Part shown: positions 1-64,000 of the stretch, in pieces
Position numbering within the stretch: position 1 is the first letter of the stretch
Layout of the letters: the number at the start of each line of letters is the position of its first letter
Made by a program: the position numbers and the translations under genes
The notes under the pieces: generated by a model
What the model was told of the DNA's origin: nothing
Databases searched by the model: none
Seen by the model: only the letters and a program-made list of their open reading frames with translations
Assembly: GCF_918698005.1 (NCBI RefSeq)
Contig: NZ_CAKKLJ010000004.1
Location: 62,001-126,000, forward strand
Direction of reading: 5' to 3'
Origin: Microbacterium sp. Bi121
Lineage (GTDB): Bacteria > Actinomycetota > Actinomycetes > Actinomycetales > Microbacteriaceae
DNA: 64,000 bases

Positions 1-33
1 TCTGCTGTTCATCCACTGACTTCCCGCTGGTCG

Positions 34-39
34 TAGGCT
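34..39 (+). promoter_or_regulatory. -10 box (TAGGCT) for metallopeptidase-clpS operon
   Basis: TAGGCT lies 8 nt before the ATG at 48 and no Shine-Dalgarno is visible, so the transcript probably starts at or within a base or two of the ATG. No good -35 is seen. The same TANNNT arrangement recurs at many genes in this window. Confidence 0.4.
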
Positions 40-47
40 GGTCGACG

Positions 48-395
48 ATGGAGATGGATGCTGCCGCTTTCGAGGAGCTCGTCGTCGACGAGCTCGATCG
101 CCTGCCCGATGAGATGGTCGAAGGTCTCGAGAACGTCATCTTCGTCGTCGAGGACCGCCCGGAGGACGGCAGCCTCGATCTGCTCGGCCTCTACGACGGA
201 CTCGCGCTGACCGAGCGCGGCCACTACGGCATGGGCGAACTGCCGGACCGCATCGTCGTCTACCGCGAGCCGCACCTCGACCGCTGTCGCGACGAGGACG
301 AGCTGCGCGATGAGGTCCACACCACCCTCGTCCACGAGATCGCGCACTTCTTCGGAATCGACGACGAACAGCTGCACGAACTGGGGTGGGCGTGA
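48..395 (+). CDS. Metallopeptidase family protein (minimal zincin)
   Basis: A 115-residue protein of the small actinobacterial metallopeptidase family. The zinc site HEIAH is at residues 96-100, followed by G103 and D106, giving the HExxHxxGxxD pattern. The N-terminal half is acidic. There is no signal peptide, so it should be cytoplasmic. The substrate is unknown. The gene opens an operon with clpS and a DUF2017 gene, a trio commonly found together in Actinobacteria, which suggests a link to Clp-dependent proteolysis (inference). Its stop overlaps the clpS start as GTGA. A second in-frame ATG at 54 is possible, but the -10 spacing favours 48. Confidence 0.85.
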   Translation: MEMDAAAFEELVVDELDRLPDEMVEGLENVIFVVEDRPEDGSLDLLGLYDGLALTERGHYGMGELPDRIVVYREPHLDRCRDEDELRDEVHTTLVHEIAHFFGIDDEQLHELGWA

Positions 396-688
396 GCATC
401 CCGATCGCCATACCCGACCTCGATCAGGCGACCGACCTGCAGGCCGCGCCGTTGGAGCCGTGGCAGGTCGTCGTCTGGAACGACCCGGTGAACCTGATGA
501 GCTACGTCGTGCGGGTGTTCCGCACCTACTTCGGCTACTCGGCCGAGCACGCGACGACGCTCATGCTCGCCGTCCACCACGACGGTCACGCGATCGTCGC
601 CACTGGCCCGCGCGAGACCATGGAGATGCATGCCCAGGCGATGCACGACTACGGATTGTGGGCCACCGTGCGAAAGGCGCCGCTGTGA
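392..688 (+). CDS. clpS: ATP-dependent Clp protease adaptor ClpS
   Basis: ClpS binds the N-terminal domain of the Clp ATPase and delivers N-degron substrates to ClpAP/ClpCP. The protein is 98 aa from this start, normal for the family. The ClpS fold begins at WQVVVWNDPVNLMSYV (about residues 25-40), followed by the FRTYFGYS helix and the HHDGHAIVATGPRE strand-turn. I chose GTG 392 because it forms a GTGA overlap with the upstream stop, as at other junctions here. GTG 386 would add two residues. The next gene overlaps the same way at 685-688. Confidence 0.93.
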   Translation: MSIPIAIPDLDQATDLQAAPLEPWQVVVWNDPVNLMSYVVRVFRTYFGYSAEHATTLMLAVHHDGHAIVATGPRETMEMHAQAMHDYGLWATVRKAPL

Positions 689-1203
689 ACGTCGACGAGA
701 TCTCGTTCCGCATGGCCCTCATCGAAGGCCTCCACCTGGCGGGGCTCGTGGATGAACTCACCCGCGTGATCGCGGCAGCCGACGAGGCCCCGGATCCGGC
801 GATCGACAGGCTGACCCCGGCGCCGTACCCGGATGACCCCGCTGCGGCGGCCGAGTTCGCGACGGCGACCCGTGACGATCTGCTCGATCGGCGCACGGCA
901 GACGCCGCCGTCGTGCGCCGAGCGCTCGAGATGTTCGTCGACCCGGGCGAGGATGACGAGGGCGAGAACGAGGACCAGCCGGACCAGATCGAGATCACCA
1001 TCAGGCGCGCGGAGATCGACGCCTGGTTGCGCACTCTCACGGCGCTGCGCCTCATCATCGCGACTCGACTCGGCGTCACGGCTGCGGATGACGATCATGA
1101 TCCCGACGATGCGCGCTTCGGCGTCTACGACTGGCTGGCGTACCGGTTGGACAGCCTCATCGCTATCGCCGATGCGCTGGATGAGATCCCTGACGACGTC
1201 TGA
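685..1203 (+). CDS. DUF2017 family protein
   Basis: A 172-residue protein matching the actinobacterial DUF2017 family, which travels with clpS. The sequence is mostly helical and acidic, with a linker rich in D and E around residues 90-105 and a conserved C-terminal segment containing YDWLAYRLDSLI. It has no membrane segments or recognisable catalytic motif. GTG 685 overlaps the clpS stop (GTGA), so the two are translationally coupled. The function is unknown. A role as a partner of ClpS or Clp is suggested only by gene order. Confidence 0.85.
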   Translation: MNVDEISFRMALIEGLHLAGLVDELTRVIAAADEAPDPAIDRLTPAPYPDDPAAAAEFATATRDDLLDRRTADAAVVRRALEMFVDPGEDDEGENEDQPDQIEITIRRAEIDAWLRTLTALRLIIATRLGVTAADDDHDPDDARFGVYDWLAYRLDSLIAIADALDEIPDDV

Positions 1204-1785
1204 TCAGGGAACGGCGACCGTCACCGATGCGAGCTCCCTCGGATCGTCCCGACGCAGATGACGGTCCTCCTGCGCGGCCCAGCGGTCCCAATGCGGACGG
1301 AACCCCTCGCCATCGCGTTCAAGAGCACGATGCTTGCGCGACGCCTCTGGTGACTCCACCCACACGCGCACGTCGGCCAGCCGGGCAGTCGCCGGATTGA
1401 TCGCGCCACAGCCTTCGAGGATGACGCCGAGCGCGGGGTTCACGGCGTGCGCCTCAGCCTCGCCCTCCAGCTCCCAGTCCCAGCGTCGCCACGTGGTGAG
1501 CAACCCGCGCCCGTGCGGCCGCAGGATGTCATGGAGCGCACGCTCGGCGCCGGCATCGAGGCCGTCCCAGCCCGGATAGAGCGAATCGAGCGCGATCAGC
1601 TGCGGGCGACCTGCCAGCGGCCAGTTCGCGGCCACCATGCGCGAAAGCGTGGTCTTTCCCGCGCCTGCCCTGCCGTCGATGAGAACGACCGGGTTCGAAG
1701 CTGCGACCGCGACGATGGCCTCGATGACCTGGCCGGCACCGCGCTGGAGCGCCTGCGCGAGCGGGTCGTTACTTCTTGAGGGCAC
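1204..1785 (-). CDS. P-loop ATP-binding protein, uridine-kinase-like
   Basis: A 193-residue P-loop NTPase with Walker A GRAGAGKTT near residues 38-46, an ALDSLYPGWDGL segment like the substrate loop of uridine/pantothenate kinases, and a VILEGCGAI strand that could carry the Walker B glutamate. It probably phosphorylates a small molecule in the cytoplasm, but the substrate cannot be told. The GTG start (1783-1785) lies inside the 3' end of the upstream GerW-like gene, a 17-nt overlap, so the two should be co-translated. Its stop codon abuts the convergent DUF2017 stop. Confidence 0.75.
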   Translation of the reverse strand: MPSRSNDPLAQALQRGAGQVIEAIVAVAASNPVVLIDGRAGAGKTTLSRMVAANWPLAGRPQLIALDSLYPGWDGLDAGAERALHDILRPHGRGLLTTWRRWDWELEGEAEAHAVNPALGVILEGCGAINPATARLADVRVWVESPEASRKHRALERDGEGFRPHWDRWAAQEDRHLRRDDPRELASVTVAVP

Positions 1786-2089
1786 GGATCACGCGCGACA
1801 GCGCCCGCCCGGCGACCCAGACGAACGGGATGGCGACCGCGAGCAGCGCCACGATGTTCGGCTCGAATCGCAGACCTTCCTCACGTCGAACGTATACGCC
1901 CAGCGGAATGGACACGCCTCCGCCGCCCCCGCCGCCGTTCTCGTCCTGGTCGGCGCCACCGCCGAAACCGGCCCAGGTCAGGGCGACAGGCGTGATGCTC
2001 ACACCGTCGACATCCTGAGGCTCGCCGTAGGCGGCCTTGACGCCGAAGGAGGCGATCTGCTTTCCGAGGTCCAGTGCGATGTTCGGCAT
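1769..2089 (-). CDS. GerW/YtfJ-like small membrane protein
   Basis: A 106-residue protein. The pattern ITPVALTWAGFGGG, then a seven-glycine run, then VSIPLGVYV resembles the core of GerW (YtfJ) family proteins: two strands each preceded by a glycine-rich turn. A hydrophobic segment at about residues 82-98 (VALLAVAIPFVWVAG) followed by basic residues predicts one C-terminal membrane anchor. The family is known from spore formers, but here the host is presumably a non-sporulating actinobacterium. Molecular function is unknown. TACCGT at 2096-2101 suggests leaderless expression. It is translationally coupled to the downstream kinase-like gene. Confidence 0.6.
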   Translation of the reverse strand: MPNIALDLGKQIASFGVKAAYGEPQDVDGVSITPVALTWAGFGGGADQDENGGGGGGGVSIPLGVYVRREEGLRFEPNIVALLAVAIPFVWVAGRALSRVIRALKK

Positions 2090-2095
2090 GATTCA

Positions 2096-2101
2096 ACGGT
2101 A
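2096..2101 (-). promoter_or_regulatory. -10 box (TACCGT) for GerW-like gene
   Basis: On the minus strand TACCGT is followed by exactly 6 nt and then the ATG at 2089. There is no Shine-Dalgarno. This fits the recurrent leaderless pattern of the window. Confidence 0.4.
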
Positions 2102-2142
2102 CAGGGCGCCGGTCTCCTTCGGGGGCTCAATCGGCGCCGTGG

Positions 2143-3399
2143 TCAATCGACGCCGTGATCCTTCGGGTGACGCACGGCCCCTCGGCCGTCTCCGCGTCCG
2201 ACGTGCCGGGCGCGGGTGATCGTGGCACTGCCGAATCGTGCGCGTGCATCGTCGAGTGCGCCTTCGACCTTGCGCCAGTGCTCATCGTCGTCCCAGAGCG
2301 CGAACGCCGAGCTGCCGGCAGGGCGGAGCTTCTCCGCGCGCACTCCGACGAGGCGAATCGGATCCCTCCGGTCGATCGATTCGTACAGGCTCTGTGCGGC
2401 CTCCCCGATGCGCTGACCGACCGAGGTGGGTTCGGCGAGCGTCTGCGATCGACTGAGAGTGGTGAAGTCGTCGAATCGGATCTTGATCGCCACGGTCGCG
2501 CACTCCCAGTCCGCGCGACGGAGCCGTACCGCGACGCGATCGGCGAGGCGCAGAAGTTCGGCGCGCAGGAACTCCCGGTCGATGACGTCGGTCTCGAACG
2601 TCTCTTCATGGCCCACACTCTTCTCGACCCGTTCGGTCTCGACGGCCCTGGCATCCTGGCCTCGAGCGAGCTGGGCGATGCGTGCACCGAGTGCAGCGCC
2701 GACCGCACGATCGAGCATCTCCTGCGGTGAGTCCCTGATATCCCCGATGGTCCGGATGCCTCGTGCCTCGAGCGCCTCCGAAGCCTTGGGACCTACTCCC
2801 CACATCGCCCGCACCGAGCGCGGCGCCAGGAAGTCCAGGGTGTCCGCTGCAGCGACGATGAGCAGACCGTCGGGCTTCGAGATGGTCGAGGCCATCTTCG
2901 CGACGTGCTTGGTGGCGGCGACCCCGACGCTGCAGGTGATGCCGACTTCGGCACTCACTCGCTCGCGCACGAGCTTCGCGATCTGTCCAGGACTCCCCCA
3001 CAATCGCCGAACGCCCTGTACATCGAGGAAAGCCTCATCGACCGACAGCGGTTCGACCATGGGCGTGATCGACTCGAACACCGCCATGACCTGCTTGGAC
3101 ACCGCCTGGTACCGATCGAAATGCGGCATCACGATCCTCGCCGTGGGGCACAGGCGCATCGCCTGCCCGACGGGCATGGCAGCTCGCACCCCGTAGCGAC
3201 GAGCCTCGTACGATGCGCTCGAGACGACCGAACGGCCGTCCGGCGCACCGATGATCAGCGGCAGGCCCCGCAGGGACGGGTCATCCATGACCTCGACGGC
3301 CGCGTAGAACGCGTCCATGTCGACGTGGAGGATGCGCGTACCCGTGTCATCCGCACCGTCTGGCGAGACGATGCGGCCACGTCCGTCACCGCGCCCCAT
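2143..3399 (-). CDS. dinB: DNA polymerase IV (Y-family)
   Basis: A translesion polymerase of 418 aa. The palm carboxylates are visible in ILHVDMDAFYAAVE (about residues 23-36) and SVDEAFLD. The fingers motif is SSASYEARRYGV, the helix-hairpin-helix is MWGVGPKASEALEARGI, and the little-finger domain follows with TLSRSQTLAEPT. No QxxLF-type clamp-binding motif is evident at the C-terminus, which instead ends in a basic glycine-rich tail. The ATG at 3399 has an AGAGGAG ribosome site 9 nt upstream. The role is error-prone bypass synthesis, often under SOS control, but I see no clear LexA box upstream. Confidence 0.95.
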   Translation of the reverse strand: MGRGDGRGRIVSPDGADDTGTRILHVDMDAFYAAVEVMDDPSLRGLPLIIGAPDGRSVVSSASYEARRYGVRAAMPVGQAMRLCPTARIVMPHFDRYQAVSKQVMAVFESITPMVEPLSVDEAFLDVQGVRRLWGSPGQIAKLVRERVSAEVGITCSVGVAATKHVAKMASTISKPDGLLIVAAADTLDFLAPRSVRAMWGVGPKASEALEARGIRTIGDIRDSPQEMLDRAVGAALGARIAQLARGQDARAVETERVEKSVGHEETFETDVIDREFLRAELLRLADRVAVRLRRADWECATVAIKIRFDDFTTLSRSQTLAEPTSVGQRIGEAAQSLYESIDRRDPIRLVGVRAEKLRPAGSSAFALWDDDEHWRKVEGALDDARARFGSATITRARHVGRGDGRGAVRHPKDHGVD

Positions 3400-3434
3400 G
3401 TGTCCATTCTCCTCTGGGGGTCAGACATTGAGAA

Positions 3435-4964
3435 CTACTGCGCGGCACGCTCCAGGACGAGTTCCCGCACTCGGGCGGCATCCGCCTGACCCTTCATGGC
3501 CTTCATCACAGCGCCGATGATCGCACCGGCCGCCTGCACCTTGCCGTCCTTGATCTTGGCCATGACGTCGGGCTGAGCAGCCAGAGCATCATCGATCGCG
3601 GCGATCAGCGCGCCGTCGTCCGACACGACAGCCAGACCGCGCGAGTCGACGACCTCCTGCGGCGTTCCCTCACCGGCGATGACGCCCTCGAGGACCTGCC
3701 GGGCGAGTTTGTCGGTGAGCGTGCCCTCGTCGACGAGCTTCTGCAGCGCGGCGACGTTCTCGGGGCTGATCAGCTCGGCGGCATCCTTGTCCTGCGCGTT
3801 CGCGAGGCGGGAGATCTCGCCCGTCCACCACTTGCGTGCCGCAGCCGGCGTAGCACCAGCGGCGATCGTGGCCTCGACCTCGTCGATGAGCCCGCCGTTG
3901 CGGACGTCCTGGAACTCCAGGTCGGTGAAGCCCCAGTCGGCCTTGAGGCGACGGCGACGGGTGACCGGCTGCTCAGGGAGCGCCGCGCGCAGCTCCTCCA
4001 CGAGCGAGGCCGCCGGCTGCACAGGAAGAAGGTCAGGCTCAGGGAAGTACCGGTAGTCATCGGCGTCCGACTTGGGGCGCCCCGGTGAGGTCGTCCCGGT
4101 GTCCTCGTGCCAGTGGCGGGTCTCCTGCGTGATCGTTCCACCATCGTGGAGGATCTGCGCCTGACGCTGGATCTCGTACCGCACGGCGCGCTCGACGGAT
4201 CGCATGGAGTTGACGTTCTTCGTCTCGGTGCGGGTGCCGAGCGGAGCCGGCTCCTCGCCCTCGGCGACGCGCGGACGCAGCGACACGTTCGCGTCGCAGC
4301 GCAGGTTTCCGCGTTCGAGACGCGCCTCGGAGATGCCGAGGCTGCGCACGATGTCGCGGATCGTGGAGACGTAGGCCTTCGCCACCTCGGGAGCGCGGTG
4401 ATCCGTGCCGAAGATCGTCTTGGTGACGATCTCGACCAGCGGCACCCCGGCACGGTTGTAGTCGACGAGCGAGTACTCCGCGCCCTGGATGCGACCGGTC
4501 GCCCCGCCCATGTGGGTCAGCTTGCCCGCGTCCTCCTCCATGTGCGCGCGCTCGATCGGCACGGTCACGAGCGTGCCGTCCTCGAGCTCGACGACGACGG
4601 AGCCCTCGTAGGCGATCGGCTCGTCGTACTGGGAGATCTGGTAGTTCTTGCCGAGGTCAGGGTAGAAGTAGTTCTTGCGCGCGAACCGGCTCGACTCTGC
4701 GATCGAGCAGTTCAACGCGAGACCGAGGCTGATCGACGAGCGGATCGCCGTCTCGTTCACGACAGGCATCGCACCGGGCAGACCGAGATCGACCGGCGCG
4801 ATGAGCGTGTTCGGGTCGGCAGCGTGGTACTTCTCGTTGGCGGGGTTGGGCGCCGCGGAGAACATCTTCGTGTTCGTGTTGAGTTCGACGTGCACCTCGA
4901 AGCCGAGCACGGGCTCGAACAGCTCCAGTGCCTTGTCGAAGTCCATCAGCTTTGCCGCGGCCAT
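3435..4964 (-). CDS. gatB: Asp-tRNA(Asn)/Glu-tRNA(Gln) amidotransferase subunit B
   Basis: GatB phosphorylates the mischarged aminoacyl-tRNA and, with GatA and GatC, converts Glu-tRNA(Gln) or Asp-tRNA(Asn) to the amide. The protein is 509 aa from ATG 4964, with the family opening [15 protein letters not shown], the EDAGKLTH loop and a C-terminal GatB/YqeY tRNA-binding domain. A longer frame reaches 5018, but 4964 is preferred because it has a GAAGGGAA ribosome site and forms a TGATG overlap with the gatA stop. It is the last gene of gatC-gatA-gatB. Confidence 0.97.
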
Positions 4965-6481
4965 CAGCGGTTCCCTTCTGCGAGCTGCGGTGCGCGGGTG
5001 AGCAGCGGGGCTCCCCACGAGTCGACGAGTGCGGTTTCGAGCGCGGCGCCGACACGGTACAGACGAGCATCCTCACGCGCGGGGGCGAGGAACTGGATGC
5101 CGACGGGCAGACCGTCGTCGTCAGCCAGCCCCGACGGGATCGAGATGCCGGGGACGCCGGCGAGGTTCGCCGGGATCGTCGTGACGTCGTTCAAGTACAT
5201 CTGCAGCGGGTCATCGATCCGTTCGCCGATCTTGAACGCCGTGGTCGGAGCCGACGGCGTCGCGATCACATCGACCTGCTCGAACGCGCGGTCGAAGTCC
5301 TGCTGGATCAGCGTGCGCACCTTCTGCGCGCTGCCGTAGTAGGCGTCGTAGTACCCGGCCGACAGCGCGTACGTGCCGAGGATGATGCGGCGCTTGACCT
5401 CATCGCCGAACCCGGCCTCGCGCGTCGCCGACATGACGTCCTCGACGGTCGCGCCGCCCTCGGGCGTGACGCGCAGCCCGAATCGGACGGAGTCGAACTT
5501 CGCCAGGTTGCTCGACGCCTCAGCGGGAAGGATCAGGTAGTACGCCGCAACGCCGTACTCGAAGTGCGGCGTGGAGATCTCGACGACCTCGGCGCCGTGC
5601 TTCTCGAGCAGTTCGAGGGAGGCGCGGAAGGATGCCGCGACGCCGGGCTGGAACCCGGAGTCGGGCAGCTCCTTGATGACGCCCACCCTGAGTCCCTTGA
5701 GCACGTCCCCGCTGGCGCCCTCACGGGCGGCATCCGCGAAGGATGGCCATGCGTCGGTCAGCGACGTCGAGTCCCGCGGGTCGTGCCCGGCGATGACGTC
5801 GTGCAGAAGCCCGGAGTCGAGCACCGTGCGAGTGACGGGTCCGACCTGGTCGAGACTCGACGCCAGGGCGATCGCGCCGTAGCGGCTGACACCGCCGTAT
5901 GTGGGCTTGACTCCGACGGTTCCCGTGACGTGCGCGGGCTGTCGGATCGAGCCGCCGGTGTCGGAGCCGAGCGCGAGCGGCGCCTCGAAAGCGGCGACGG
6001 CGGCTGCGGAGCCCCCACCGGAGCCACCGGGGATGCGGTCGAGGTCCCACGGGTTGCGGGTCGGGCCGTAGGCCGAGTGCTCGGTGGAGGAGCCCATCGC
6101 GAACTCGTCCATGTTCGTCTTGCCGAGCGGTACGAGGCCGGCAGCGCGCGAGCGCGCGACGACGGTCGCGTCGTAGGGCGACATGTAGCCCTCGAGGATC
6201 TTCGAGCCACTGGTGGTGGGCTGGTCGGTGGTGACCAGGACGTCCTTGATCGCCAGCGGGACACCGGCGAGCGGGTGGAGCTGCTCGCCCGCGGCGCGCG
6301 CGTTGTCGATCGCGTCGGCTGCGGCCAGGGCTCCGTCGTTCACGTGCAGGAAGGCGTGGACGTCGCCGTCGACGGCGGCGATGCGGTCGAGGTGCGCCCG
6401 TGTGGCCTCGCGGCTGGAGATCTCGCCCGCGGAGAGCTTGTCGGCGAGTTCGGCGGCGGTCAGTCGGATGAGATCGCTCAT
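4964..6481 (-). CDS. gatA: Asp-tRNA(Asn)/Glu-tRNA(Gln) amidotransferase subunit A
   Basis: Amidase-signature glutaminase of 505 aa that releases ammonia from glutamine for GatB. The catalytic Lys-Ser-Ser triad is intact at K79 (LAIKDV), S154 (PGGSGGGS) and S178 (SDTGGSIRQ), the usual positions for the family. Start ATG 6481 overlaps the gatC stop as ATGA, and its stop overlaps the gatB start, so the three subunits are made in a coupled series. The organism therefore probably lacks glutaminyl- and/or asparaginyl-tRNA synthetase, as usual for Actinobacteria. Confidence 0.98.
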
Positions 6482-6777
6482 TGTTCTTCTCCGAGGATCG
6501 CAGTCACGCGGAAACGGCCGTCCGCGGCATCCGGCGCGTTCTGCAGCACCTGCTCGTGCGTGAGCGTCTCGCCGACCTCATCGGGGCGGAAGACGTTCGC
6601 GAGCGGGATCGGGTGGCTCGTGGCCACCACGTCCGGCGTCGCGACCTGCGAGACCTTCGCGATGTTGTCGACGATGGCGTCGAGCTGCCCGGTGAGCAGC
6701 GTCACCTCGTCGTCGTTCAGCTGGATGCGCGCGAGCACGCCGAGATGGCGCACAAGATCAGGGGTGATTTCAGACAC
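6478..6777 (-). CDS. gatC: Asp-tRNA(Asn)/Glu-tRNA(Gln) amidotransferase subunit C
   Basis: A 99-residue GatC, the small subunit that wraps around and stabilises GatA in the amidotransferase. The typical N-terminal helix [16 protein letters not shown] and the C-terminal FRPDEV...[17 protein letters not shown] segment are present. The start is GTG 6777, with TAGAAT exactly 6 nt before it and no Shine-Dalgarno, so it is probably a leaderless mRNA. It is first in gatCAB and divergent from the acyl-CoA ligase gene, sharing a 60-bp promoter region. Confidence 0.96.
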
Positions 6778-6783
6778 CCGTCC

Positions 6784-6789
6784 ATTCTA
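6784..6789 (-). promoter_or_regulatory. -10 box (TAGAAT) for gatCAB
   Basis: TAGAAT on the minus strand, five of six bases of the TATAAT consensus, sits 6 nt before the gatC GTG. It implies transcription starting on or at the start codon. Confidence 0.55.
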
Positions 6790-6824
6790 GTTGGCGCTCT
6801 GCGGGCGGCCTGCCGTGATCGCAA

Positions 6825-6830
6825 TAGGCT
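6825..6830 (+). promoter_or_regulatory. -10 box (TAGGCT) for acyl-CoA ligase
   Basis: TAGGCT is 7 nt before ATG 6838 with no Shine-Dalgarno between. It is divergent from the gatC promoter about 36 bp away. Confidence 0.45.
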
Positions 6831-6837
6831 GGACACC

Positions 6838-8538
6838 ATGACGACGTACGTTCCCCCTCGTCCTTGGATCTCCAGCTACGCCGACGGGGTTCCAGAAGAT
6901 CTCGCCGCTGTCACCGGGTCGCTCATCGACATCGTCGAGGCGTCGGCGCGTGACTATCCGGATGCTCCTGCGCTGGAGTTCTTCGGCCGCGAGACGACGT
7001 ACGCGCACTTGCAGGACGCGATCGACCGGGCCGCCGCCGGCCTTCACGCCCTCGGCGTCCGATCCGGCGACCCTGTGGCCATCGTTCTGCCGAACTGCCC
7101 GCAGCACATCGTCGCCTTCTATGCGGTCCTGCGACTGGGCGCGGTCGTCGTCGAGCACAACCCGCTGTACACGCCGAGGGAGCTGCGCAAGCAGTTCGAG
7201 GATCACGGCGCCAAGCACGCCATCGTCTGGAACAAGGTCGTCGGCACCGTCCAGGACTTCCCCCGCGATCTCGCGGTGAACGCTCTCGTCTCCGTCGACG
7301 TCACGCGAGCGATGCCGTTCCTGACCCGCGTCGCACTCACGCTTCCGGTCGCGAAGGCGCGCGAGTCGCGTGCGGCCCTCACCGAGAAGGTGCGCGGAAC
7401 CGTTCCGTGGGAGAAGGTGGTGGCATCCGACCCGCTGCCCGCATCGCATCCGAAGCCGGCGACCGACGATCTCGCCATCATCCAGTACACCTCCGGTACG
7501 ACGGGCACTCCGAAGGGCGCCGCGCTCACGCATCGCAATCTCCTCGCGAACGCCGCGCAGGCGAGGGCATGGGTGCCGTCGATCCAGCGCGGCCACGGGT
7601 GCGTCGTCTACGCGGTGCTGCCGATGTTCCACGCCTACGGACTGACCCTGTGCCTCACCTTCGCGATGTCGATGGGTGCACGGCTCGTGCTGTTCCCGAA
7701 GTTCGACCCCGACCTCGTGCTCGACGTCGTCAAGAAGCATCCGCCGACGTTCCTGCCGCTCGTCCCGCCGATCGCCGACCGGCTGCTCGCTGCCGCGAAG
7801 GCGAAGGGCGTCTCGCTCGCCGGCACCGACGTCGCGATCTCGGGCGCGATGGCGCTTCCGCACGATCTCGTCGTGCCGTTCGAGGCCGCCAGCGGCGGCT
7901 ACCTCGTCGAGGGCTACGGACTGAGCGAATGCTCCCCCGTCCTCATGGCGAACCCGGTGGCCGACAACCGCGTCGCTGGGACGGTCGGTCTACCGCTGCC
8001 CGGCACGGAATGCCGCGTGGTCGACCCCGACGAGCCGACCAAGGACGTTGAGTCCGGCTCCCCCGGCGAACTGGTCGTGCGGGGCCCGCAGGTCTTCTCG
8101 GGCTACTACGGCAAGCCGGAGGCGACGGAGGAGGCGTTCGTCGACGGCTGGTACCGCACGGGCGACATCGTCACGATCGACGACACCGGGTTCGTGCGGA
8201 TCGTCGACCGGATCAAGGAGCTGATCATCACCGGCGGCTTCAACGTCTCCCCGACCGAGGTCGAGAACGTGCTGCGTCAGCATCCGGCGATCGACGACGT
8301 CGCCGTCGTCGGCATGCCGAGCGATCACTCGGGCGAAGAGGTCGTCGCCGCGATCGTGCTGGCAGCCGATGCCGAGCTGGACGAGGAGGCGATCCGTGCT
8401 TTCGCCCGCGGCATCCTGACCCCCTACAAGGTCCCCCGACGGTTGTTCGTCGTCGATGAGCTGCCGAAGTCTCTCATCGGCAAAGTGCTGCGCCGCCAGG
8501 TCAAGGAGCGGATTCTCGCCCTGACCGGCTCCGAGTGA
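6838..8538 (+). CDS. Long-chain fatty-acid-CoA ligase / AMP-dependent synthetase
   Basis: A 566-residue ANL-superfamily enzyme that activates a carboxylic acid with ATP and CoA. The AMP-binding P-loop YTSGTTGTPKGAALTHRN lies near residues 218-235. The A8 hinge region contains YRTGDIVTIDDTGFVRIVDR, followed by KELIITGGFNV. The catalytic lysine motif near the C-terminus is KSLIGKVLRR. The length and a second aromatic-rich region fit FadD-type ligases, but acid chain length cannot be read from sequence. I start at ATG 6838 because the frame upstream overlaps gatC and because of the TAGGCT box. It is monocistronic. Confidence 0.9.
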   Translation: MTTYVPPRPWISSYADGVPEDLAAVTGSLIDIVEASARDYPDAPALEFFGRETTYAHLQDAIDRAAAGLHALGVRSGDPVAIVLPNCPQHIVAFYAVLRLGAVVVEHNPLYTPRELRKQFEDHGAKHAIVWNKVVGTVQDFPRDLAVNALVSVDVTRAMPFLTRVALTLPVAKARESRAALTEKVRGTVPWEKVVASDPLPASHPKPATDDLAIIQYTSGTTGTPKGAALTHRNLLANAAQARAWVPSIQRGHGCVVYAVLPMFHAYGLTLCLTFAMSMGARLVLFPKFDPDLVLDVVKKHPPTFLPLVPPIADRLLAAAKAKGVSLAGTDVAISGAMALPHDLVVPFEAASGGYLVEGYGLSECSPVLMANPVADNRVAGTVGLPLPGTECRVVDPDEPTKDVESGSPGELVVRGPQVFSGYYGKPEATEEAFVDGWYRTGDIVTIDDTGFVRIVDRIKELIITGGFNVSPTEVENVLRQHPAIDDVAVVGMPSDHSGEEVVAAIVLAADAELDEEAIRAFARGILTPYKVPRRLFVVDELPKSLIGKVLRRQVKERILALTGSE

Positions 8539-8575
8539 GGATGCGACTTCACAGACAACGAGACCACCGGGGCGC

Positions 8576-8581
8576 TACCTT
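8576..8581 (+). promoter_or_regulatory. -10 box (TACCTT) for DEAD-box helicase
   Basis: TACCTT is exactly 6 nt before GTG 8588. The flanking bases form a small palindrome, CTACCT-TT-AGGTAG (8575-8588), that runs into the start codon. No Shine-Dalgarno is present. Confidence 0.45.
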
Positions 8582-8587
8582 TAGGTA

Positions 8588-10393
8588 GTGACCCCTGAAG
8601 ACGCATCGCTGACCGCGCCCACCGAAGAACCACCCACCGCTCCCGGTTTCGAGGAGCTCGGCATCACCGGGCCCGTCCTGAAGGCGATCCGCGACCTCGG
8701 GTACGAGACCCCCTCCCCTATCCAGGCGGCGACGATTCCGCTCCTGCTTCAGGGGCGCGACGTGCTCGGCACCGCGCAGACGGGAACGGGCAAGACCGCT
8801 GCCTTCGCGCTGCCGGTGCTCGAGAACCTCGACGTCACGCAGAAGACGCCGCAGGCGCTCGTGCTCGCGCCGACCCGCGAGCTCGCGCTCCAGGTGTGCG
8901 AGGCCTTCGAGTCCTATGCCGCGAAGATGAAGGGCGTGCACGTGCTGCCCGTCTACGGCGGGCAGGGCTACGGGCAGCAGCTGTCCGCTCTGCGGCGCGG
9001 CGTGCACATCATCGTCGGCACGCCGGGTCGCATCATGGACCACCAGGCCAAGGGCACTCTCGACCTGTCGGAGCTGAAGTACCTCGTCCTCGATGAGGCC
9101 GACGAGATGCTGAAGATGGGCTTCGCCGAGGATGTCGAGCAGATCCTCGCCCAGACACCGGCCGAGAAGCAGGTCGCCCTGTTCTCGGCGACGATGCCGC
9201 CGGCGATCCGCCGCCTCGCGCAGCAGTACCTGAACACGCCTGAAGAAGTCGCGATCACCGCGAAGACCACGACGAACCAGAACATCACGCAGCGGTACCT
9301 CGTCGTCTCGTACCAGCAGAAGGTCGACGCTCTGACCCGGATCCTCGAGGTCGAGAACTTCGACGGCATGATCGTGTTCGTCCGCACCAAGAACGAGACC
9401 GAGACTCTCGCAGAGAAGCTGCGCGCCCGCGGGTACTCGGCTGCGGCGATCAACGGCGATGTTCCGCAGGTGCAGCGCGAGCGCAGCGTCAACCAGCTGA
9501 AGGACGGCAAGCTCGACATCCTCGTCGCGACCGACGTCGCCGCCCGGGGCCTGGATGTGGAGCGCATCAGCCACGTCGTCAACTTCGATATCCCCACCGA
9601 CACCGAGTCCTACGTGCACCGCATCGGCCGCACCGGTCGCGCCGGCCGCACCGGCGACGCGATCAGCTTCATCACTCCGCGTGAGCGCTATCTGCTCAAG
9701 CACATCGAGAAGGCGACCCGTCAGCAGCCGACGCAGATGCAGCTGCCGACGATGGAGGACGTGAACACCACGCGCCTCGCCCGCTTCGACGACGCCATCA
9801 CCACGGCGCTCGGCGAGCAGGATCGCATCGAGAAGTTCCGTGACATCATCGCCCACTACGTCCGCAACCACGACGTGCCGGAGGCCGATGTCGCAGCCGC
9901 GCTGGCAGTGGTCGCGCAGGGCGAGACCCCGCTCCTGCTCGACCCCGCCAACGATGCCCTGACCGCCGCCGTCGAGCGCGACAACCGTCCCCCTCGCGAG
10001 GGGCGGGATCGGGATCGGCCGGCACGAGACCCCCGTGAGCGTCGGAGCCGCGGCGACTACGCGCCGTACCGCATCGAGGTCGGCCGTCGTCACCGGGTCG
10101 AGCCGCGTCAGATCGTCGGCGCCCTGGCGAACGAGGGCGGGCTGGGCCGCGACGACTTCGGCGCGATCAAGATCAACCCCGACTTCTCGATCGTCGAGCT
10201 GCCGGCGAACATGGACTCGTCCGTGCTCGAGAAGCTGCGCGACACGCGCATCTCGGGGCGTGCGATCGAGATCAAGGCCGACCGCGGCCCCCGCGGCGGT
10301 GGCGCACGAGTCCCGCGCGACGGCGGCTACGAGCGACGCGACCGTCCGTCACGCGACGACAAGCCGTTCCGCAAGCCCCGTCACAAGGGCTGA
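8588..10393 (+). CDS. DEAD-box ATP-dependent RNA helicase (DeaD/CsdA type)
   Basis: A 601-residue helicase for RNA unwinding in ribosome assembly, mRNA turnover and cold adaptation. The motifs in order are the Q motif (GYETPSPIQ), I (AQTGTGKT, about 63-70), Ia (PTRELALQ), GTPGR, II (DEAD), III (SAT), then the second RecA domain with V (ARGLDVERI) and VI (HRIGRTGRAGRTG). The C-terminus has a DbpA-type RNA-binding domain (HRVEPRQIVGALANEGGL) and a basic RGG-like tail, as in CsdA. The GTG 8588 start is supported by the -10 spacing. The gene is followed by a REP-like repeat. Confidence 0.94.
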   Translation: MTPEDASLTAPTEEPPTAPGFEELGITGPVLKAIRDLGYETPSPIQAATIPLLLQGRDVLGTAQTGTGKTAAFALPVLENLDVTQKTPQALVLAPTRELALQVCEAFESYAAKMKGVHVLPVYGGQGYGQQLSALRRGVHIIVGTPGRIMDHQAKGTLDLSELKYLVLDEADEMLKMGFAEDVEQILAQTPAEKQVALFSATMPPAIRRLAQQYLNTPEEVAITAKTTTNQNITQRYLVVSYQQKVDALTRILEVENFDGMIVFVRTKNETETLAEKLRARGYSAAAINGDVPQVQRERSVNQLKDGKLDILVATDVAARGLDVERISHVVNFDIPTDTESYVHRIGRTGRAGRTGDAISFITPRERYLLKHIEKATRQQPTQMQLPTMEDVNTTRLARFDDAITTALGEQDRIEKFRDIIAHYVRNHDVPEADVAAALAVVAQGETPLLLDPANDALTAAVERDNRPPREGRDRDRPARDPRERRSRGDYAPYRIEVGRRHRVEPRQIVGALANEGGLGRDDFGAIKINPDFSIVELPANMDSSVLEKLRDTRISGRAIEIKADRGPRGGGARVPRDGGYERRDRPSRDDKPFRKPRHKG

Positions 10394-10401
10394 ACGCGCC
10401 G

Positions 10402-10468
10402 CGAGACGAGGTTTGCCGCACGAGACAAGCGTTCTGAACGCCCGTCTCGTGCCGTAAACCTCGTCTCG
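10402..10468. repeat. REP-like inverted repeat, 67 bp
   Basis: Nested perfect inverted repeats between the helicase stop and the acylphosphatase gene. The outer 13-bp arms are CGAGACGAGGTTT (10402-10414) and its complement (10456-10468). The inner 9-bp arms are GCACGAGAC (10418-10426) and its complement (10444-10452). The core arms are GCGTT/AACGC (10429-10441). Together they can fold into one long cruciform or RNA hairpin. It belongs to a family with the repeats at 10782-10864 and 42058-42122. It may act as a terminator or mRNA-end stabiliser (inference). Confidence 0.75.
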
Positions 10469-10496
10469 TGCTTTCGCCGCTGGCATGCTGGGACGC

Positions 10497-10772
10497 ATGA
10501 GGTCAGTGCGGGTCGTCGTGCGCGGACGCGTGCAGGGCGTCGGGTTCCGGTGGTTCGTGAGGGATGCTGCGACCGCTCACGCCGTGACCGGGTGGGTGCG
10601 CAATCTGCGTGACGGCGCCGTCGAGGCTGAGCTGCATGGGCCGGATGCCGCTGTCCAGGACGTCCTCGACGCGATCGCTCACGGCCCGGCGGGATCGCAC
10701 GTCGACGAGGTCGCACTGTCGGGCACGGCATCCGGTTCTGCCACCACGTTCGAGATCCACGCGACTGCCTGA
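10497..10772 (+). CDS. acyP: Acylphosphatase
   Basis: A 91-residue acylphosphatase, which hydrolyses acyl phosphates. The phosphate-binding loop GRVQGVGFRWFVRD contains the catalytic arginine, and GWVRNLRDGAVEAELHG contains the catalytic asparagine. The length is normal. An ATG at 10485 would add four residues, but 10497 fits the family N-terminus (RSVRVVVRG) better and leaves room for a weak CATGCT box 7 nt upstream. The gene sits alone between two long inverted repeats. Confidence 0.92.
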   Translation: MRSVRVVVRGRVQGVGFRWFVRDAATAHAVTGWVRNLRDGAVEAELHGPDAAVQDVLDAIAHGPAGSHVDEVALSGTASGSATTFEIHATA

Positions 10773-10781
10773 CCCCTCCCC

Positions 10782-10864
10782 GCGAGAATCGCCCCGCGAG
10801 AGTTGCATTGTCCACTGAGAATGCTGCTGCCGACGTCATTGTCAGCGTGCAACGGAATTCTCGC
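10782..10864. repeat. REP-like imperfect inverted repeat, 83 bp
   Basis: Located in the convergent gap between acylphosphatase and ligA. The outer arms are GCGAGAAT (10782-10789) and ATTCTCGC (10857-10864). The next arms are GTTGCA (10802-10807) and TGCAAC (10848-10853). The inner arms, CTGAGAATG (10815-10823) and CATTGTCAG (10837-10845), have one mismatch. It could form a long bulged hairpin serving as a bidirectional transcription end. It shares the GCGAGA arm ends with the other two repeats. Confidence 0.65.
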
Positions 10865-10872
10865 AGTCGAAG

Positions 10873-13203
<2,331 letters not shown>

Positions 13204-13232
13204 CGAGTGGGGATGGACATCCCAGTCGGGGA

Positions 13233-14330
13233 TCAGGCCGGTACCGGCACCGCTGACACCGTCTTGTCGATCGTGAACTGGCCGAGCACCCGGGTGCCGA
13301 CATAGAGAACGGCGGTCTGTCCAGGGGCGACGCCGTCCAGCGGCACGTCGGGGACGACCGTCACTCCGTCGGACGAGACCGTGGCATGCGCCGGCACAGG
13401 CTCCGAATGCGCGCGGATCTGCACCTCGCAGTCGAATGAGTCAGAGGTCGGCGCAGCTCCGGCCCACGAGTGCCGCTCCCCCGAGATCTCGCCGATCGCG
13501 AGTGCCTCCTTGGGGCCGACGACGACCGTGTTGGACACAGGACGCACCTCGAGCACGAACCGAGGTTTGCCGTCGGGCGCCGGCACGCCGAGCTTGAGTC
13601 CGCGGCGCTGTCCGACGGTGAACGCATGCGCGCCGTCGTGCGAGCCGACGACGTCGCCGTTCCGATCGAGGATCTCGCCCTGCTCGGCACCGACCTTCTC
13701 GGCCAGCCACCCGCGGGTGTCGCCGTCGGGGATGAAGCAGATGTCGTGGCTGTCGGGCTTCTGCGCGACGCTGAGGCCGCGCTCGGCCGCCTCAGCACGC
13801 ACGAGCGCCTTCGACGGCGTCTCGCCCAGCGGGAAGTACGTGTGCGCGAGCTGCTCGGCAGTCAGGACGCCGAGCACGTAGGACTGGTCCTTGGCGTTGT
13901 CCGAAGCGCGATGAAGCTCGAGACCGCCCTCACCGTCCACGAGCGTCGCGTAGTGGCCGGTGCAGACGGCGTCGAAACCGAGCTCGATCGCGCGCTCCAG
14001 GAGGGCGGCGAACTTGATCTTCTCGTTGCAGCGCATGCACGGGTTCGGGGTGCGACCGGCCTGGTACTCGGCGATGAAATCGTCGATCACGTCGTCGCGG
14101 AACCGCTCGGAGAAGTCCCAGACGTAGAACGGGATTCCGAGCATGTCAGAGGCACGCCGGGCGTCCATGGCGTCCTCGATCGTGCAGCACCCGCGGCTGC
14201 CCGTGCGCAGCGTTCCGCCGGCCCGGGAGAGGGCGAGGTGGACGCCGGTGACGTCGTGGCCCGCCTCCACGGCACGTGCAGCCGCGACGGCGGAATCCAC
14301 GCCACCGCTCATGGCCGCAAGAATCCGCAT
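13233..14330 (-). CDS. mnmA: tRNA-specific 2-thiouridylase MnmA
   Basis: MnmA inserts sulfur at U34 of tRNA for Glu, Gln and Lys. The 365-aa protein has the PP-loop [12 protein letters not shown] at residues 7-18, the catalytic cysteine region [12 protein letters not shown] (C101 aligns with the first active cysteine) and the second active cysteine C195 in [10 protein letters not shown], followed by the VGQRRGL motif. The gene follows the cysteine desulfurase gene on the same strand, fitting a sulfur relay, but has its own TAGACT box 6 nt before the ATG. Confidence 0.96.
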
Positions 14331-14336
14331 GGGTCC

Positions 14337-14342
14337 AGTCTA
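14337..14342 (-). promoter_or_regulatory. -10 box (TAGACT) for mnmA
   Basis: TAGACT, then exactly 6 nt (GGACCC), then ATG 14330. It is identical in sequence and spacing to the ligA box. Confidence 0.5.
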
Positions 14343-14352
14343 CGATCCGCAC

Positions 14353-14373
14353 GCTTCGACAGGCTCAGCGAGC
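14353..14373. repeat. Dispersed TTCGACAGGCTCAGCGAG-type repeat
   Basis: This short word resembles a degenerate intergenic repeat (TTCGACARGCTCAGSG type) that I know as common in Microbacteriaceae and some other high-GC genomes. It overlaps the 3' end of the cysteine desulfurase gene, and the gene's TGA stop (14365-14367) lies inside the repeat. It appears only once in this window, so the family assignment rests on prior knowledge. Confidence 0.45.
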
Positions 14374-15549
14374 GTTCAGCTGCCCGGATGCACGCGCATA
14401 CGCGTCGGCGATCGCCGACAGCACGGCATCCACGTCGGCGTCGGCGGAGGTGCGGCCGAGCGTGAATCGTAGGACGCTGCGCGCATCGCGCTCGCTGCCG
14501 CCCATCGCCAGGACGACGTGCGAGGGCTCGGCGACGCCCGCCTGACAGGCCGACCCGGTGGATGCCGCGACCCCTGCGACATCGAGCAGGAAGAGCAGGC
14601 TCTCGCCGACGGCGCCGGGGAAGAGGAAGTGCGCGTTGCCCGGCAGCCGCTCGATCGGATCGCCGAGCAGGCGCGCCTCAGGGACGGCCGATCGGATGCC
14701 GTCGATCAGACGGTCACGGAGTCCGCGCAGTCGCACGCCCTCACCCTCGCGCTCGCGCTCGGCCGCGACGAGAGCCGCAGCGAAGGCGGCAGCTCCCGGT
14801 ACGTCCTGTGTCCCGGCGCGAAGCCCCCGCTGCTGGGCTCCCCCGCGCAGGAGCGGAGCGATCTTCGCGGTGCGGTCGACCACGAGCGCGCCGATCCCGA
14901 CAGGGGCGCCGATCTTATGACCTGCGACGCTCAGCGCGACGAGGCCTGTTCCGGCCGCGGCATCCCCCCGCAGGCTGCGGAATGACAGGGGCAGATGCCC
15001 GAGCGCTGCGACGGCGTCCAGGTGCAGCGGCACGCGGGCGTCCGCGGCTGCTGCCGCCAGCGCCGCGGCGTCGTTCACGGTGCCGACCTCGTTGTTCGCG
15101 ACCAGCGCGGTGGCGACGGCCGCCCCTGGCAGCTGCGCGGCGAACGCGCCCGGTTCGATGCGTCCGAGCTCGGTCAGCGGTACCTGCCGAACGGTGGCGC
15201 CGGCCGCTGCGAGCGCCGCGACGGTGTCCATGGTGGCGTGGTGTTCGCCGTCCGGGAGCACGATCGTGTCGGACCCCGTGGCGCCGGCATCAGGGGAACG
15301 CGATTCCCAGAGGCCGTGAAGCGCCGTGTTGATCGACTCCGTCCCGCCGGAAGTCAGCACGACCTCGATCGGATCGCATCCGAGCGTCCCTGCGATGCGC
15401 TCCCGTGAGTCCTCGAGCAGGCGACGAGCATCCTGACCCGCGCCGTGCGTCGAGGAGGCGTTGCCGATGACGTCGGATGCCGCGAGCCATGCTTCGCGCG
15501 CCTCCGAGCGCAGCGGGGTCGTCGCCGCATGGTCGAGATAGAAGCGCAT
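14365..15549 (-). CDS. Cysteine desulfurase (NifS/IscS family)
   Basis: A PLP-dependent class V enzyme that takes sulfur from cysteine as a persulfide. The PLP lysine is K212 in SVAGHKIGAPVG and the active cysteine is C335 in STGSACQAG. The N-terminal YLDHAATTPL is typical. At 394 aa it is the group I (IscS/NifS) type rather than SufS. As the gene sits directly upstream of mnmA, its likely role is thiolation of tRNA. It may also feed the SUF operon at 50-54 kb, which carries no desulfurase of its own. The ATG 15549 has a GGGGGAGAG ribosome site. Confidence 0.95.
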   Translation of the reverse strand: MRFYLDHAATTPLRSEAREAWLAASDVIGNASSTHGAGQDARRLLEDSRERIAGTLGCDPIEVVLTSGGTESINTALHGLWESRSPDAGATGSDTIVLPDGEHHATMDTVAALAAAGATVRQVPLTELGRIEPGAFAAQLPGAAVATALVANNEVGTVNDAAALAAAAADARVPLHLDAVAALGHLPLSFRSLRGDAAAGTGLVALSVAGHKIGAPVGIGALVVDRTAKIAPLLRGGAQQRGLRAGTQDVPGAAAFAAALVAAEREREGEGVRLRGLRDRLIDGIRSAVPEARLLGDPIERLPGNAHFLFPGAVGESLLFLLDVAGVAASTGSACQAGVAEPSHVVLAMGGSERDARSVLRFTLGRTSADADVDAVLSAIADAYARASGQLNAR

Positions 15550-15629
15550 CCCTCAACTCTCCCCCATTTCTGCTGTGTCGGCACCTGGAACCGAGTGTCC
15601 TTTCGAGTGAGACGCCAGCGCATCCCGCA

Positions 15630-15635
15630 TACTCT
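15630..15635 (+). promoter_or_regulatory. -10 box (TACTCT) for glgX-glgE-glgB
   Basis: TACTCT is exactly 6 nt before ATG 15642. The bases between (TGACTC) hold no ribosome site, so glgX is probably translated from a leaderless mRNA. Confidence 0.45.
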
Positions 15636-15641
15636 TGACTC

Positions 15642-17705
15642 ATGCCCGACTTCACAGCTCCCGGCGGTGCTGCCCTCGACAACCTCGGCGTGCGTCTGCA
15701 CGACGGCACGGCGACGTTGCGCGTCTGGTCTCAGAACGCCTCGTCGATCGAGCTCGTCGTCTTCGACGAGACCGATCTCGACTGGGTCACCGACGAGGTG
15801 GAGCTGGAGAGGCAGTCCGACGATGTCTGGCAGGTGACGACCGCGCTGCTGCAGCCCGGCACCCGGTACGCCCTGCGCGTCGGGGGTCCGCACGCCCCAG
15901 GAAACACGTTCAACCCCGAGACCCTGCTGCTCGACCCGTACGCACGCGGCCTGGCGCAGGGCACCGGCTACGAGGACTGGCGCTCCGTGGTCATCGAGGA
16001 CGGGTTCGACTGGGGCGGTGTCGAGAAGCCGGGCGTCTCCCTCGACAGCACCGTGATCTACGAGGCTCATCTCAAGGGCATCAGCAAGCGGCATCCCGAC
16101 GTGCCGCCGGCGCTGCACGGCACCTACGCCGGTCTCGCGCACCCGGCGATGATCGAGCACTTCCACTCGCTCGGCATCACTGCGATCGAACTGCTGCCCG
16201 TGCATGCGTTCGTGCCGGAGCCGCGTCTCCTCGAACGAGGTCTCACCAACTACTGGGGTTACAACACCCTCAATTTCTTCACTCCGCACACCGCGTATGC
16301 GACCGAGGACGCCCGGAAGCAGGGGCCGGAGGCCGTGCTCGCCGAGTTCAAGGGAATGGTGAAGCTGCTGCACGAGGCAGGTCTCGAGGTCATCCTCGAC
16401 GTGGTCTACAACCACACCTCGGAGGAGGGCATCGGAGGCCCCCGCTCGAGTCTGCGCGGAATCGACAACGCGAACTACTACCGTCAGCAGCCCGACGGCG
16501 CCTATATCGACACCACAGGAGTCGGGAACACCTTGAACACGGCGGTGGATGCCGGCGCCCGGCTGGTGCTGGACTCGTTGCGCTACTGGGCGCATGAGAT
16601 GCAGATCGACGGGTTCCGCTTCGACCTCGCCGCAGCTCTCGGCAGGGATGCCGCGCACGAGTACTCGCGCGAGCATCCGCTGCTCATCGCGATCCGCGAC
16701 GATCCGGCTCTGCAGGACGTCAAGCTCATCGCCGAACCGTGGGACGTCGGCCTCGGCGGCTGGCAGACCGGCAACTTCGCGCCGGGCTGGCACGAGTGGA
16801 ACGACCGCTACCGCGACCGTGTGCGCAACTTCTGGCTGAGCGACATCGACTACGCCCGCCGCGCCTCCGCCCCGGTCGGCATCGGCGGGTTCGCCACCCG
16901 TCTCGCCGGATCCTCGAACACGTTCAGCAAGGAGCGCGGGCCGCTCGCCGGGATCAACTTCATCACCGCGCACGACGGGTTCACGCTGCACGATCTCGTC
17001 ACTTACGATGTGAAGCACAACGAGGCCAACGGCGAGGACAACCGCGACGGTGCCGACACGAACCGCGCGTTCAACCACGGCGTAGAGGGTCCGACCTCCG
17101 ATGCGGCGATCAACGCCGCACGCCGCAAGGCCATGCGCAACCTGCTCGGCACGCTGCTGCTGTCCGCCGGCATCCCGATGATCACCGCCGGCGACGAGAC
17201 GGGTCGCACCCAGCGGGGCAACAACAACGCCTACGCGCAGGACTCCATGCTGACCTGGCTCAGCTGGGAGCACGAGCCGTGGCAGATGGATCTGCGCGCT
17301 CACGTCACCGCCCTCACGAAGCTGCGACGTGAGAACGCCGCCCTGCGGCCGAGTCGCTACGCGCGGCGCGATGTGCACACGCCGAACGCTTCCGTCATGG
17401 ACTGGTACAACCAGAACGGCGAGATGATGGAGGAGGCGCAGTGGACCGATCCGGGCAGCCGCACGCTGCAGTACGTCGCCGAATCCACGCCCGTCGATGA
17501 ACCGATCAACCGGATCCTGCTGATCGTGCACGGCACCGAGTCACCCACCGAGGTGACGCTGCCCGCAACGATCGACGGCGCGACGAAGTTCGTCTCACTG
17601 TGGTCCAGCGCCGACGAGCAGCCGAACGATGACGCCCGGGAGTTCGCGCCGGGAGACGTGATCCCGACGCCAGGAACGTCGATGCGCCTGTTCCGCGTCG
17701 AGTAG
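15642..17705 (+). CDS. glgX: Glycogen debranching enzyme GlgX (isoamylase type)
   Basis: GH13 enzyme of 687 aa that cleaves alpha-1,6 branches. It has an N-terminal CBM48 beta-sandwich (about 10-125), then the (beta/alpha)8 barrel. The catalytic nucleophile is D328 in DGFRFDLA, the acid/base is E365 in IAEPWD, and the third carboxylate is D445 in TAHDGFTL. The VVYNHT motif of region I is present. It has its own TACTCT box and lies 58 nt before glgE, in a three-gene alpha-glucan cluster. Confidence 0.95.
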   Translation: MPDFTAPGGAALDNLGVRLHDGTATLRVWSQNASSIELVVFDETDLDWVTDEVELERQSDDVWQVTTALLQPGTRYALRVGGPHAPGNTFNPETLLLDPYARGLAQGTGYEDWRSVVIEDGFDWGGVEKPGVSLDSTVIYEAHLKGISKRHPDVPPALHGTYAGLAHPAMIEHFHSLGITAIELLPVHAFVPEPRLLERGLTNYWGYNTLNFFTPHTAYATEDARKQGPEAVLAEFKGMVKLLHEAGLEVILDVVYNHTSEEGIGGPRSSLRGIDNANYYRQQPDGAYIDTTGVGNTLNTAVDAGARLVLDSLRYWAHEMQIDGFRFDLAAALGRDAAHEYSREHPLLIAIRDDPALQDVKLIAEPWDVGLGGWQTGNFAPGWHEWNDRYRDRVRNFWLSDIDYARRASAPVGIGGFATRLAGSSNTFSKERGPLAGINFITAHDGFTLHDLVTYDVKHNEANGEDNRDGADTNRAFNHGVEGPTSDAAINAARRKAMRNLLGTLLLSAGIPMITAGDETGRTQRGNNNAYAQDSMLTWLSWEHEPWQMDLRAHVTALTKLRRENAALRPSRYARRDVHTPNASVMDWYNQNGEMMEEAQWTDPGSRTLQYVAESTPVDEPINRILLIVHGTESPTEVTLPATIDGATKFVSLWSSADEQPNDDAREFAPGDVIPTPGTSMRLFRVE

Positions 17706-17751
17706 CGACGGCACACCCCGCAGGCGGGTTCACCGCAACTGCCCGGCAGGG

Positions 17752-17757
17752 TACATT
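17752..17757 (+). promoter_or_regulatory. -10 box (TACATT) for glgE
   Basis: TACATT is exactly 6 nt before GTG 17764. This spacing decides between two overlapping GTG codons at 17762 and 17764 in favour of 17764, which is also the in-frame one. Confidence 0.45.
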
Positions 17758-17763
17758 CAGGGT

Positions 17764-19833
17764 GTGGCAGCACGTTCCGGCAATCGTCCCGCGGCGCTTC
17801 GAAGCTCCGCCGAGATCCCCCTGCGGGCGCGCGCGACCACGCCGCCCCCCGAGACCCGAACCGGACGCATCCCGCTGACGGATCCACGGCCGTCGGCACC
17901 AGGCGGCTTCGCAGCCAAGGCCTTCGCCGGCGAGGTCGTTCCGTTCAGCGTCGTGGCCTTCCGCGAGGGGCACGATCGCATCGGCGTCCACGTCCGCCTG
18001 ACAGCGCCGGACGGTGCGGAATCGCTGCACCGCCTCGTCGCTCTCGGCGATGGCAGCGACCGCTGGTCGGCGGACGTCGCCCTCGATGCGCAGGGCCTCT
18101 GGCGCTACCGCTTCGAGGCGTTCGCCGACGACTACGCCACCTGGGCGCACGCCGCGTCCGTCAAGATCGCGGCCGGAGTGGACGTTCCCGTGATGGCGGC
18201 ACTCGGTCGCGACCTGCTGGCGGCGGCCGCGGCCGACAAGAACCGCCCGGCGACCGAGCGTTCATCTCTGGCGCGATCCGCCGCCGTCCTGGAAGATGCG
18301 GATGCCGTCACCGCCCTGGGCGTCGCGATGGATGCCGATCTCGCTGCCGTGTTCCGCGCTCGCCCCGCAGCGTCTCTATCGGCGCACACACCCGAACTGA
18401 CGCTTGTCGTGGAGCGGGCGGCGGCTGGGGTCGGGGCCTGGTACGAGTTCTTCCCCCGTTCCGAAGGTGCCAAGCGCGCCAAGGACGGCACGATCAAGAG
18501 CGGCACGTTCCGCAGCGCAGCCAAGCAGCTCACCCGCGTCGCCGGCATGGGTTTCGACGTGCTCTACCTGCCTCCCATCCATCCGATCGGCCGCACGCAC
18601 CGCAAGGGTCCGAACAACACCCTGAAAGCGAGTCCGGTCGACCCAGGTTCGCCGTGGGCGATCGGTGCGGTCGAGGGCGGTCACGACGCCGTGCACCCCG
18701 ATCTCGGCACGCTCGCGGATTTCCGCTTCTTCGTCCGCGAGGCGCGCAAGGCGGGAATCGAAGTCGCTCTGGACCTCGCACTGCAGGCCTCCCCCGACCA
18801 CCCGTGGGTCTCGTCGCACCCCGATTGGTTCACCGCCCTCCCCGACGGCACGATCGCGTATGCGGAGAACCCGCCCAAGAAGTACCAGGACATCTATCCG
18901 CTGAACTTCGACCGCGACCCCGAGGGCCTGCGCGAGGAGGTGCTGCGGGTGGTCAGGCACTGGATCGCACAGGGCGTCAAGATCTTCCGCGTGGACAACC
19001 CCCACACCAAGCCGTTGCAGTTCTGGGAGTGGCTGATCGCGCAGGTCATGTCGACGGACCCCGACGTGGTGTTCCTCGCAGAGGCCTTCACCCGCCCGGC
19101 TCCGCTGCGCAGTCTTGCGGCCGCTGGGTTCCAGCAGAGCTACACGTATTTCACCTGGCGCAACACCAAGCGCGAGTTGGAGGAGTTCCTCACCGGGCTT
19201 GCGACCGAGACCGCCGACTATCTGCGTCCCAACCTCTTCGTGAACACGCCCGACATCCTCACCGAGTATCTGCAGTTCGGCGGCCGCGCCGCATACAAGG
19301 TGCGAGCGGCGATCGCCGCGACGGCGGCACCGACGTACGGTGTGTACGCCGGGTACGAGCTCTTCGAGAACGTCGCACGACCGGGCTCGGAGGAGAACAT
19401 CGACAACGAGAAGTACGAGTACAAGCTGCGCGACTTCGTCGGCGCGGAGGCGTCAGGCGACTCCCTCGCCCCGTACCTGCGCCGTCTGAACGAGATCCGC
19501 CGAGCGCATCCTGCGCTGCGGCAGCTGCGGAACCTCGCGGTGCACTGGAGCGACGATGACAGCATCCTCGTGTATTCGAAGCATCTCGACGGCACGTTCA
19601 CGGCCACGGGCGACGCGGACACCGTCCTCGTCGTCGCGAACGTCGACCCGCACTCGGTGCGCGAGACGACCGTGCATCTCAACACGCGCGTCTGGGGCGT
19701 CGACCCCGGCGAGACCTTCGAGGTCGAGGATCTCATCACCGGAGAGACCTGGACGTGGTCCGATCACGACTACGTCCGGCTCGATGCGTTCGCCGAGCCG
19801 GTGCACATCCTCCACGTGAAGGCGCGCTCATGA
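17764..19833 (+). CDS. glgE: Alpha-1,4-glucan:maltose-1-phosphate maltosyltransferase GlgE
   Basis: GlgE extends linear alpha-1,4-glucan by transferring maltosyl units from maltose 1-phosphate. The 689-aa GH13_3 protein has the family opening GRIPLTDPRP after an N-terminal extension of about 37 residues. The nucleophile is D411 in KIFRVDNPHTKPLQFWEW and the acid/base is E440 in FLAEAFTRP. Their separation of 29 residues matches the structurally known Streptomyces enzyme. The maltose-1-phosphate supply genes (treS/mak or glgC/glgM) are not in this window. The stop overlaps the glgB start as ATGA. Confidence 0.96.
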   Translation: MAARSGNRPAALRSSAEIPLRARATTPPPETRTGRIPLTDPRPSAPGGFAAKAFAGEVVPFSVVAFREGHDRIGVHVRLTAPDGAESLHRLVALGDGSDRWSADVALDAQGLWRYRFEAFADDYATWAHAASVKIAAGVDVPVMAALGRDLLAAAAADKNRPATERSSLARSAAVLEDADAVTALGVAMDADLAAVFRARPAASLSAHTPELTLVVERAAAGVGAWYEFFPRSEGAKRAKDGTIKSGTFRSAAKQLTRVAGMGFDVLYLPPIHPIGRTHRKGPNNTLKASPVDPGSPWAIGAVEGGHDAVHPDLGTLADFRFFVREARKAGIEVALDLALQASPDHPWVSSHPDWFTALPDGTIAYAENPPKKYQDIYPLNFDRDPEGLREEVLRVVRHWIAQGVKIFRVDNPHTKPLQFWEWLIAQVMSTDPDVVFLAEAFTRPAPLRSLAAAGFQQSYTYFTWRNTKRELEEFLTGLATETADYLRPNLFVNTPDILTEYLQFGGRAAYKVRAAIAATAAPTYGVYAGYELFENVARPGSEENIDNEKYEYKLRDFVGAEASGDSLAPYLRRLNEIRRAHPALRQLRNLAVHWSDDDSILVYSKHLDGTFTATGDADTVLVVANVDPHSVRETTVHLNTRVWGVDPGETFEVEDLITGETWTWSDHDYVRLDAFAEPVHILHVKARS

Positions 19834-22019
19834 GCAGCACGGACCGGATCACCAGCGCCGAATGGGGCGCTGTCGCCGCAGGTTCCCATCACGCGCCGCA
19901 TGACATCCTCGGGGCTCATGCGGAGACCGACGCGGCAGGTCGCACCTCGACGACCATCAGGGCTCGGCGGCCCTTCGCGGACACCGTCGTCGCGATCCTG
20001 AAGAACGGCACGCGCGTTCAACTCGATCATGCCTCTGACGGCATATGGCAGGGCACGCATCTGGGCGCACCGGTCCCCTACCGCCTGGCGGCCGTCTACG
20101 ACGGCGGGCAGGAGCAGACCTCGGGCGACCCGTACCGGCACGTCCCGTCCATCGGCGAGCTCGATCTTCATCTCATCGCCGAGGGCCGGCACGAGCGGCT
20201 CTGGGAAGTCCTCGGCGCCAACGCGCACCTGATGGACGGCGACATCGGGATCGCGTTCGCCGTCTGGGCTCCCAACGCGAAGGCTGTTCGGGTCGTCGGC
20301 GAGCACAACGGCTGGGACGGCGCAGGCCACAGCATGCGCTCGATGGGCTCCAGCGGGGTGTGGGAGCTGTTCATCCCAGGCGTGTCGCCGGGGACGGTCT
20401 ACAAGTACGAGATCCTCACCCCCGATGGATCGTGGGTGCTCAAGGCCGACCCGATGGCGCAGCGCACGCAGGTGCCGCCGGAGACGGCATCCATCGTCCC
20501 CTTCTCGGCGTACAGCTGGAAGGACGGGGCGTGGATGACGCGCCGCGCGGCGACCCACGCCGTCGCGCAGCCCATGAGCATCTACGAGGTGCACCTGGGC
20601 TCATGGCGCGGCGGCCTGGGATACCGGGAGATCGCCGATCCGCTCATCGCGCACGTCACGGAGACCGGCTTCACGCACGTCGAGTTCATGCCGCTCGCCG
20701 AGCATCCGTTCGGCGGCTCGTGGGGCTACCAGGTCACCGGCTACTATGCGCCGACCGCCCGATTCGGCGGTCCTGACGACCTGCGCTACCTGATCGATCG
20801 CCTGCACCAGGCGGGCATCGGCGTAATCCTGGACTGGGTGCCCGGCCACTTCCCGAAGGACGAGTTCGCTCTGGCCCGCTTCGACGGCCGGCCGTTGTAC
20901 GAGCATCCGGACCCTCGACGGGGTGAGCATCAGGACTGGGGCACCCTGATCTTCGACTACGGGCGCCCCGAGGTGCGCGGTTTCCTCGTCGCCAACGCGC
21001 TGTACTGGTTCGAGGAATTCCACATCGACGGCCTGCGCGTGGATGCCGTCGCCTCGATGCTCTACCTCGATTACTCCCGCCGGGAGGGCGAGTGGGAGCC
21101 GAATGTGCACGGTGGGCGGGAGAACCTCGAGGCGATCCGTTTCCTGCAGGAGGTCAACGCCACCGCCTACCGGAACCACCACGGCATCATCATGATCGCC
21201 GAGGAGTCGACGAGCTTCCCCGGCGTCACCGCGCGCACCGACCAGGCGGGGCTCGGCTTCGGGTTCAAGTGGAACATGGGCTGGATGAACGATTCCCTGC
21301 AGTACATCGCCAGGGACCCGATGTACCGCGCGCACCACGAGGGCGAGATGACCTTCTCCTTCGTGTACGCGTTCGGGGAGAACTATCTGCTGCCGATCAG
21401 CCACGACGAGGTGGTGCACGGCAAGGGAAGTCTGCTCTCGAAGATGCCGGGCGACCACACCCACAAGCTCGCGAACGCTCGCGCATATCTCGCGTACATG
21501 TGGGGGCACCCGGGCAAGAACCTCTTGTTCATGGGGCAGGAGTTCGGTCAGCTGGCCGAATGGTCCGAGAGCCGCCCGCTGGACTGGTGGCTGCTGGAGC
21601 AGCCGTCGCATGCGCAGCTGCAGCGCTTCGTCGGCGCGATGAACGGCGTCTACCGCGGCACCGCACCGCTGTGGGAGCGGGACAACGACAGCACACGTTT
21701 CCGCCGACTGGGCGCACCGGTCTGGGATCCGAACGTGATCGCCTTCGAGCGTCGGGACCTCCACGGCGGCCGCGTGGTCGTGATCAGCAACTTCGCCGGG
21801 GTGGAGCGCCCGAACCTCGATCTGGACCTGCCCGTCGCCGGAGTCTGGGAGGAGATCTTGAACACGGATGCCGCCGAGTACGGAGGAGGCGGCATCGGCA
21901 ACTTCGGGCGGGTCGCGGCGCACACGTCCGGTGATCACGGCACGCCACGGGCCAGGGTCACTCTGCCACCCCTGTCGACGCTGTGGCTGCGCTATCGGCC
22001 GGAGCGCGCCTCGTCGTAG
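19830..22019 (+). CDS. glgB: 1,4-alpha-glucan branching enzyme GlgB
   Basis: GlgB makes alpha-1,6 branches. The protein is 729 aa from ATG 19830, with two N-terminal beta domains (N1 about 25-110, CBM48 about 120-220), the GH13 barrel and a C-terminal beta domain. The catalytic residues fall at D405 (DGLRVDAVASMLYLDYSR), E458 (MIAEES) and D526 (SHDEVVHGKG), the same numbers as the E. coli enzyme. The ATGA overlap with glgE settles the start. GlgE extends and GlgB branches in the same pathway, and GlgX trims. Confidence 0.97.
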   Translation: MSSTDRITSAEWGAVAAGSHHAPHDILGAHAETDAAGRTSTTIRARRPFADTVVAILKNGTRVQLDHASDGIWQGTHLGAPVPYRLAAVYDGGQEQTSGDPYRHVPSIGELDLHLIAEGRHERLWEVLGANAHLMDGDIGIAFAVWAPNAKAVRVVGEHNGWDGAGHSMRSMGSSGVWELFIPGVSPGTVYKYEILTPDGSWVLKADPMAQRTQVPPETASIVPFSAYSWKDGAWMTRRAATHAVAQPMSIYEVHLGSWRGGLGYREIADPLIAHVTETGFTHVEFMPLAEHPFGGSWGYQVTGYYAPTARFGGPDDLRYLIDRLHQAGIGVILDWVPGHFPKDEFALARFDGRPLYEHPDPRRGEHQDWGTLIFDYGRPEVRGFLVANALYWFEEFHIDGLRVDAVASMLYLDYSRREGEWEPNVHGGRENLEAIRFLQEVNATAYRNHHGIIMIAEESTSFPGVTARTDQAGLGFGFKWNMGWMNDSLQYIARDPMYRAHHEGEMTFSFVYAFGENYLLPISHDEVVHGKGSLLSKMPGDHTHKLANARAYLAYMWGHPGKNLLFMGQEFGQLAEWSESRPLDWWLLEQPSHAQLQRFVGAMNGVYRGTAPLWERDNDSTRFRRLGAPVWDPNVIAFERRDLHGGRVVVISNFAGVERPNLDLDLPVAGVWEEILNTDAAEYGGGGIGNFGRVAAHTSGDHGTPRARVTLPPLSTLWLRYRPERASS

Positions 22020-22029
22020 CGAAGGCTCC

Positions 22030-22977
22030 TCAGAACAGCAGCGACGACAGCCTGTTGCGGGCCGCGGAGACCCGCGGGTCATCCGCGCCGATCAGACCGA
22101 ACAGTTCGACGAGACGCTCACGCACTGGCACCCGCTCCTCGGATGGCAGCACGGCGAACAGATCGAGCAGGCGTCCGAACGCGTCGTCGACGTGTCCGCC
22201 GGAGATGTCGAGGTCGGCGACGGCGAACTGCGCCTGGATGTCCCGCGGATCCGCTGCCGCTGCGGCGCGGGCCTCCTGCAGGTCGAGACCCTGCACGCGG
22301 TCGAGCAGGCGCACCTGTCCGAGCCCGGCACGGGCGTCCTCGTCGCGCGGGTTCTCTGCGAGCGCCTTCTCGTAGGCGGAGATCGCCGCTGCGAAATCGC
22401 CCTGCTCGATCGCGGCGAACGCCTCGGCGTGCAACGGCGGAAGCGGCGGCTCCTGCGGCTCCTCGTCAGCGTCAGCGGCCGGTTGCTGATCGCCGCCGAC
22501 GCTGCCGGTGACACCGTTCTGAGCGGCCACCTGCAGAAGCTGGTCGAACACCTGACGCACCTGCTCCTCTGGCACGGCACCGGTGAACATCGGCACCGGC
22601 TGCCCGGCGATGAGCGCCACGACCATCGGAATCGACTGCGCTCGGAAGCTCTGGGCCAGCTGCGGGTTCGCATCGACGTCGACCTTGGCCAGCACGATGC
22701 GCCCGCCCAGCTCGGTGACGACCTTCTCGAGGATCGGACTGAGCTGCTTGCACGGCCCGCACCACTCGGCCCACAGGTCGACGACGACAGGAACCGTCCG
22801 CGACAGCTCGAGGATCTGACCGAAGGTCGCATCCGTCACGTCGACGACGACCCCGCCCTGTGCCGGGTCCCGGTCATCGGCCGGTGCCGATGCGGGGTTC
22901 GCAGGAGCCGCGGGGCGGTTGCGCAGAGACGAGAGGTCAACGGCGCCGCGCAGAGCAGAAGCAGAGATGTCGCTCAC
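22030..22977 (-). CDS. Thioredoxin-fold TPR co-chaperone (CnoX/YbbN-like)
   Basis: A 315-aa cytoplasmic protein with a thioredoxin domain (about 42-150) and a C-terminal TPR-like helical region (from about 185). The CXXC motif WCGPC (C73, C76) is intact, so it may be redox active. In E. coli the related CnoX protects proteins under oxidative stress and works with GroEL and DnaK. A P/E-rich linker separates the two parts. The start is GTG 22977, which overlaps the upstream gene's stop (GTGA); longer in-frame sequence upstream is internal to that gene. Confidence 0.88.
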   Translation of the reverse strand: MSDISASALRGAVDLSSLRNRPAAPANPASAPADDRDPAQGGVVVDVTDATFGQILELSRTVPVVVDLWAEWCGPCKQLSPILEKVVTELGGRIVLAKVDVDANPQLAQSFRAQSIPMVVALIAGQPVPMFTGAVPEEQVRQVFDQLLQVAAQNGVTGSVGGDQQPAADADEEPQEPPLPPLHAEAFAAIEQGDFAAAISAYEKALAENPRDEDARAGLGQVRLLDRVQGLDLQEARAAAAADPRDIQAQFAVADLDISGGHVDDAFGRLLDLFAVLPSEERVPVRERLVELFGLIGADDPRVSAARNRLSSLLF

Positions 22978-24860
22978 TTGATCACTTCCACGTCGAGGGT
23001 GTCCTGGTGCACGGCGAGCAGGCGAACCTGCTCGGTCGAGCCCTGGCTGGGTACGGAGAAGAACAGCTGCAGGCTGTACGTCGTATTGACGCCCTTGGAG
23101 GCCTCCTTGGCGCCGGTGAGCACCCGAGCCTCCGGATTGTCGTCGAACTTGATGACCGCGTCGCTCGAGGTCGGCGTGATCTTCTCGCTGTCGATCAGCG
23201 AGACGGCGACGATCGCACCGCTGTCGAGCGTGGCCAGCGCGACGGGTGGCTGCTCGCTCGGCGCGATGTCGAAAGCCGTCTTGGACGTCTTCGCCGCACC
23301 GTTGTCGGCGAGCCCCTTCGTCACGGCGGCGCGGCTCGCCTTGATCGCGTCCGCCAGGGAGATGGCGACCTCGTCGAAGGATCCGTAGTACTCGCTCTCC
23401 TCGCCGGCATCCACCACATCGGCGAAGGCCGCGGCGAGCTCGTCGGGCGCGAGTGTCAGGAATGCCGCGGCGTTCTCGGTGATCAGGCTCGTTCCGAGCC
23501 ATGCCGGCGCGAGCTGCGGAACCTCGGTCGACGCCTGCATCTCTGCGATGTTCGTCACCTTGTAGTTCGACCACGGGTCGGCCTGCGTCATGGTGAGGAT
23601 CGACGGCGGAAGCGTGTCGTCGCTCTTGCTCTTGCTGAGCACGAGCACGGTGCGCGGCCAGGCGTCGGTCGCTTGGGGCAGAAGCACCTCGATCGCCTCA
23701 GTCGGAATGACGGTCGGAAGAGGACGGTCGGTGATGCCCTTGCGGAGCGTGTAGTCGGTCTGGCGTGCTTCGAGGGCAAGGCCCTCCAGCCGCGTGCCGG
23801 CGAGGTCGATGTCGAGGTCGGCGTCCGCCTGCTCGAGCGTCGACGAGATGTTCTGCAGAATGCGGGATGCCTGTGACTCCGTGACCGCCGGGGGCTTCTG
23901 GTTCTCGGGAGTGATGACGGTCTGCGTCGGGGTGGGCGTCGGCGTCGCGGCGTCGAACTGCGGCCAGGAATCGCTCGAGCATCCGACGAACATCACGCCG
24001 GCGAGTCCCAGTGCCGGCAGCGCCAGCAGACGGCGACGGTTTCTGAGAGCCCGGCGCTCGGACTTGGCGGGCTTGTCCTCCGTATCGCCCTCCGCTCCTG
24101 CTCCGGCGCCGCCGGAGCGAGCCGGCTCCTCCAGCGCTTCGCGCACCGGTGCCGGCGCAACGGAGAGATCGATCGGCTCTGTGGCTGGCAGCGGGCCCGG
24201 CCCCTTGCGGCGAGGGCCGCGTCCCCGACGCTGGTGGCGGATGGCGAGCACGTAGAGGACGAGGCCGACGAGCAGGACGATGCCTCCGGCGGTGATCAGC
24301 GGCCCCACCAGCGGCGTCGAGCGATCGAGCGGCCAGGCCACGACGATGTCGGCGGGCGCGGGCGCCGTTCCGTCCTTCGCGATGAGAACGCTCATGCCCT
24401 CGGGGAGCTGCATGTCGGTGATCAGCTGATCCTGCTCGCTGAAGGAGTCCAGCCAGAGGTCGGATCCTGCGGGGTTGCGGCCCTCCGGCGCGTCCTCACC
24501 CTCCTCCGGCGCATCCTCGCCCTCCTCCGGCACGATCGAAGCCTCGACGACCGTGCTCTTCGGATCGCCGTCGGCATCAAGACCGATCGAGGTGTAGGTC
24601 GCGTCCGCGAGCCACGCCTCGAGATCGGCTGTGCGTCCATAGGCGGCGAAGATGTCGCCGTCACCGCGGACGAGCAGCGTCTGCTGCCCCGGGTTCTCGC
24701 GCAGCACGGCACCGTCGACGAGCACGAACGGCGTGGAATCCTCGACGCTCAGCTCGGCCTGCTGGGCGGAGGGGCCCATGAAAATGGTTCGCTGAGCGAT
24801 GCCTGCTCCGATGAGGAGCGTGGCCAGGACGAAGGCCACGACGGCCCAGACGAAACGCAC
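22974..24860 (-). CDS. Large membrane-anchored protein with C-terminal DUF8094-like domain
   Basis: A 628-aa protein with three hydrophobic segments: 4-22, 185-207, and 278-293, which ends VMFVGC294SSD like a lipobox. The predicted layout is N-in, residues 23-184 outside, a basic/proline-rich cytoplasmic stretch 208-277 (RHQRRGRGPRRK, RRALRNRRR), then a large outside domain 295-628 beginning with a T/P-rich linker. A duplicated EEGEDAP lies near 112-125. The C-terminal part resembles DUF8094 of Microbacteriaceae. Function is unknown. The GTG start has AAGGAG 9 nt upstream. It is coupled by a 4-nt overlap to the CnoX-like gene. Confidence 0.7.
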   Translation of the reverse strand: MRFVWAVVAFVLATLLIGAGIAQRTIFMGPSAQQAELSVEDSTPFVLVDGAVLRENPGQQTLLVRGDGDIFAAYGRTADLEAWLADATYTSIGLDADGDPKSTVVEASIVPEEGEDAPEEGEDAPEGRNPAGSDLWLDSFSEQDQLITDMQLPEGMSVLIAKDGTAPAPADIVVAWPLDRSTPLVGPLITAGGIVLLVGLVLYVLAIRHQRRGRGPRRKGPGPLPATEPIDLSVAPAPVREALEEPARSGGAGAGAEGDTEDKPAKSERRALRNRRRLLALPALGLAGVMFVGCSSDSWPQFDAATPTPTPTQTVITPENQKPPAVTESQASRILQNISSTLEQADADLDIDLAGTRLEGLALEARQTDYTLRKGITDRPLPTVIPTEAIEVLLPQATDAWPRTVLVLSKSKSDDTLPPSILTMTQADPWSNYKVTNIAEMQASTEVPQLAPAWLGTSLITENAAAFLTLAPDELAAAFADVVDAGEESEYYGSFDEVAISLADAIKASRAAVTKGLADNGAAKTSKTAFDIAPSEQPPVALATLDSGAIVAVSLIDSEKITPTSSDAVIKFDDNPEARVLTGAKEASKGVNTTYSLQLFFSVPSQGSTEQVRLLAVHQDTLDVEVIK

Positions 24861-24918
24861 GAAAAAGTCTCCTTACGCAACCCGGACGCCGCGTCCGAGT
24901 CATCGCTCGACGTTTCAG

Positions 24919-24924
24919 ACTATC
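24919..24924 (-). promoter_or_regulatory. Candidate -10 (GATAGT) for membrane protein-CnoX operon
   Basis: GATAGT on the minus strand, 58 nt before the GTG at 24860, is the best -10-like word in the 180-bp divergent gap. The -35 region is weak. The rest of the gap (24925-25040) shows only the ribosome site of the AI-2E gene. Confidence 0.3.
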
Positions 24925-25040
24925 GAAACAGGCTGAGTGTTGACTACGAGGGGGTAAGAGCCGCCTGAGCCGTCGGCACGTCGCCGTATCCGCACCGGCC
25001 TCGACGACTAGCCTGATACCAGTCTTCCCGAGGAGAGCGA

Positions 25041-26090
25041 ATGAAACTCCACAACCCGTTCCGCACCGCGCTTGTGGCGACGCTGGGCGTCGGCCTCGGC
25101 ATCCTGCTGCTCGGCAGCATCCAATCGCTGTCCACCGTGCTGCTGTACGTCGGCACCGCGCTGTTCATCAGCCTGGGTCTGGATCCCGTCATCTCGTTCC
25201 TCGAGCGACGCAAGCTTCCCCGCTGGCTGGCGGTGCTCATCACACTGATCCTCGTCCTGGGCGTCTTCGCCGGGATCGTCCTCATCGTGCTGCCGGTCAT
25301 CGTGTCGCAGGTGACTCAGCTGATCGAGCAGGTGACCCGGCTCGTGAGCGGGCCGACCTTCCTGTCCGATGCCGAGGAGTGGATCACCGGGCTCTTCCCC
25401 AACCTCGACATCGAACGCGTTCTGACCGAGACGCAGGAGTGGCTGATCGCGAACGTGGGCGACATCACAGGCAGCGTGATCAACGCTGGTGTCTCGGTGC
25501 TCGGGGGCCTGTTCGGCGCTTTCATCGTGTTGATCCTCACGATCTACCTGACCGCCTCGACACCGTCGCTCAAGCGCGCCGTGTACCAGCTGGTGCCCGC
25601 CTCGAAGCGCCCGCGTTTCGTCGACCTGTCGGAGCAGATCACCGACTCGGTCGGCTACTACGTCATGGGCCAGGTCACGCTCGGCGTGATCAACGGCATC
25701 CTGAGCGCGATCTATCTGAGCATCATTCAGGCGCCGTTCCCCGCGGTGCTCGCGGTGATCGCCTTCTTCTTCTCGCTGATCCCCCTGGTCGGCACGCTCA
25801 CCGGCTCGACCATCATCGTGCTCGTCTGCCTCATCCCCGGCCTCGGGTCGCCCGGGATCGCGCTGGCCGCCGCCATCTACTATCTGATCTACATGCAGAT
25901 CGAGGCGTACGTGATCTCACCGCGCATCATGAGCCGTGCGGTCGCCGTACCCGGTGCCGTCGTCGTCGTGGCAGCACTCGCTGGCGGTTCGCTGCTGGGC
26001 CTGCTCGGAGCGCTCATCGCGATCCCTGTCGCCGCGAGCATCCTGATCATCTACCGCCAGGTGCTCATCCCCCGGATGAACGAGCGTTGA
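25041..26090 (+). CDS. AI-2E family transporter
   Basis: A 349-aa polytopic membrane protein of the AI-2E transporter (TqsA/PerM) family. It has hydrophobic segments near residues 8-25, 30-48, 60-85, 155-175, 205-230, 235-260, 265-285 and 300-330, and the family signature region PLVGTLTG near 250. Members export or conduct autoinducer-2 or other small solutes, and some act as Na+/H+ antiporters. The substrate here is unknown. ATG 25041 has a GAGGAGAG ribosome site. It is a single gene, convergent with the next. Confidence 0.88.
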   Translation: MKLHNPFRTALVATLGVGLGILLLGSIQSLSTVLLYVGTALFISLGLDPVISFLERRKLPRWLAVLITLILVLGVFAGIVLIVLPVIVSQVTQLIEQVTRLVSGPTFLSDAEEWITGLFPNLDIERVLTETQEWLIANVGDITGSVINAGVSVLGGLFGAFIVLILTIYLTASTPSLKRAVYQLVPASKRPRFVDLSEQITDSVGYYVMGQVTLGVINGILSAIYLSIIQAPFPAVLAVIAFFFSLIPLVGTLTGSTIIVLVCLIPGLGSPGIALAAAIYYLIYMQIEAYVISPRIMSRAVAVPGAVVVVAALAGGSLLGLLGALIAIPVAASILIIYRQVLIPRMNER

Positions 26091-26095
26091 TGCGC

Positions 26096-26130
26096 GCCGG
26101 GTCACGGCCGCGCAGCGGACTTGACCCGGC
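26096..26130. terminator. Bidirectional terminator-like hairpin
   Basis: Inverted repeat GCCGGGTCA (26096-26104) / TGACCCGGC (26122-26130) with a GC-rich 17-nt loop, in the gap between two convergent genes. There is no strong U tract, as is common in high-GC Actinobacteria. Confidence 0.5.
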
Positions 26131-26133
26131 TGC

Positions 26134-26421
26134 TCATGTCACCTTCCAGCAGTGCACGTGCCAGTGCCGCCTGGCCGCGAGGTCCGCGGCGTCGCCAAGC
26201 ACACCATCAGCCCGCCAGACCACCTGGTGAGCAATCCCAGGCGGGATCACGCGATGGCAGCCGGGGCACACGTACTCCTTGACCGCCTGCTGGGCCGATA
26301 CCGGCTGCACGGTCCATTCACGGCCCTGGCGCGTCTCGGTGCGCTTCCACCCGGCCAGCAGGCGCTGGAACGAGTCGTCAGCGTTCGGACGCTCCTGACG
26401 CCTGCGATTCGAGCGAGGCAT
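26134..26421 (-). CDS. Small putative zinc-binding protein
   Basis: A 95-aa basic protein. A treble-clef or HNH-like metal site is suggested by CPGC at residues 52-55 (then H56), H65, and the C-terminal cluster H86, H88, H90 and C91 in RRHWHVHCW. The N-terminus is very basic. Homologues in Microbacteriaceae are often labelled ATP/GTP-binding, which nothing in the sequence supports. The gene begins 9 nt after the lytic-enzyme gene on the same strand and is probably co-transcribed. The function is unknown. Confidence 0.6.
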   Translation of the reverse strand: MPRSNRRRQERPNADDSFQRLLAGWKRTETRQGREWTVQPVSAQQAVKEYVCPGCHRVIPPGIAHQVVWRADGVLGDAADLAARRHWHVHCWKVT

Positions 26422-26430
26422 GTCTGCGCA

Positions 26431-27129
26431 TTACCACCAGTGGTTCGCGGTCCAGAAGGCGTAGGCGTTCGCCCAGCTGCCGTAGCGGCCCGTCGCGTAT
26501 CCGTTGCCCCAGCGCAGATTGTCCACGGGGTCGTACCCGTTGCCCGGCACCTTGCTGCACGGCAGAGCCTGCACCAACCCGCACGCACCGGACGAGGCGT
26601 TGGTGGCGTTGGGGTTCCAGCCGCTCTCCTTGGAGACGATGTAGTCGACGTAGCCCCAGTCACTGGAGGCGATGCCGGCCGCGGCCATCCATTCGGCAGG
26701 CGCGCCTCCGCCGGTGTAGAAGACGGGGCCCGGTGCCGACGAGCCCTGGGACTGCTGCGCCGAGGCGACCTTCGGCTGAGGCTTCGGCGTGGGCTTGGGG
26801 GTGACGTAGACGTCGAAGCTGCCGCGGTCCACCGGTGCGATCGTCGCGCCGGAGACGCTGACGGTGAGGTTCTGCGTGTCCTGCACCGCGAGCGAGAACG
26901 GCGTCTCGGTGTCTAGTGCCGGCTGCTCAGCAAGAGCCATGCCGGTCGGCGCGACCACGGCAGCGGCCAGCGCGACGACGCCGAACGCGGCGAAGGCGCC
27001 GGTGACACCGCGCCTGCGGGTCCAGGGTCGCTTGGCGGAAGTCGGGAGCTTCGGGGCTGCCGACGCGACCTGCGCGGAGGCACCGCTGACGGGATCGATC
27101 TCAGTACCGGGAGTCACAATAGGGTTCAT
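26431..27129 (-). CDS. Secreted/anchored lytic transglycosylase-like protein
   Basis: A 232-aa protein from ATG 27129 with an N-terminal cytoplasmic basic region (RPWTRRRG), a hydrophobic segment 43-66 ending ALAEQ (signal or anchor), a threonine/proline linker (VTPKPTPKPQPK) and a C-terminal transglycosylase domain. The probable catalytic residue is E168 in VSKESGWNP, followed by the GACGLVQALPCSKVPG and YGSWANAYAFW motifs seen in actinobacterial resuscitation- or transglycosylase-like enzymes. The likely role is peptidoglycan cleavage. GTG 27144 is an alternative start. Confidence 0.8.
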   Translation of the reverse strand: MNPIVTPGTEIDPVSGASAQVASAAPKLPTSAKRPWTRRRGVTGAFAAFGVVALAAAVVAPTGMALAEQPALDTETPFSLAVQDTQNLTVSVSGATIAPVDRGSFDVYVTPKPTPKPQPKVASAQQSQGSSAPGPVFYTGGGAPAEWMAAAGIASSDWGYVDYIVSKESGWNPNATNASSGACGLVQALPCSKVPGNGYDPVDNLRWGNGYATGRYGSWANAYAFWTANHWW

Positions 27130-27165
27130 TCTAGCCAGCGTCACCTGAGTTCACCATGAGAGTGC

Positions 27166-27747
27166 TCAGCGGACGGCCAACATGACGTCGACGGTGGCGT
27201 CCAGCAGAGCATCCACCTGCTCTTCGCGGTACCCGTGGCGCTGCATCCTGAAGGCCGCCGATCGGAGCTGCTCGACGGTGAGCTCGTCACCGTCTCTGAG
27301 GAACCGGACGATTCGCGCTGCGACGTGGTCGACCTCATCGACGCGGTAGCCGAACGCCAGGAAGCCGGTGCGCGCGAACTTCTGGCGACGAGTCCTGGCC
27401 AGGTGATCCAGGATCGTCTGCGCCTGGTCGCGCGCGTCCTGAACCCACTCCTCCGCGCGTCCGTCGCGGATCGCCTTGTCGCGGCGGCGGGCCGCGAACG
27501 CATCCTCGATGCGTCCGAGAGCGGCATCGACGTCGCCGATGACGTAGCCGCCCTTGACGAGGGGGAAGGATGCGACGCGGATCTCCTCCGCCGTGAGCTC
27601 ACCGGATTCGCTCTCGAAGCTCTCACGAGCAGCCGAGAGGAAGGTGTCGACAGCGGCCCGGTGATATCCGCGCTCGCGACCCTTCACCACTCGGAACGAC
27701 GGCTGCTGAGCACGCGCGCCGTCGTCCACAGCATCCAACGTCGTCAT
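27166..27747 (-). CDS. DivIVA-domain protein
   Basis: A 193-aa protein with at least two copies of the short DivIVA repeat: FRVVKGRERGYHRAAVDTFLSAA near the N-terminus and FLAFGYRVDEVDHVAARI in the middle, plus GYREEQVDALLDAT at the end. Each has the GY..xxVD pattern. It lacks the long coiled coil of Wag31-type DivIVA. It may have a regulatory or polar scaffolding role (inference). ATG 27747 overlaps the cdsA stop (ATGA), so the gene is translated in tandem with cdsA; the longer upstream frame is internal to cdsA. Confidence 0.75.
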   Translation of the reverse strand: MTTLDAVDDGARAQQPSFRVVKGRERGYHRAAVDTFLSAARESFESESGELTAEEIRVASFPLVKGGYVIGDVDAALGRIEDAFAARRRDKAIRDGRAEEWVQDARDQAQTILDHLARTRRQKFARTGFLAFGYRVDEVDHVAARIVRFLRDGDELTVEQLRSAAFRMQRHGYREEQVDALLDATVDVMLAVR

Positions 27748-28850
27748 GCGAGCACCGCCCAGGGGGAGAGAAGGAAGTAGAGGGTCAAGGCGGGAACCGT
27801 CGACGGCAGGATGCTGTCCAGCCGATCGAGCAGGCCGCCGTGGCCGGGCAACCAGGAACTCATGTCCTTGATGCCGATGTCGCGCTTGATCATGGACTCG
27901 CCCAGGTCGCCCACCGTCGCGGAGATGAGGATCGCGATTCCGAAGATCAGACCGGCCCACCAGGGCAGGTCGAGCAGGAACAGGGCGAGCAGCACTCCGA
28001 CCGCGGCCGCGGCGAGAACGGCGCCGCCGAAGCCCTCCCAGGTCTTCTTCGGGCTGATCCGCGGGGCCATCGGATGGCGGCCGATCGCGACGCCGGCCGC
28101 ATACGCACCGGTGTCCGAGGCGACCGCGACCGCGATGAACGCGAGGACCCACCACTGGCCGCCTTCCTGACGCAGCAGCATCAGGGCCAGGCTCGTGAGG
28201 AACGGAACGTAGATCTGAACGAAGCCACCGACCACGGCGTCCGTCAGCACATCGCCGTACGTCCGACCGTCCTTGGTCATCATCTGGGTGACGAGACGCC
28301 AGACGACGACGAACGAGACGGCGAACAGCAGCGTGACCCAGCTCAGCCAGACCGGTGCGAAGAATCCGGCGAGGACGATCAGTACGCCCGCAGCGACCTG
28401 CGGGACGATGTCGATGCGCCGCCCTGCTGTCCGCAGCGCGCGCGCGAACTCGAAGATCCCGAGCACCGCGACAGCGAGCGCGATGAGGACGAAGAGCTCT
28501 TTGATGAACAGCAGCGAGCCCAGCAGCACGGCGCCGAATGCGAGGCCGACGAGGATGGCGAGGATGAGATCGCGCCCCGTCCGAGCCTTGATGCGCTCGT
28601 TGGCCTGGTCAAGGTGCTCCCTGGCCTGGTGCACGTGCGTCTCGAAGTCACCGCGTGCCTGGCGGAGCTGCTCCCGCATCGCCGCCGCCGGCTCTGCGGC
28701 GAAGTCCGCAGGCTTCGGCAGAGGCGGCCGAGGGGGGATCGCCGTCTCGTCGATCAACGGCGAGGTCGGCTCAGCGCTCGGCGTCGCCGCTTCGCGGGCC
28801 TCTCGCCGGGTGAGCGGCTGCCCCTCGGCGTCTCCGATCGGATCGCTCAT
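27744..28850 (-). CDS. cdsA: Phosphatidate cytidylyltransferase
   Basis: CdsA makes CDP-diacylglycerol from phosphatidate and CTP, the branch point for membrane phospholipids. The 368-aa protein has a cytoplasmic N-terminal tail (about 1-85, with a helical DFETHVHQAREHL stretch), about eight membrane segments, and the CDP-transferase signature SATVGDLGESMIKRDIGIKD near residues 300-320 followed by LPGHGGLLDRLDS. It lies 6 nt after frr, as in many Actinobacteria, in the frr-cdsA-divIVA-like operon. Confidence 0.95.
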   Translation of the reverse strand: MSDPIGDAEGQPLTRREAREAATPSAEPTSPLIDETAIPPRPPLPKPADFAAEPAAAMREQLRQARGDFETHVHQAREHLDQANERIKARTGRDLILAILVGLAFGAVLLGSLLFIKELFVLIALAVAVLGIFEFARALRTAGRRIDIVPQVAAGVLIVLAGFFAPVWLSWVTLLFAVSFVVVWRLVTQMMTKDGRTYGDVLTDAVVGGFVQIYVPFLTSLALMLLRQEGGQWWVLAFIAVAVASDTGAYAAGVAIGRHPMAPRISPKKTWEGFGGAVLAAAAVGVLLALFLLDLPWWAGLIFGIAILISATVGDLGESMIKRDIGIKDMSSWLPGHGGLLDRLDSILPSTVPALTLYFLLSPWAVLA

Positions 28851-28856
28851 GCCTGT

Positions 28857-29411
28857 TCAGACCTCGAGGAGCTCAGTCTCTTTGCGCTTGAGGGCGTCAT
28901 CGATCAGGTCGACGTGCTGGCGAGTGAGCCCATCGAGCTCCTTCTCACCACGTGCGATCTCATCCTCACCGACCTCGTCCTTGAGCGCGTCGAGCTCGTC
29001 TTTGGCCTTGCGCCGGACGCCGCGGACGCGAACCTTCGCGTCCTCGCCCTTGCTGCGCACGAGCTTGACGTACTCCTTGCGGCGCTCCTCGGTGAGCTCC
29101 GGCATCGTGACCCGCACGATATTGCCGTCATTGGTCGGGTTCGCGCCGAGGTTCGGCATGTCGCGGATGGCCTGCTCGATGGCCTTGAGCGCGGACTTGT
29201 CGTACGGCGTGATGATGAGCGATCGCGCCTCGGGGTTGGCCAGCGATGCGAGCTGCGCCAGTGGCGTCGGCGAACCGTAGTAGTCGACCATCACCTTCTG
29301 GAACATCTGCGGGTTCGCGCGGCCGGTGCGCACGGTGGCGAAATCCTCCTTCGCGGCCTCGACGGCGCGAGTCATGCGGGAGGTGGTTTCAGCGAGGACG
29401 TCCGCGATCAC
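28857..29411 (-). CDS. frr: Ribosome recycling factor
   Basis: RRF splits post-termination ribosomes with EF-G. The 184-aa protein has family motifs [11 protein letters not shown] near residue 28, [13 protein letters not shown], and [18 protein letters not shown] chose GTG 29411 because AGGAG sits 5 nt before it (AGGAGCCACCGTG), giving [13 protein letters not shown]. The upstream ATG at 29426 would place that ribosome site inside the gene. A TAGAAT box lies about 30 nt upstream. Confidence 0.96.
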
Positions 29412-29441
29412 GGTGGCTCCTATCATCAGGGGGTTCGTGCA

Positions 29442-29447
29442 ATTCTA
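29442..29447 (-). promoter_or_regulatory. -10 box (TAGAAT) for frr-cdsA
   Basis: TAGAAT on the minus strand, 30 nt before the frr GTG, with the ribosome site between. No convincing -35 at 16-18 bp; TTGCCA lies 22 bp upstream, which is too far. Confidence 0.4.
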
Positions 29448-29481
29448 TCCGGGCGTTGACTCCACACCCTGGCAAGGTGCG

Positions 29482-30198
29482 TCACGCCGTGACGAGCGTG
29501 CCGATCGGCTCGCCGAGCAGAGCACGGGTGACGTTGCCGGCCGGCTCCATGCCGAACACCCGCATGTCCATGCCGTTGTCCATGCAGAGGCTGAATGCGG
29601 TGGAGTCGACGACCTTGAGGCCGCGCTGCAGGGCGTCACGGTAGGTCACCGTGTCGATCCGGGTCGCGGTGGCGTCCTTGTTGGGATCAGCGGTGTAGAT
29701 GGCGTCGACGCCGTTCTTGGCGACGAGCACCTCGTGCGCGCCGATCTCCAGGGCGCGCTGAGCTGCGACGGTGTCCGTGGAGAAGTACGGAAGCCCGGCA
29801 CCGGCGCCGAAGATCACGACGCGGCCCTTCTCCATGTGGCGCTCGGCGCGCAGCGGGATGTAAGGCTCGGCGACCTGGGTCATCGAGATGGCGGACTGCA
29901 CTCGAGTGGGCGCGCCGGCCTGCTCCAGGAAGTCCTGCAGAGCGAGGGCGTTCATGACGGTGCCCAGCATGCCCATGTAGTCCGCACGGCCGCGGTCCAT
30001 GCCGCGCTGGCTGAGTTCGGCGCCGCGGAAGAAGTTTCCTCCGCCGACGACGATCGCGACCTCGACCTGGTCGACCGCGGCGGCGATGTCCCGAGCGATC
30101 TGGCCGACGACGTCGGGATTCACCCCGAGCTGCCCGCCGCCGAATGCCTCCCCGGAGAGCTTGAGAAGGACGCGACGGCGTCCGGTGCGTTCAGTCAT
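29482..30198 (-). CDS. pyrH: UMP kinase
   Basis: PyrH phosphorylates UMP to UDP for pyrimidine nucleotide and wall precursor synthesis. The 238-aa amino-acid-kinase-fold protein has [13 protein letters not shown] at the N-terminus, [10 protein letters not shown] near 60, [13 protein letters not shown], and the nucleotide loop [19 protein letters not shown] 30198 is chosen over a longer frame because it matches the family N-terminus and has AGAGGA 10 nt upstream. The gene lies between the tsf terminator and frr. Confidence 0.97.
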
Positions 30199-30250
30199 GG
30201 GTGAAATGTCCTCTCGTCCCGATTCAAGATAGTGCCTTCTGGGCATGAAG

Positions 30251-30284
30251 AAGGGGTTCGGACCCTGGCGGATCCGAACCCCTT
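30251..30284 (-). terminator. Terminator after tsf
   Basis: Perfect 12-bp inverted repeat AAGGGGTTCGGA (30251-30262) / TCCGAACCCCTT (30273-30284) with a 10-nt loop, 8 nt past the tsf stop on the minus strand. It ends the rpsB-tsf transcript and separates it from pyrH. Confidence 0.85.
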
Positions 30285-30292
30285 CGCAACTG

Positions 30293-31120
30293 CTACGCGC
30301 CGACCTTGAAGCGCGCGAAGTCCGTCACGGTGATACCGGCGTCCTTCGCCACCTGGGCGACAGAGAGCTTGTTGTCCTTGGCGTAGTCCTGCTCGAGCAG
30401 GGCGACCTGCTTGATGAACGCTGAGACGCGGCCTTCGACGATCTTCGGCAGAGCAGCCTCGGGCTTGCCCTCGCCGCGGGAGATCTCGGTGACGATCTCG
30501 CGCTCCTTCTCGACGGCCTCAGCCGGAACGTCCTCGCGGCTGAGGTACGACGGGTTGGCGAACGAGATGTGCTGCGCGATGCTGCGAGCGGTCGCTGCAT
30601 CATCACCCGTGTAGGCGACGACGACACCGATCTGCGGGGGCAGGTCCTTGCTGGTGCGGTGCATGTACACCTCGACAGCGTCACCCGTGAGGGTGCGAAC
30701 CTGACGCAGCTCGATCTTCTCGCCGATGATGGCCGCCTCGTCGGAGATCAGCTCGCCGACGGTCTGGCTGCCGGCGGAAGCCGCGAGGGCGTCCTCGACC
30801 GTGTTCGCCTTCGCAGCAGCGACGGCGTCGACGACCTTGTCGGCGAGCGCGATGAAGCGCTCGTTCTTCGCGACGAAGTCGGTCTCGCAGGCGAGCTCGA
30901 TGAGCGTCACAGCGCCATCCTGCTCGCGCGAGACGACCAGGCCCTCGCTGGTGGAGCGGTCAGCGCGCTTGGCGTTGCCCTTGGCACCCTTCAGGCGAAG
31001 GATCTCAACCGCCTTCTCGCGGTCTCCCTCAGCCTCTTCGAGTGCCTTCTTCGTGTCGACCATTCCGGTGCCGAGCTGCTCACGCAGCGCCTTGATGTCG
31101 GCGATGGTGAAGTTGGCCAT
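30293..31120 (-). CDS. tsf: Elongation factor Ts
   Basis: EF-Ts recycles EF-Tu by GDP release. The 275-aa protein has an N-terminal UBA-like domain ([24 protein letters not shown]), the TDFVAKN signature near residues 80-86 that inserts into EF-Tu, and two core subdomains. ATG 31120 has an AAGGAG ribosome site 9 nt upstream. It is co-transcribed with rpsB (42-nt gap) and followed by a strong hairpin terminator. Confidence 0.98.
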
Positions 31121-31162
31121 GTGTAGTGGCTCCTTGCCTCGTTTAGGTGTGTGTACGCGGAA

Positions 31163-32056
31163 TTACTTGGCGTCGGCGTCGGCCGCGGCCTCAGCAGCGG
31201 GTGCCTCTTCGGCAGCTGCCTCAGCAGCGGGAGCCTCGTCAGCAGCCGCCTCGGCAGCAGGAGCCTCGTCAGCAGCGGCCTCGGCGGCCGGAGCGTCCTC
31301 GGCGGGAGCCTCGAGAAGCTCCTTCTCCCACTCGGCCAGCGGCTCAGCGTCGCCCGACTCCGGGTTGTGCTTCTGCTGCAGACCCTCTGCGGCGGCATCC
31401 GCGATGATGCGGGTGAGCAGCGAGACGGAGCGGATCGCGTCGTCGTTGCCGGGGATCGGATACTGGAAGTCGTCCGGGTCCGCGTTGGTGTCGAGGATGC
31501 CGATCACCGGGATGCCGAGCTTCTTCGCCTCGTCGATGGCGAGGTGCTCGCGCTTGGCGTCGACGACCCACAGAGCCGACGGGGTCTTGGTGAGGTTGCG
31601 GATACCACCCAGCGACTTGTGCAGCTTGTCGAGCTCGCGCTTCTTGAGCAGCAGCTCCTTCTTGGTGAAGCCCGAGGCAGCCGGGTTCTCGTAGTCGAGC
31701 TCCTCGAGCTCCTTCATGCGGGACAGACGCTTCGCGATCGTCTGGAAGTTGGTGAGGAGGCCACCGAGCCAGCGCTGGTTCACGTACGGCTGACCGACGC
31801 GGGTCGCCTGCTCCGCGAGGATCTCCTGCGCCTGCTTCTTGGTGCCGACGAAGAGGATCGTGCCGCCGCGGGCGACGGTCTCCTTGACGAAGTCGTAGGC
31901 CGAGTCGATGTAGCCCAGCGACTGCTGGAGGTCGATGATGTGGATGCCGCTGCGCTCGGTGAGGATGAAGCGCTTGACCTTCGGGTTCCACCGACGGGTC
32001 TGGTGTCCGAAGTGCACGCCGCTGTCGAGCAGCTGGCGGATGGTGACCACAGCCAT
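31163..32056 (-). CDS. rpsB: 30S ribosomal protein S2
   Basis: Ribosomal protein S2, with [31 protein letters not shown] at its start split over the family's N-terminal motif, the coiled-coil region (about 95-160) and the [28 protein letters not shown] core. The protein is 297 aa. The last 60 or so residues are an alanine/glutamate tail of near-identical [10 protein letters not shown] units (encoded by a roughly 30-bp tandem repeat at 31178-31310), longer than needed for S2 function. The ATG has AGGAG 6 nt upstream and a structured leader before it. Confidence 0.97.
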
Positions 32057-32254
32057 GGTCGTCTCCTGTTTCTGGCGCTGTCGCGCCCTTGAGGTTGTTT
32101 CGCCGATCGGATGACCGGCAGTCCTGGTGCCCGGCTCACCCCCACCCGCTCTTGCGAGCAGGACCTGTGGGAGTGGATGCCGCGACGTCCGTCAGTGCTG
32201 ACGTCGATCGCTTTGGGCACGCGTAGTCACCCCGAGAATCGAGGTGCGACCTCA
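32057..32254 (-). promoter_or_regulatory. Structured 5' leader of rpsB-tsf
   Basis: The gene-free stretch 32057-32371 (315 nt) holds the rpsB leader and promoter region on the minus strand. Three hairpins are visible: CGTCAG/CTGACG (32190-32203); a composite stem CCCAC/GTGGG enclosing CC/GG and GCTC-GCAA-GAGC with a GNRA tetraloop (32141-32171); and GGCGC/GCGCC (32074-32087) just above the ribosome site at 32062-32066. Leaders of rpsB are autoregulated by S2 in other bacteria; that this one is an S2-responsive element is inference. Nothing else is recognised toward 32371. Confidence 0.5.
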
Positions 32255-32260
32255 AGTGTA
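32255..32260 (-). promoter_or_regulatory. Candidate -10 (TACACT) of rpsB promoter
   Basis: TACACT on the minus strand is the best -10 match in the divergent gap. The hexamer 17 bp upstream (GCAGTG) is a poor -35. A start here would give a leader of about 190 nt. Confidence 0.35.
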
Positions 32261-32371
32261 CAGGATCTGGCCCCCTCCACTGCGTCTGCACCGACGCGGG
32301 ATTGGCCTGGTCATCCACCATTCGCGCGATGCGCGAGATCACGCCGGCGCTGAAGAGCAGAGCATGGTCGG

Positions 32372-32905
32372 ATGCCGTCCACGAACCGGATCATGTGCAG
32401 AGCGTCCGCTGTCGCCTGCATCGGCGTGCTGGCTGCACTTCTCGTGATTCGGTCGGCTGCGGCGGCTCCTCCGTCGCCGGATCCGGCATGGCAATGGCCG
32501 GTGGCGGGTGCACGGGAGGTCATGGAGCCGTTCCGCGCGCCGGAGCACGAGTACGGCGCAGGGCACCGCGGTGTCGACATCGCAGCGGATCCGGGCGCCG
32601 CCGTGATCGCTCCTGCCGACGGCGTCGTCGCGTTCCGCGGGGTGGTGGTGGACCGGCCGCTGCTGACGATCGATCACGGCGGCGGATACGTGACGACGTT
32701 CGAGCCGCTCGAGTCCGATCTGAGCCCCGGTGCGCCGGTGCACGCGGGCGATGAGATCGGGACGGTCGCCGCCGGCGGCCACGCCGCCGCGGGCACATTG
32801 CACGTCGGACTGCGCCTCAACGGCATCTACATCAACCCGATGCTGATGTTCGGCGGCATCCCCCGGGCCGTCCTGCTGCCGTGCTGCGAGTCCGTCTCGC
32901 GCTGA
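32372..32905 (+). CDS. M23 family metallopeptidase-like protein, possibly degenerate
   Basis: A 177-aa exported protein with a signal peptide (hydrophobic 12-27, then AAAA-PP) and a LytM/M23 fold. The zinc ligands H65 and D69 (GHRGVDIA) are present. The second motif, normally HxH, reads T142-L-H144 (GTLHVGLR), so one expected catalytic histidine is absent. It may be an inactive LytM factor that binds or regulates wall hydrolases, or a diverged enzyme. It is divergent from rpsB and nearly touches xerC (2-nt gap), the usual actinobacterial position for this gene. Confidence 0.82.
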   Translation: MPSTNRIMCRASAVACIGVLAALLVIRSAAAAPPSPDPAWQWPVAGAREVMEPFRAPEHEYGAGHRGVDIAADPGAAVIAPADGVVAFRGVVVDRPLLTIDHGGGYVTTFEPLESDLSPGAPVHAGDEIGTVAAGGHAAAGTLHVGLRLNGIYINPMLMFGGIPRAVLLPCCESVSR

Positions 32906-32907
32906 CT

Positions 32908-33810
32908 TCAGGCTCGCGGATGCGCCAGTCGGTAGGTCGCGGTGAGCCGCTCCGCCGAGACGTGAGTGTAGATCTGGGTCGTCCCGAGACTCGCGTGGCC
33001 GAGGATCTCCTGCACTGCGCGCAGATCGGCGCCGCCGTCCAGCAGGTGCGTCGCGGCCGAATGGCGGAGCGCGTGGGGGCCGACCGCATCTGCTCCGATG
33101 ATCGGGCCGAGCGCCGCTGCGACCAGCGTGTAGATCGCACGAGGACCGATGCGCCCTCCCCTGGCCCCGAGGAAGACCGCAGGGGAGCCCGAAGCCGCGC
33201 GGGCAGCCAGTGCAGGGCGGCCACGAGTGATGTACGCGGCGATCGCGTCGTGTGCGGGGCGCCCGAAGGGCACGACGCGCTCCTTCGATCCCTTGCCGAG
33301 CACTCGGGCGGTCGCCCGCTCCTGATCGAGGTCGTCGATGTCGAGGCCGCAGAGTTCCGAGACGCGCATGCCGGAGCCGTACAGCAGCTCGAGGATCGCA
33401 TGATCGCGCAGATCCTCCGGGTCGCCCTGCGCCGCGAGGTGTGCGCGCGCGTCGAGCAGATCGCGCATGCCCTCCTTGGATGCCACTGCGGGAAGCGTGC
33501 GTCCGCGCTTGGGGGCGATCAGCCGGAGCGCGGGGTCCGCACTGATGAGTTCTTCGTCCTTCGCCCATGCGAAGAAGGACCGGGCAGCGGCCGCGCGGCG
33601 TGCAAGGGTCGATCGGGCGTCGCCGCGCTGCGTCGCGCGCCACAGCCACTCGCGCAGCATCTCGAGGTCGACCTCGCTCAGCGCCGCGTCGCCGGCGGAT
33701 GCAGCCAGGTCACGCAGGTCGGATCTGTATGCCCGCACGGTCGCTGGAGACAGGCGACGCACCTGCTCCAGATGCGTGGCGAACGCCTCAGTCGCGAGCC
33801 CGAGTTCCAT
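32908..33810 (-). CDS. xerC: Tyrosine recombinase XerC
   Basis: XerC resolves chromosome dimers at dif with XerD. The 300-aa protein from ATG 33810 has a SAM-like DNA-binding domain (about 1-90) and the catalytic domain with R149 (GSGMRVSE), K173 (LGKGSK), H246 and R249 (HALRHSAATH), H272 (LGHASL) and nucleophile Y281 (IYTH). All catalytic residues are present. A longer frame to 33858 lacks family similarity. It lies between dprA and the M23 gene in the conserved actinobacterial order and is a housekeeping gene, not an integrase. Confidence 0.93.
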   Translation of the reverse strand: MELGLATEAFATHLEQVRRLSPATVRAYRSDLRDLAASAGDAALSEVDLEMLREWLWRATQRGDARSTLARRAAAARSFFAWAKDEELISADPALRLIAPKRGRTLPAVASKEGMRDLLDARAHLAAQGDPEDLRDHAILELLYGSGMRVSELCGLDIDDLDQERATARVLGKGSKERVVPFGRPAHDAIAAYITRGRPALAARAASGSPAVFLGARGGRIGPRAIYTLVAAALGPIIGADAVGPHALRHSAATHLLDGGADLRAVQEILGHASLGTTQIYTHVSAERLTATYRLAHPRA

Positions 33811-33933
33811 GCATCCAGAATGTCCCGTTTCGCGCGCCCATCCCGGATGCCTCGCCATGACCGGTCAGTCTGCTCATCGACTCCCCGCCCGCAGCGCCGG
33901 TTCGACCAGAGACCGGGAGTCGCGCGATCGCGC

Positions 33934-35112
33934 TCAGCGCCCACCGTTCCGCGACTTCGCTGACATTCTCGCCCATCCAGTCGGGAGCTGTTCCACCTTT
34001 CCTTCCAGCCCCAGGATTCCGAGCACCGACCTGGCCCGTTCGACCGACACACCGGCGAGAGCGGCGAGTTCCGTCGGGGTCCGCGGGGTGCGCGCGCTCA
34101 TGACGTCCCACAGACGGGTGTGGTCCGAATCAGGTCTCGCCTCGAAGACCTCCTGCGCGACTTCAGCGCCCATCAGCTCACGGACCTCTGCGGCGTTCGT
34201 CACGCACTGAGCGTCGTACTCGCGCATCAGTCGATGGCATCCAGCGGATGCCGCGGAGGTCACGGGCCCCGGCACCGCGCCGAGCGGACGTGCGAGCGTC
34301 GACGCGTGCCCAGCGGTGTTGAGCGAGCCGCTGCGCCAGCCCGCTTCGACCACGACCGTGGCCGCGCCGAGGGCCGCTATCAATCTGTTGCGCCCGAGGA
34401 AGCGGAACTTTGTCGGCGCAGCGCCGCACGGTAGTTCGCTCACCAAGGCGCCCGAGGCCATCACGCGATCGAACAGCTGCTGGTGACCGACCGGGTACGC
34501 GCGATCGACGCCACCGGCGAGGAAGGCGACGGTGGTACCGCCGGCTCCGAGCGCGGCCCTGTGCGCGGCGCCGTCGATCCCGTACGCTCCGCCCGAGACG
34601 ATGACGGCTCCTGTCGCTGCGAGATCACCGGCGAGTTCGGCCGCGATCGACTCGCCGTACGCCGTCGCGGCTCGCGCGCCGACGATCGAGACTCGGTGGG
34701 GTGCCACCAGGTGCGACGGGTCTCCTCTGACCCACAGCAGAGTCGGCGCGTGGCTGCCCAGGTCGTCGAGCGCCGTCGGCCAGTCCGGGTCACCGGGAAG
34801 CAGGAGCCGTGCATCGACCTCTGCCGCCCCGCGCAGCGCGTCGCGGACGGCGCGCGGCTGCGCTCTCGGCACCCACCGTCTCCTCCCTTCCTGGATGGCC
34901 TTCTCTGCGAGACCGAACGTCTCCCCCGCCAGGGCGAACTTCAGCGCCTCGAGCGCGCCGAGTTCGGCGACCAGCGCGCCGGCGACGCCGTCGCCCGGTT
35001 CGATCAGCACGCTCCACCCGACACGAGCGAGCGTCTCCGATGGATCATCGTCCGGACGTGCGGCCTCAGCGGCTCTGCGGATCTCGCGGTCGTTCAGCAG
35101 TGCATCGATCAT
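33934..35112 (-). CDS. dprA: DNA processing protein DprA
   Basis: DprA binds incoming single-stranded DNA and loads RecA. The 392-aa protein has an N-terminal helical domain, the Rossmann-like core with VSIVGARAATAYGE, VSGGAYGIDGAAHRAAL and FRFLGRNRLIAALGAATVVVEA, and a C-terminal winged helix (TPTELAALAGVSVERARSVLGILGLEG). The core motif normally reads SGxAxGID, so the site is normal. ATG 35112 overlaps the comM stop (ATGA). Together with comM, it is present in many bacteria not known to be naturally competent. Confidence 0.94.
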   Translation of the reverse strand: MIDALLNDREIRRAAEAARPDDDPSETLARVGWSVLIEPGDGVAGALVAELGALEALKFALAGETFGLAEKAIQEGRRRWVPRAQPRAVRDALRGAAEVDARLLLPGDPDWPTALDDLGSHAPTLLWVRGDPSHLVAPHRVSIVGARAATAYGESIAAELAGDLAATGAVIVSGGAYGIDGAAHRAALGAGGTTVAFLAGGVDRAYPVGHQQLFDRVMASGALVSELPCGAAPTKFRFLGRNRLIAALGAATVVVEAGWRSGSLNTAGHASTLARPLGAVPGPVTSAASAGCHRLMREYDAQCVTNAAEVRELMGAEVAQEVFEARPDSDHTRLWDVMSARTPRTPTELAALAGVSVERARSVLGILGLEGKVEQLPTGWARMSAKSRNGGR

Positions 35113-36638
35113 GCGATCAGCCCTCTCTTCAGGAACAGCGCGCGACCGAGTTCATCGGCGCCGGGCGCGTCGACGTCCGCCAGGTCGGCCATCGTCCACG
35201 CCAGGCGCAGCACGCGGTCGTAGCCGCGCAGTGTGAGCTGTCCGCGTTCGAGCGCTCGATCGAGCGGGGCTCGCACGCCCGGCGGCAGCCGCCGGTCCCC
35301 CTGTCGCAGCCAGGCACCGGCGACCTCCGCGTTGAGCGACCATGGCGTCTCGGCCAAACGGTGCGCAGCACGCGCTCGAGCGGTCGCGACCTGAGCCGCG
35401 GCTGCCTCGCTCGCGATGCCGACGCGTTCCCCCGACGTCGCGCGCGACGCCGCGACCCTGGCGACCTGGAGGTCGATGTCTATGCGGTCGCGCAGCGGTC
35501 CGGAGAGGCGAGACGCGTACCTCCGGATGGCGATGGGCGGACAGATGCATTCGGCCCCACGGACGCCGTAGTTGCCGCACGGGCACGGGTTGGTCGCGAG
35601 GACGAGCTGGAATCGTGCGGGGAATCGCACGTGGAAGCCCGCTCTGTCGATCTCGATGGACCCGGATTCGAGGGGTTGGCGGAGTGCGTCCAGCGCGACT
35701 CGTGTGAACTCCGCCGCCTCGTCCAGGAACAGGATGCCGCGGTGTGCGCGTACGATCGCACCCGGCCGCGCCGCTCGAGAACCCCCGCCGACCAATGCGG
35801 CCACCGAGGCGCTGTGATGCGGAGCCTCCAGCGGTGGGACATCGTCGAGGATGTTCACTGCCGCACCCGACAGCGACCGCACGGCGGCGACCTCGAGGGC
35901 CTCTTCTTCCGACAGCGGCGGCAGAATCCCCGGCAACCGCCGAGCGAGCATCGTCTTGCCTGCACCGGGCGGACCGCTCATGAGCATGTGGTGGCCGCCG
36001 GCAGCGGCCGCGATCAGAGCCTGCACCGCCTCCTCCTGACCGACGACATCCGCGAGGTCGAGCGGTTCTGCAGCGGCAGGCGCCTGCGCCTCGCCTGCGA
36101 CCGGCTCGACTTCGGCGACGGAGATGTCGGCGCCGTGCCACATCGCCACCTCGGCGAGCGTGGTGGCTGCGCGCACCTGCATCCCCGGCACGAGTCGCGC
36201 CTCTGCCTCATTGGCGAACGGCACGATCACGCGATCGAATCCGGCTCGGGCCGCGGCGAACACGGCGGGGAGCACGCCGGGCACGGGTCGCACCCGCCCG
36301 TCGAGCCCGAGTTCGCCGATGTGAACGGTGCGGGCGATGGAGGCGGCATCCAGCACTCCCCCTGTGGCGACCGCCGAGATGGCGATCCCCAGGTCGAAAC
36401 CACTGCCGTGCTTCGGCAGGCTCGCCGGTGACAGGTTCACGGTGAGACGACGTCGGGTCAGCGCGAGCTCCGCGTTCGTCACGGCGTTGTGCACGCGCTG
36501 CGCCGCCTCACCGAGAGCCTTGTCAGGAAGGCCGACGATCTTGAAGCCGGGTGTCTGATTCGACACGTCCGCCTCGATCTCGACCAGGTGACCGTCGACG
36601 CCGGTCAGGGCGACGGCCCAGGTGCGCGCGGTCTTCAT
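35109..36638 (-). CDS. comM: YifB/ComM family Mg-chelatase-like ATPase
   Basis: A 509-aa protein: an N-terminal Lon-protease-like domain (VEADV-type segment, GLPDKALGEAAQRV, about 1-170) then an AAA+ Mg-chelatase domain with Walker A GPPGAGKT at 222-229 and Walker B ILFLDEAAEF, and a C-terminal helical lid. In Vibrio ComM is a branch-migration helicase in transformation. In Actinobacteria the role is less clear. ATG 36638 overlaps the yraN stop (ATGA); the longer frame upstream is internal to yraN. Confidence 0.93.
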   Translation of the reverse strand: MKTARTWAVALTGVDGHLVEIEADVSNQTPGFKIVGLPDKALGEAAQRVHNAVTNAELALTRRRLTVNLSPASLPKHGSGFDLGIAISAVATGGVLDAASIARTVHIGELGLDGRVRPVPGVLPAVFAAARAGFDRVIVPFANEAEARLVPGMQVRAATTLAEVAMWHGADISVAEVEPVAGEAQAPAAAEPLDLADVVGQEEAVQALIAAAAGGHHMLMSGPPGAGKTMLARRLPGILPPLSEEEALEVAAVRSLSGAAVNILDDVPPLEAPHHSASVAALVGGGSRAARPGAIVRAHRGILFLDEAAEFTRVALDALRQPLESGSIEIDRAGFHVRFPARFQLVLATNPCPCGNYGVRGAECICPPIAIRRYASRLSGPLRDRIDIDLQVARVAASRATSGERVGIASEAAAAQVATARARAAHRLAETPWSLNAEVAGAWLRQGDRRLPPGVRAPLDRALERGQLTLRGYDRVLRLAWTMADLADVDAPGADELGRALFLKRGLIA

Positions 36639-36997
36639 CGCAGGTCCACCAGGTGCTCGAGCTGCCCCAGGGCCGGATCGACGCCGATTATGCCGATCAC
36701 CTCGAGGCGCAGCATCCGGTTCGATGCCAGCTCCGTGTGCGCCCTGCACCACGCGTACGCGAGCCGCCACAGGCGTTCTCGCTTGCGATCGTCCACCGCT
36801 TCGAACGGGTGCCCGAACGCCACGGAGCGTCTCGTCTTCACCTCGACGATGCAGATCGTGCCGTCACGCTCGGCGACGATGTCGATCTCGCCCTGCGTGC
36901 ACCGCCAGTTGCGGTCCAGAATCCGATACCCGCGCGTGCTCAGGTGCTTCGCGGCGCGGTCTTCGCCGGCTCGTCCGAGTTCATCCTTCGCTGCCAT
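36635..36997 (-). CDS. yraN: YraN/UPF0102 family nuclease-fold protein
   Basis: A 120-aa protein with a restriction-endonuclease-like fold typical of Holliday-junction-resolvase-related UPF0102. The signature GRAGEDRAAKHLSTRGYRIL is followed by the possible metal site E..D in QGEIDIVAERDGTICIVEVKTR. Catalytic activity is unproven for the family. It is the first gene of yraN-comM-dprA, each joined by a 4-nt overlap. Confidence 0.92.
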   Translation of the reverse strand: MAAKDELGRAGEDRAAKHLSTRGYRILDRNWRCTQGEIDIVAERDGTICIVEVKTRRSVAFGHPFEAVDDRKRERLWRLAYAWCRAHTELASNRMLRLEVIGIIGVDPALGQLEHLVDLR

Positions 36998-37057
36998 GAC
37001 GACAGCTTGCGCTCAGCGGAAGACGCCCAGACCCCGCAGACCCACGGCCTGTGCACA

Positions 37058-37080
37058 ACATTCGGACTCAGCCCGAATGT
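37058..37080 (-). terminator. Possible terminator after DUF2469 gene
   Basis: An 8-bp inverted repeat ACATTCGG / CCGAATGT with a 7-nt loop begins 10 nt past the DUF2469 stop. No U tract follows. It may attenuate rather than end transcription into yraN. Confidence 0.35.
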
Positions 37081-37089
37081 GCGCAGAAG

Positions 37090-37416
37090 TCACTTGCCGT
37101 CGAGCGACAGCTCCTCCGGCAGCTCGAACTCACGGCGCTGGAGCTCTTCGACGTTGACATCCTTGAACGTCAGCACCCGCACGGCCTTGACGAATCGATC
37201 GGCCCGGTAGATGTCCCAGACCCACACGTCGGCCATCGAGATCTCGAAGTAGAAGTCGTGCTCGGTGTCGCGGCGGACGACGTTCACCTCATTGGCGAGG
37301 TAGAACCGGCGTTCCGTCTCGACGACGTACTGGAACTGCCCGACGACATCGCGGTACTCGCGGAACAGCGCGAGCTCGAGTTCGCGGTCGTAGTCGTCGA
37401 ATGCCTCTTCATCCAT
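37090..37416 (-). CDS. DUF2469 family protein
   Basis: A 108-aa acidic cytoplasmic protein of the actinobacterial DUF2469 family, recognised by YDRELELALFREYRDVVGQF near the N-terminus and FEISMADVWVWDIYRADRFVK. It is almost always found between rnhB and yraN in Actinobacteria, as here. The function is unknown. ATG 37416 has TAGGAT 9 nt upstream, so it may have its own short- or no-leader transcript. Confidence 0.92.
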   Translation of the reverse strand: MDEEAFDDYDRELELALFREYRDVVGQFQYVVETERRFYLANEVNVVRRDTEHDFYFEISMADVWVWDIYRADRFVKAVRVLTFKDVNVEELQRREFELPEELSLDGK

Positions 37417-37425
37417 GATGAGTCC

Positions 37426-37431
37426 ATCCTA
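37426..37431 (-). promoter_or_regulatory. -10 box (TAGGAT) for DUF2469 gene
   Basis: TAGGAT on the minus strand, 9 nt before ATG 37416, in the 38-nt gap after rnhB. The spacing is looser than in the 6-nt group. Confidence 0.35.
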
Positions 37432-37454
37432 GGACGAGACACGCGACCGAGAGT

Positions 37455-38114
37455 TCAGAAGAGAGTCGGGGCGTCCGCGATCGCCCAGGACGCGCGGTGG
37501 AACGGCGACAGCCCGGTCTCACGGATCGCCGCGCGGTGCTCCAGGCTCGCGTATCCCTTGTTCCGGTCCCACTGGTACGCCGGGTGATCGCCGTGGAGTG
37601 CGCCCATGTACGTGTCCCGCTCGACCTTCGCGATCACGGATGCCGCCGAGACAGAAGCGCAGTCGCGGTCGCCCTTGATGACCGAGCGCACGTGCAGTGG
37701 GGCGGCGTGCACGCGCGAGACGTAGTCGTGATTGCCGTCGAGGATCACGAGAGCCCCGTCGAGCGTCGCGCCCTGCGCCACGACCGCGTCGATCGCACGG
37801 GATGCCGCGAGCCCCAGCGCCCGCATGATGCCGACCTCGTCGATCTCCGTCGCGCTCGCCCAGCCGACGGCTGATGCCTGCACCCACGCGGCTGCGCGGG
37901 CGGCCACGTCAGGCCGACGCTTCTCGGTCACGAGCTTCGAATCGCGCAGACCTTCCGGAACGCGTCGGCGTGCTCCGGCGGCATCCATCACGGCTGCGCC
38001 GACGGCCACCGGGCCGGCGAGGGCTCCGCGTCCCACCTCGTCGAGCGAGATGATCAGGTCGTACTCGGCGAGGAGCTTGCGCTCCAGGGTGAGTTTGGGG
38101 GCGATGACGGTCAT
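37455..38114 (-). CDS. rnhB: Ribonuclease HII
   Basis: RNase HII removes ribonucleotides from DNA. The 219-aa protein from ATG 38114 has the first acidic pair in LDEVGRGALAGPV (D and E), the ILDGNHDY aspartate, and the KGDRDCASVSAASVIAKVERD block with another carboxylate, ending with the GYASLEHRAAI motif. The ATG overlaps the lepB stop (ATGA); the longer frame upstream is internal to lepB. Confidence 0.96.
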   Translation of the reverse strand: MTVIAPKLTLERKLLAEYDLIISLDEVGRGALAGPVAVGAAVMDAAGARRRVPEGLRDSKLVTEKRRPDVAARAAAWVQASAVGWASATEIDEVGIMRALGLAASRAIDAVVAQGATLDGALVILDGNHDYVSRVHAAPLHVRSVIKGDRDCASVSAASVIAKVERDTYMGALHGDHPAYQWDRNKGYASLEHRAAIRETGLSPFHRASWAIADAPTLF

Positions 38115-38839
38115 TCCGGATCCGGGATGCCGTTGAAGATCTTGTGATGCCCGTCGATCGTGCCGATCCGAGCGAGTGGCCACGTGGTCAGGAACGCTTT
38201 GCCCACCACGTTGTCGAGCGGTACGAAACCTCCGCTCGGGAGATCCTGATGCGCACGGGCGTCCTGCGAGCGGTCGCGGTTGTCGCCGAGCACCCAGATC
38301 GACTCATCCGGAACCGTGACGTCGAATGGCTCATTGGACGCCTCGGTGTCGCCCTCTGGAAGGTTCAGGTACGACAGCTCGTCGATGGGCGCGCCGTTGA
38401 TCGTGATCTGTCCGAGCGAGTTGCAGCAGACGACGTGGTCACCGGGGAGGCCGATGAGCCTCTTCACGAGGTGGTCCTCGCTGTCGGACGAGGACAGGCC
38501 GATGAGGGTGAGCAGACTGTCGACCCACTCGAGCACCACGGGACCCCGCGGCGCCTGAGGCTTGATCGGAAGCCAGCCTCCCGGATCCGCGAAGACGACG
38601 ACGTCGCCGCGCTCGTAGCCCGTCCAGCGGGGCGTCAGCTCATCCACGAGGATGCGGTCGTTCACCAGCAGTGTCTTCTCCATCGACGCCGACGGGATGT
38701 AGAACGAGCGGACCACGAAGCTCTTGACCAGGAAGGAGACGAGCGCCGCGATCACGATGATCACGAGGACGTCGCGAAGGAAGACCCAGAATCCTCGCCG
38801 CGGCTTGTGCGGGGTGTCCGAGGCGGATTCAGTCGTCAT
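38111..38839 (-). CDS. lepB: Signal peptidase I
   Basis: LepB cleaves signal peptides of exported proteins. The 242-aa protein has a single N-terminal membrane anchor (about 18-40), catalytic S52 in FYIPSASM and K126 in LVKRLIGLPGD, plus the GDNRDRSQDAR motif. The active site faces outside. ATG 38839 has GAAGGA upstream. In Actinobacteria it follows rplS, from which it is separated here by a strong terminator, so it probably has its own promoter. Confidence 0.97.
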   Translation of the reverse strand: MTTESASDTPHKPRRGFWVFLRDVLVIIVIAALVSFLVKSFVVRSFYIPSASMEKTLLVNDRILVDELTPRWTGYERGDVVVFADPGGWLPIKPQAPRGPVVLEWVDSLLTLIGLSSSDSEDHLVKRLIGLPGDHVVCCNSLGQITINGAPIDELSYLNLPEGDTEASNEPFDVTVPDESIWVLGDNRDRSQDARAHQDLPSGGFVPLDNVVGKAFLTTWPLARIGTIDGHHKIFNGIPDPE

Positions 38840-38910
38840 CGCATTCCTTCACAGGGTGTTCGCACCGCACGCCGACGGCACCATCAAGGTTCGCACACTC
38901 CGGATGAAAC

Positions 38911-38945
38911 AAAGCACCCCGGGACGCTGTGTCCCGGGGTGCTTT
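38911..38945 (-). terminator. Terminator after rplS
   Basis: Perfect 15-bp stem AAAGCACCCCGGGAC (38911-38925) / complement (38931-38945) with a 5-nt loop. On the minus strand it ends in GCTTTGTTT, a short U-rich run, 13 nt past the rplS stop. Confidence 0.92.
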
Positions 38946-38958
38946 GAGGAAAACGCGA

Positions 38959-39306
38959 TCAGTTGTCGCGCTTCTCCTTGATCTTCGCCTTCTTGCCGCG
39001 CAGGTTGCGGAGGTAGTAGAGCTTCGCGCGACGCACGTCACCGCGAGTGACGACCTCGATGTGGTCGATCACCGGGGAGTGCACCGGGAAGGTACGCTCG
39101 ACGCCCACCTGGAAGCTGATCTTGCGGACCGTGAAGGTCTCGCGCACGCCGTCGCCCTGGCGACCGAGCACGACGCCCTGGAAGACCTGGATACGGGAGC
39201 GGCTGCCCTCAGTGATGTTGACGTGCACCTTGACGGTGTCGCCGGGACGGAAGTCGGGAATGTCGGAACGGAGCGAAGCCGCGTCGACGGCGTCCAGGAT
39301 CTGCAT
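38959..39306 (-). CDS. rplS: 50S ribosomal protein L19
   Basis: L19 at the 30S-50S interface, 115 aa, the normal length. Motifs include [32 protein letters not shown], and the C-terminal [25 protein letters not shown] 39306 is chosen because it gives the family start [17 protein letters not shown]. Unlike in many genomes the rpsP-rimM-trmD genes are not directly upstream. It has its own promoter and terminator. Confidence 0.98.
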
Positions 39307-39437
39307 GATCGTCTCTCTCTGCACTCGCCACAGGTCGGATGCATGGGATTAAAGGAATACGTAGGTATGTGTGCTGAACGGCGCATGAAGCGCACGCGGA
39401 CTCCCCTGAGGCAGAGTCGGTCACGGCACAAAGAACT

Positions 39438-39466
39438 ATTCTGCCACGGATGCAGCATCCGGCCAA
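39438..39466 (-). promoter_or_regulatory. rplS promoter
   Basis: On the minus strand -35 TTGGCC (39461-39466), a 17-bp spacer, and -10 CAGAAT (39438-39443), four of six matches at each box. Transcription would start near 39431, giving a leader of about 125 nt with a GACTC/GAGTC hairpin, possibly used for feedback (inference). Confidence 0.55.
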
Positions 39467-39487
39467 AACGCGTGAGCGGACGAAGCC

Positions 39488-39979
39488 TCAGCGCTCGGAG
39501 GCCGGCTTCTCCCGGATGATGAATACATCGCCGTCCACCGGCGCAGCGCGGGGAGCGCTCGTGGTGGCGTCCGGCGTCACAGCGGACGGGAAGCGGACGC
39601 CGCCCGCTGTCGTCGCCTCGCCCCACAACTGCCGCAGCATCAGCCAGACGAGCGCCAGAGCGACGACGATCGCACCGGTCAGCAGCAGCGGGAACCAGGT
39701 CTGCGGGTAGCATCCGACCGCGATCGTGAGCAGGTGCCAGACGCCGAAGCCGAGGACGTCCCACCACGACGCCGCGCGCGTCTCGCGGGCCGACGGCCGC
39801 GCACGCTGCAGCAGCGTGAGGACGAGCTGCCCGATGAACACCGAGGGGATGGCTATGAAGAGCACCCACAGGAACGCCCAGCCGCCGGCGTTGAAGATGC
39901 CCCAGCCGACCAGGAGCCACAGCGGCAGCACGACGACGGCCGGGAACATCCAGCGATAGAAGGCTCGTCGCAACCACAT
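39488..39979 (-). CDS. Small membrane protein, four predicted TM segments
   Basis: A 163-aa protein not assigned to a known family. Hydrophobic segments are at about 12-30, 34-55, 73-90 and 95-115, rich in tryptophan. The C-terminal 45 residues are polar (DGDVFIIREKPASER) and probably cytoplasmic. Homologues in Microbacteriaceae are often labelled MFS permease, but four segments are too few. The start is ATG 39979 because TACGAT lies exactly 6 nt before it; the longer frame overlaps the divergent map gene. The function is unknown. Confidence 0.65.
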   Translation of the reverse strand: MWLRRAFYRWMFPAVVVLPLWLLVGWGIFNAGGWAFLWVLFIAIPSVFIGQLVLTLLQRARPSARETRAASWWDVLGFGVWHLLTIAVGCYPQTWFPLLLTGAIVVALALVWLMLRQLWGEATTAGGVRFPSAVTPDATTSAPRAAPVDGDVFIIREKPASER

Positions 39980-39985
39980 GCCTCG

Positions 39986-39991
39986 ATCGTA
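39986..39991 (-). promoter_or_regulatory. -10 box (TACGAT) for small membrane protein
   Basis: TACGAT on the minus strand, 6 nt (CGAGGC) before ATG 39979. It is part of the leaderless group. Confidence 0.4.
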
Positions 39992-40078
39992 TGCGTGGGA
40001 CCACGGCAGAGGTCGCGTGTTCGCTGTGAGCGGTGCACCGCGATCATCGGCGAGAATGGAAGCGACGAGAGGAACACC

Positions 40079-40861
40079 ATGATCGAACTGCGCACCCCGG
40101 CCGAGATCGAAGAGATGAAAGCCGCGGGACGTTTCGTCGCCGAGACCCTGGCGACGCTGCGCGACGAGACGAAGGTCGGCACCAACCTGCTCACGATCGA
40201 CCGCAAGGCGCACGATCTGATCCGCAGGGCCGGGGCCGAGTCCTGCTACATCGACTACGCCCCCTCGTTCGGCAACGGCCCGTTCGGCAAAGTCATCTGC
40301 ACGTCGATCAACGATGCCGTGCTGCACGGGCTCCCCCACGACTACACGCTGCGCGACGGCGACCTCGTCTCACTGGACTTCGCCGTTGCGGTCGACGGCT
40401 GGGTCGCCGACTCCGCCGTCTCGTTCGTCGTCGGCTCCCCCCGCGATGAGGATCTGCGCCTCATCGACACGACCGAGCGCGCCCTGGATGCCGCGATCGC
40501 GGCCGCCACGGTCGGCAACCGCATCGGCGACATCTCCGCCGCGATCGCCGCGATCGCGCACGGCGAGGGCTACGAGATCAACACCGACTTCGGCGGTCAC
40601 GGGGTCGGTCGCACCATGCACGGCGACCCGCACGTCGCGAACGACGGCCGCCCCGGTCGGGGCTTCCCGCTGCGTGCCGGCCTCGTGCTCGCGCTCGAGC
40701 CGTGGTTCCTCGCGACGACCGACGAGCTGCGCACCGATGAAGACGGCTGGACGCTCCGCAGCGCCGACGGCTCGCGCGGCGCGCACTCCGAGCACACGGT
40801 CGCGATCACCGAGGAGGGGCCCATCGTCCTGACGGACCGCAGCTTCCTCGGCGTCAAGTAG
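40079..40861 (+). CDS. map: Methionine aminopeptidase type I
   Basis: MAP removes the initiator methionine. The 260-aa protein has the type Ia core: VICTSINDAVLHGLP with the substrate histidine, metal ligands D (SLDFAVAVDGWVADSA, two aspartates), H in GGHGVGRTMH, E in LALEPWF and E near HSEHTV. ATG 40079 has a GAGAGG ribosome site 6 nt upstream; the longer frame upstream overlaps the divergent gene. It shares its promoter gap with the small membrane protein. Its last 8 nt overlap the convergent glycosylase-like gene. Confidence 0.96.
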   Translation: MIELRTPAEIEEMKAAGRFVAETLATLRDETKVGTNLLTIDRKAHDLIRRAGAESCYIDYAPSFGNGPFGKVICTSINDAVLHGLPHDYTLRDGDLVSLDFAVAVDGWVADSAVSFVVGSPRDEDLRLIDTTERALDAAIAAATVGNRIGDISAAIAAIAHGEGYEINTDFGGHGVGRTMHGDPHVANDGRPGRGFPLRAGLVLALEPWFLATTDELRTDEDGWTLRSADGSRGAHSEHTVAITEEGPIVLTDRSFLGVK

Positions 40862-41291
40862 CGGCGCGCTCCCACGACGCCGGCGGGCCGGCGATGACGT
40901 GGAACAGCGGGTGCGCATCGGGCGTTGCGACACCCTGCCAGCGGGCGAGCACGTCGGGGCTGCGGACGCCGAGCTTCGTCCTCAGGTGGTTCCATTCCAG
41001 GACGAGCTGTCCTTCCGTGACGTCGATCCGCTGCACGCGCGCCTCCGCCACGCGGATACGGCTGCGGTCGAAGCGGTAGGCGCGGGCGTCAGCCTCGAGG
41101 GCGAGACCCTCGAGGTACGCACCGACCGAGGCCACCGGGTCCTGCTGCGCCTGGAAGCGCTCGAGCTGCGGATGCCGCGTGTATCCCCTGGTCTCGCCGC
41201 AGAGGACCTTCTGCGCGAGCAGCGTCTCACGCCAGCACGCGATGAGCGCCTGGCGGTCGAGGTGGCGCGGATGCACCGACCAGATCCTCAT
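40854..41291 (-). CDS. Pyrimidine dimer DNA glycosylase/endonuclease V-like protein
   Basis: A 145-aa protein resembling the bacterial group labelled pyrimidine dimer DNA glycosylase (Pyr_excise): MRIWSVHPRHLDRQALIACWRETLLAQ at the N-terminus split into the conserved WSxHP and WRExLLAQ blocks, then GYTRHPQLERF. In T4 endonuclease V the attacking amine is the N-terminal Thr2. Here residue 2 is Arg, so the active site must differ or activity is absent. The start overlaps the methyltransferase stop (ATGA). It is convergent with map, overlapping 8 nt. Confidence 0.7.
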   Translation of the reverse strand: MRIWSVHPRHLDRQALIACWRETLLAQKVLCGETRGYTRHPQLERFQAQQDPVASVGAYLEGLALEADARAYRFDRSRIRVAEARVQRIDVTEGQLVLEWNHLRTKLGVRSPDVLARWQGVATPDAHPLFHVIAGPPASWERAAT

Positions 41292-42037
41292 CCGGCGTCC
41301 GCCCTGTAGACGAACACGTCCGTCACGATCGGCAGCACGAACTCGTCACGTCCTGCCGTCTCCGGGTCGGCGTCGAGGATGCGGTCGAGCTCGGTGACCA
41401 TGCTCGACCTGGTCGCTTCGTCCGCCGCGAGGAAACTGCTGACCGTGAGCCACCGGCGGACGTAGTCGCCCCGCGCGATTCGTTCCGACCACGCGATCTC
41501 GGAGCGGTGGTCGAACACGAATCCAGGCAGCTCATCCGCCGCGGCTGACGTCGTCGCATCGGCGTCGTCGCTCACCGCGGGGTGCGCGACCCGATGGCAG
41601 GCGCGGTCCCATGCGCATGTCGGATCGGAGTGGTTCCAGAGCAGCCCCAGCACTCCGCCGGGCACGAGGACGCGCCGGATCTCGGCGCACGCGGCATCCC
41701 GATCGAACCAGTGGAACGCCTGCGCGACAGTGACGGCGTCCATCGACCCGTCCGGCAGAGGGATGCTCTCGGCACCGCCCGCGAGCGCTTCCACACCAGG
41801 GAGCTTGGCCCGCAGCACGTCGAGCATCGCGACGGAGGGCTCGACCGCCGCAACCCGGTCGGCGCGCGACACGAGCAGCTCGGTGAACTTGCCCGTCCCC
41901 GCACCGAGGTCGAGCACGGCGCCCACCCGCTCCGGCAGGATCGCGTCCGCCGCAGCATCCGGGAATCCCGGCCGATACCGGTCGTACTCCTCGCCGATGC
42001 CTTCGAACGACTTCGCCAGTTGCTGATGATCCGCCAT
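41288..42037 (-). CDS. Class I SAM-dependent methyltransferase
   Basis: A 249-aa Rossmann-fold methyltransferase of the Methyltransf_11 type. Motif I is VLDLGAGTGKFTELL (about 40-54), motif II AVEPS, motif III GGAESIPLPDGSMDAVTVAQAFHWFD, motif IV LVPGGVLGLLWNH. The FHWFD and WNHSD segments are typical of a group of uncharacterised small-molecule methyltransferases. The substrate is unknown. TAGCGT is exactly 6 nt before ATG 42037. The gene is coupled to the downstream glycosylase-like gene. Confidence 0.85.
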   Translation of the reverse strand: MADHQQLAKSFEGIGEEYDRYRPGFPDAAADAILPERVGAVLDLGAGTGKFTELLVSRADRVAAVEPSVAMLDVLRAKLPGVEALAGGAESIPLPDGSMDAVTVAQAFHWFDRDAACAEIRRVLVPGGVLGLLWNHSDPTCAWDRACHRVAHPAVSDDADATTSAAADELPGFVFDHRSEIAWSERIARGDYVRRWLTVSSFLAADEATRSSMVTELDRILDADPETAGRDEFVLPIVTDVFVYRADAG

Positions 42038-42043
42038 ACCTCG

Positions 42044-42049
42044 ACGCTA
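42044..42049 (-). promoter_or_regulatory. -10 box (TAGCGT) for methyltransferase operon
   Basis: TAGCGT on the minus strand, 6 nt (CGAGGT) before ATG 42037. The neighbouring REP-like repeat starts 9 bp upstream at 42058. Confidence 0.4.
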
Positions 42050-42057
42050 CCGCGCAT

Positions 42058-42122
42058 GAGAAACCATCTGCGCCGCGAGACACCATCTGGGATGTGCTGT
42101 CTCGAGCTGGAAGTGATTTCTC
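42058..42122. repeat. REP-like inverted repeat, 65 bp
   Basis: Outer arms GAGAAA (42058-42063) / TTTCTC (42117-42122), middle arms CGAGACA (42076-42082) / TGTCTCG (42098-42104), core arms CATC (42084-42087) / GATG (42091-42094). Between the methyltransferase promoter and the 3' end of the ABC-F gene. It shares the GAGA-type arm ends and nested layout with the repeats at 10402 and 10782. Confidence 0.65.
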
Positions 42123-42145
42123 GCCGGCAAGTGCGAGGGCGGCGG

Positions 42146-43744
42146 CTACGCGAGCTCGATGAGGTCCTGGTACTCCTGGCTCCAGATGTCCTCGACGCCG
42201 TCCGGCAGGATGAGGACGCGCTCGGGGTTCAGCGACTGCACGGCGCCCGGGTCGTGCGAGACGAGCACCACAGCGCCCTCGTAATGCGCGAGCGCATCGA
42301 GGATCTCCTCGCGCGACGCGGGGTCGAGGTTGTTAGTCGGCTCGTCGAGCAGAAGCAGGTTCGCGGACGACACGACCAGCGTCGCGAGCGAGAGGCGGGT
42401 CTTCTCGCCACCGGAGAGCACTCCTGCGGGCTTCAGCACGTCGTCGCCGGTGAACAGGAACGAGCCGAGCACACGGCGCGCCTCGGTCTCGGTGATGTGC
42501 GGGGCAGCGGAGACCATGTTCTGCAGCACCGAGCGATCCACGTCGAGGTTCTCGTGCTCCTGCGCGTAGTAGCCGACCTTCAGCCCGTGACCGGGCTCGA
42601 GCTGCCCCGTGTCGGGCTGGTCGACGCCGGCGAGCATGCGCAGCAGCGTCGTCTTTCCCGCACCGTTGAGTCCGAGGACGACGACCTTCGAACCGCGGTC
42701 GATCGCGAGATCCACGTCGGTGAAGATCTCGAGCGACCCGTAGGACTTCGACAGACCAGAAGCCATCAGCGGGGTCTTGCCGCATGCGGCGGGCTTCGGG
42801 AACCGGAGCTTCGCGACGCGATCGACCTCGCGCACGTCGTCGAGGCCGGCGAGCAGCTTCTCGGCGCGGGCGACCATCTGGTGCGCGGCCGCGGCCTTCG
42901 ACGCCTTCGCCCCGAACCGGGCGGCCTGCTGCTGCAGCGAGGTCGCCTTCTTCTCGGCGTTGGCGCGCTCCTTCTTGCGGCGCTCCTCGTCGGCCACCCG
43001 CTGACGCAGGTAGTTCTTCCAGTTCATGTTGTAGATGTCGATGTTCTGGCGGTTCGCGTCCAGGTAGAACACCCGGTTCACGGTCTCGCCGACGAGCTCG
43101 ACGTCGTGGCTGATCACGATCAGCCCGCCCTTGTAGTTCTTCAGGAACTCGCGCAGCCACACGACGCTGTCGGCGTCGAGGTGGTTGGTCGGCTCGTCGA
43201 GGATCATCGTCTGCGCGTCGGAGAACAGGATGCGCGCGAGCTCGATGCGGCGGCGCTGACCACCGGAGAGGGTCTTCAGCGGCTGGTCGAGGATCCGGTC
43301 GGGCAGCGACAGGTTGTTGGCGATCGATGCCGCCTCCGCTTCGGCTGCGTAGCCACCGAGGGATTCGAAGCGCTCGGTGAAGTTCGCGAACTTGCGCATC
43401 GCCTTCTCGGCGACCGCGCTATCGGTGGATGCCATGTCCTCGGCGGCCTTCGACATCCCGAGCTGGATCGAACCGAGACCGCGGGCATCCAGGATCCGTG
43501 TGCGCGCGAGCATCTCGGGGTCACCGGAACGCGGGTCCTGAGGCAGGTACCCGAGCTCGCCCGACTTCGTCACCTTGCCACCGGAGGGCAGCACGTCACC
43601 GGCGAGCACCTTGGTGAGCGTGGTCTTGCCGGCGCCGTTGCGTCCGACCAGGCCGATCTTGTCGCCGTCGGCGACGCGGAACGACACGTTCTCCATCAGG
43701 AGGCGTGCGCCCACGCGGATCTCAAGGTCGTGCACGGCAAGCAC
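42146..43744 (-). CDS. ABC-F family ATPase (translation factor)
   Basis: A 532-aa protein with two ABC ATPase domains and no membrane part: Walker A GRNGAGKTT (about 34-42) and GLNGAGKTT, signatures LSGGQRRR and LSGGEKTR, Walker B ILDEPTNHLD and LLDEPTNNLD. The linker between domains is charged and rich in RRKKERANAEKKA. ABC-F proteins bind the ribosomal E site and either tune translation or protect from antibiotics; which applies here cannot be said. The start is GTG 43744, matching the family start LAVHDLEIRVGARLL, although no Shine-Dalgarno is obvious. Confidence 0.92.
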   Translation of the reverse strand: MLAVHDLEIRVGARLLMENVSFRVADGDKIGLVGRNGAGKTTLTKVLAGDVLPSGGKVTKSGELGYLPQDPRSGDPEMLARTRILDARGLGSIQLGMSKAAEDMASTDSAVAEKAMRKFANFTERFESLGGYAAEAEAASIANNLSLPDRILDQPLKTLSGGQRRRIELARILFSDAQTMILDEPTNHLDADSVVWLREFLKNYKGGLIVISHDVELVGETVNRVFYLDANRQNIDIYNMNWKNYLRQRVADEERRKKERANAEKKATSLQQQAARFGAKASKAAAAHQMVARAEKLLAGLDDVREVDRVAKLRFPKPAACGKTPLMASGLSKSYGSLEIFTDVDLAIDRGSKVVVLGLNGAGKTTLLRMLAGVDQPDTGQLEPGHGLKVGYYAQEHENLDVDRSVLQNMVSAAPHITETEARRVLGSFLFTGDDVLKPAGVLSGGEKTRLSLATLVVSSANLLLLDEPTNNLDPASREEILDALAHYEGAVVLVSHDPGAVQSLNPERVLILPDGVEDIWSQEYQDLIELA

Positions 43745-43810
43745 AGCAGACGTCCATTCATAAGGAGGGGGAGGCAGTCACGGTTCACGAGGACACCGGA
43801 CCAGCCTCCC

Positions 43811-43816
43811 AGTATA
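43811..43816 (-). promoter_or_regulatory. -10 box (TATACT) for ABC-F gene
   Basis: TATACT on the minus strand, 66 nt before the GTG. A 7-bp inverted repeat GGGAGGC (43769-43775) / GCCTCCC (43804-43810) sits between it and the gene. No strong -35. The rest of the 200-nt gap up to dedA shows nothing more than the dedA -10. Confidence 0.45.
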
Positions 43817-43931
43817 GGTCGCCCACCGATGCGAAGACGGTGAGAGACGCATGCGCCGACATCGCGAAGACCACTCTGGAGTATGACGCGGCCGATACCT
43901 GAGAGTGATGTGTCGGCACCCACCCGATACG

Positions 43932-43937
43932 TAGGTT
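43932..43937 (+). promoter_or_regulatory. -10 box (TAGGTT) for dedA operon
   Basis: TAGGTT is exactly 6 nt (CTCCTC) before GTG 43944; there is no Shine-Dalgarno. Confidence 0.4.
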
Positions 43938-43943
43938 CTCCTC

Positions 43944-44615
43944 GTGGACGTCATCAACGAGCTCATCCTTCAGGCCGCAGCCTCTCCCTGGCTGTATCTC
44001 GTCATGTTCGCGACCGCCGTCATCGACGGCTTCTTCCCGCCGATTCCGAGCGAGACCGTGCTGGTCGCCGCAGCCGCCGTCGCGGTCTCGACGGGAAGCA
44101 CCAACATCGTGCTGCTGTGCGCAGTGGCCGCGATCGGCGCGATGATCGGCGACAACATCGCGTATGCGATCGGTCGCTCCGTCGGCACGACACGATTCGC
44201 CTGGATGCGGCGTCCTCGCATCGCCGCCGCCTTCGATCTCGCCCGGCGGGCGCTGACCCGCAGCGGCGCAGGGCTCATCCTCGGCGCGCGCTACATCCCC
44301 GTCGGCCGGGTCGCCGTGAACATGTCCGCCGGCGCACTCGGGTACCCGTGGCGCCGCTTCATGCCGCTCAGTGCGGTCGCGGCCGTGACCTGGTCCGCGT
44401 ACAGCGCGGGCATCGGCGTGCTCGCCGGGCGCTGGCTCGAAGATCAGCCGCTGCTGAGCGCCGTGTGCGGCATCGCCGTCGCACTGATCCTCGGTCTGAT
44501 CATCGATCGGGCGACCGCGATCCGACGACGGCGCCGTGCCCGAATCACGGCGGCCGAGGCCACCGTCGCCGGAAGCGAGGTGCGCGAGGCCGATCGCGTC
44601 GAGGTGGCAAGATGA
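43944..44615 (+). CDS. DedA family membrane protein
   Basis: A 223-aa integral membrane protein of the DedA (SNARE-associated/VTT) family. The family region FATAVIDGFFPPIPSETVL near residues 22-40 and the GxxxRYIPVGRVAVNMSAGALGY segment near 115-135 are present, with about five hydrophobic segments and a basic C-terminal tail. Members of the family have been linked to undecaprenyl phosphate or other phospholipid flipping. The stop overlaps the histidine kinase ATG (ATGA), so this membrane protein is encoded with a two-component system, perhaps an envelope-stress module (inference). Confidence 0.9.
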   Translation: MDVINELILQAAASPWLYLVMFATAVIDGFFPPIPSETVLVAAAAVAVSTGSTNIVLLCAVAAIGAMIGDNIAYAIGRSVGTTRFAWMRRPRIAAAFDLARRALTRSGAGLILGARYIPVGRVAVNMSAGALGYPWRRFMPLSAVAAVTWSAYSAGIGVLAGRWLEDQPLLSAVCGIAVALILGLIIDRATAIRRRRRARITAAEATVAGSEVREADRVEVAR

Positions 44616-45844
44616 CTCCCATGCGAGCGAAGAAGGAACGGCAGAAGAAGCCGTCCCGGCGCCTGAAGCTCTGGCCGCGCGATCGCACCTCCGCTCTCGT
44701 GGTGATCCTCGCGACCATCGCGGTCGTGCTGTACTCCGTGCTCGTGCCGCTGCACGCGGCAGCGTACGGATCCCCCGTCGCCGTAACGATGGCCCTCGCG
44801 CTCGCCGCGCTGGGGGCTCCCCTGGTGTCCGTGCGGTACCCGAACCTCGCGATCATCCTCTTCACGGCATCCGCGGTGCTCATTCCGCTGATGATCTCGC
44901 GCGATGCCGCGGCCGGCGCGCCGTGGCCGTGGTCCGTCCCGATGCTGATCGCCTTCGCCGTCCAGGTGTCAGCGGTCACCTTCCGGCACGGATGGCGCCC
45001 CGGTCTCATCCAGTTCGCCCTGGGGAGCGTTGCCGGCATCACTGCCGCGATCATGCTGCCGTCCGTTCCCAGCGGCAACTCCCTCATCGTGACGAGCTCG
45101 GTCGTCGGTGGGCTGTACCTCGTCGCCGTGCTGTTCGCCGGCCGCCTCCGGCTCGGCGAGGAGCTCACGCGAGAACGCGCCCACACCGCTCAGGAGCAGG
45201 CCAAGCGCGAGCTCGTGGAGGAGCGCACGCGCATCGCCCGCGAACTGCACGATGTCGTCGCGCACAGCATGTCGCTCATCCAGGTTCAGGCGTCGACCGC
45301 ACGGTATCGCGTTCCCGATCTTCCGGAGCCGGCTGCCGCGGAGTTCGACGACATCGCAGCGTCGGCGAGGGGCGCACTCACCGAGATGCGCCGCGTCCTC
45401 GGCGTTCTGCGCACAGAGGACCAGAGCGCCGAGCTCGCGCCGCAGCGCGGCATCGACGACATCCCCGTCCTAGTGGAGACCACCCGGCGCGCTGGTGCCG
45501 CCGTCTCGCTCAGTCAGGCCGTCAGCGATGACGTCTCCACCGCGACGCAACTGGCGGTGTACCGGATCACGCAGGAGGCGCTCAGCAATGCCGTGCGCCA
45601 CGCACCCGGGGCGCCGATCTCGGTATCGTTGACGGCGGATGACGCCGACGTTCAACTTGTGATCCGCAACGGCTACGACCCGGAGGGCACCGGCGTCCCT
45701 GGCGGGCACGGGCTGCGAGGCATGAGCGAGCGGGCGACACTACTGGGTGGAAGCGTGACGACAGGACCGGATGCCGACGGCTTCTGGACGGTCATCGCGC
45801 GGATGCCGCGGCATCCGATCACCGCAGCGGAAGGACCCCAGTGA
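44612..45844 (+). CDS. Sensor histidine kinase, NarX/DesK-like
   Basis: A 410-aa kinase with a basic N-terminus and about five membrane segments (28-45, 57-75, 78-95, 108-122, 130-178 as a pair), a short coiled coil (180-205), the HisKA_3 domain with phospho-acceptor H213 (ARELHDVVAHS), and a HATPase domain whose N box is ALSNAVRHAPG and G boxes GHGLRGMSER. The periplasmic loops are very short, as in intramembrane-sensing kinases. ATG 44612 overlaps dedA's stop, and the stop overlaps the regulator start. Confidence 0.93.
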   Translation: MTPMRAKKERQKKPSRRLKLWPRDRTSALVVILATIAVVLYSVLVPLHAAAYGSPVAVTMALALAALGAPLVSVRYPNLAIILFTASAVLIPLMISRDAAAGAPWPWSVPMLIAFAVQVSAVTFRHGWRPGLIQFALGSVAGITAAIMLPSVPSGNSLIVTSSVVGGLYLVAVLFAGRLRLGEELTRERAHTAQEQAKRELVEERTRIARELHDVVAHSMSLIQVQASTARYRVPDLPEPAAAEFDDIAASARGALTEMRRVLGVLRTEDQSAELAPQRGIDDIPVLVETTRRAGAAVSLSQAVSDDVSTATQLAVYRITQEALSNAVRHAPGAPISVSLTADDADVQLVIRNGYDPEGTGVPGGHGLRGMSERATLLGGSVTTGPDADGFWTVIARMPRHPITAAEGPQ

Positions 45845-46509
45845 CGATCGAAGTCCTCATCGCCGATGACCAGGCGATGGTTCGCGCCGGCTTCGCCGCG
45901 CTCCTGGATGCCCACGAGGGCATCATCGTCACCGGCCAGGCAGCGGACGGTCTGGAAGCCGTCTCGCTCGCTGCGCGGCTCGATCCCGATGTGATCCTCA
46001 TGGATGTGCGGATGCCGCAGCTGGACGGCATCGAGGCCACTCGGCGGATTCTCGGCCCCTCGTATCCGGCCGCGAAGGTGCCGCGCATCCTCATGCTCAC
46101 CACCTTCGACATCGACGATTACGTCTACGACGCGCTGCGGGCCGGAGCCAGCGGATTCCTCCTGAAGGACGCTCTGCCGGACGAACTCGTGCATGCCGTG
46201 CGCGTGATCGCCGAGGGCGATGCACTGCTCGCGCCGAGCGTCACCCGGCGGATGATCGCGCAGTTCGCGTCCCAGAAGCCGCGCACCACGGCATCCGCGC
46301 ATCTGCTCGCCGACCTCACCGAGCGGGAACGCGAGGTGCTCGTGCTCATCGGACAGGGCCGATCGAACAGTGAGATCGCCGGCGCGCTGTTCATCGCCGA
46401 GCAGACCGTCAAGACGCACGTCGGCAAGATCCTCGCGAAGGTCGGCGCCCGCGACCGGGTACAGGCCGTGATCTTCGCCTACGACACAGGGCTCGTGAAT
46501 CCCGTCTGA
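45841..46509 (+). CDS. NarL/LuxR-family response regulator
   Basis: A 222-aa regulator: receiver domain with phospho-acceptor D55 (VILMDVRMPQ) and acidic pocket (IADDQ), then a LuxR-type helix-turn-helix at the C-terminus (LTEREREVLVLIGQGRSNSEIAGALFIAEQTVKTHV...). It is the cognate partner of the upstream kinase, joined by a GTGA overlap. The inverted repeat before the next gene, the acyltransferase, is a likely target site (inference). Confidence 0.95.
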   Translation: MTIEVLIADDQAMVRAGFAALLDAHEGIIVTGQAADGLEAVSLAARLDPDVILMDVRMPQLDGIEATRRILGPSYPAAKVPRILMLTTFDIDDYVYDALRAGASGFLLKDALPDELVHAVRVIAEGDALLAPSVTRRMIAQFASQKPRTTASAHLLADLTEREREVLVLIGQGRSNSEIAGALFIAEQTVKTHVGKILAKVGARDRVQAVIFAYDTGLVNPV

Positions 46510-46529
46510 CAGGAGACCCGCCTGACCGT

Positions 46530-46591
46530 ACCCAGGTAGGGGCCACGTCGACACCCTGGGTTGATGCGACGCGCCGCACCGCGTCCATAAC
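46530..46591 (+). promoter_or_regulatory. Candidate regulated promoter of acyltransferase gene
   Basis: Inverted repeat ACCCAGG (46530-46536) / CCTGGGT (46555-46561) with an 18-bp gap; the left half is itself in the palindrome-like TACC-CA-GGTA (46529-46538). The right half touches a -35-like TTGATG (46561-46566), with -10-like CATAAC at 46586-46591 (19-bp spacer). It lies in the 110-nt gap after the response regulator gene. A role as binding site for that regulator is inference. Confidence 0.45.
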
Positions 46592-46620
46592 CTCCTCGAA
46601 CACCCACCGAGGAGGAGAAC

Positions 46621-48144
46621 ATGGCCATCGCGGACCTGCGAGTCACACCCCCGCACGAGGCACGGACCGTGCGCGATACCGGCATCGATCTGGTGCGCGC
46701 GCTCTGCGTGCTCGGCGTCGTCGTGATCCACTCCCTCATGGTCGGCGTCACCGTCACGGACGCCGGTCCCCTGTTCGTCAACGCGAGCGAGGGGTCGGTG
46801 TGGATCGCGCCGCTCAGCTGGGTGCTGCAGGTGATGCCGCTGTTCTTCGTCATCGGCGGCTTCGCCGGGTACACGTCGTTCGCGCGAAGCCGGCGGCGCG
46901 GCGGAACGGGCGCGTCATTCGCGTCCGCACGCATCCACCGGCTGCTGCTGCCCGCCGTGTTCACGGTCGCCATCGTCGGCGCGGCGCTCACCGCCCTGCT
47001 GATCTCGGGCGTTCCCGACGATCTGGTCGGCATCGCCGGCTACCGGTTCGGACAGCCGCTGTGGTTCCTCGCCGTGTTCCTGCTCTGCCAGGTTCTGCTG
47101 CCGGCGCTCGCACGAGCGCACGAGCGCGCGCCGTGGCGGACGATCGGACTGCTCGTCGCCGCTGCCGTGATCGTGGATGCGGCGCGCATCACGACCGGCG
47201 ACGCGGTGTTCGGCATCCTCAACCTCGCCTTCGTGTGGCTGGCCCTCCAGCAGCTCGGCTTCTTCCTCGCAGACGGCCGGATCGCGTCCCTCAGCCGCCG
47301 AACGCGGGCGGTCATCGGTGTCGCCGCCGTCGGAGGGCTGCTGCTCAGTTTCGCGGCCGGCATCCACTCCACCGATCTGATCGAGAACATCAACCCTCCG
47401 ACGACCGCGCTGCTGCTCGTAGGGGCTGCGCACACCATGCTGATGTCGCTCATGCGAGACCGCCTGAACACGTGGAGCGTCACACCCGTCGGAACCGTCC
47501 TGCGCACCTTCATCACGCCGCGCGCGATGACGATCTACCTCTGGCACATGCCGGTCCTGCTCGCCATGGCAGGCGGATCCGCCGTGCTCTCGATCGTCAC
47601 CGGACTCGCCCTCCCTCAGCCCAGCAGCCTCGGATGGTGGATGACGCGCCCGCTGTGGCTGGCTGTGGTCTTCATCCTGACCGCGGGCGTCGCCATCGCA
47701 CTCGCGCGGGTCGAATCGCGCACGGCTCCCCATCACACCGGGTCGAGCGCACGCCTGGCGGCATCCGCCGCAGTCGGCATCGCGGCCATCGCCGGCCTTC
47801 TCGTCCTCGGAACCACGCCTCTCACGGCCGTGATCGCCGTCGGGCTGATGCTGGCGGCCCTTCGCCTGGCGCGCTCCAGGAGAACTGACGGCGCGGTTCA
47901 GGCCGGCTCAGCGCCGTGGCCGAGCCGCAGTCCTGGCAGCATGGCGAGCAGCAGGACCGCGATCGAGAACGCGAAGACCAGCGGGAACGCGTCCGCGCCG
48001 CCGCCCAGCGTCGCGACGCCGAGGCCCGCCAGCGCGACTGCCACGGCAGAGCCCGTCGCGTCGGAGATGGACAGAGCTGATGAATTGAACCCGGCGTTGC
48101 CCGGTGCGGAGTACGCCAGGGTCAGCACGGTCAGCCTCGGGTAG
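46621..48144 (+). CDS. Acyltransferase-3 family membrane protein
   Basis: A polytopic membrane acyltransferase (Acyl_transf_3), which O-acylates surface glycans or small molecules. It opens with TGIDLVRALCVLGVVVIHS, containing the family Arg and H37, then about ten membrane segments, including IYLWHMPVLL near 305. ATG 46621 has a GGAGGAG ribosome site. The frame runs to residue 507, but residues from about 423 on lie antisense to the MFS gene and look like translated noise. In the +2 frame a TGA ends at 47888, so a frameshift may have removed the natural stop. Confidence 0.85.
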   Translation: MAIADLRVTPPHEARTVRDTGIDLVRALCVLGVVVIHSLMVGVTVTDAGPLFVNASEGSVWIAPLSWVLQVMPLFFVIGGFAGYTSFARSRRRGGTGASFASARIHRLLLPAVFTVAIVGAALTALLISGVPDDLVGIAGYRFGQPLWFLAVFLLCQVLLPALARAHERAPWRTIGLLVAAAVIVDAARITTGDAVFGILNLAFVWLALQQLGFFLADGRIASLSRRTRAVIGVAAVGGLLLSFAAGIHSTDLIENINPPTTALLLVGAAHTMLMSLMRDRLNTWSVTPVGTVLRTFITPRAMTIYLWHMPVLLAMAGGSAVLSIVTGLALPQPSSLGWWMTRPLWLAVVFILTAGVAIALARVESRTAPHHTGSSARLAASAAVGIAAIAGLLVLGTTPLTAVIAVGLMLAALRLARSRRTDGAVQAGSAPWPSRSPGSMASSRTAIENAKTSGNASAPPPSVATPRPASATATAEPVASEMDRADELNPALPGAEYARVSTVSLG

Positions 48145-49259
48145 AGCAGCCCCATGCCGCCGCCGGCGAAGCCCCAGCCGACCACGACGATCGCGGGGCT
48201 CGCCGCGGTCAGCGCGGTGAAGAGAACGCTGACGACCGCGATCAAGATGAGTCCGAGACTGATCAGCGCGATGCGCCGGTTTCCCAGCACCTCCCCGTAC
48301 CGACCCTGGAGCGCCGAGCCGCCTGCCCACGCGAAGGCGGCGAGCATCAGGGCGATACCGGCCCAGGTCGAGGTGAAGCCGAACTCGACGATGAGCAGGT
48401 AAGGGATGTACGCCTCAGCGGCGAAGAACGCGCCGGCGACCAGACCGCGCATGAGAACGACGCTCGGCAGACCTCGAACCGCGCGCAGCGCGCCCTTCGG
48501 CAGCAGCGGCGTGACCGCGACCCCGATGGCCACCAGTGCGACGACGGCGATCGGCCAGCCGACCTCGGGGGCCGCCTTGGCCGAGATCCCGACGACCACC
48601 GCGGCGACAGCGACGACGGCCGCCAGCAGCAGCCGCTTGGTGAGGCCGACGACGCCTGACGGATCTCCGCCGCCCAGGTCGAGCGCCCTCAGCCGCAGGG
48701 CGATCATCAGGAACGCGATCGCAGTCAGGACGGCCACACCGAGGAACGCCCACCGCCAGTCGAGGAACTCGGCGACGGCGCCGGCCAGGAACGGCCCGAT
48801 CATCGCCGGAACCACCCACGCTGCCGCGAACGCCGCGAAGATGCGTCCGTGCAGTTGCGGCGGGTACAGCCGGGCGACGACGACGTACAGCGCGACGGTC
48901 TCGCCGCCGGCGCCGAGCCCCTGTACGAGCCGGCCGACGAGGAACTGCTCCATCGTGAACGCGAAGCCCGAGATCAGGAGACCCGCGATGAACAGTGACA
49001 CGGCGACGTACAGCGGACCACGCGGCCCTCGTGCGTCCGACCACGCCCCGCACGCGACCATGCCGATGACGCTGGTCGCCAGGGTTCCGGCGAAGGCCAC
49101 GGCGTAGAGCGCCTGACCGTCCAGCGCAGCGCTGACGACCGGCATGACGGTGGTCACGGCCAGCGATTCGATCGCCGCGAGGAAGATCAGCGCGACGGCG
49201 CCGATCGTCACCCAGATGCGTTCCCGATCCCAGATCGACGGGAACGCCTGAACGCTCAT
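47898..49259 (-). CDS. MFS transporter
   Basis: A 453-aa major-facilitator permease, DHA-type drug/proton antiporter-like. It has a short cytoplasmic N-terminus, first helix VTIGAVALIFLAAIES, the loop 2-3 motif CGAWSDARGPR (motif A form G-x-x-x-D-x-x-G-x-R), and the motif C-like region in helix 5. About 12-14 helices are seen. The substrate is unknown. ATG 49259 overlaps the aminotransferase stop (ATGA), so the gene ends the long SUF transcript or has a link to the aminotransferase's product. Confidence 0.88.
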   Translation of the reverse strand: MSVQAFPSIWDRERIWVTIGAVALIFLAAIESLAVTTVMPVVSAALDGQALYAVAFAGTLATSVIGMVACGAWSDARGPRGPLYVAVSLFIAGLLISGFAFTMEQFLVGRLVQGLGAGGETVALYVVVARLYPPQLHGRIFAAFAAAWVVPAMIGPFLAGAVAEFLDWRWAFLGVAVLTAIAFLMIALRLRALDLGGGDPSGVVGLTKRLLLAAVVAVAAVVVGISAKAAPEVGWPIAVVALVAIGVAVTPLLPKGALRAVRGLPSVVLMRGLVAGAFFAAEAYIPYLLIVEFGFTSTWAGIALMLAAFAWAGGSALQGRYGEVLGNRRIALISLGLILIAVVSVLFTALTAASPAIVVVGWGFAGGGMGLLYPRLTVLTLAYSAPGNAGFNSSALSISDATGSAVAVALAGLGVATLGGGADAFPLVFAFSIAVLLLAMLPGLRLGHGAEPA

Positions 49260-50428
49260 GCGTCGCGCGTCTCGAGGGGCGGCAGCGCGGCGATGCGGGT
49301 GATCGCCTCGGTGATGATCTCGGGACTCGTGCCGAAGTTCAGGCGGACGTGCCCTGCGCCCTCAGCGCCGAATGCCGGCCCGAAGTGCAGGGCGACCTTG
49401 GCCTCGCGAAGGATGCGCCTGGACGGGTTCGTTCCCCAGCCGAGATCGGTCAGGTCGATCCACGCGAGGTACCCGGCATCCGGCATCCGGTAGCGGGCGG
49501 CTGGGAGGTGCTCTTCGAGCAGTTCGGCGATGAGACGCCGATTCTCATCGAGCGTGACGAGCAGGCCGTCCAGCCACGGATCGCTCTCCGGTGAGAACCC
49601 GGCAGTGGCGGCCAGCATCCCGAACTGGCCGGTGCGCCATTCCACCTCGACGGGCAGGCCGCGAATGAGGCGCGTGGTGTCGTCGGATGCCGTGACCATC
49701 AGAGCGCACTTCAGGCCGGCGAGGTTGAACGCCTTGCTGGCGCTGACGATCGCGTAGCCGACCTCGCGCGCGGCGTCGGACACGTTCAGGAACGGCGTGA
49801 AGCCGGTGCCCGGCTGGGCGAGCGGCGCGTGGATCTCGTCCGAGACCACCGCAGCGCCATGTGCGGCAGCGAGCTCGGCGAGAGCGGAAAGCGATGCCGC
49901 GGAGTGCACGGTTCCGGTCGGATTGTGGGGGTTGCACAGCAGCACGGCTCGAGCGCCGGACTCGAGTGCCGAGCGGATGCCGTCGAGGTCGAGCCCCCAC
50001 GCACTGCCGGTGTCGCGCAGCGGAACGCGTTCGACGACGGCACCGGCCTCCTCGACCAGGTCGAAGAACGGTGGGTAGACCGGCGTCGTGACGATCACGC
50101 GATCACCGGGAGCCGTCACACGCCGGAGGATCTCGACGATCCCCATGCTCACGTCGGCGGTGGTCCGCATCCGCGCGGGGTCGGGCGACCAGCCGTAGCG
50201 GCGCTGCGCGAAACCGGTGAAGGCCGCAGCGAGCGGCGTCTTCGACGCGACGTACCCGGTGTCTCCCGTCCGGACCGCACGCTCGAGAGCCGCGGTGATG
50301 GCCGGGGCGAGGGGAAAGTCCGTCTCCGCGACGAACAGCGGCAGCACGTCCGCCGGGTACTCCCGCCATTTCTCGCTGGTGCGCTCTCTGAGCTGCTCCA
50401 GCGGAAGCGCCGAGACCTGCTCGGTCAC
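49256..50428 (-). CDS. MalY/PatB family aminotransferase (cystathionine beta-lyase-like)
   Basis: A PLP fold-type I enzyme of 390 aa. The PLP lysine is K232 (SASKAFNLAGLK), with the NPHNPTG motif at 166-172, SDEIH at 196-200 and a C-terminal arginine in GHVRLNFGTS. The family includes MalY and PatB, C-S lyases acting on cystathionine. It is tucked between sufT (1-nt gap) and an MFS gene. The start is GTG 50428. Whether its sulfur chemistry serves the SUF system is inference. Confidence 0.9.
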   Translation of the reverse strand: MTEQVSALPLEQLRERTSEKWREYPADVLPLFVAETDFPLAPAITAALERAVRTGDTGYVASKTPLAAAFTGFAQRRYGWSPDPARMRTTADVSMGIVEILRRVTAPGDRVIVTTPVYPPFFDLVEEAGAVVERVPLRDTGSAWGLDLDGIRSALESGARAVLLCNPHNPTGTVHSAASLSALAELAAAHGAAVVSDEIHAPLAQPGTGFTPFLNVSDAAREVGYAIVSASKAFNLAGLKCALMVTASDDTTRLIRGLPVEVEWRTGQFGMLAATAGFSPESDPWLDGLLVTLDENRRLIAELLEEHLPAARYRMPDAGYLAWIDLTDLGWGTNPSRRILREAKVALHFGPAFGAEGAGHVRLNFGTSPEIITEAITRIAALPPLETRDA

Positions 50429-50429
50429 G

Positions 50430-50762
50430 TCAGATGGCGAAGCCGAGGGCGCGCATCATGTCGCGTCCGTCGTCGGTGATCCGCTCGGGACCCCACGGCG
50501 GCATCCACACCCAGTTGATGCGGAACCGGTCGACGACCGAGTCGAGCGCCTGTGCCGTCTGCTCCTCGAGAACGTCGGTCAGTGGGCACCCGGCGCTGGT
50601 GAGCGTCATGTGGATCACGAGGGCGTCGTTCTCGTCGTCCCAGGCGAGGTCGTAGATGAGTCCGAGGTCGACGACGTTGATCCCGAGCTCGGGATCCATC
50701 ACGTCCTTCAGAGCTTCGGTGACCTCGTCGTACTTCTCCGGGGCAAGAGTCGCGGTGGTCAT
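50430..50762 (-). CDS. sufT: SUF system metal-sulfur cluster assembly factor SufT-like (DUF59)
   Basis: A 110-aa MIP18/DUF59 protein, an accessory maturation factor for Fe-S proteins. Conserved features are VTEALKDVMDPELGINVVDLGLIYDL near the N-terminus (split: VMDPELG, VVDLGLIYD), the TSAGCPLTDVLEEQ segment with the reactive cysteine, and WVWMPPWGPERIT at the end. It lies 9 nt after sufC and is the last Fe-S gene of the cluster. Confidence 0.92.
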   Translation of the reverse strand: MTTATLAPEKYDEVTEALKDVMDPELGINVVDLGLIYDLAWDDENDALVIHMTLTSAGCPLTDVLEEQTAQALDSVVDRFRINWVWMPPWGPERITDDGRDMMRALGFAI

Positions 50763-50771
50763 GCGATCAGC

Positions 50772-51542
50772 CTACGCCTCGATAGGAGCGGCAGGGTCGA
50801 GGAAGCGGTCGTAGCCCTCGTCCTCGAGCCGGTCGGCGAGCTCGGGGCCGCCCTCTTCGACGATCTTGCCCGCGATGACCACGTGCACGAAGTCGGGGCG
50901 GATGTAGCGGAGGATGCGGGTGTAGTGCGTGATCAGAAGCACACCGAGGCCGGTGGCCTCCTTGGCGCGGTTGACGCCCTCTGAGACGATCTTCAGCGCG
51001 TCGACGTCAAGACCGGAGTCGGTCTCGTCGAGGATCGCGAACTTCGGCTTGAGCACCTCGAGCTGCAGGATCTCGTGGCGCTTCTTCTCGCCGCCGGAGA
51101 AGCCCTCGTTGACGTTGCGCTGCGCGAACTTCGGGTCCATGCGCAGGTTGGTCATGGCGGACTTGACGTCCTTGGTCCACGAGCGGATCGAGGGGGCCTC
51201 GCCGTCCAGGGCCGTCTTCGCGGTGCGCAGGAAGTTGGTCACGGTCACGCCGGGGATCTCGACGGGGTACTGCATCGCGAGGAAGAGGCCCGCGCGTGCG
51301 CGCTCGTCGACGGACATCGCCAGGACGTCGTCGCCGTCGAACGTGATCGTGCCGCCGGTGACGGTGTACTTCGGGTGGCCGGCGATCGTGTACGCGAGCG
51401 TCGACTTGCCGGAGCCGTTGGGGCCCATGATGGCGTGCGTCTCACCGGTCTTCATGGTGAGGTTGATTCCGTTGAGGATCGGGGTGGCCCCCGCCTCGGT
51501 CTCGACCGAGACGTGCAGGTCGCGGATCTCAAGAACAGACAT
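50772..51542 (-). CDS. sufC: Fe-S cluster assembly ATPase SufC
   Basis: SufC is the ABC ATPase that drives the SufBCD scaffold. The 256-aa protein has Walker A GPNGSGKST (about 41-49), the SufC-type signature GFSGGEKKRHEIL and Walker B FAILDETDSGLDVDAL with the family's atypical DETDSGLD. ATG 51542 is 1 nt past the Rieske gene stop and has a GGAAG ribosome site. Confidence 0.97.
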   Translation of the reverse strand: MSVLEIRDLHVSVETEAGATPILNGINLTMKTGETHAIMGPNGSGKSTLAYTIAGHPKYTVTGGTITFDGDDVLAMSVDERARAGLFLAMQYPVEIPGVTVTNFLRTAKTALDGEAPSIRSWTKDVKSAMTNLRMDPKFAQRNVNEGFSGGEKKRHEILQLEVLKPKFAILDETDSGLDVDALKIVSEGVNRAKEATGLGVLLITHYTRILRYIRPDFVHVVIAGKIVEEGGPELADRLEDEGYDRFLDPAAPIEA

Positions 51543-51543
51543 T

Positions 51544-51870
51544 TCAGACTTCCTTAATGACGGTCGGGTCGATGAGCACGTCGTCGCCGTCGATCTGGAC
51601 GACGTAGACCGGGACGGGCTCGAAAGCGGGGAGGTTGAGGGGCTTGCCGGTGAGCAGGGAGAACTGCGAGCCGTGGGCCCAGCATTCCAGCGTCTCGCCC
51701 TCGACGAAGCCTTCGGACAGCGAGATCTCGCCGTGCGTGCAGGTGTCGCCGATGGCGTGCACCTCGCCGTTCGAGTCGAGGACGACGGCCATCGGGACGC
51801 CGTCGATCTCGACCCGCAATGCGGTGTCCTGCTCGAGTTCGCTCAGACCGCAGGCGCGCTGGGCGCTCAC
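51544..51870 (-). CDS. Rieske [2Fe-2S] ferredoxin-type subunit
   Basis: A 108-aa single-domain Rieske protein. The cluster ligands are in CTHGEISLSEG (Cys, His) and CWAHGSQF (Cys, His), each two residues apart (C-x-H and C-x-x-H). Such non-heme ferredoxin proteins are usual in actinobacterial suf operons between sufD and sufC, and may act in electron supply or as a cluster acceptor. The start is GTG 51870, overlapping the sufD stop (GTGA); a longer frame is internal to sufD. Confidence 0.9.
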   Translation of the reverse strand: MSAQRACGLSELEQDTALRVEIDGVPMAVVLDSNGEVHAIGDTCTHGEISLSEGFVEGETLECWAHGSQFSLLTGKPLNLPAFEPVPVYVVQIDGDDVLIDPTVIKEV

Positions 51871-53072
51871 GCGGTCACCGCCGCGAGCTCGGTCTCGATG
51901 GCGGCCAGCAGCTCCTCCTCGAGGGCGGGGATGCCGAGACGCTGGACGACGTCGCTGAGGAAGCCGAGCACGACGAGGCGACGGGCTTCCTCTTCGCCGA
52001 TGCCGCGGGCCTGCAGGTAGAACAACTGCTCGTCGTCGAAACGACCGGTGGCGCTGGCGTGGCCCGCACCGAGGATGTCGCCGGTCTTGATCTCGAGGTT
52101 CGGGATCGAGTCGGCGCGTGCGCCCTCGGTGAGCACCAGGTTGCGGTTGGCCTCGTACGAGTCGGTACCGGTGGCGTCGGGCCCGATGAGGACATCGCCG
52201 ATCCATACGCTGCGGGCGCTCTCGCCCTGCAGCGCACCCTTGTAGAGCACGTCCCCGGTCGTGTGCGCGCCCTTGTGGTGCAGATAGACCTGGCTCTCCA
52301 GATGCTGCCCCGCGTCGGCGTACGAGAGTCCGTACATGCGCCCCTCCGAACCGGTGCCGGAGAGTTCGACGTTGGGGTTCACACGCACGATGCCGCCGCC
52401 GAAGCTGATGACGAAGTGCTTGACGAGCGCATCCTTGTCGACGCGTGCCTGGTGGGATGCTGCGTGCACAGCATCGTCATCCCAGCGCTGAACGCTGATG
52501 ACGGTGAGCCGGGAGCCGGCGCGGGCGATGATCTCGACGTTCTGCGCGTACTGCGCCGAACCGCGGTGGCGCAGCACGACGGTGGCCGAGCTGTTCTCGA
52601 GCGCCTCGATCACGATGTGGGCGTCGGCGCGCTTGTCCGCGCCCTGCCCGGTGATCGTGACGAGGACCGGCTCCGCCACCTCTTCATCACGCGGGATGCG
52701 CACGTGCATTCCCTCAGCCGAACCCTGCCACGCCACGGCCGAGAGGACGTCTTCCGGGACGAAGAACTCGCCGCGCGGGACGTCGCCGGCCGCGAGCGGC
52801 GCGCCGATGAACTGCGCGCCGGTCTCGACGTCGTAGGTGACGCCGTCGTTCTGCTCGGCGGTGGTGAACAGCTCGGAAAGCTGCGCGACCGGGGTGTGCT
52901 TCCAGTTGACCTCTCGACCGGTCGGCGTTCCGAAGTCCGCCGGATCGAACGAGCGCGGACGCTCGGAGCGGGTCTGGACCGGAACGAATCCGGCACCCGG
53001 AACCTGGGCGGCCGGGTCGATGTGCGCGTTCGTGTGCTGCGCCTCTGCGGGCGCGGTAACCTGGGCCGCCAT
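51867..53072 (-). CDS. sufD: Fe-S cluster assembly protein SufD
   Basis: SufD forms the scaffold with SufB and SufC. The 401-aa protein has the right-handed beta-helix core and the C-terminal signature region RNLVLTEGARADSIPNLEIKTGDILGAGHASATGRFDD split around SIPNLEI and GHASATG, followed by YLQARGIGEEEARRLV. ATG 53072 follows the sufB stop with no gap. It is one of two homologous scaffold subunits in the operon. Confidence 0.95.
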   Translation of the reverse strand: MAAQVTAPAEAQHTNAHIDPAAQVPGAGFVPVQTRSERPRSFDPADFGTPTGREVNWKHTPVAQLSELFTTAEQNDGVTYDVETGAQFIGAPLAAGDVPRGEFFVPEDVLSAVAWQGSAEGMHVRIPRDEEVAEPVLVTITGQGADKRADAHIVIEALENSSATVVLRHRGSAQYAQNVEIIARAGSRLTVISVQRWDDDAVHAASHQARVDKDALVKHFVISFGGGIVRVNPNVELSGTGSEGRMYGLSYADAGQHLESQVYLHHKGAHTTGDVLYKGALQGESARSVWIGDVLIGPDATGTDSYEANRNLVLTEGARADSIPNLEIKTGDILGAGHASATGRFDDEQLFYLQARGIGEEEARRLVVLGFLSDVVQRLGIPALEEELLAAIETELAAVTA

Positions 53073-54491
53073 TTAGCCGACCGATCCTTCCATGCCCATC
53101 TCAATGAGCTTGTTCAACTCCATGGCGTACTCCATCGGCAGCTCCCGCGCGATCGGCTCGATGAAGCCGCGCACGATCATGGCCATCGCCTCGGTCTCTT
53201 CCATGCCTCGCGACATCAGGTAGAACAGCTGCTCCTCGCTGACCTTCGAGACCGTGGCCTCGTGGCCGAGCTGCACGTCGTCGACACGGATGTCGATCGA
53301 CGGATACGTGTCGGAGCGCGACTGCGTGTCGACGAGCAGTGCGTCGCAGACGACCGAGTTCGCGGAGTGGTGGGCCGCAGGATCGACGCGGACCTCGCCG
53401 CGGTAACCGGCGCGGCCGCCCCCCCGAGCGATCGACTTCGAGACGATCGACGACTGCGTGTACGGCGCCATGTGGACCATCTTGGCTCCGGCGTCCTGGT
53501 GCTGGCCGGGGCCGGCGAAGGCGACGGAGAGCGTCTCGCCCTTGGCGTGCTCGCCCATCAGGTAAATCGACGGGTACTTCATCGTGACCTTGGAGCCGAT
53601 GTTCCCATCGACCCACTCCATGGTCGCGCCCTCGTGGGCGACCGCGCGCTTGGTGACGAGGTTGTAGACGTTGTTCGACCAGTTCTGGATCGTCGTGTAG
53701 CGAACGCGGGCGTTCTTCTTCACGATGATCTCGACGACGGCCGAGTGCAGCGAGTCCGACTTGTAGATCGGGGCCGTGCAGCCCTCGATGTAGTGGACGT
53801 AGCTGTCCTCGTCGGCGATGATCAGCGTCCGCTCGAACTGGCCCATGTTCTCGGTGTTGATGCGGAAGTACGCCTGCAGCGGGATCTCGACGTGCACGCC
53901 CTTCGGGACGTAGACGAATGATCCGCCCGACCAAACGGCCGTGTTGAGCGCCGCGAACTTGTTGTCGCCCGCCGGGATCACAGAGCCGAAGTACTCCTCG
54001 AAGAACTCCGGGTGCTCGCGCAGGGCGGTGTCGGTGTCCATGAAGATGACGCCCTGTTCCTCCAGATCCTCACGGATCTGGTGGTAGACGACCTCCGACT
54101 CGTACTGCGCGGCGACACCGGCGACGAGACGCTGGCGCTCGGCCTCGGGGATGCCGAGCTTCTCGTACGTCTCGCGGATCTCGGCGGGGAGGTCCTCCCA
54201 CGACTGAGCCTGCTTCTCCGTCGAGCGCACGAAGTACTTGATGTTGTCGAAGTCGATCTCGCTGAGATCCGCGCCCCAGGTGGGCATGGGCTTGCGACCG
54301 AACAGCTGCAGGCCCTTCAGACGGGTCTTCAGCATCCACTCCGGTTCGTCCTTGAGCGCGGAGATCCCGCGGACGACGTCCTCGGAGAGGCCGCGCTTCG
54401 CGATGGCTCCGGCCGCGTCCTCATCGTGCCAGCCGAATTCGTACACCCCCAGACTTTCGAGCTCCGGGCGGTCGATCAGCACATCCGACAT
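53073..54491 (-). CDS. sufB: Fe-S cluster assembly protein SufB
   Basis: SufB is the scaffold on which clusters are built. The 472-aa protein has [17 protein letters not shown] near the N-terminus, the beta-helix with [20 protein letters not shown], and the C-terminal [20 protein letters not shown] and [21 protein letters not shown] region. No intein is present, unlike in some mycobacteria. ATG 54491 has AAGGAG 6 nt upstream; the longer frame lacks similarity. It is the first gene of the operon, with no sufR repressor gene adjacent. Confidence 0.97.
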
Positions 54492-54658
54492 CACACTCTC
54501 CTTGCTGGGCCTCAACGGTGTCATCCGCCCCGGCATGCCGGACCCCATCGGTTGGGATGGGGATCGGTGCCGCTGGTGGGCCTCATCACGGACGCGTTCT
54601 TCGCGCCTAAACTGTCAGTGGTGCACCTCGCGCACAGCGCGTGCATCACTTCATTCCG

Positions 54659-54664
54659 ATTCTA
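54659..54664 (-). promoter_or_regulatory. Candidate -10 (TAGAAT) for the suf operon
   Basis: TAGAAT on the minus strand, about 168 nt before the sufB ATG, five of six consensus bases. No good -35 at 17 bp. The leader between contains short inverted repeats around 54620-54645 (TGCA/GCGC words). It lies in the 231-nt divergent gap with ctaA. Confidence 0.35.
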
Positions 54665-54722
54665 CAGGTTCCCCCTGACAACCGGGCCGTGCGCCCGTGC
54701 TCGGGCGTGGGCCGGAGGACGC

Positions 54723-55877
54723 ATGGCCGACACGATCGCACACCCCGCCGCTTCGACGCATGAGGGCCGGTCGCGTCCGGCGTTCGGGCGCCCGCTGCGG
54801 GTGCTCGCCTGGTTGTCGTTCCTCGCCGAGGTCATCATCATCGGAACGGGCGGCGCGGTTCGCCTCACCGGCTCGGGCCTCGGCTGCTCCGACTGGCCGC
54901 TGTGCACGCCGGAGTCGCTCGTGCCGATCTATGAGGTTCAGGGCATCCACGGCATCATCGAGTTCGGCAACCGCACCATGACCGGGGTCGTGGGTCTCCT
55001 CGCGATCGCCGTCCTTCTGCTCGTCCTGCACGCGGTCGGCGGCCGTCGCTCCCTCGTCGCCGCACTGTGGTTCGCGCTCGGCGGCATCGTCGCCGGGGCG
55101 ATCTGCTTCGGCATCGCCTCGCTCTTGACCACCGAGCCGTTCGCCTTCTTCTCGCTGGGGCTCATCCTCGCCACGGTGATCGGCGCCGTGCACTCACTCC
55201 GCATCACGCCGGAGCGCCGAGACCTCGCCCTGCTGGCGTGGATCGTGCTCATCGGCGTCGTGGCGCAGGCGTTCGTCGGCGGGATCACCGTGCTGACGGG
55301 CCTCAACCCGTTCATCGTCGGGTTCCACTACGCCTCGTCGCTGCTCCTGGTGTGCGTGACCGCGGCGTTCCTGGTCAGGATGAAGGAGCCGGGCGGCGCA
55401 CGCGTCAGCGTCGTGCCCCGGTGGTTCGCGCTCCTCTCCCACGTGACAGGGCTCGCGCTGGCTGCGACGATCTTCTTCGGCGTGCTGACCACGGGATCCG
55501 GCCCGCACTCGGGTGATGCGAACGTCATCCGCGACGGATTCGACGCCACAGTGCTCGCGCACGTGCACTCCTGGCCGGGGTACATCCTCGCGGCCCTCAT
55601 CGTGGTCCTGACGGTCTCGTCGTGGGTGCTGCGGCTCGAGCCCCGCCGGTGGCTTCTCGTCCTGACCCTCGCCGTGCTCGTGCAGATCGTCGTCGGCGTC
55701 TGGCAGGCGCGCGAGGGCCTCCCCGAGCTCCTCGTCGGCATCCACATGGTGCTCGCGGCGCTGTCGGCCGCCGCGTACACGGTCGCCGTCCTCAAGATGA
55801 AGCGTCCCGTCGCCGCGGATGCGGCGATCGCGTCGGATGCACCGGGTGAGCAAGCCCCGCGTTCAGCCCGCGCATAG
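54723..55877 (+). CDS. ctaA: Heme A synthase CtaA (COX15 type)
   Basis: CtaA oxidises the methyl group of heme O to make heme A for cytochrome aa3 oxidase. The 384-aa protein has eight predicted membrane segments, a GTGGAVRLTGSGLGCSDWPLC region with the conserved cysteines, the HGIIEFGNR motif, and further helix histidines in GFHYASS, LLSHVTG, HVHSWPG and GIHMVLA. ATG 54723 has a GGAGG ribosome site; the long frame upstream is antisense to sufB. It is divergent from suf and near ctaB, fitting the shared heme A pathway. Confidence 0.94.
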   Translation: MADTIAHPAASTHEGRSRPAFGRPLRVLAWLSFLAEVIIIGTGGAVRLTGSGLGCSDWPLCTPESLVPIYEVQGIHGIIEFGNRTMTGVVGLLAIAVLLLVLHAVGGRRSLVAALWFALGGIVAGAICFGIASLLTTEPFAFFSLGLILATVIGAVHSLRITPERRDLALLAWIVLIGVVAQAFVGGITVLTGLNPFIVGFHYASSLLLVCVTAAFLVRMKEPGGARVSVVPRWFALLSHVTGLALAATIFFGVLTTGSGPHSGDANVIRDGFDATVLAHVHSWPGYILAALIVVLTVSSWVLRLEPRRWLLVLTLAVLVQIVVGVWQAREGLPELLVGIHMVLAALSAAAYTVAVLKMKRPVAADAAIASDAPGEQAPRSARA

Positions 55878-55922
55878 CGCGCACATCACGCCCGCATCAG
55901 AAGTCTGTGGATGCTGGCACGC

Positions 55923-56372
55923 ATGAACAAGACGTCACTCACACGCAGCATCCCTTACTGGCTGCTCCTGGTCCTGTCCGTCGTCGCCGTCGCTTTCGGC
56001 GGCTGGCTGGTGTGGGACAACACGACCACCATGCAGACGACGCTGCTGGACGGCACAGCGACGAACGTCGAGGTCTACGTCGGTCAGGCGTGGATCACCG
56101 CGGGAGCTGCGATCCTGGCCGCCGGGGTCATCGGCGTGCTGCTCACCCTCGCGCTGGGCGCCGTCAAGAGTCTGCTGCCCGCCTCAGCGCCCGTCGTCGT
56201 CGAGCCCATCGAATGGACCGCTCAGGACGATGTGGCCACCGAGACCTCAGCCGAGACGACTGAGGCTACGACGGATGCGTCGCCCGAGACCGACTCGTCC
56301 GACGAGGAGTCGGAAGGTCAGAACGGCAGCAGCGGGTCGATCGCGACCGCGAGGAAGATCAGCGTCAAGTAA
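55923..56372 (+). CDS. Small two-TM membrane protein with acidic tail
   Basis: A 149-aa protein of unknown function. It has two membrane segments (about 14-32 and 57-85) separated by a short outside loop, and a long acidic, serine/threonine-rich cytoplasmic tail (about 100-149). I recall similar Microbacterium proteins being labelled dinucleotide-utilizing enzyme, without support here. ATG 55923 gives MNKTSLTRS and has GATGCT 7 nt upstream; ATG 55911 is an alternative. The last 55 nt overlap the 3' end of ctaB on the other strand. Confidence 0.6.
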
Positions 56373-57223
56373 CTGATCGACGCGTGGAACACGCGCATCG
56401 GACGCGGCTTCGAGCCTCGCACCGCCTGGTCGTACAGGCGGTGCGACTCGTAGATGAACCATCCGCCGAAGACGAGAGCGGATGCCGTGTACACCAGACC
56501 CATCCCGGCGACCGGGATCAGAAGAAGCGAACAAGCGACCGTGGCCCAGGCGTAGAGGATGACCTGCAGGCCCACCTGCGACGCGTTGCGGGTGACGCCG
56601 AGCATCGGAACGTCGGCGCCCGAGTAGTCGTCGCGGTACTTCATCGACAGCGGCCAGTAGTGCGCCGGAGTCCAGAGGAAGACGAGCACGAACAGCACGA
56701 CGGCCGGCCAGGCGACGTCACCCGTTACGGCCGACCAGCCGATGACCACGGGGAAGCATCCGGCGATCCCGCCCCAGATGATGTTCTGCTCCGTACGGCG
56801 CTTCAGGATCATCGTGTAGATCACGACATAGAAGAAGATCGCCGAGACCGAGAGCACGGCCGTCAGCCAGTTCGTGGTCGCGAGCAGCCACACCGTGGAT
56901 GCCACGGCGAGGACCCACGAGAAGATCAGTGCGGCCCGCGGCGAGATCTCGCCGGTGACGAGGGGGCGGTTCTCGGTGCGATGCATGTGCGCATCCATGT
57001 CCCGATCGAGGTACATGTTGAACGACGCGGCGGAGCCGGCGCTCATCGCGCCGCCGAGCACGGTCGCGAGCACGAGCCACAGGTTGGGCATGCCGCCCTG
57101 CGCGAGGAACATCACGGGGACGGTGGAGACGAGGAGGAGCTCCATCACCCGTGGCTTGGTCAGCGACACATAGGCCTTGATCGTACGGCCGATCGGCCGC
57201 TTCACCGCCGTCGTCTGCGACAT
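56318..57223 (-). CDS. ctaB: Protoheme IX farnesyltransferase (heme O synthase) CtaB
   Basis: CtaB adds a farnesyl group to heme B, giving heme O. The UbiA-fold protein has about nine membrane segments and the two aspartate motifs: [20 protein letters not shown] (prenyl diphosphate site) and the later [13 protein letters not shown]. It is 301 aa from ATG 57223. A GTG at 57256 would add eleven residues and has GGAGT just before it, so the start is uncertain. It is divergent from tkt, as in other Actinobacteria. Confidence 0.93.
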
Positions 57224-57443
57224 GGTCGAGATATCGATCGCCTCCTCCGCGCACACTCCGACAACCCCTTCAGTCTAGTGCAGGGCACAGCATGCGCCGG
57301 CGACGTCCGTGTCGTAACGTCGCGTGCGCACCTCGGTGGCGGGTCTAAGCTGAAACCACTCGCGCGCCCGGCGCTGTGCACCTGTCCGTGACGATGCGGA
57401 TGCGCTAGGGAATCGGGCGCCCTAAAAGGTTGTTGGAAAGGGC

Positions 57444-59548
<2,105 letters not shown>

Positions 59549-59552
<4 letters not shown>

Positions 59553-60661
59553 GCACCCCCACCTCTCAGCTTCACGACGCCGGCGTCAGCATCTGGCTCG
59601 ACGACCTGTCCCGCACCCGCATCGACTCGGGCAACCTCGCCGAACTGATCGAATCGCGCAACGTCACCGGTGTCACCACGAACCCGACGATCTTCGCGAA
59701 CGCCATCACCAACCCCGATGACACGTCGTACGACGCTCAGGTCACTGAGCTCGCAGCATCCGGCGCCAGCGCCGAGGACGCCGTCTTCGCGGCGACCACG
59801 CAGGACGTCGCTGCCGCGCTCGACGTGTTCCGCCCTGTGTGGGAGGCATCGGGTCATGTCGACGGCCGCGTCTCGATCGAGGTCTCCCCCGACCTCGCGC
59901 ACGACACCGACGGAACCGTCGCTCAGGCCAAGCAGCTGTGGGCCAAGGTCGATCGCCCGAACCTGCTGGTCAAGATCCCCGCCACCAAGGCGGGTCTCCC
60001 CGCGATCGCCCAGGCGATCGGGGCCGGCATCAGCGTCAACGTGACGCTGATCTTCAGCCTCGAGCGCTACGCGGACGTCATCGACGCCTACCTGACCGGG
60101 CTCGAGACCGCGAAGGACGCGGGCATCGATCTGTCGACGATCCAGTCCGTCGCCTCGTTCTTCGTGTCGCGTGTAGACACCGAGACCGACAAGCGCCTGA
60201 GCGCGATCGGCACCGACGAGGCGCTCGCGCTCAAGAGCAAGGCCGGACTCGCGAACGCGCGTCTCGCGTACGAGCTCTTCGAGAAGACGTTCGCCGGTGA
60301 CCGTGCGAAGGCTCTGCTCGACGCCGGCGCGAACCTGCAGCGTCCGCTGTGGGCATCGACGGGCGTCAAGGACCCCGCACTGCCCGACACCCTCTACGTG
60401 ACCGAGCTCGTCGCACAGGGCGTGGTGAACACGATGCCCGAGAAGACGCTCGAGGCCACCTTCGATCACGGCGTCATCGCCGGCGACACGATCACAGGCG
60501 GCTACGAGGAGGCTCGCGAGGTCTTCGCCGGGCTCGAGAAGGTCGGCGTCGATTTCGCCGATGTCACCCAGGTGCTCGAGGACGAAGGCGTGGCCAAGTT
60601 CATCGACTCGTGGCACGACCTCCTGACTCAGGTCTCCGAGGGGCTCGAGGCCCAGCGATGA
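59549..60661 (+). CDS. tal: Transaldolase
   Basis: Transaldolase of the pentose phosphate pathway, 370 aa, of the actinobacterial long type. The Schiff-base lysine is K142 in [10 protein letters not shown], with [11 protein letters not shown] near residue 43-53, [15 protein letters not shown] and [18 protein letters not shown] 59549 overlaps the tkt stop (ATGA), and the stop overlaps the pgi start, so expression is coupled. Confidence 0.97.
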
Positions 60662-62265
60662 CGTTCTCGATCCACGCCTCAGGCGCGGCCAAGGCCGCGA
60701 TCGAGGCGGTCGTGCCGCAGCTTGTCGGCGACCTCATCGCGTCGCGCATCACGGCGTTCGACTCCACGCTGTGGGGCCCCGCAGCCGAAGAAGAGGCCGC
60801 GAAGCGTCTGGGGTGGGTCGAGGCGGTCTCCGTCTCGCGCCCGCTCGTCGACGAGATCCTCGCCCTGCGCGACGACCTGCGCGCCACGGGCGTCACCCGT
60901 GTCGTGCTGGCCGGCATGGGCGGATCGTCCCTCGCGCCGGAGGTCATCGCGCAGACGGCCGGTGTACCGCTGACGATCCTCGACTCGACCGCTCCCGGTC
61001 AGGTGCTCGCCGCGCTGGACGACGAGCTGGCGGCAACCGTGCTCGTTGTCTCCTCGAAGTCCGGTTCGACGGTCGAGACCGACTCGCAGCGCCGCACGTT
61101 CGAGGCAGCGTTCCGCGACATCGGCATCGACCCGGTCGAGCGCATCGTCGTCGTGACCGACCCCGACTCGCCGCTGGACACGTCGGCTCGTGAGGCCGGC
61201 TACCGCGTCTTCAACGCCGACCCGAACGTCGGCGGCCGCTACTCGGCACTGACCGCGTTCGGACTCGTCCCGTCCGGCCTCGCCGGCGTCGACATCGCCG
61301 AGCTGCTCGACGAGGCGGAGGCCACTCTCCTGCAGGTCGCGGCCGACAGGGCCGACAACCCCGCGCTCCGTCTCGCCGCGGCGATCGCTGCCACCGAACC
61401 GCGACGCGACAAGCTCGGCCTCGTCACCGACGGCACCCACATCGTCGGCCTTCCCGACTGGATCGAGCAGCTGATCGCCGAGTCCACGGGCAAGGAGGGC
61501 ACCGGCATCCTGCCCGTCGTCCTGCTGCCGGTCTCCCCCGAGCTGGAGGCCATCCCCGCTGACCTGCAGATCGTCCGCCTCGTCGATGACGCAGCCGAGT
61601 TCCACCTCCGCGAGCGTCACGAGGGCGAGATCCTCGTCAGCGGCTCGCTGGGTGCGAACCTCATCGTCTGGGAGTACGCCACGGCCATCGCCGGCTACCT
61701 GCTCGGCATCGACCCGTTCGACCAGCCGGACGTCGAGTCGGCGAAGGTCGCAGCGCGTGGACTGCTCGACCAGCGCCCGGAGCCGACCGAGCCGGCCTTC
61801 GTGCAGGACGGGATCGAGGTTCGGGTCACCGACCCCGCTCTCGCCGCGTCCGGCAACATCGAAGCCGTCATGGACGCCCTGTGGGCGCAGCTCCCCGAAG
61901 ACGGCTACGTCTCCATCCAGGCATACGTCAACCGGCTCGAACTGCCGCAGCTCCAGGGGCTCCGCGAGCTCGTGGCGGCCGACTCCGGTCGGCCCACCAC
62001 GTTCGGCTGGGGGCCGCGCTTCCTGCACTCGACCGGCCAGTATCACAAGGGCGGCCCTGCGCAGGGTGTCTACCTGCAGATCCTGGAGCGCACCGACGTG
62101 GATCTCGAGATCCCCGACCGGCCGTTCACGTTCGGCCAACTCATCCAGGCGCAGGCCGCCGGAGATGCCGCCGTGCTGGCCGAGCACGGGCGTCCGGTCG
62201 TGTCGCTCACGATCACGGACGATTCCGCCGACGTGCTCGCGCTGTTCGAAGCAGCTCAGAAGTAG
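60658..62265 (+). CDS. pgi: Glucose-6-phosphate isomerase
   Basis: Interconverts glucose 6-phosphate and fructose 6-phosphate. The 535-aa protein has the SIS fold with [23 protein letters not shown] (sugar-phosphate loop), [16 protein letters not shown], and the C-terminal [17 protein letters not shown] block bearing the catalytic histidine and lysine region. This is the atypical form common in Actinobacteria pentose-phosphate operons. ATG 60658 overlaps tal's stop (ATGA). Confidence 0.93.
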
Positions 62266-62314
62266 TCCGAACTCTCTCGGACACCAGCCACCCCAACAGG
62301 AGTACATCGCACTG

Positions 62315-63862
62315 ATGACTGTTCCCGTTTCACGCGGTCACAACCCGCTGCGTGACCCCGATGATCGTCGCCTGAACCGAATCGCAGGTCCCAGCGCTCT
62401 GGTGATCTTCGGCGTGACAGGAGACTTGTCCCGCAAGAAGCTCATGCCAGCGGTCTACGACCTCGCGAACCGGGGGCTGCTGCCCCCTGGGTTCGCGCTG
62501 GTCGGGTTCGCGCGACGCGACTGGGAGGACCAGGACTTCGCGCAGGTCGTGTACGAAGCGGTCAAGGAGCACGCTCGCACCGAGTTCCGCGAAGACACCT
62601 GGAAGCAGCTCCTGCAGGGCATCCGGTTCGTCTCGGGCGAATTCGACAACCCCGAGTCGTTCCGCAAGCTCCGTGAGACCGTCGAGAAACTCGACGTCGA
62701 ACGCGGCACCATGGGCAACCACGCGTACTACCTGTCGATCCCGCCGAAGGCCTTCCCGCTGGTCGCGAAGCAGCTCAAGGAGTCCGGCCTCGTCGGCGAG
62801 GACCGCGGGGACGACCAGTGGCGTCGTGTGGTCATCGAGAAGCCGTTCGGACACGACCTGGATTCGGCGCGTGCGCTGAACGAAGCGCTGGAGGTCGCGT
62901 TCCCTGCGGACTCGATCTTCCGCATCGACCATTACCTGGGCAAGGAGACGGTCCAGAACATCCTGGCGCTGCGCTTCGCGAACGCTCTGTACGAGCCGAT
63001 CTGGAACCGCAATTTCGTCGACCACGTGCAGATCACGATGGCCGAGGACATCGGCGTCGGCGGGCGTGCCGGCTACTACGACGGCATCGGCGCTGCGCGC
63101 GATGTCATCCAGAATCACCTGCTGCAGCTCCTCGCGCTCACCGCGATGGAGGAGCCGATCAGCCTCTCGGCCGAGAACCTGCGCGCTGAGAAGGAGAAGG
63201 TACTCGCCGCCGTCAAGCTCCCGGAGGACCTGTCTCTCGCCACAGCGCGCGGACAGTACGACGGCGGCTGGCAGGGCGGTCAGGAGGTCTGCGGCTTCCT
63301 CGAGGAGGACGGGATGAACCCGGAATCCATCACGGAGACCTACGCCGCCATCAAGCTCGAGATCGCGAACCGTCGCTGGGCCGGGGTCCCGTTCTACCTG
63401 CGCAGCGGCAAGCGGCTCGGACGCCGCGTCACGGAGATCGCCGTGGTGTTCCAGCGCGCACCGGAGCATCTGTTCGGGCGCGGCAACGCGTCCGAGCTCG
63501 GGCAGAACGCTCTCGTGATCCGCGTGCAGCCCGATGAGGGCGTCACGATCCGCTTCGGCTCGAAGGTCCCCGGCACGGGCACGAACGTGCGCGATGTCAC
63601 GATGGACTTCGGCTACGGGCACGCCTTCACCGAGGCCAGCCCCGAGGCCTACGAGCGCCTGATCCTCGACGTTCTGCTCGGCGACCCGCCGCTGTTCCCC
63701 CGCCATGAAGAGGTGGAGCTCAGCTGGAAGATCCTCGACCCCGTCGAGAAGTACTGGGCGGCCCAGGGGGGCCCGCTCGAGCAGTACGCACCCGGTTCCT
63801 GGGGCCCGGCATCCGCCGACGACCTGTTGGCCCGCGACGGACGAGTCTGGAGACGACCGTGA
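62315..63862 (+). CDS. zwf: Glucose-6-phosphate dehydrogenase
   Basis: First enzyme of the oxidative pentose phosphate pathway. The 515-aa protein has the NADP site [16 protein letters not shown] (about 31-46), the active-site motif RIDHYLGKE with catalytic H206, and the C-terminal [24 protein letters not shown] block. ATG 62315 gives the family-like N-terminus; the long frame upstream is inside pgi. An AACAGGAG site lies 12 nt before the ATG, somewhat far. It follows pgi by 49 nt and overlaps opcA. Confidence 0.98.
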
Positions 63863-64000
63863 TCATCGACCTTCCCGACACGACCGTCAGTCAGGTCGCC
63901 AAGCAGCTCGTCAAGGTGCGCGAAGAGGGCGGCGCCGTCGCGCTCGGCCGCGTGCTCACCCTCGTGATCTCGGCCCGCAACGGTGTCGCGGAGGCCGCGA
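63859..64000 (+). CDS. opcA: Glucose-6-phosphate dehydrogenase assembly protein OpcA (5' end)
   Basis: Only the first 47 codons are in the window. The GTG start overlaps the zwf stop (GTGA) and the N-terminus reads [20 protein letters not shown], then [14 protein letters not shown], which matches OpcA, the accessory protein of G6PDH that is always next to zwf in Actinobacteria. The gene continues past 64000. Confidence 0.93.

Follow-up and report, generated by a model that had tools for sequence, protein, structure and literature searches.

The 628-residue protein encoded in the window (the whole 64-kb stretch of DNA that was analysed) is most probably a polyprotein, a reading to which we assign a probability of about 0.8. 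Its internal signal would be lipidated and cut by Lgt and LspA, or cut by signal peptidase I in other lineages, leaving a two-TM protein and a lipoprotein. Cleavage at this signal is well supported by sequence comparison, because the lipobox is kept in the fused genes of three families and of one genome of a fourth, and because a site of the signal peptidase I type is usual where the cysteine has been lost. We infer the topology, lipidation and cleavage of the fused protein. A literature search on internal lipoboxes, SCO2278 and signal-peptidase polyproteins found no description of it.

The fused gene and its split relatives

The features of the gene are listed in Table 1. A Shine-Dalgarno-like motif similar to the one ahead of its start was also present in relatives, among the matches listed. 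The initial annotation had described a basic stretch, a hydrophobic core and a lipobox at residues 275–296, with two membrane segments before them and a T/P linker and a domain after. The sequence agrees with this description: residues 275–294 read RRRLLALPALGLAGVMFVGC, with a basic n-region, a short h-region and the lipobox FVG ahead of the cysteine, and are followed by SSDSWP and a T/P-rich stretch. The structure prediction that had been proposed as a check agrees as well, since the model of the full protein has two helices (residues 2–26 and 185–212), is of low confidence at residues 227–319 (pLDDT < 50) and is well folded after about residue 326.

Table 1. Features of the fused gene and its surroundings, with positions in the window
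Feature	Position	Strand	Basis
Shine-Dalgarno-like AAGGAG, 8 nt upstream of GTG start	24869..24874	-	Sequence
Fused gene, 628 aa, GTG start, TGA stop	22974..24860	-	Sequence
TM1, residues 1-26, signal anchor, presumably N-in	24783..24860	-	Model helix 2-26 and conserved residues
N-half domain, residues 27-184, mostly beta, presumably extracytoplasmic	24309..24782	-	Model; weak beta-sandwich matches
TM2, residues 185-212	24225..24308	-	Predicted model
Basic low-confidence linker, residues 213-274, presumably cytoplasmic	24039..24224	-	pLDDT < 50 at 227-319
Predicted internal type II signal peptide, residues 275-293	23982..24038	-	Sequence, conservation, length, genus survey
Cys294, predicted diacylglyceryl-Cys, +1 of the mature lipoprotein	23979..23981	-	69/69 sequences; lipobox in 78/83 genera
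S/T/P-rich tether, residues 295-325	23886..23978	-	Sequence; low pLDDT to residue 319
SCO2278-like domain, residues 326-628, probably two NTF2-like halves	22977..23885	-	Profile match, model, fold matches
Thioredoxin (WCGPC) and TPR neighbour, CnoX/YbbN-like	22030..22977	-	Pfam Thioredoxin, TPR_20; tblastn

The comparison covered 270 classified genomes, a subset of all matches. Family f1 was taken as Microbacteriaceae from its named Microbacterium relatives; we suspect f2 to be Micrococcaceae, and presumably f22 is a Nocardiopsis-like family and f21 Streptomyces. For f2, 70 of the 80 genomes searched gave a match, and 65 of these 70 were analysed. Fragmentary matches of the order-level search (G459, G474 and G483) were left unclassified, several matches of the class-level search were left out (including G414 and G443 of f22), and the genome search of G070 gave no match. 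Sixteen genomes with the C-half only (from f11, f19 and f21, and one f22 genome at a contig edge) were counted as neither split nor fused; the match in f11 has no cysteine. One Microbacteriaceae genome called split (G090) resembles an assembly or frameshift scramble and stands outside the split count.

The two halves are neighbouring genes on the same strand in all 39 unfused genomes, which belong to 18 other families. In each of them the C gene begins with an N-terminal lipobox behind a charge-free core, which corresponds to the internal segment of the fused protein, and the gene junction falls at the place of residues 213–274. When the C gene is given the in-frame start closest to the stop codon of the N gene, the overlap is exactly 4 nt in 31 of the 39 genomes. 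Since the halves are separate adjacent genes in these genomes, and the second encodes a lipoprotein with the same segment as its signal, the gene in the window is a fusion. The initial annotation had supposed that a two-TM protein and a former lipoprotein were joined in this way, and had suggested looking for separate halves in related genomes, where they were indeed found. Sequence comparison demonstrates that the gene arose by fusion, that the segment is homologous to an N-terminal lipoprotein signal and that it has been maintained; the lipoprotein-type signal is internal in the window protein (275–293) and N-terminal only in the split relatives.

The fusion probably occurred more than once, as judged from the trees. 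The tree of both halves (72 rows, thinned from a set of 117) rejected one common origin for the fused rows (p-AU 0.00016), and the tree of the C-domain alone needed three changes and did not reject it (p-AU 0.503). The cysteine state changed at least five times on the tree. Neither test of fusion origin included G489, one genome of family f52, which resembles a further fusion.

Conservation and form of the internal signal

All 69 distinct sequences compared, which are the best-matching loci from Microbacterium and other genera of its family, share the Gly293-Cys294 pair. In the wider sample, of one genome per genus, the lipobox is kept in 78 of 83 Microbacteriaceae genera. The cysteine is one of three invariant columns in an alignment of 26 rows that includes the unfused lipoproteins. 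Counted by fused gene, the lipobox is present in 122 of 127 Microbacteriaceae, in 17/17 of f22, in 4/4 of f43 and in the f52 genome. The boxes LSGC, LAGC and LTGC make up 53 of the 78 found at the genus level, and FVGC occurs once; the box of the window gene, FVGC, is thus unusual among them. Two LspA and two Lgt loci were found in the genome of the window. Within the window, this gene alone among 59 has such a lipobox-like segment, N-terminal or internal, these genes being a small sample called by a rough GC-frame rule that missed some real ones, such as the thioredoxin/TPR gene.

The length and hydropathy of the segment are also consistent with a signal peptide. In the 122 Microbacteriaceae proteins with a lipobox, a median of 17 residues separates the cysteine from the last charge before it. 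The uncharged stretch around TM2 spans 29 residues, and the segment is thus sized like a signal peptide and not like a full membrane helix. The net charge ahead of the core is positive in 122/122 of these proteins.

No lipobox was found in any of the 65 fused f2 genomes examined, nor in five of the 83 Microbacteriaceae genera, which indicates that lipidation is not essential everywhere. The initial annotation had made its proposal depend on the conservation of Cys294 in orthologues, and this expectation held across most of the Microbacteriaceae and failed in f2 and in those five genera. Since the segments without cysteine still resemble a cleavable signal, and not a plain membrane helix, these exceptions alter the idea without refuting it.

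These segments usually end in an AxA site of the signal peptidase I type. Among the 69 fused proteins without cysteine that were scored, 66 have AxA at this place, where shuffling gives 53.4 (P 1.3e-6), and 32 have PAxA, where it gives 11.9 (P 1.8e-9). In the f2 proteins, no significant excess of either motif follows TM1 or TM2. The f2 counts come from one clade and are therefore non-independent; with one f2 genome per genus, AxA was found in 27 of 28 against 20.5 (P 2e-4) and PAxA in 15 against 5.2 (P 5e-6). AxA is missing from three of the 64 f2 genomes scored, two of which end in GMA. A further f2 genome (G653), with TC inside the hydrophobic core and no lipobox, was counted as without cysteine on the tree and left out of the 69. 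In the five Microbacteriaceae genomes without cysteine, AxA alone did not exceed chance (5 against 4.2 expected, P 0.41). The lipobox-bearing proteins of f22 and f43 have AxA in 14 of 21, against 8.8 in shuffles (P 0.009), but PAxA in none; an excess of AxA alone is therefore not a specific mark of cysteine loss.

Proposed maturation and rival readings

In the maturation that we propose, the N-half (TM1, the extracytoplasmic domain and TM2) would insert into the membrane, and the basic linker would remain in the cytoplasm. Residues 275–293 would act as an internal signal peptide which starts the export of the C-half. Cys294 would receive diacylglycerol from Lgt, and LspA would cut between Gly293 and Cys294. 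The products would be a two-TM protein that keeps the severed signal as a stub and a lipoprotein of residues 294–628 with its own lipid anchor, and the two overlapping genes of the relatives would give the same two products. In f2, a sister family with the fused gene, and in some Microbacteriaceae, the signal would have become one for signal peptidase I, which would release the C-half with no lipid attached. We also consider fairly probable the broader reading of a family-wide polyprotein which is matured through Lgt and LspA, was fused at least twice and has repeatedly switched its signal between type II and type I; such switching would imply that selection preserves the cut itself rather than the lipid. 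That the two products act as one unit for envelope assembly or scaffolding, perhaps linked to the chaperedoxin-like neighbour, is only a guess.

The same segment could be lipidated or inserted and yet stay uncut, which would give a stable three-TM or lipid-anchored fusion with the old signal as an ordinary signal anchor. Membrane segments are often rich in Ala and Leu, so a box or an AxA could persist after fusion, and the AxA excess in the lipobox-bearing f22 and f43 proteins is consistent with this. We regard this outcome as unlikely, however, because the box is kept across deep divergence and the linker is not, because the PAxA-type end is enriched upon loss of the cysteine, unlike after TM1 or TM2, and because the segment is short. 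An ordinary third TM helix, as the main reading, was rejected because the charge-free stretch is short, GC is invariant, and AxA or PAxA appears as its replacement. Lipobox-like strings may also arise by chance in hydrophobic stretches, and the motif is gone in f2; but the invariance of GC in the 69 sequences, its survival at the genus level and the homology to a real lipoprotein signal in 39/39 split genomes make a chance string or a functionless relic hardly credible.

Two proteins could also be made with no cutting at all, if translation were initiated internally before the signal and the long frame were partly a by-product. The unfused relatives do begin their lipoprotein at that place, and GTG codons 204 and 239 lie upstream of the signal in the window gene. 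These two are far upstream, however, and the only other starts between codon 200 and the cysteine, 289 and 290, fall inside the signal core. In-frame starts near the signal that are backed by a Shine-Dalgarno-like motif were no commoner than in a control window: they were found in 11/127 genes of f1, 3/65 of f2, 0/17 of f22 and 0/4 of f43, against 14, 5, 2 and 0 in the control, and such a start precedes 27 of the 40 split C genes. Internal initiation was therefore set aside as very improbable.

The two halves, the neighbouring gene and known systems

The C-half matched the profile of the SCO2278 family lipoprotein (NF053531) over residues 316–615 with E 7.5e-10 and 38.2 bits, against a curated cut-off of 210. 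By its sequence it is homologous to this family, yet a non-member by the curators' rule. NF053531 was matched at E 0.5 or better by 25 of the 26 rows of the C-half alignment, and the nine members over the cut-off that were examined all have a lipobox-type cysteine. The window protein thus has the same domain as the SCO2278 family lipoprotein, with its signal internal and fused behind a two-TM protein. A model of residues 320–628 (pLDDT 90.4, pTM 0.90) suggests that the C-half is probably a tandem of NTF2-like domains: its N-part resembles the PARC6/ARC6 domain (Z 8.8, rmsd 3.0, 116 aligned) and its C-part VirB8/TraM-like proteins (Z 5.0–5.4). The best Foldseek match of the C-half was weak (E 0.017).

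Other candidate matches were discarded. The NCBIfam family 'lipo-invert' matched residues 270–315 non-significantly (E 0.33) and was absent from the 17 families matched by the 26 C-half rows. For the N-half, the CDC50 flippase subunit gave middling scores (Z 8.2 at most) and aligned 61–71 residues, or 119–144 mostly at an rmsd of about 10; this match was judged to stem mainly from the two membrane helices and was set aside. No Pfam family matched the fused protein, and none passed the cut-off for eight halves from other genomes. A sequence search of solved structures returned nothing of use.

The 4-nt overlap with the thioredoxin/TPR gene, which had been taken as a hint of joint function, is present, with a possible GTG start of the neighbour inside the stop of the fused gene (GTGA). 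The neighbour has a Pfam Thioredoxin domain (E 2.3e-21) with the motif WCGPC, followed by TPR_20 (E 1.9e-24). A tblastn match to it lies beside the pair in 233 of the 237 genomes from families with this neighbour; in the fused family f22 it was absent from the flanks examined. The strongly conserved gene neighbourhood leads us to guess at a link of the fused gene to redox or quality control. Thioredoxin and TPR are likewise combined in the CnoX/YbbN chaperedoxins (PMC6282202). For the neighbour, a holdase or redox-protective role is putative. The neighbour is probably cytoplasmic, so it would reach the exported C-half only indirectly.

The internal segment has the marks of lipoproteins processed by Lgt and LspA, which are a basic n-region, an h-region, a box of the LSGC, LAGC or LTGC type and an S/T/P tether. 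The difference is in the place, since these lipoproteins have the signal at the N-terminus and the fused protein has it at residues 275–293, behind two membrane helices. Lipoprotein signals are by definition N-terminal and are looked for there, so searches of that kind would miss a class with internal signals. If the proposed maturation is true, LspA can process polytopic precursors, and lipoprotein inventories based on N-terminal prediction are incomplete in these Actinobacteria. One gene pair, fused or split, with one internal signal of type II or type I, would also be a natural experiment that shows what selection keeps.

The FbcH cytochrome b/c1 polyprotein is cut by signal peptidase I at an internal signal into a polytopic protein and an anchored extracytoplasmic protein. 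The fused protein has the same layout of one chain with an internal signal, whereas its site is of type II in most of the fused lineages seen and of type I in some. As would be expected of an FbcH-like polyprotein, the two products occur as separate genes in relatives, here in 39/39 split genomes. The FbcH proteins and the fused protein are not known to be related.

The Tat signal of the actinobacterial Rieske protein is not known to be cut. Two Sec-inserted helices precede this internal signal, which exports the C-terminal domain (PMC9360617, PMC13186574), and the fused protein shares the arrangement of two helices followed by a proposed internal export signal. A strict Tat motif was found in 0/122 of the Microbacteriaceae lipobox sequences, and a loose motif in 34/122. 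Among the split families, two of the four genomes of f40 have clear Tat-like signals.

The fused gene and its two-gene relatives

The initial annotation described a gene whose product carries an internal lipoprotein-like signal and overlaps a thioredoxin/TPR gene. The segment at residues 275–293, ending FVGC at Cys294, is indeed present, and the overlap is possible through GTGA, both domain types being found in the neighbour. Structure prediction, which the annotation had proposed, placed helices at residues 2–26 (TM1) and 185–212 (TM2) with a mostly beta domain between them (together the N-half), a low-confidence stretch at residues 227–319 and a confident domain from about residue 326 on. 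Residues 320–628, modelled alone, gave a mean pLDDT of 90.4 and a pTM of 0.90. By its named relatives, the genome belongs in or near Microbacterium.

Coordinates of the fused gene, its neighbour and the lipoprotein-processing loci of the same genome (G000)
Feature	Position	Strand	Basis
Fused gene, 628 aa, GTG start behind AAGGAG	24860 to 22974	-	sequence
Thioredoxin + TPR (chaperedoxin-like) gene	22030-22977	-	sequence, domain matches
LspA loci	G000:C4:293516, G000:C7:35322		Pfam match over cut-off
Lgt loci	G000:C7:45838, G000:C5:113641		Pfam match over cut-off

The fused-gene protein was matched in 58/59 genomes of the genus, 246/249 of the family and 85/85 family genera; a profile search with the lipoprotein-like C-half matched 89/90 family, 49/59 order and 75/246 class genomes. 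For 270 genomes, the gene state was scored at a single locus each. As the annotation had suggested checking, the halves occur as separate genes, in 39 genomes from 18 families. These share one strand in 39/39, and in all 39 the C gene carries a lipobox behind a charge-free core; the internal segment of the fused gene is thus the former N-terminal lipoprotein signal. Measured from the in-frame C-gene start nearest the N-gene end, the overlap between the split genes is exactly 4 nt in 31/39, the remainder lying at −17 to 0 nt; therefore fusion takes little beyond losing the overlapping stop. Genome G090, whose locus (L322) appears scrambled, was excluded from this count: its halves appear in different frames with a repeated C-half piece, which probably reflects a misassembly or a frameshift. 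In family f40, the products of two of the four split C genes, L272 (G462) and L153 (G491), begin MTTRRTFL/MTTRRSFL and so have a lipoprotein signal of Tat-like type, so that C-half export through Tat may occur in some lineages.

The C-half is related to the NCBIfam SCO2278 lipoproteins, with a match that falls short of NCBIfam's cut-off. In family f21, the SCO2278-type lipoprotein is the C-half alone, with no N-half in the flanks examined (9/9). N-half relatives also occur in other families without a C-half match nearby. Twenty N-half loci from other class families (L363–L382) present no chaperedoxin-like match, and just one of them, L382, has a C-half match, which is weak (E 3e-4); in several, an extra membrane part precedes the N-half within one frame.

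Fused genes were found in f1 (taken as Microbacteriaceae; 127), f2 (65/65), f43 (4/4), f22 (17, leaving out an 18th cut by the contig end) and f52 (1). Three fused/split changes are needed both on the C-domain tree (117 rows) and on the thinned tree of both halves (72 rows), with f1, f2 and f43 in one clade (SH-aLRT 88 and 97) and f22 placed elsewhere. One common origin for all fused rows is not rejected by the C-domain alone (p-AU 0.503) and is rejected by both halves together (p-AU 0.00016), genome G489 being excluded from both tests. Each of the four f43 genomes (G450, G467, G482, G496) also matches the C-half a second time, less strongly and about 3 kb away, within open frames measuring 412–700 aa; the second match of G450 is G450:C1:496282-499929 (L352).

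Conservation and change of the internal signal

Gly293 and Cys294 are invariant in all 69 distinct sequences compared within the family (Microbacterium and further genera), and the linker directly before the signal segment is gapped and variable. Cys294 is also one of only three invariant columns in a 26-row C-half alignment that includes unfused lipoproteins. The distance between the last charge and the Cys is 17 residues in f1 (median, n=122) versus 29 uncharged residues around TM2, and the best 19-residue hydropathy is 1.93 for the signal segment versus 2.48 for TM2 (f1 medians). Conservation of the cysteine, the lack of which in orthologues the annotation had named as a refutation, holds in part: the lipobox is kept in 78/83 f1 genera and absent in 5 (one genome per genus; two genera lacked a usable gene), and it occurs in 0/65 f2 genomes examined (70/80 searched have a match). 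At least five changes of Cys state are required on the tree.

Cys-less segments often end in PAQA, PAHA, PAWA or PANA, and the stretch that comes next is acidic or of S/T/P type. AxA, a signal-peptidase-I-type end, follows the hydrophobic core in 66/69 scored Cys-less cases versus 53.4 expected from shuffling each window (P 1.3e-6), and PAxA in 32 versus 11.9 (P 1.8e-9). The f2 AxA counts come from one clade and the motif is missing in 3/64 scored f2 genomes; when each f2 genus is represented by a single genome, AxA is found in 27/28 (20.5 expected, P 2e-4) and PAxA in 15 (5.2 expected, P 5e-6). In f2 proteins, the excess after TM2 is not significant (28 versus 23.0, P 0.08) and there is none after TM1 (22 versus 23.5). 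Taken by themselves, the 5 Cys-less f1 genomes do not exceed chance for AxA (P 0.41). Lipobox-bearing f1 proteins present no AxA excess (36/122 versus 41.1), and those of f22 and f43 exceed shuffles in AxA (14/21 versus 8.8, P 0.009) with no PAxA among the 21. The simplest reading of these motifs is nevertheless that a cleavable signal is kept with or without the Cys, only the type of cut changing.

A separate C-half could also come from an internal translation start, scored as an in-frame start codon with an SD-like motif 15–40 codons before the Cys. Split C genes pass this test in 27/40 (G090 included). Fused genes do so in 11/127 (f1), 3/65 (f2), 0/17 (f22) and 0/4 (f43), no more commonly than in a control window placed within the mature domain (14, 5, 2 and 0), so that this source is not supported. 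Between codon 200 and the signal segment, the sole start candidates in the window's gene are GTG codons 204 and 239.

Proposed processing of the fused protein

Lgt and LspA act at the outer face of the membrane, and the window's genome has two loci for each. From the fusion and from the homology and maintenance of the signal, which the sequence comparisons established, together with established lipoprotein biochemistry, we infer topology, lipidation and cleavage. The chain would run N-in, out, in, followed by a signal exporting its C-terminal side, which would place the lipobox at the outer face, where both enzymes work. In the likely order, TM1 and TM2 would insert, the internal signal would export the C-half, Cys294 would be lipidated, and cleavage would yield two mature proteins, as in the two-gene relatives.

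FbcH, the cytochrome b/c1 polyprotein, is cleaved by signal peptidase I. The literature searched, subscription papers being mostly outside reach, gave no description of an internal lipoprotein signal like the present one. For the actinobacterial Rieske protein, two papers (PMC9360617, PMC13186574) describe an export signal inside the chain.

C-half fold and gene neighbourhood

The C-half probably contains a pair of NTF2-like domains. Of these, the first is similar to the intermembrane-space domain of ARC6/PARC6 (Z 8.8, rmsd 3.0, 116 residues) and the second, weakly, to VirB8/TraM-like domains (Z 5.0–5.4); these matches are middling and indicate no function.

A chaperedoxin-like match (tblastn E 1e-5 or better to the thioredoxin/TPR protein, the TPR part not confirmed per genome) adjoins the pair, in the same orientation, in 126/128 f1, 64/65 f2, 4/4 f43 and 39/40 split-state-family genomes. 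In the split-state families the gene is downstream of the pair except in f17 and f29, where it is upstream; flanks of varying length in f22, f21, f19 and f11 gave 0/33 matches. As a weak guess, the two halves might form an envelope assembly or scaffold pair, the membrane part talking to the cytoplasmic chaperedoxin.

Homologues of glgE and glgB (17764-22019) are convergent to the chaperedoxin-like gene, an arrangement kept at L125 and L126, both other family genera with wide flanks examined. At 26431-27144 (minus strand), a transglycosylase-like secreted protein has a very long region between its listed start and an AxA-type signal end; this start is possibly wrong.
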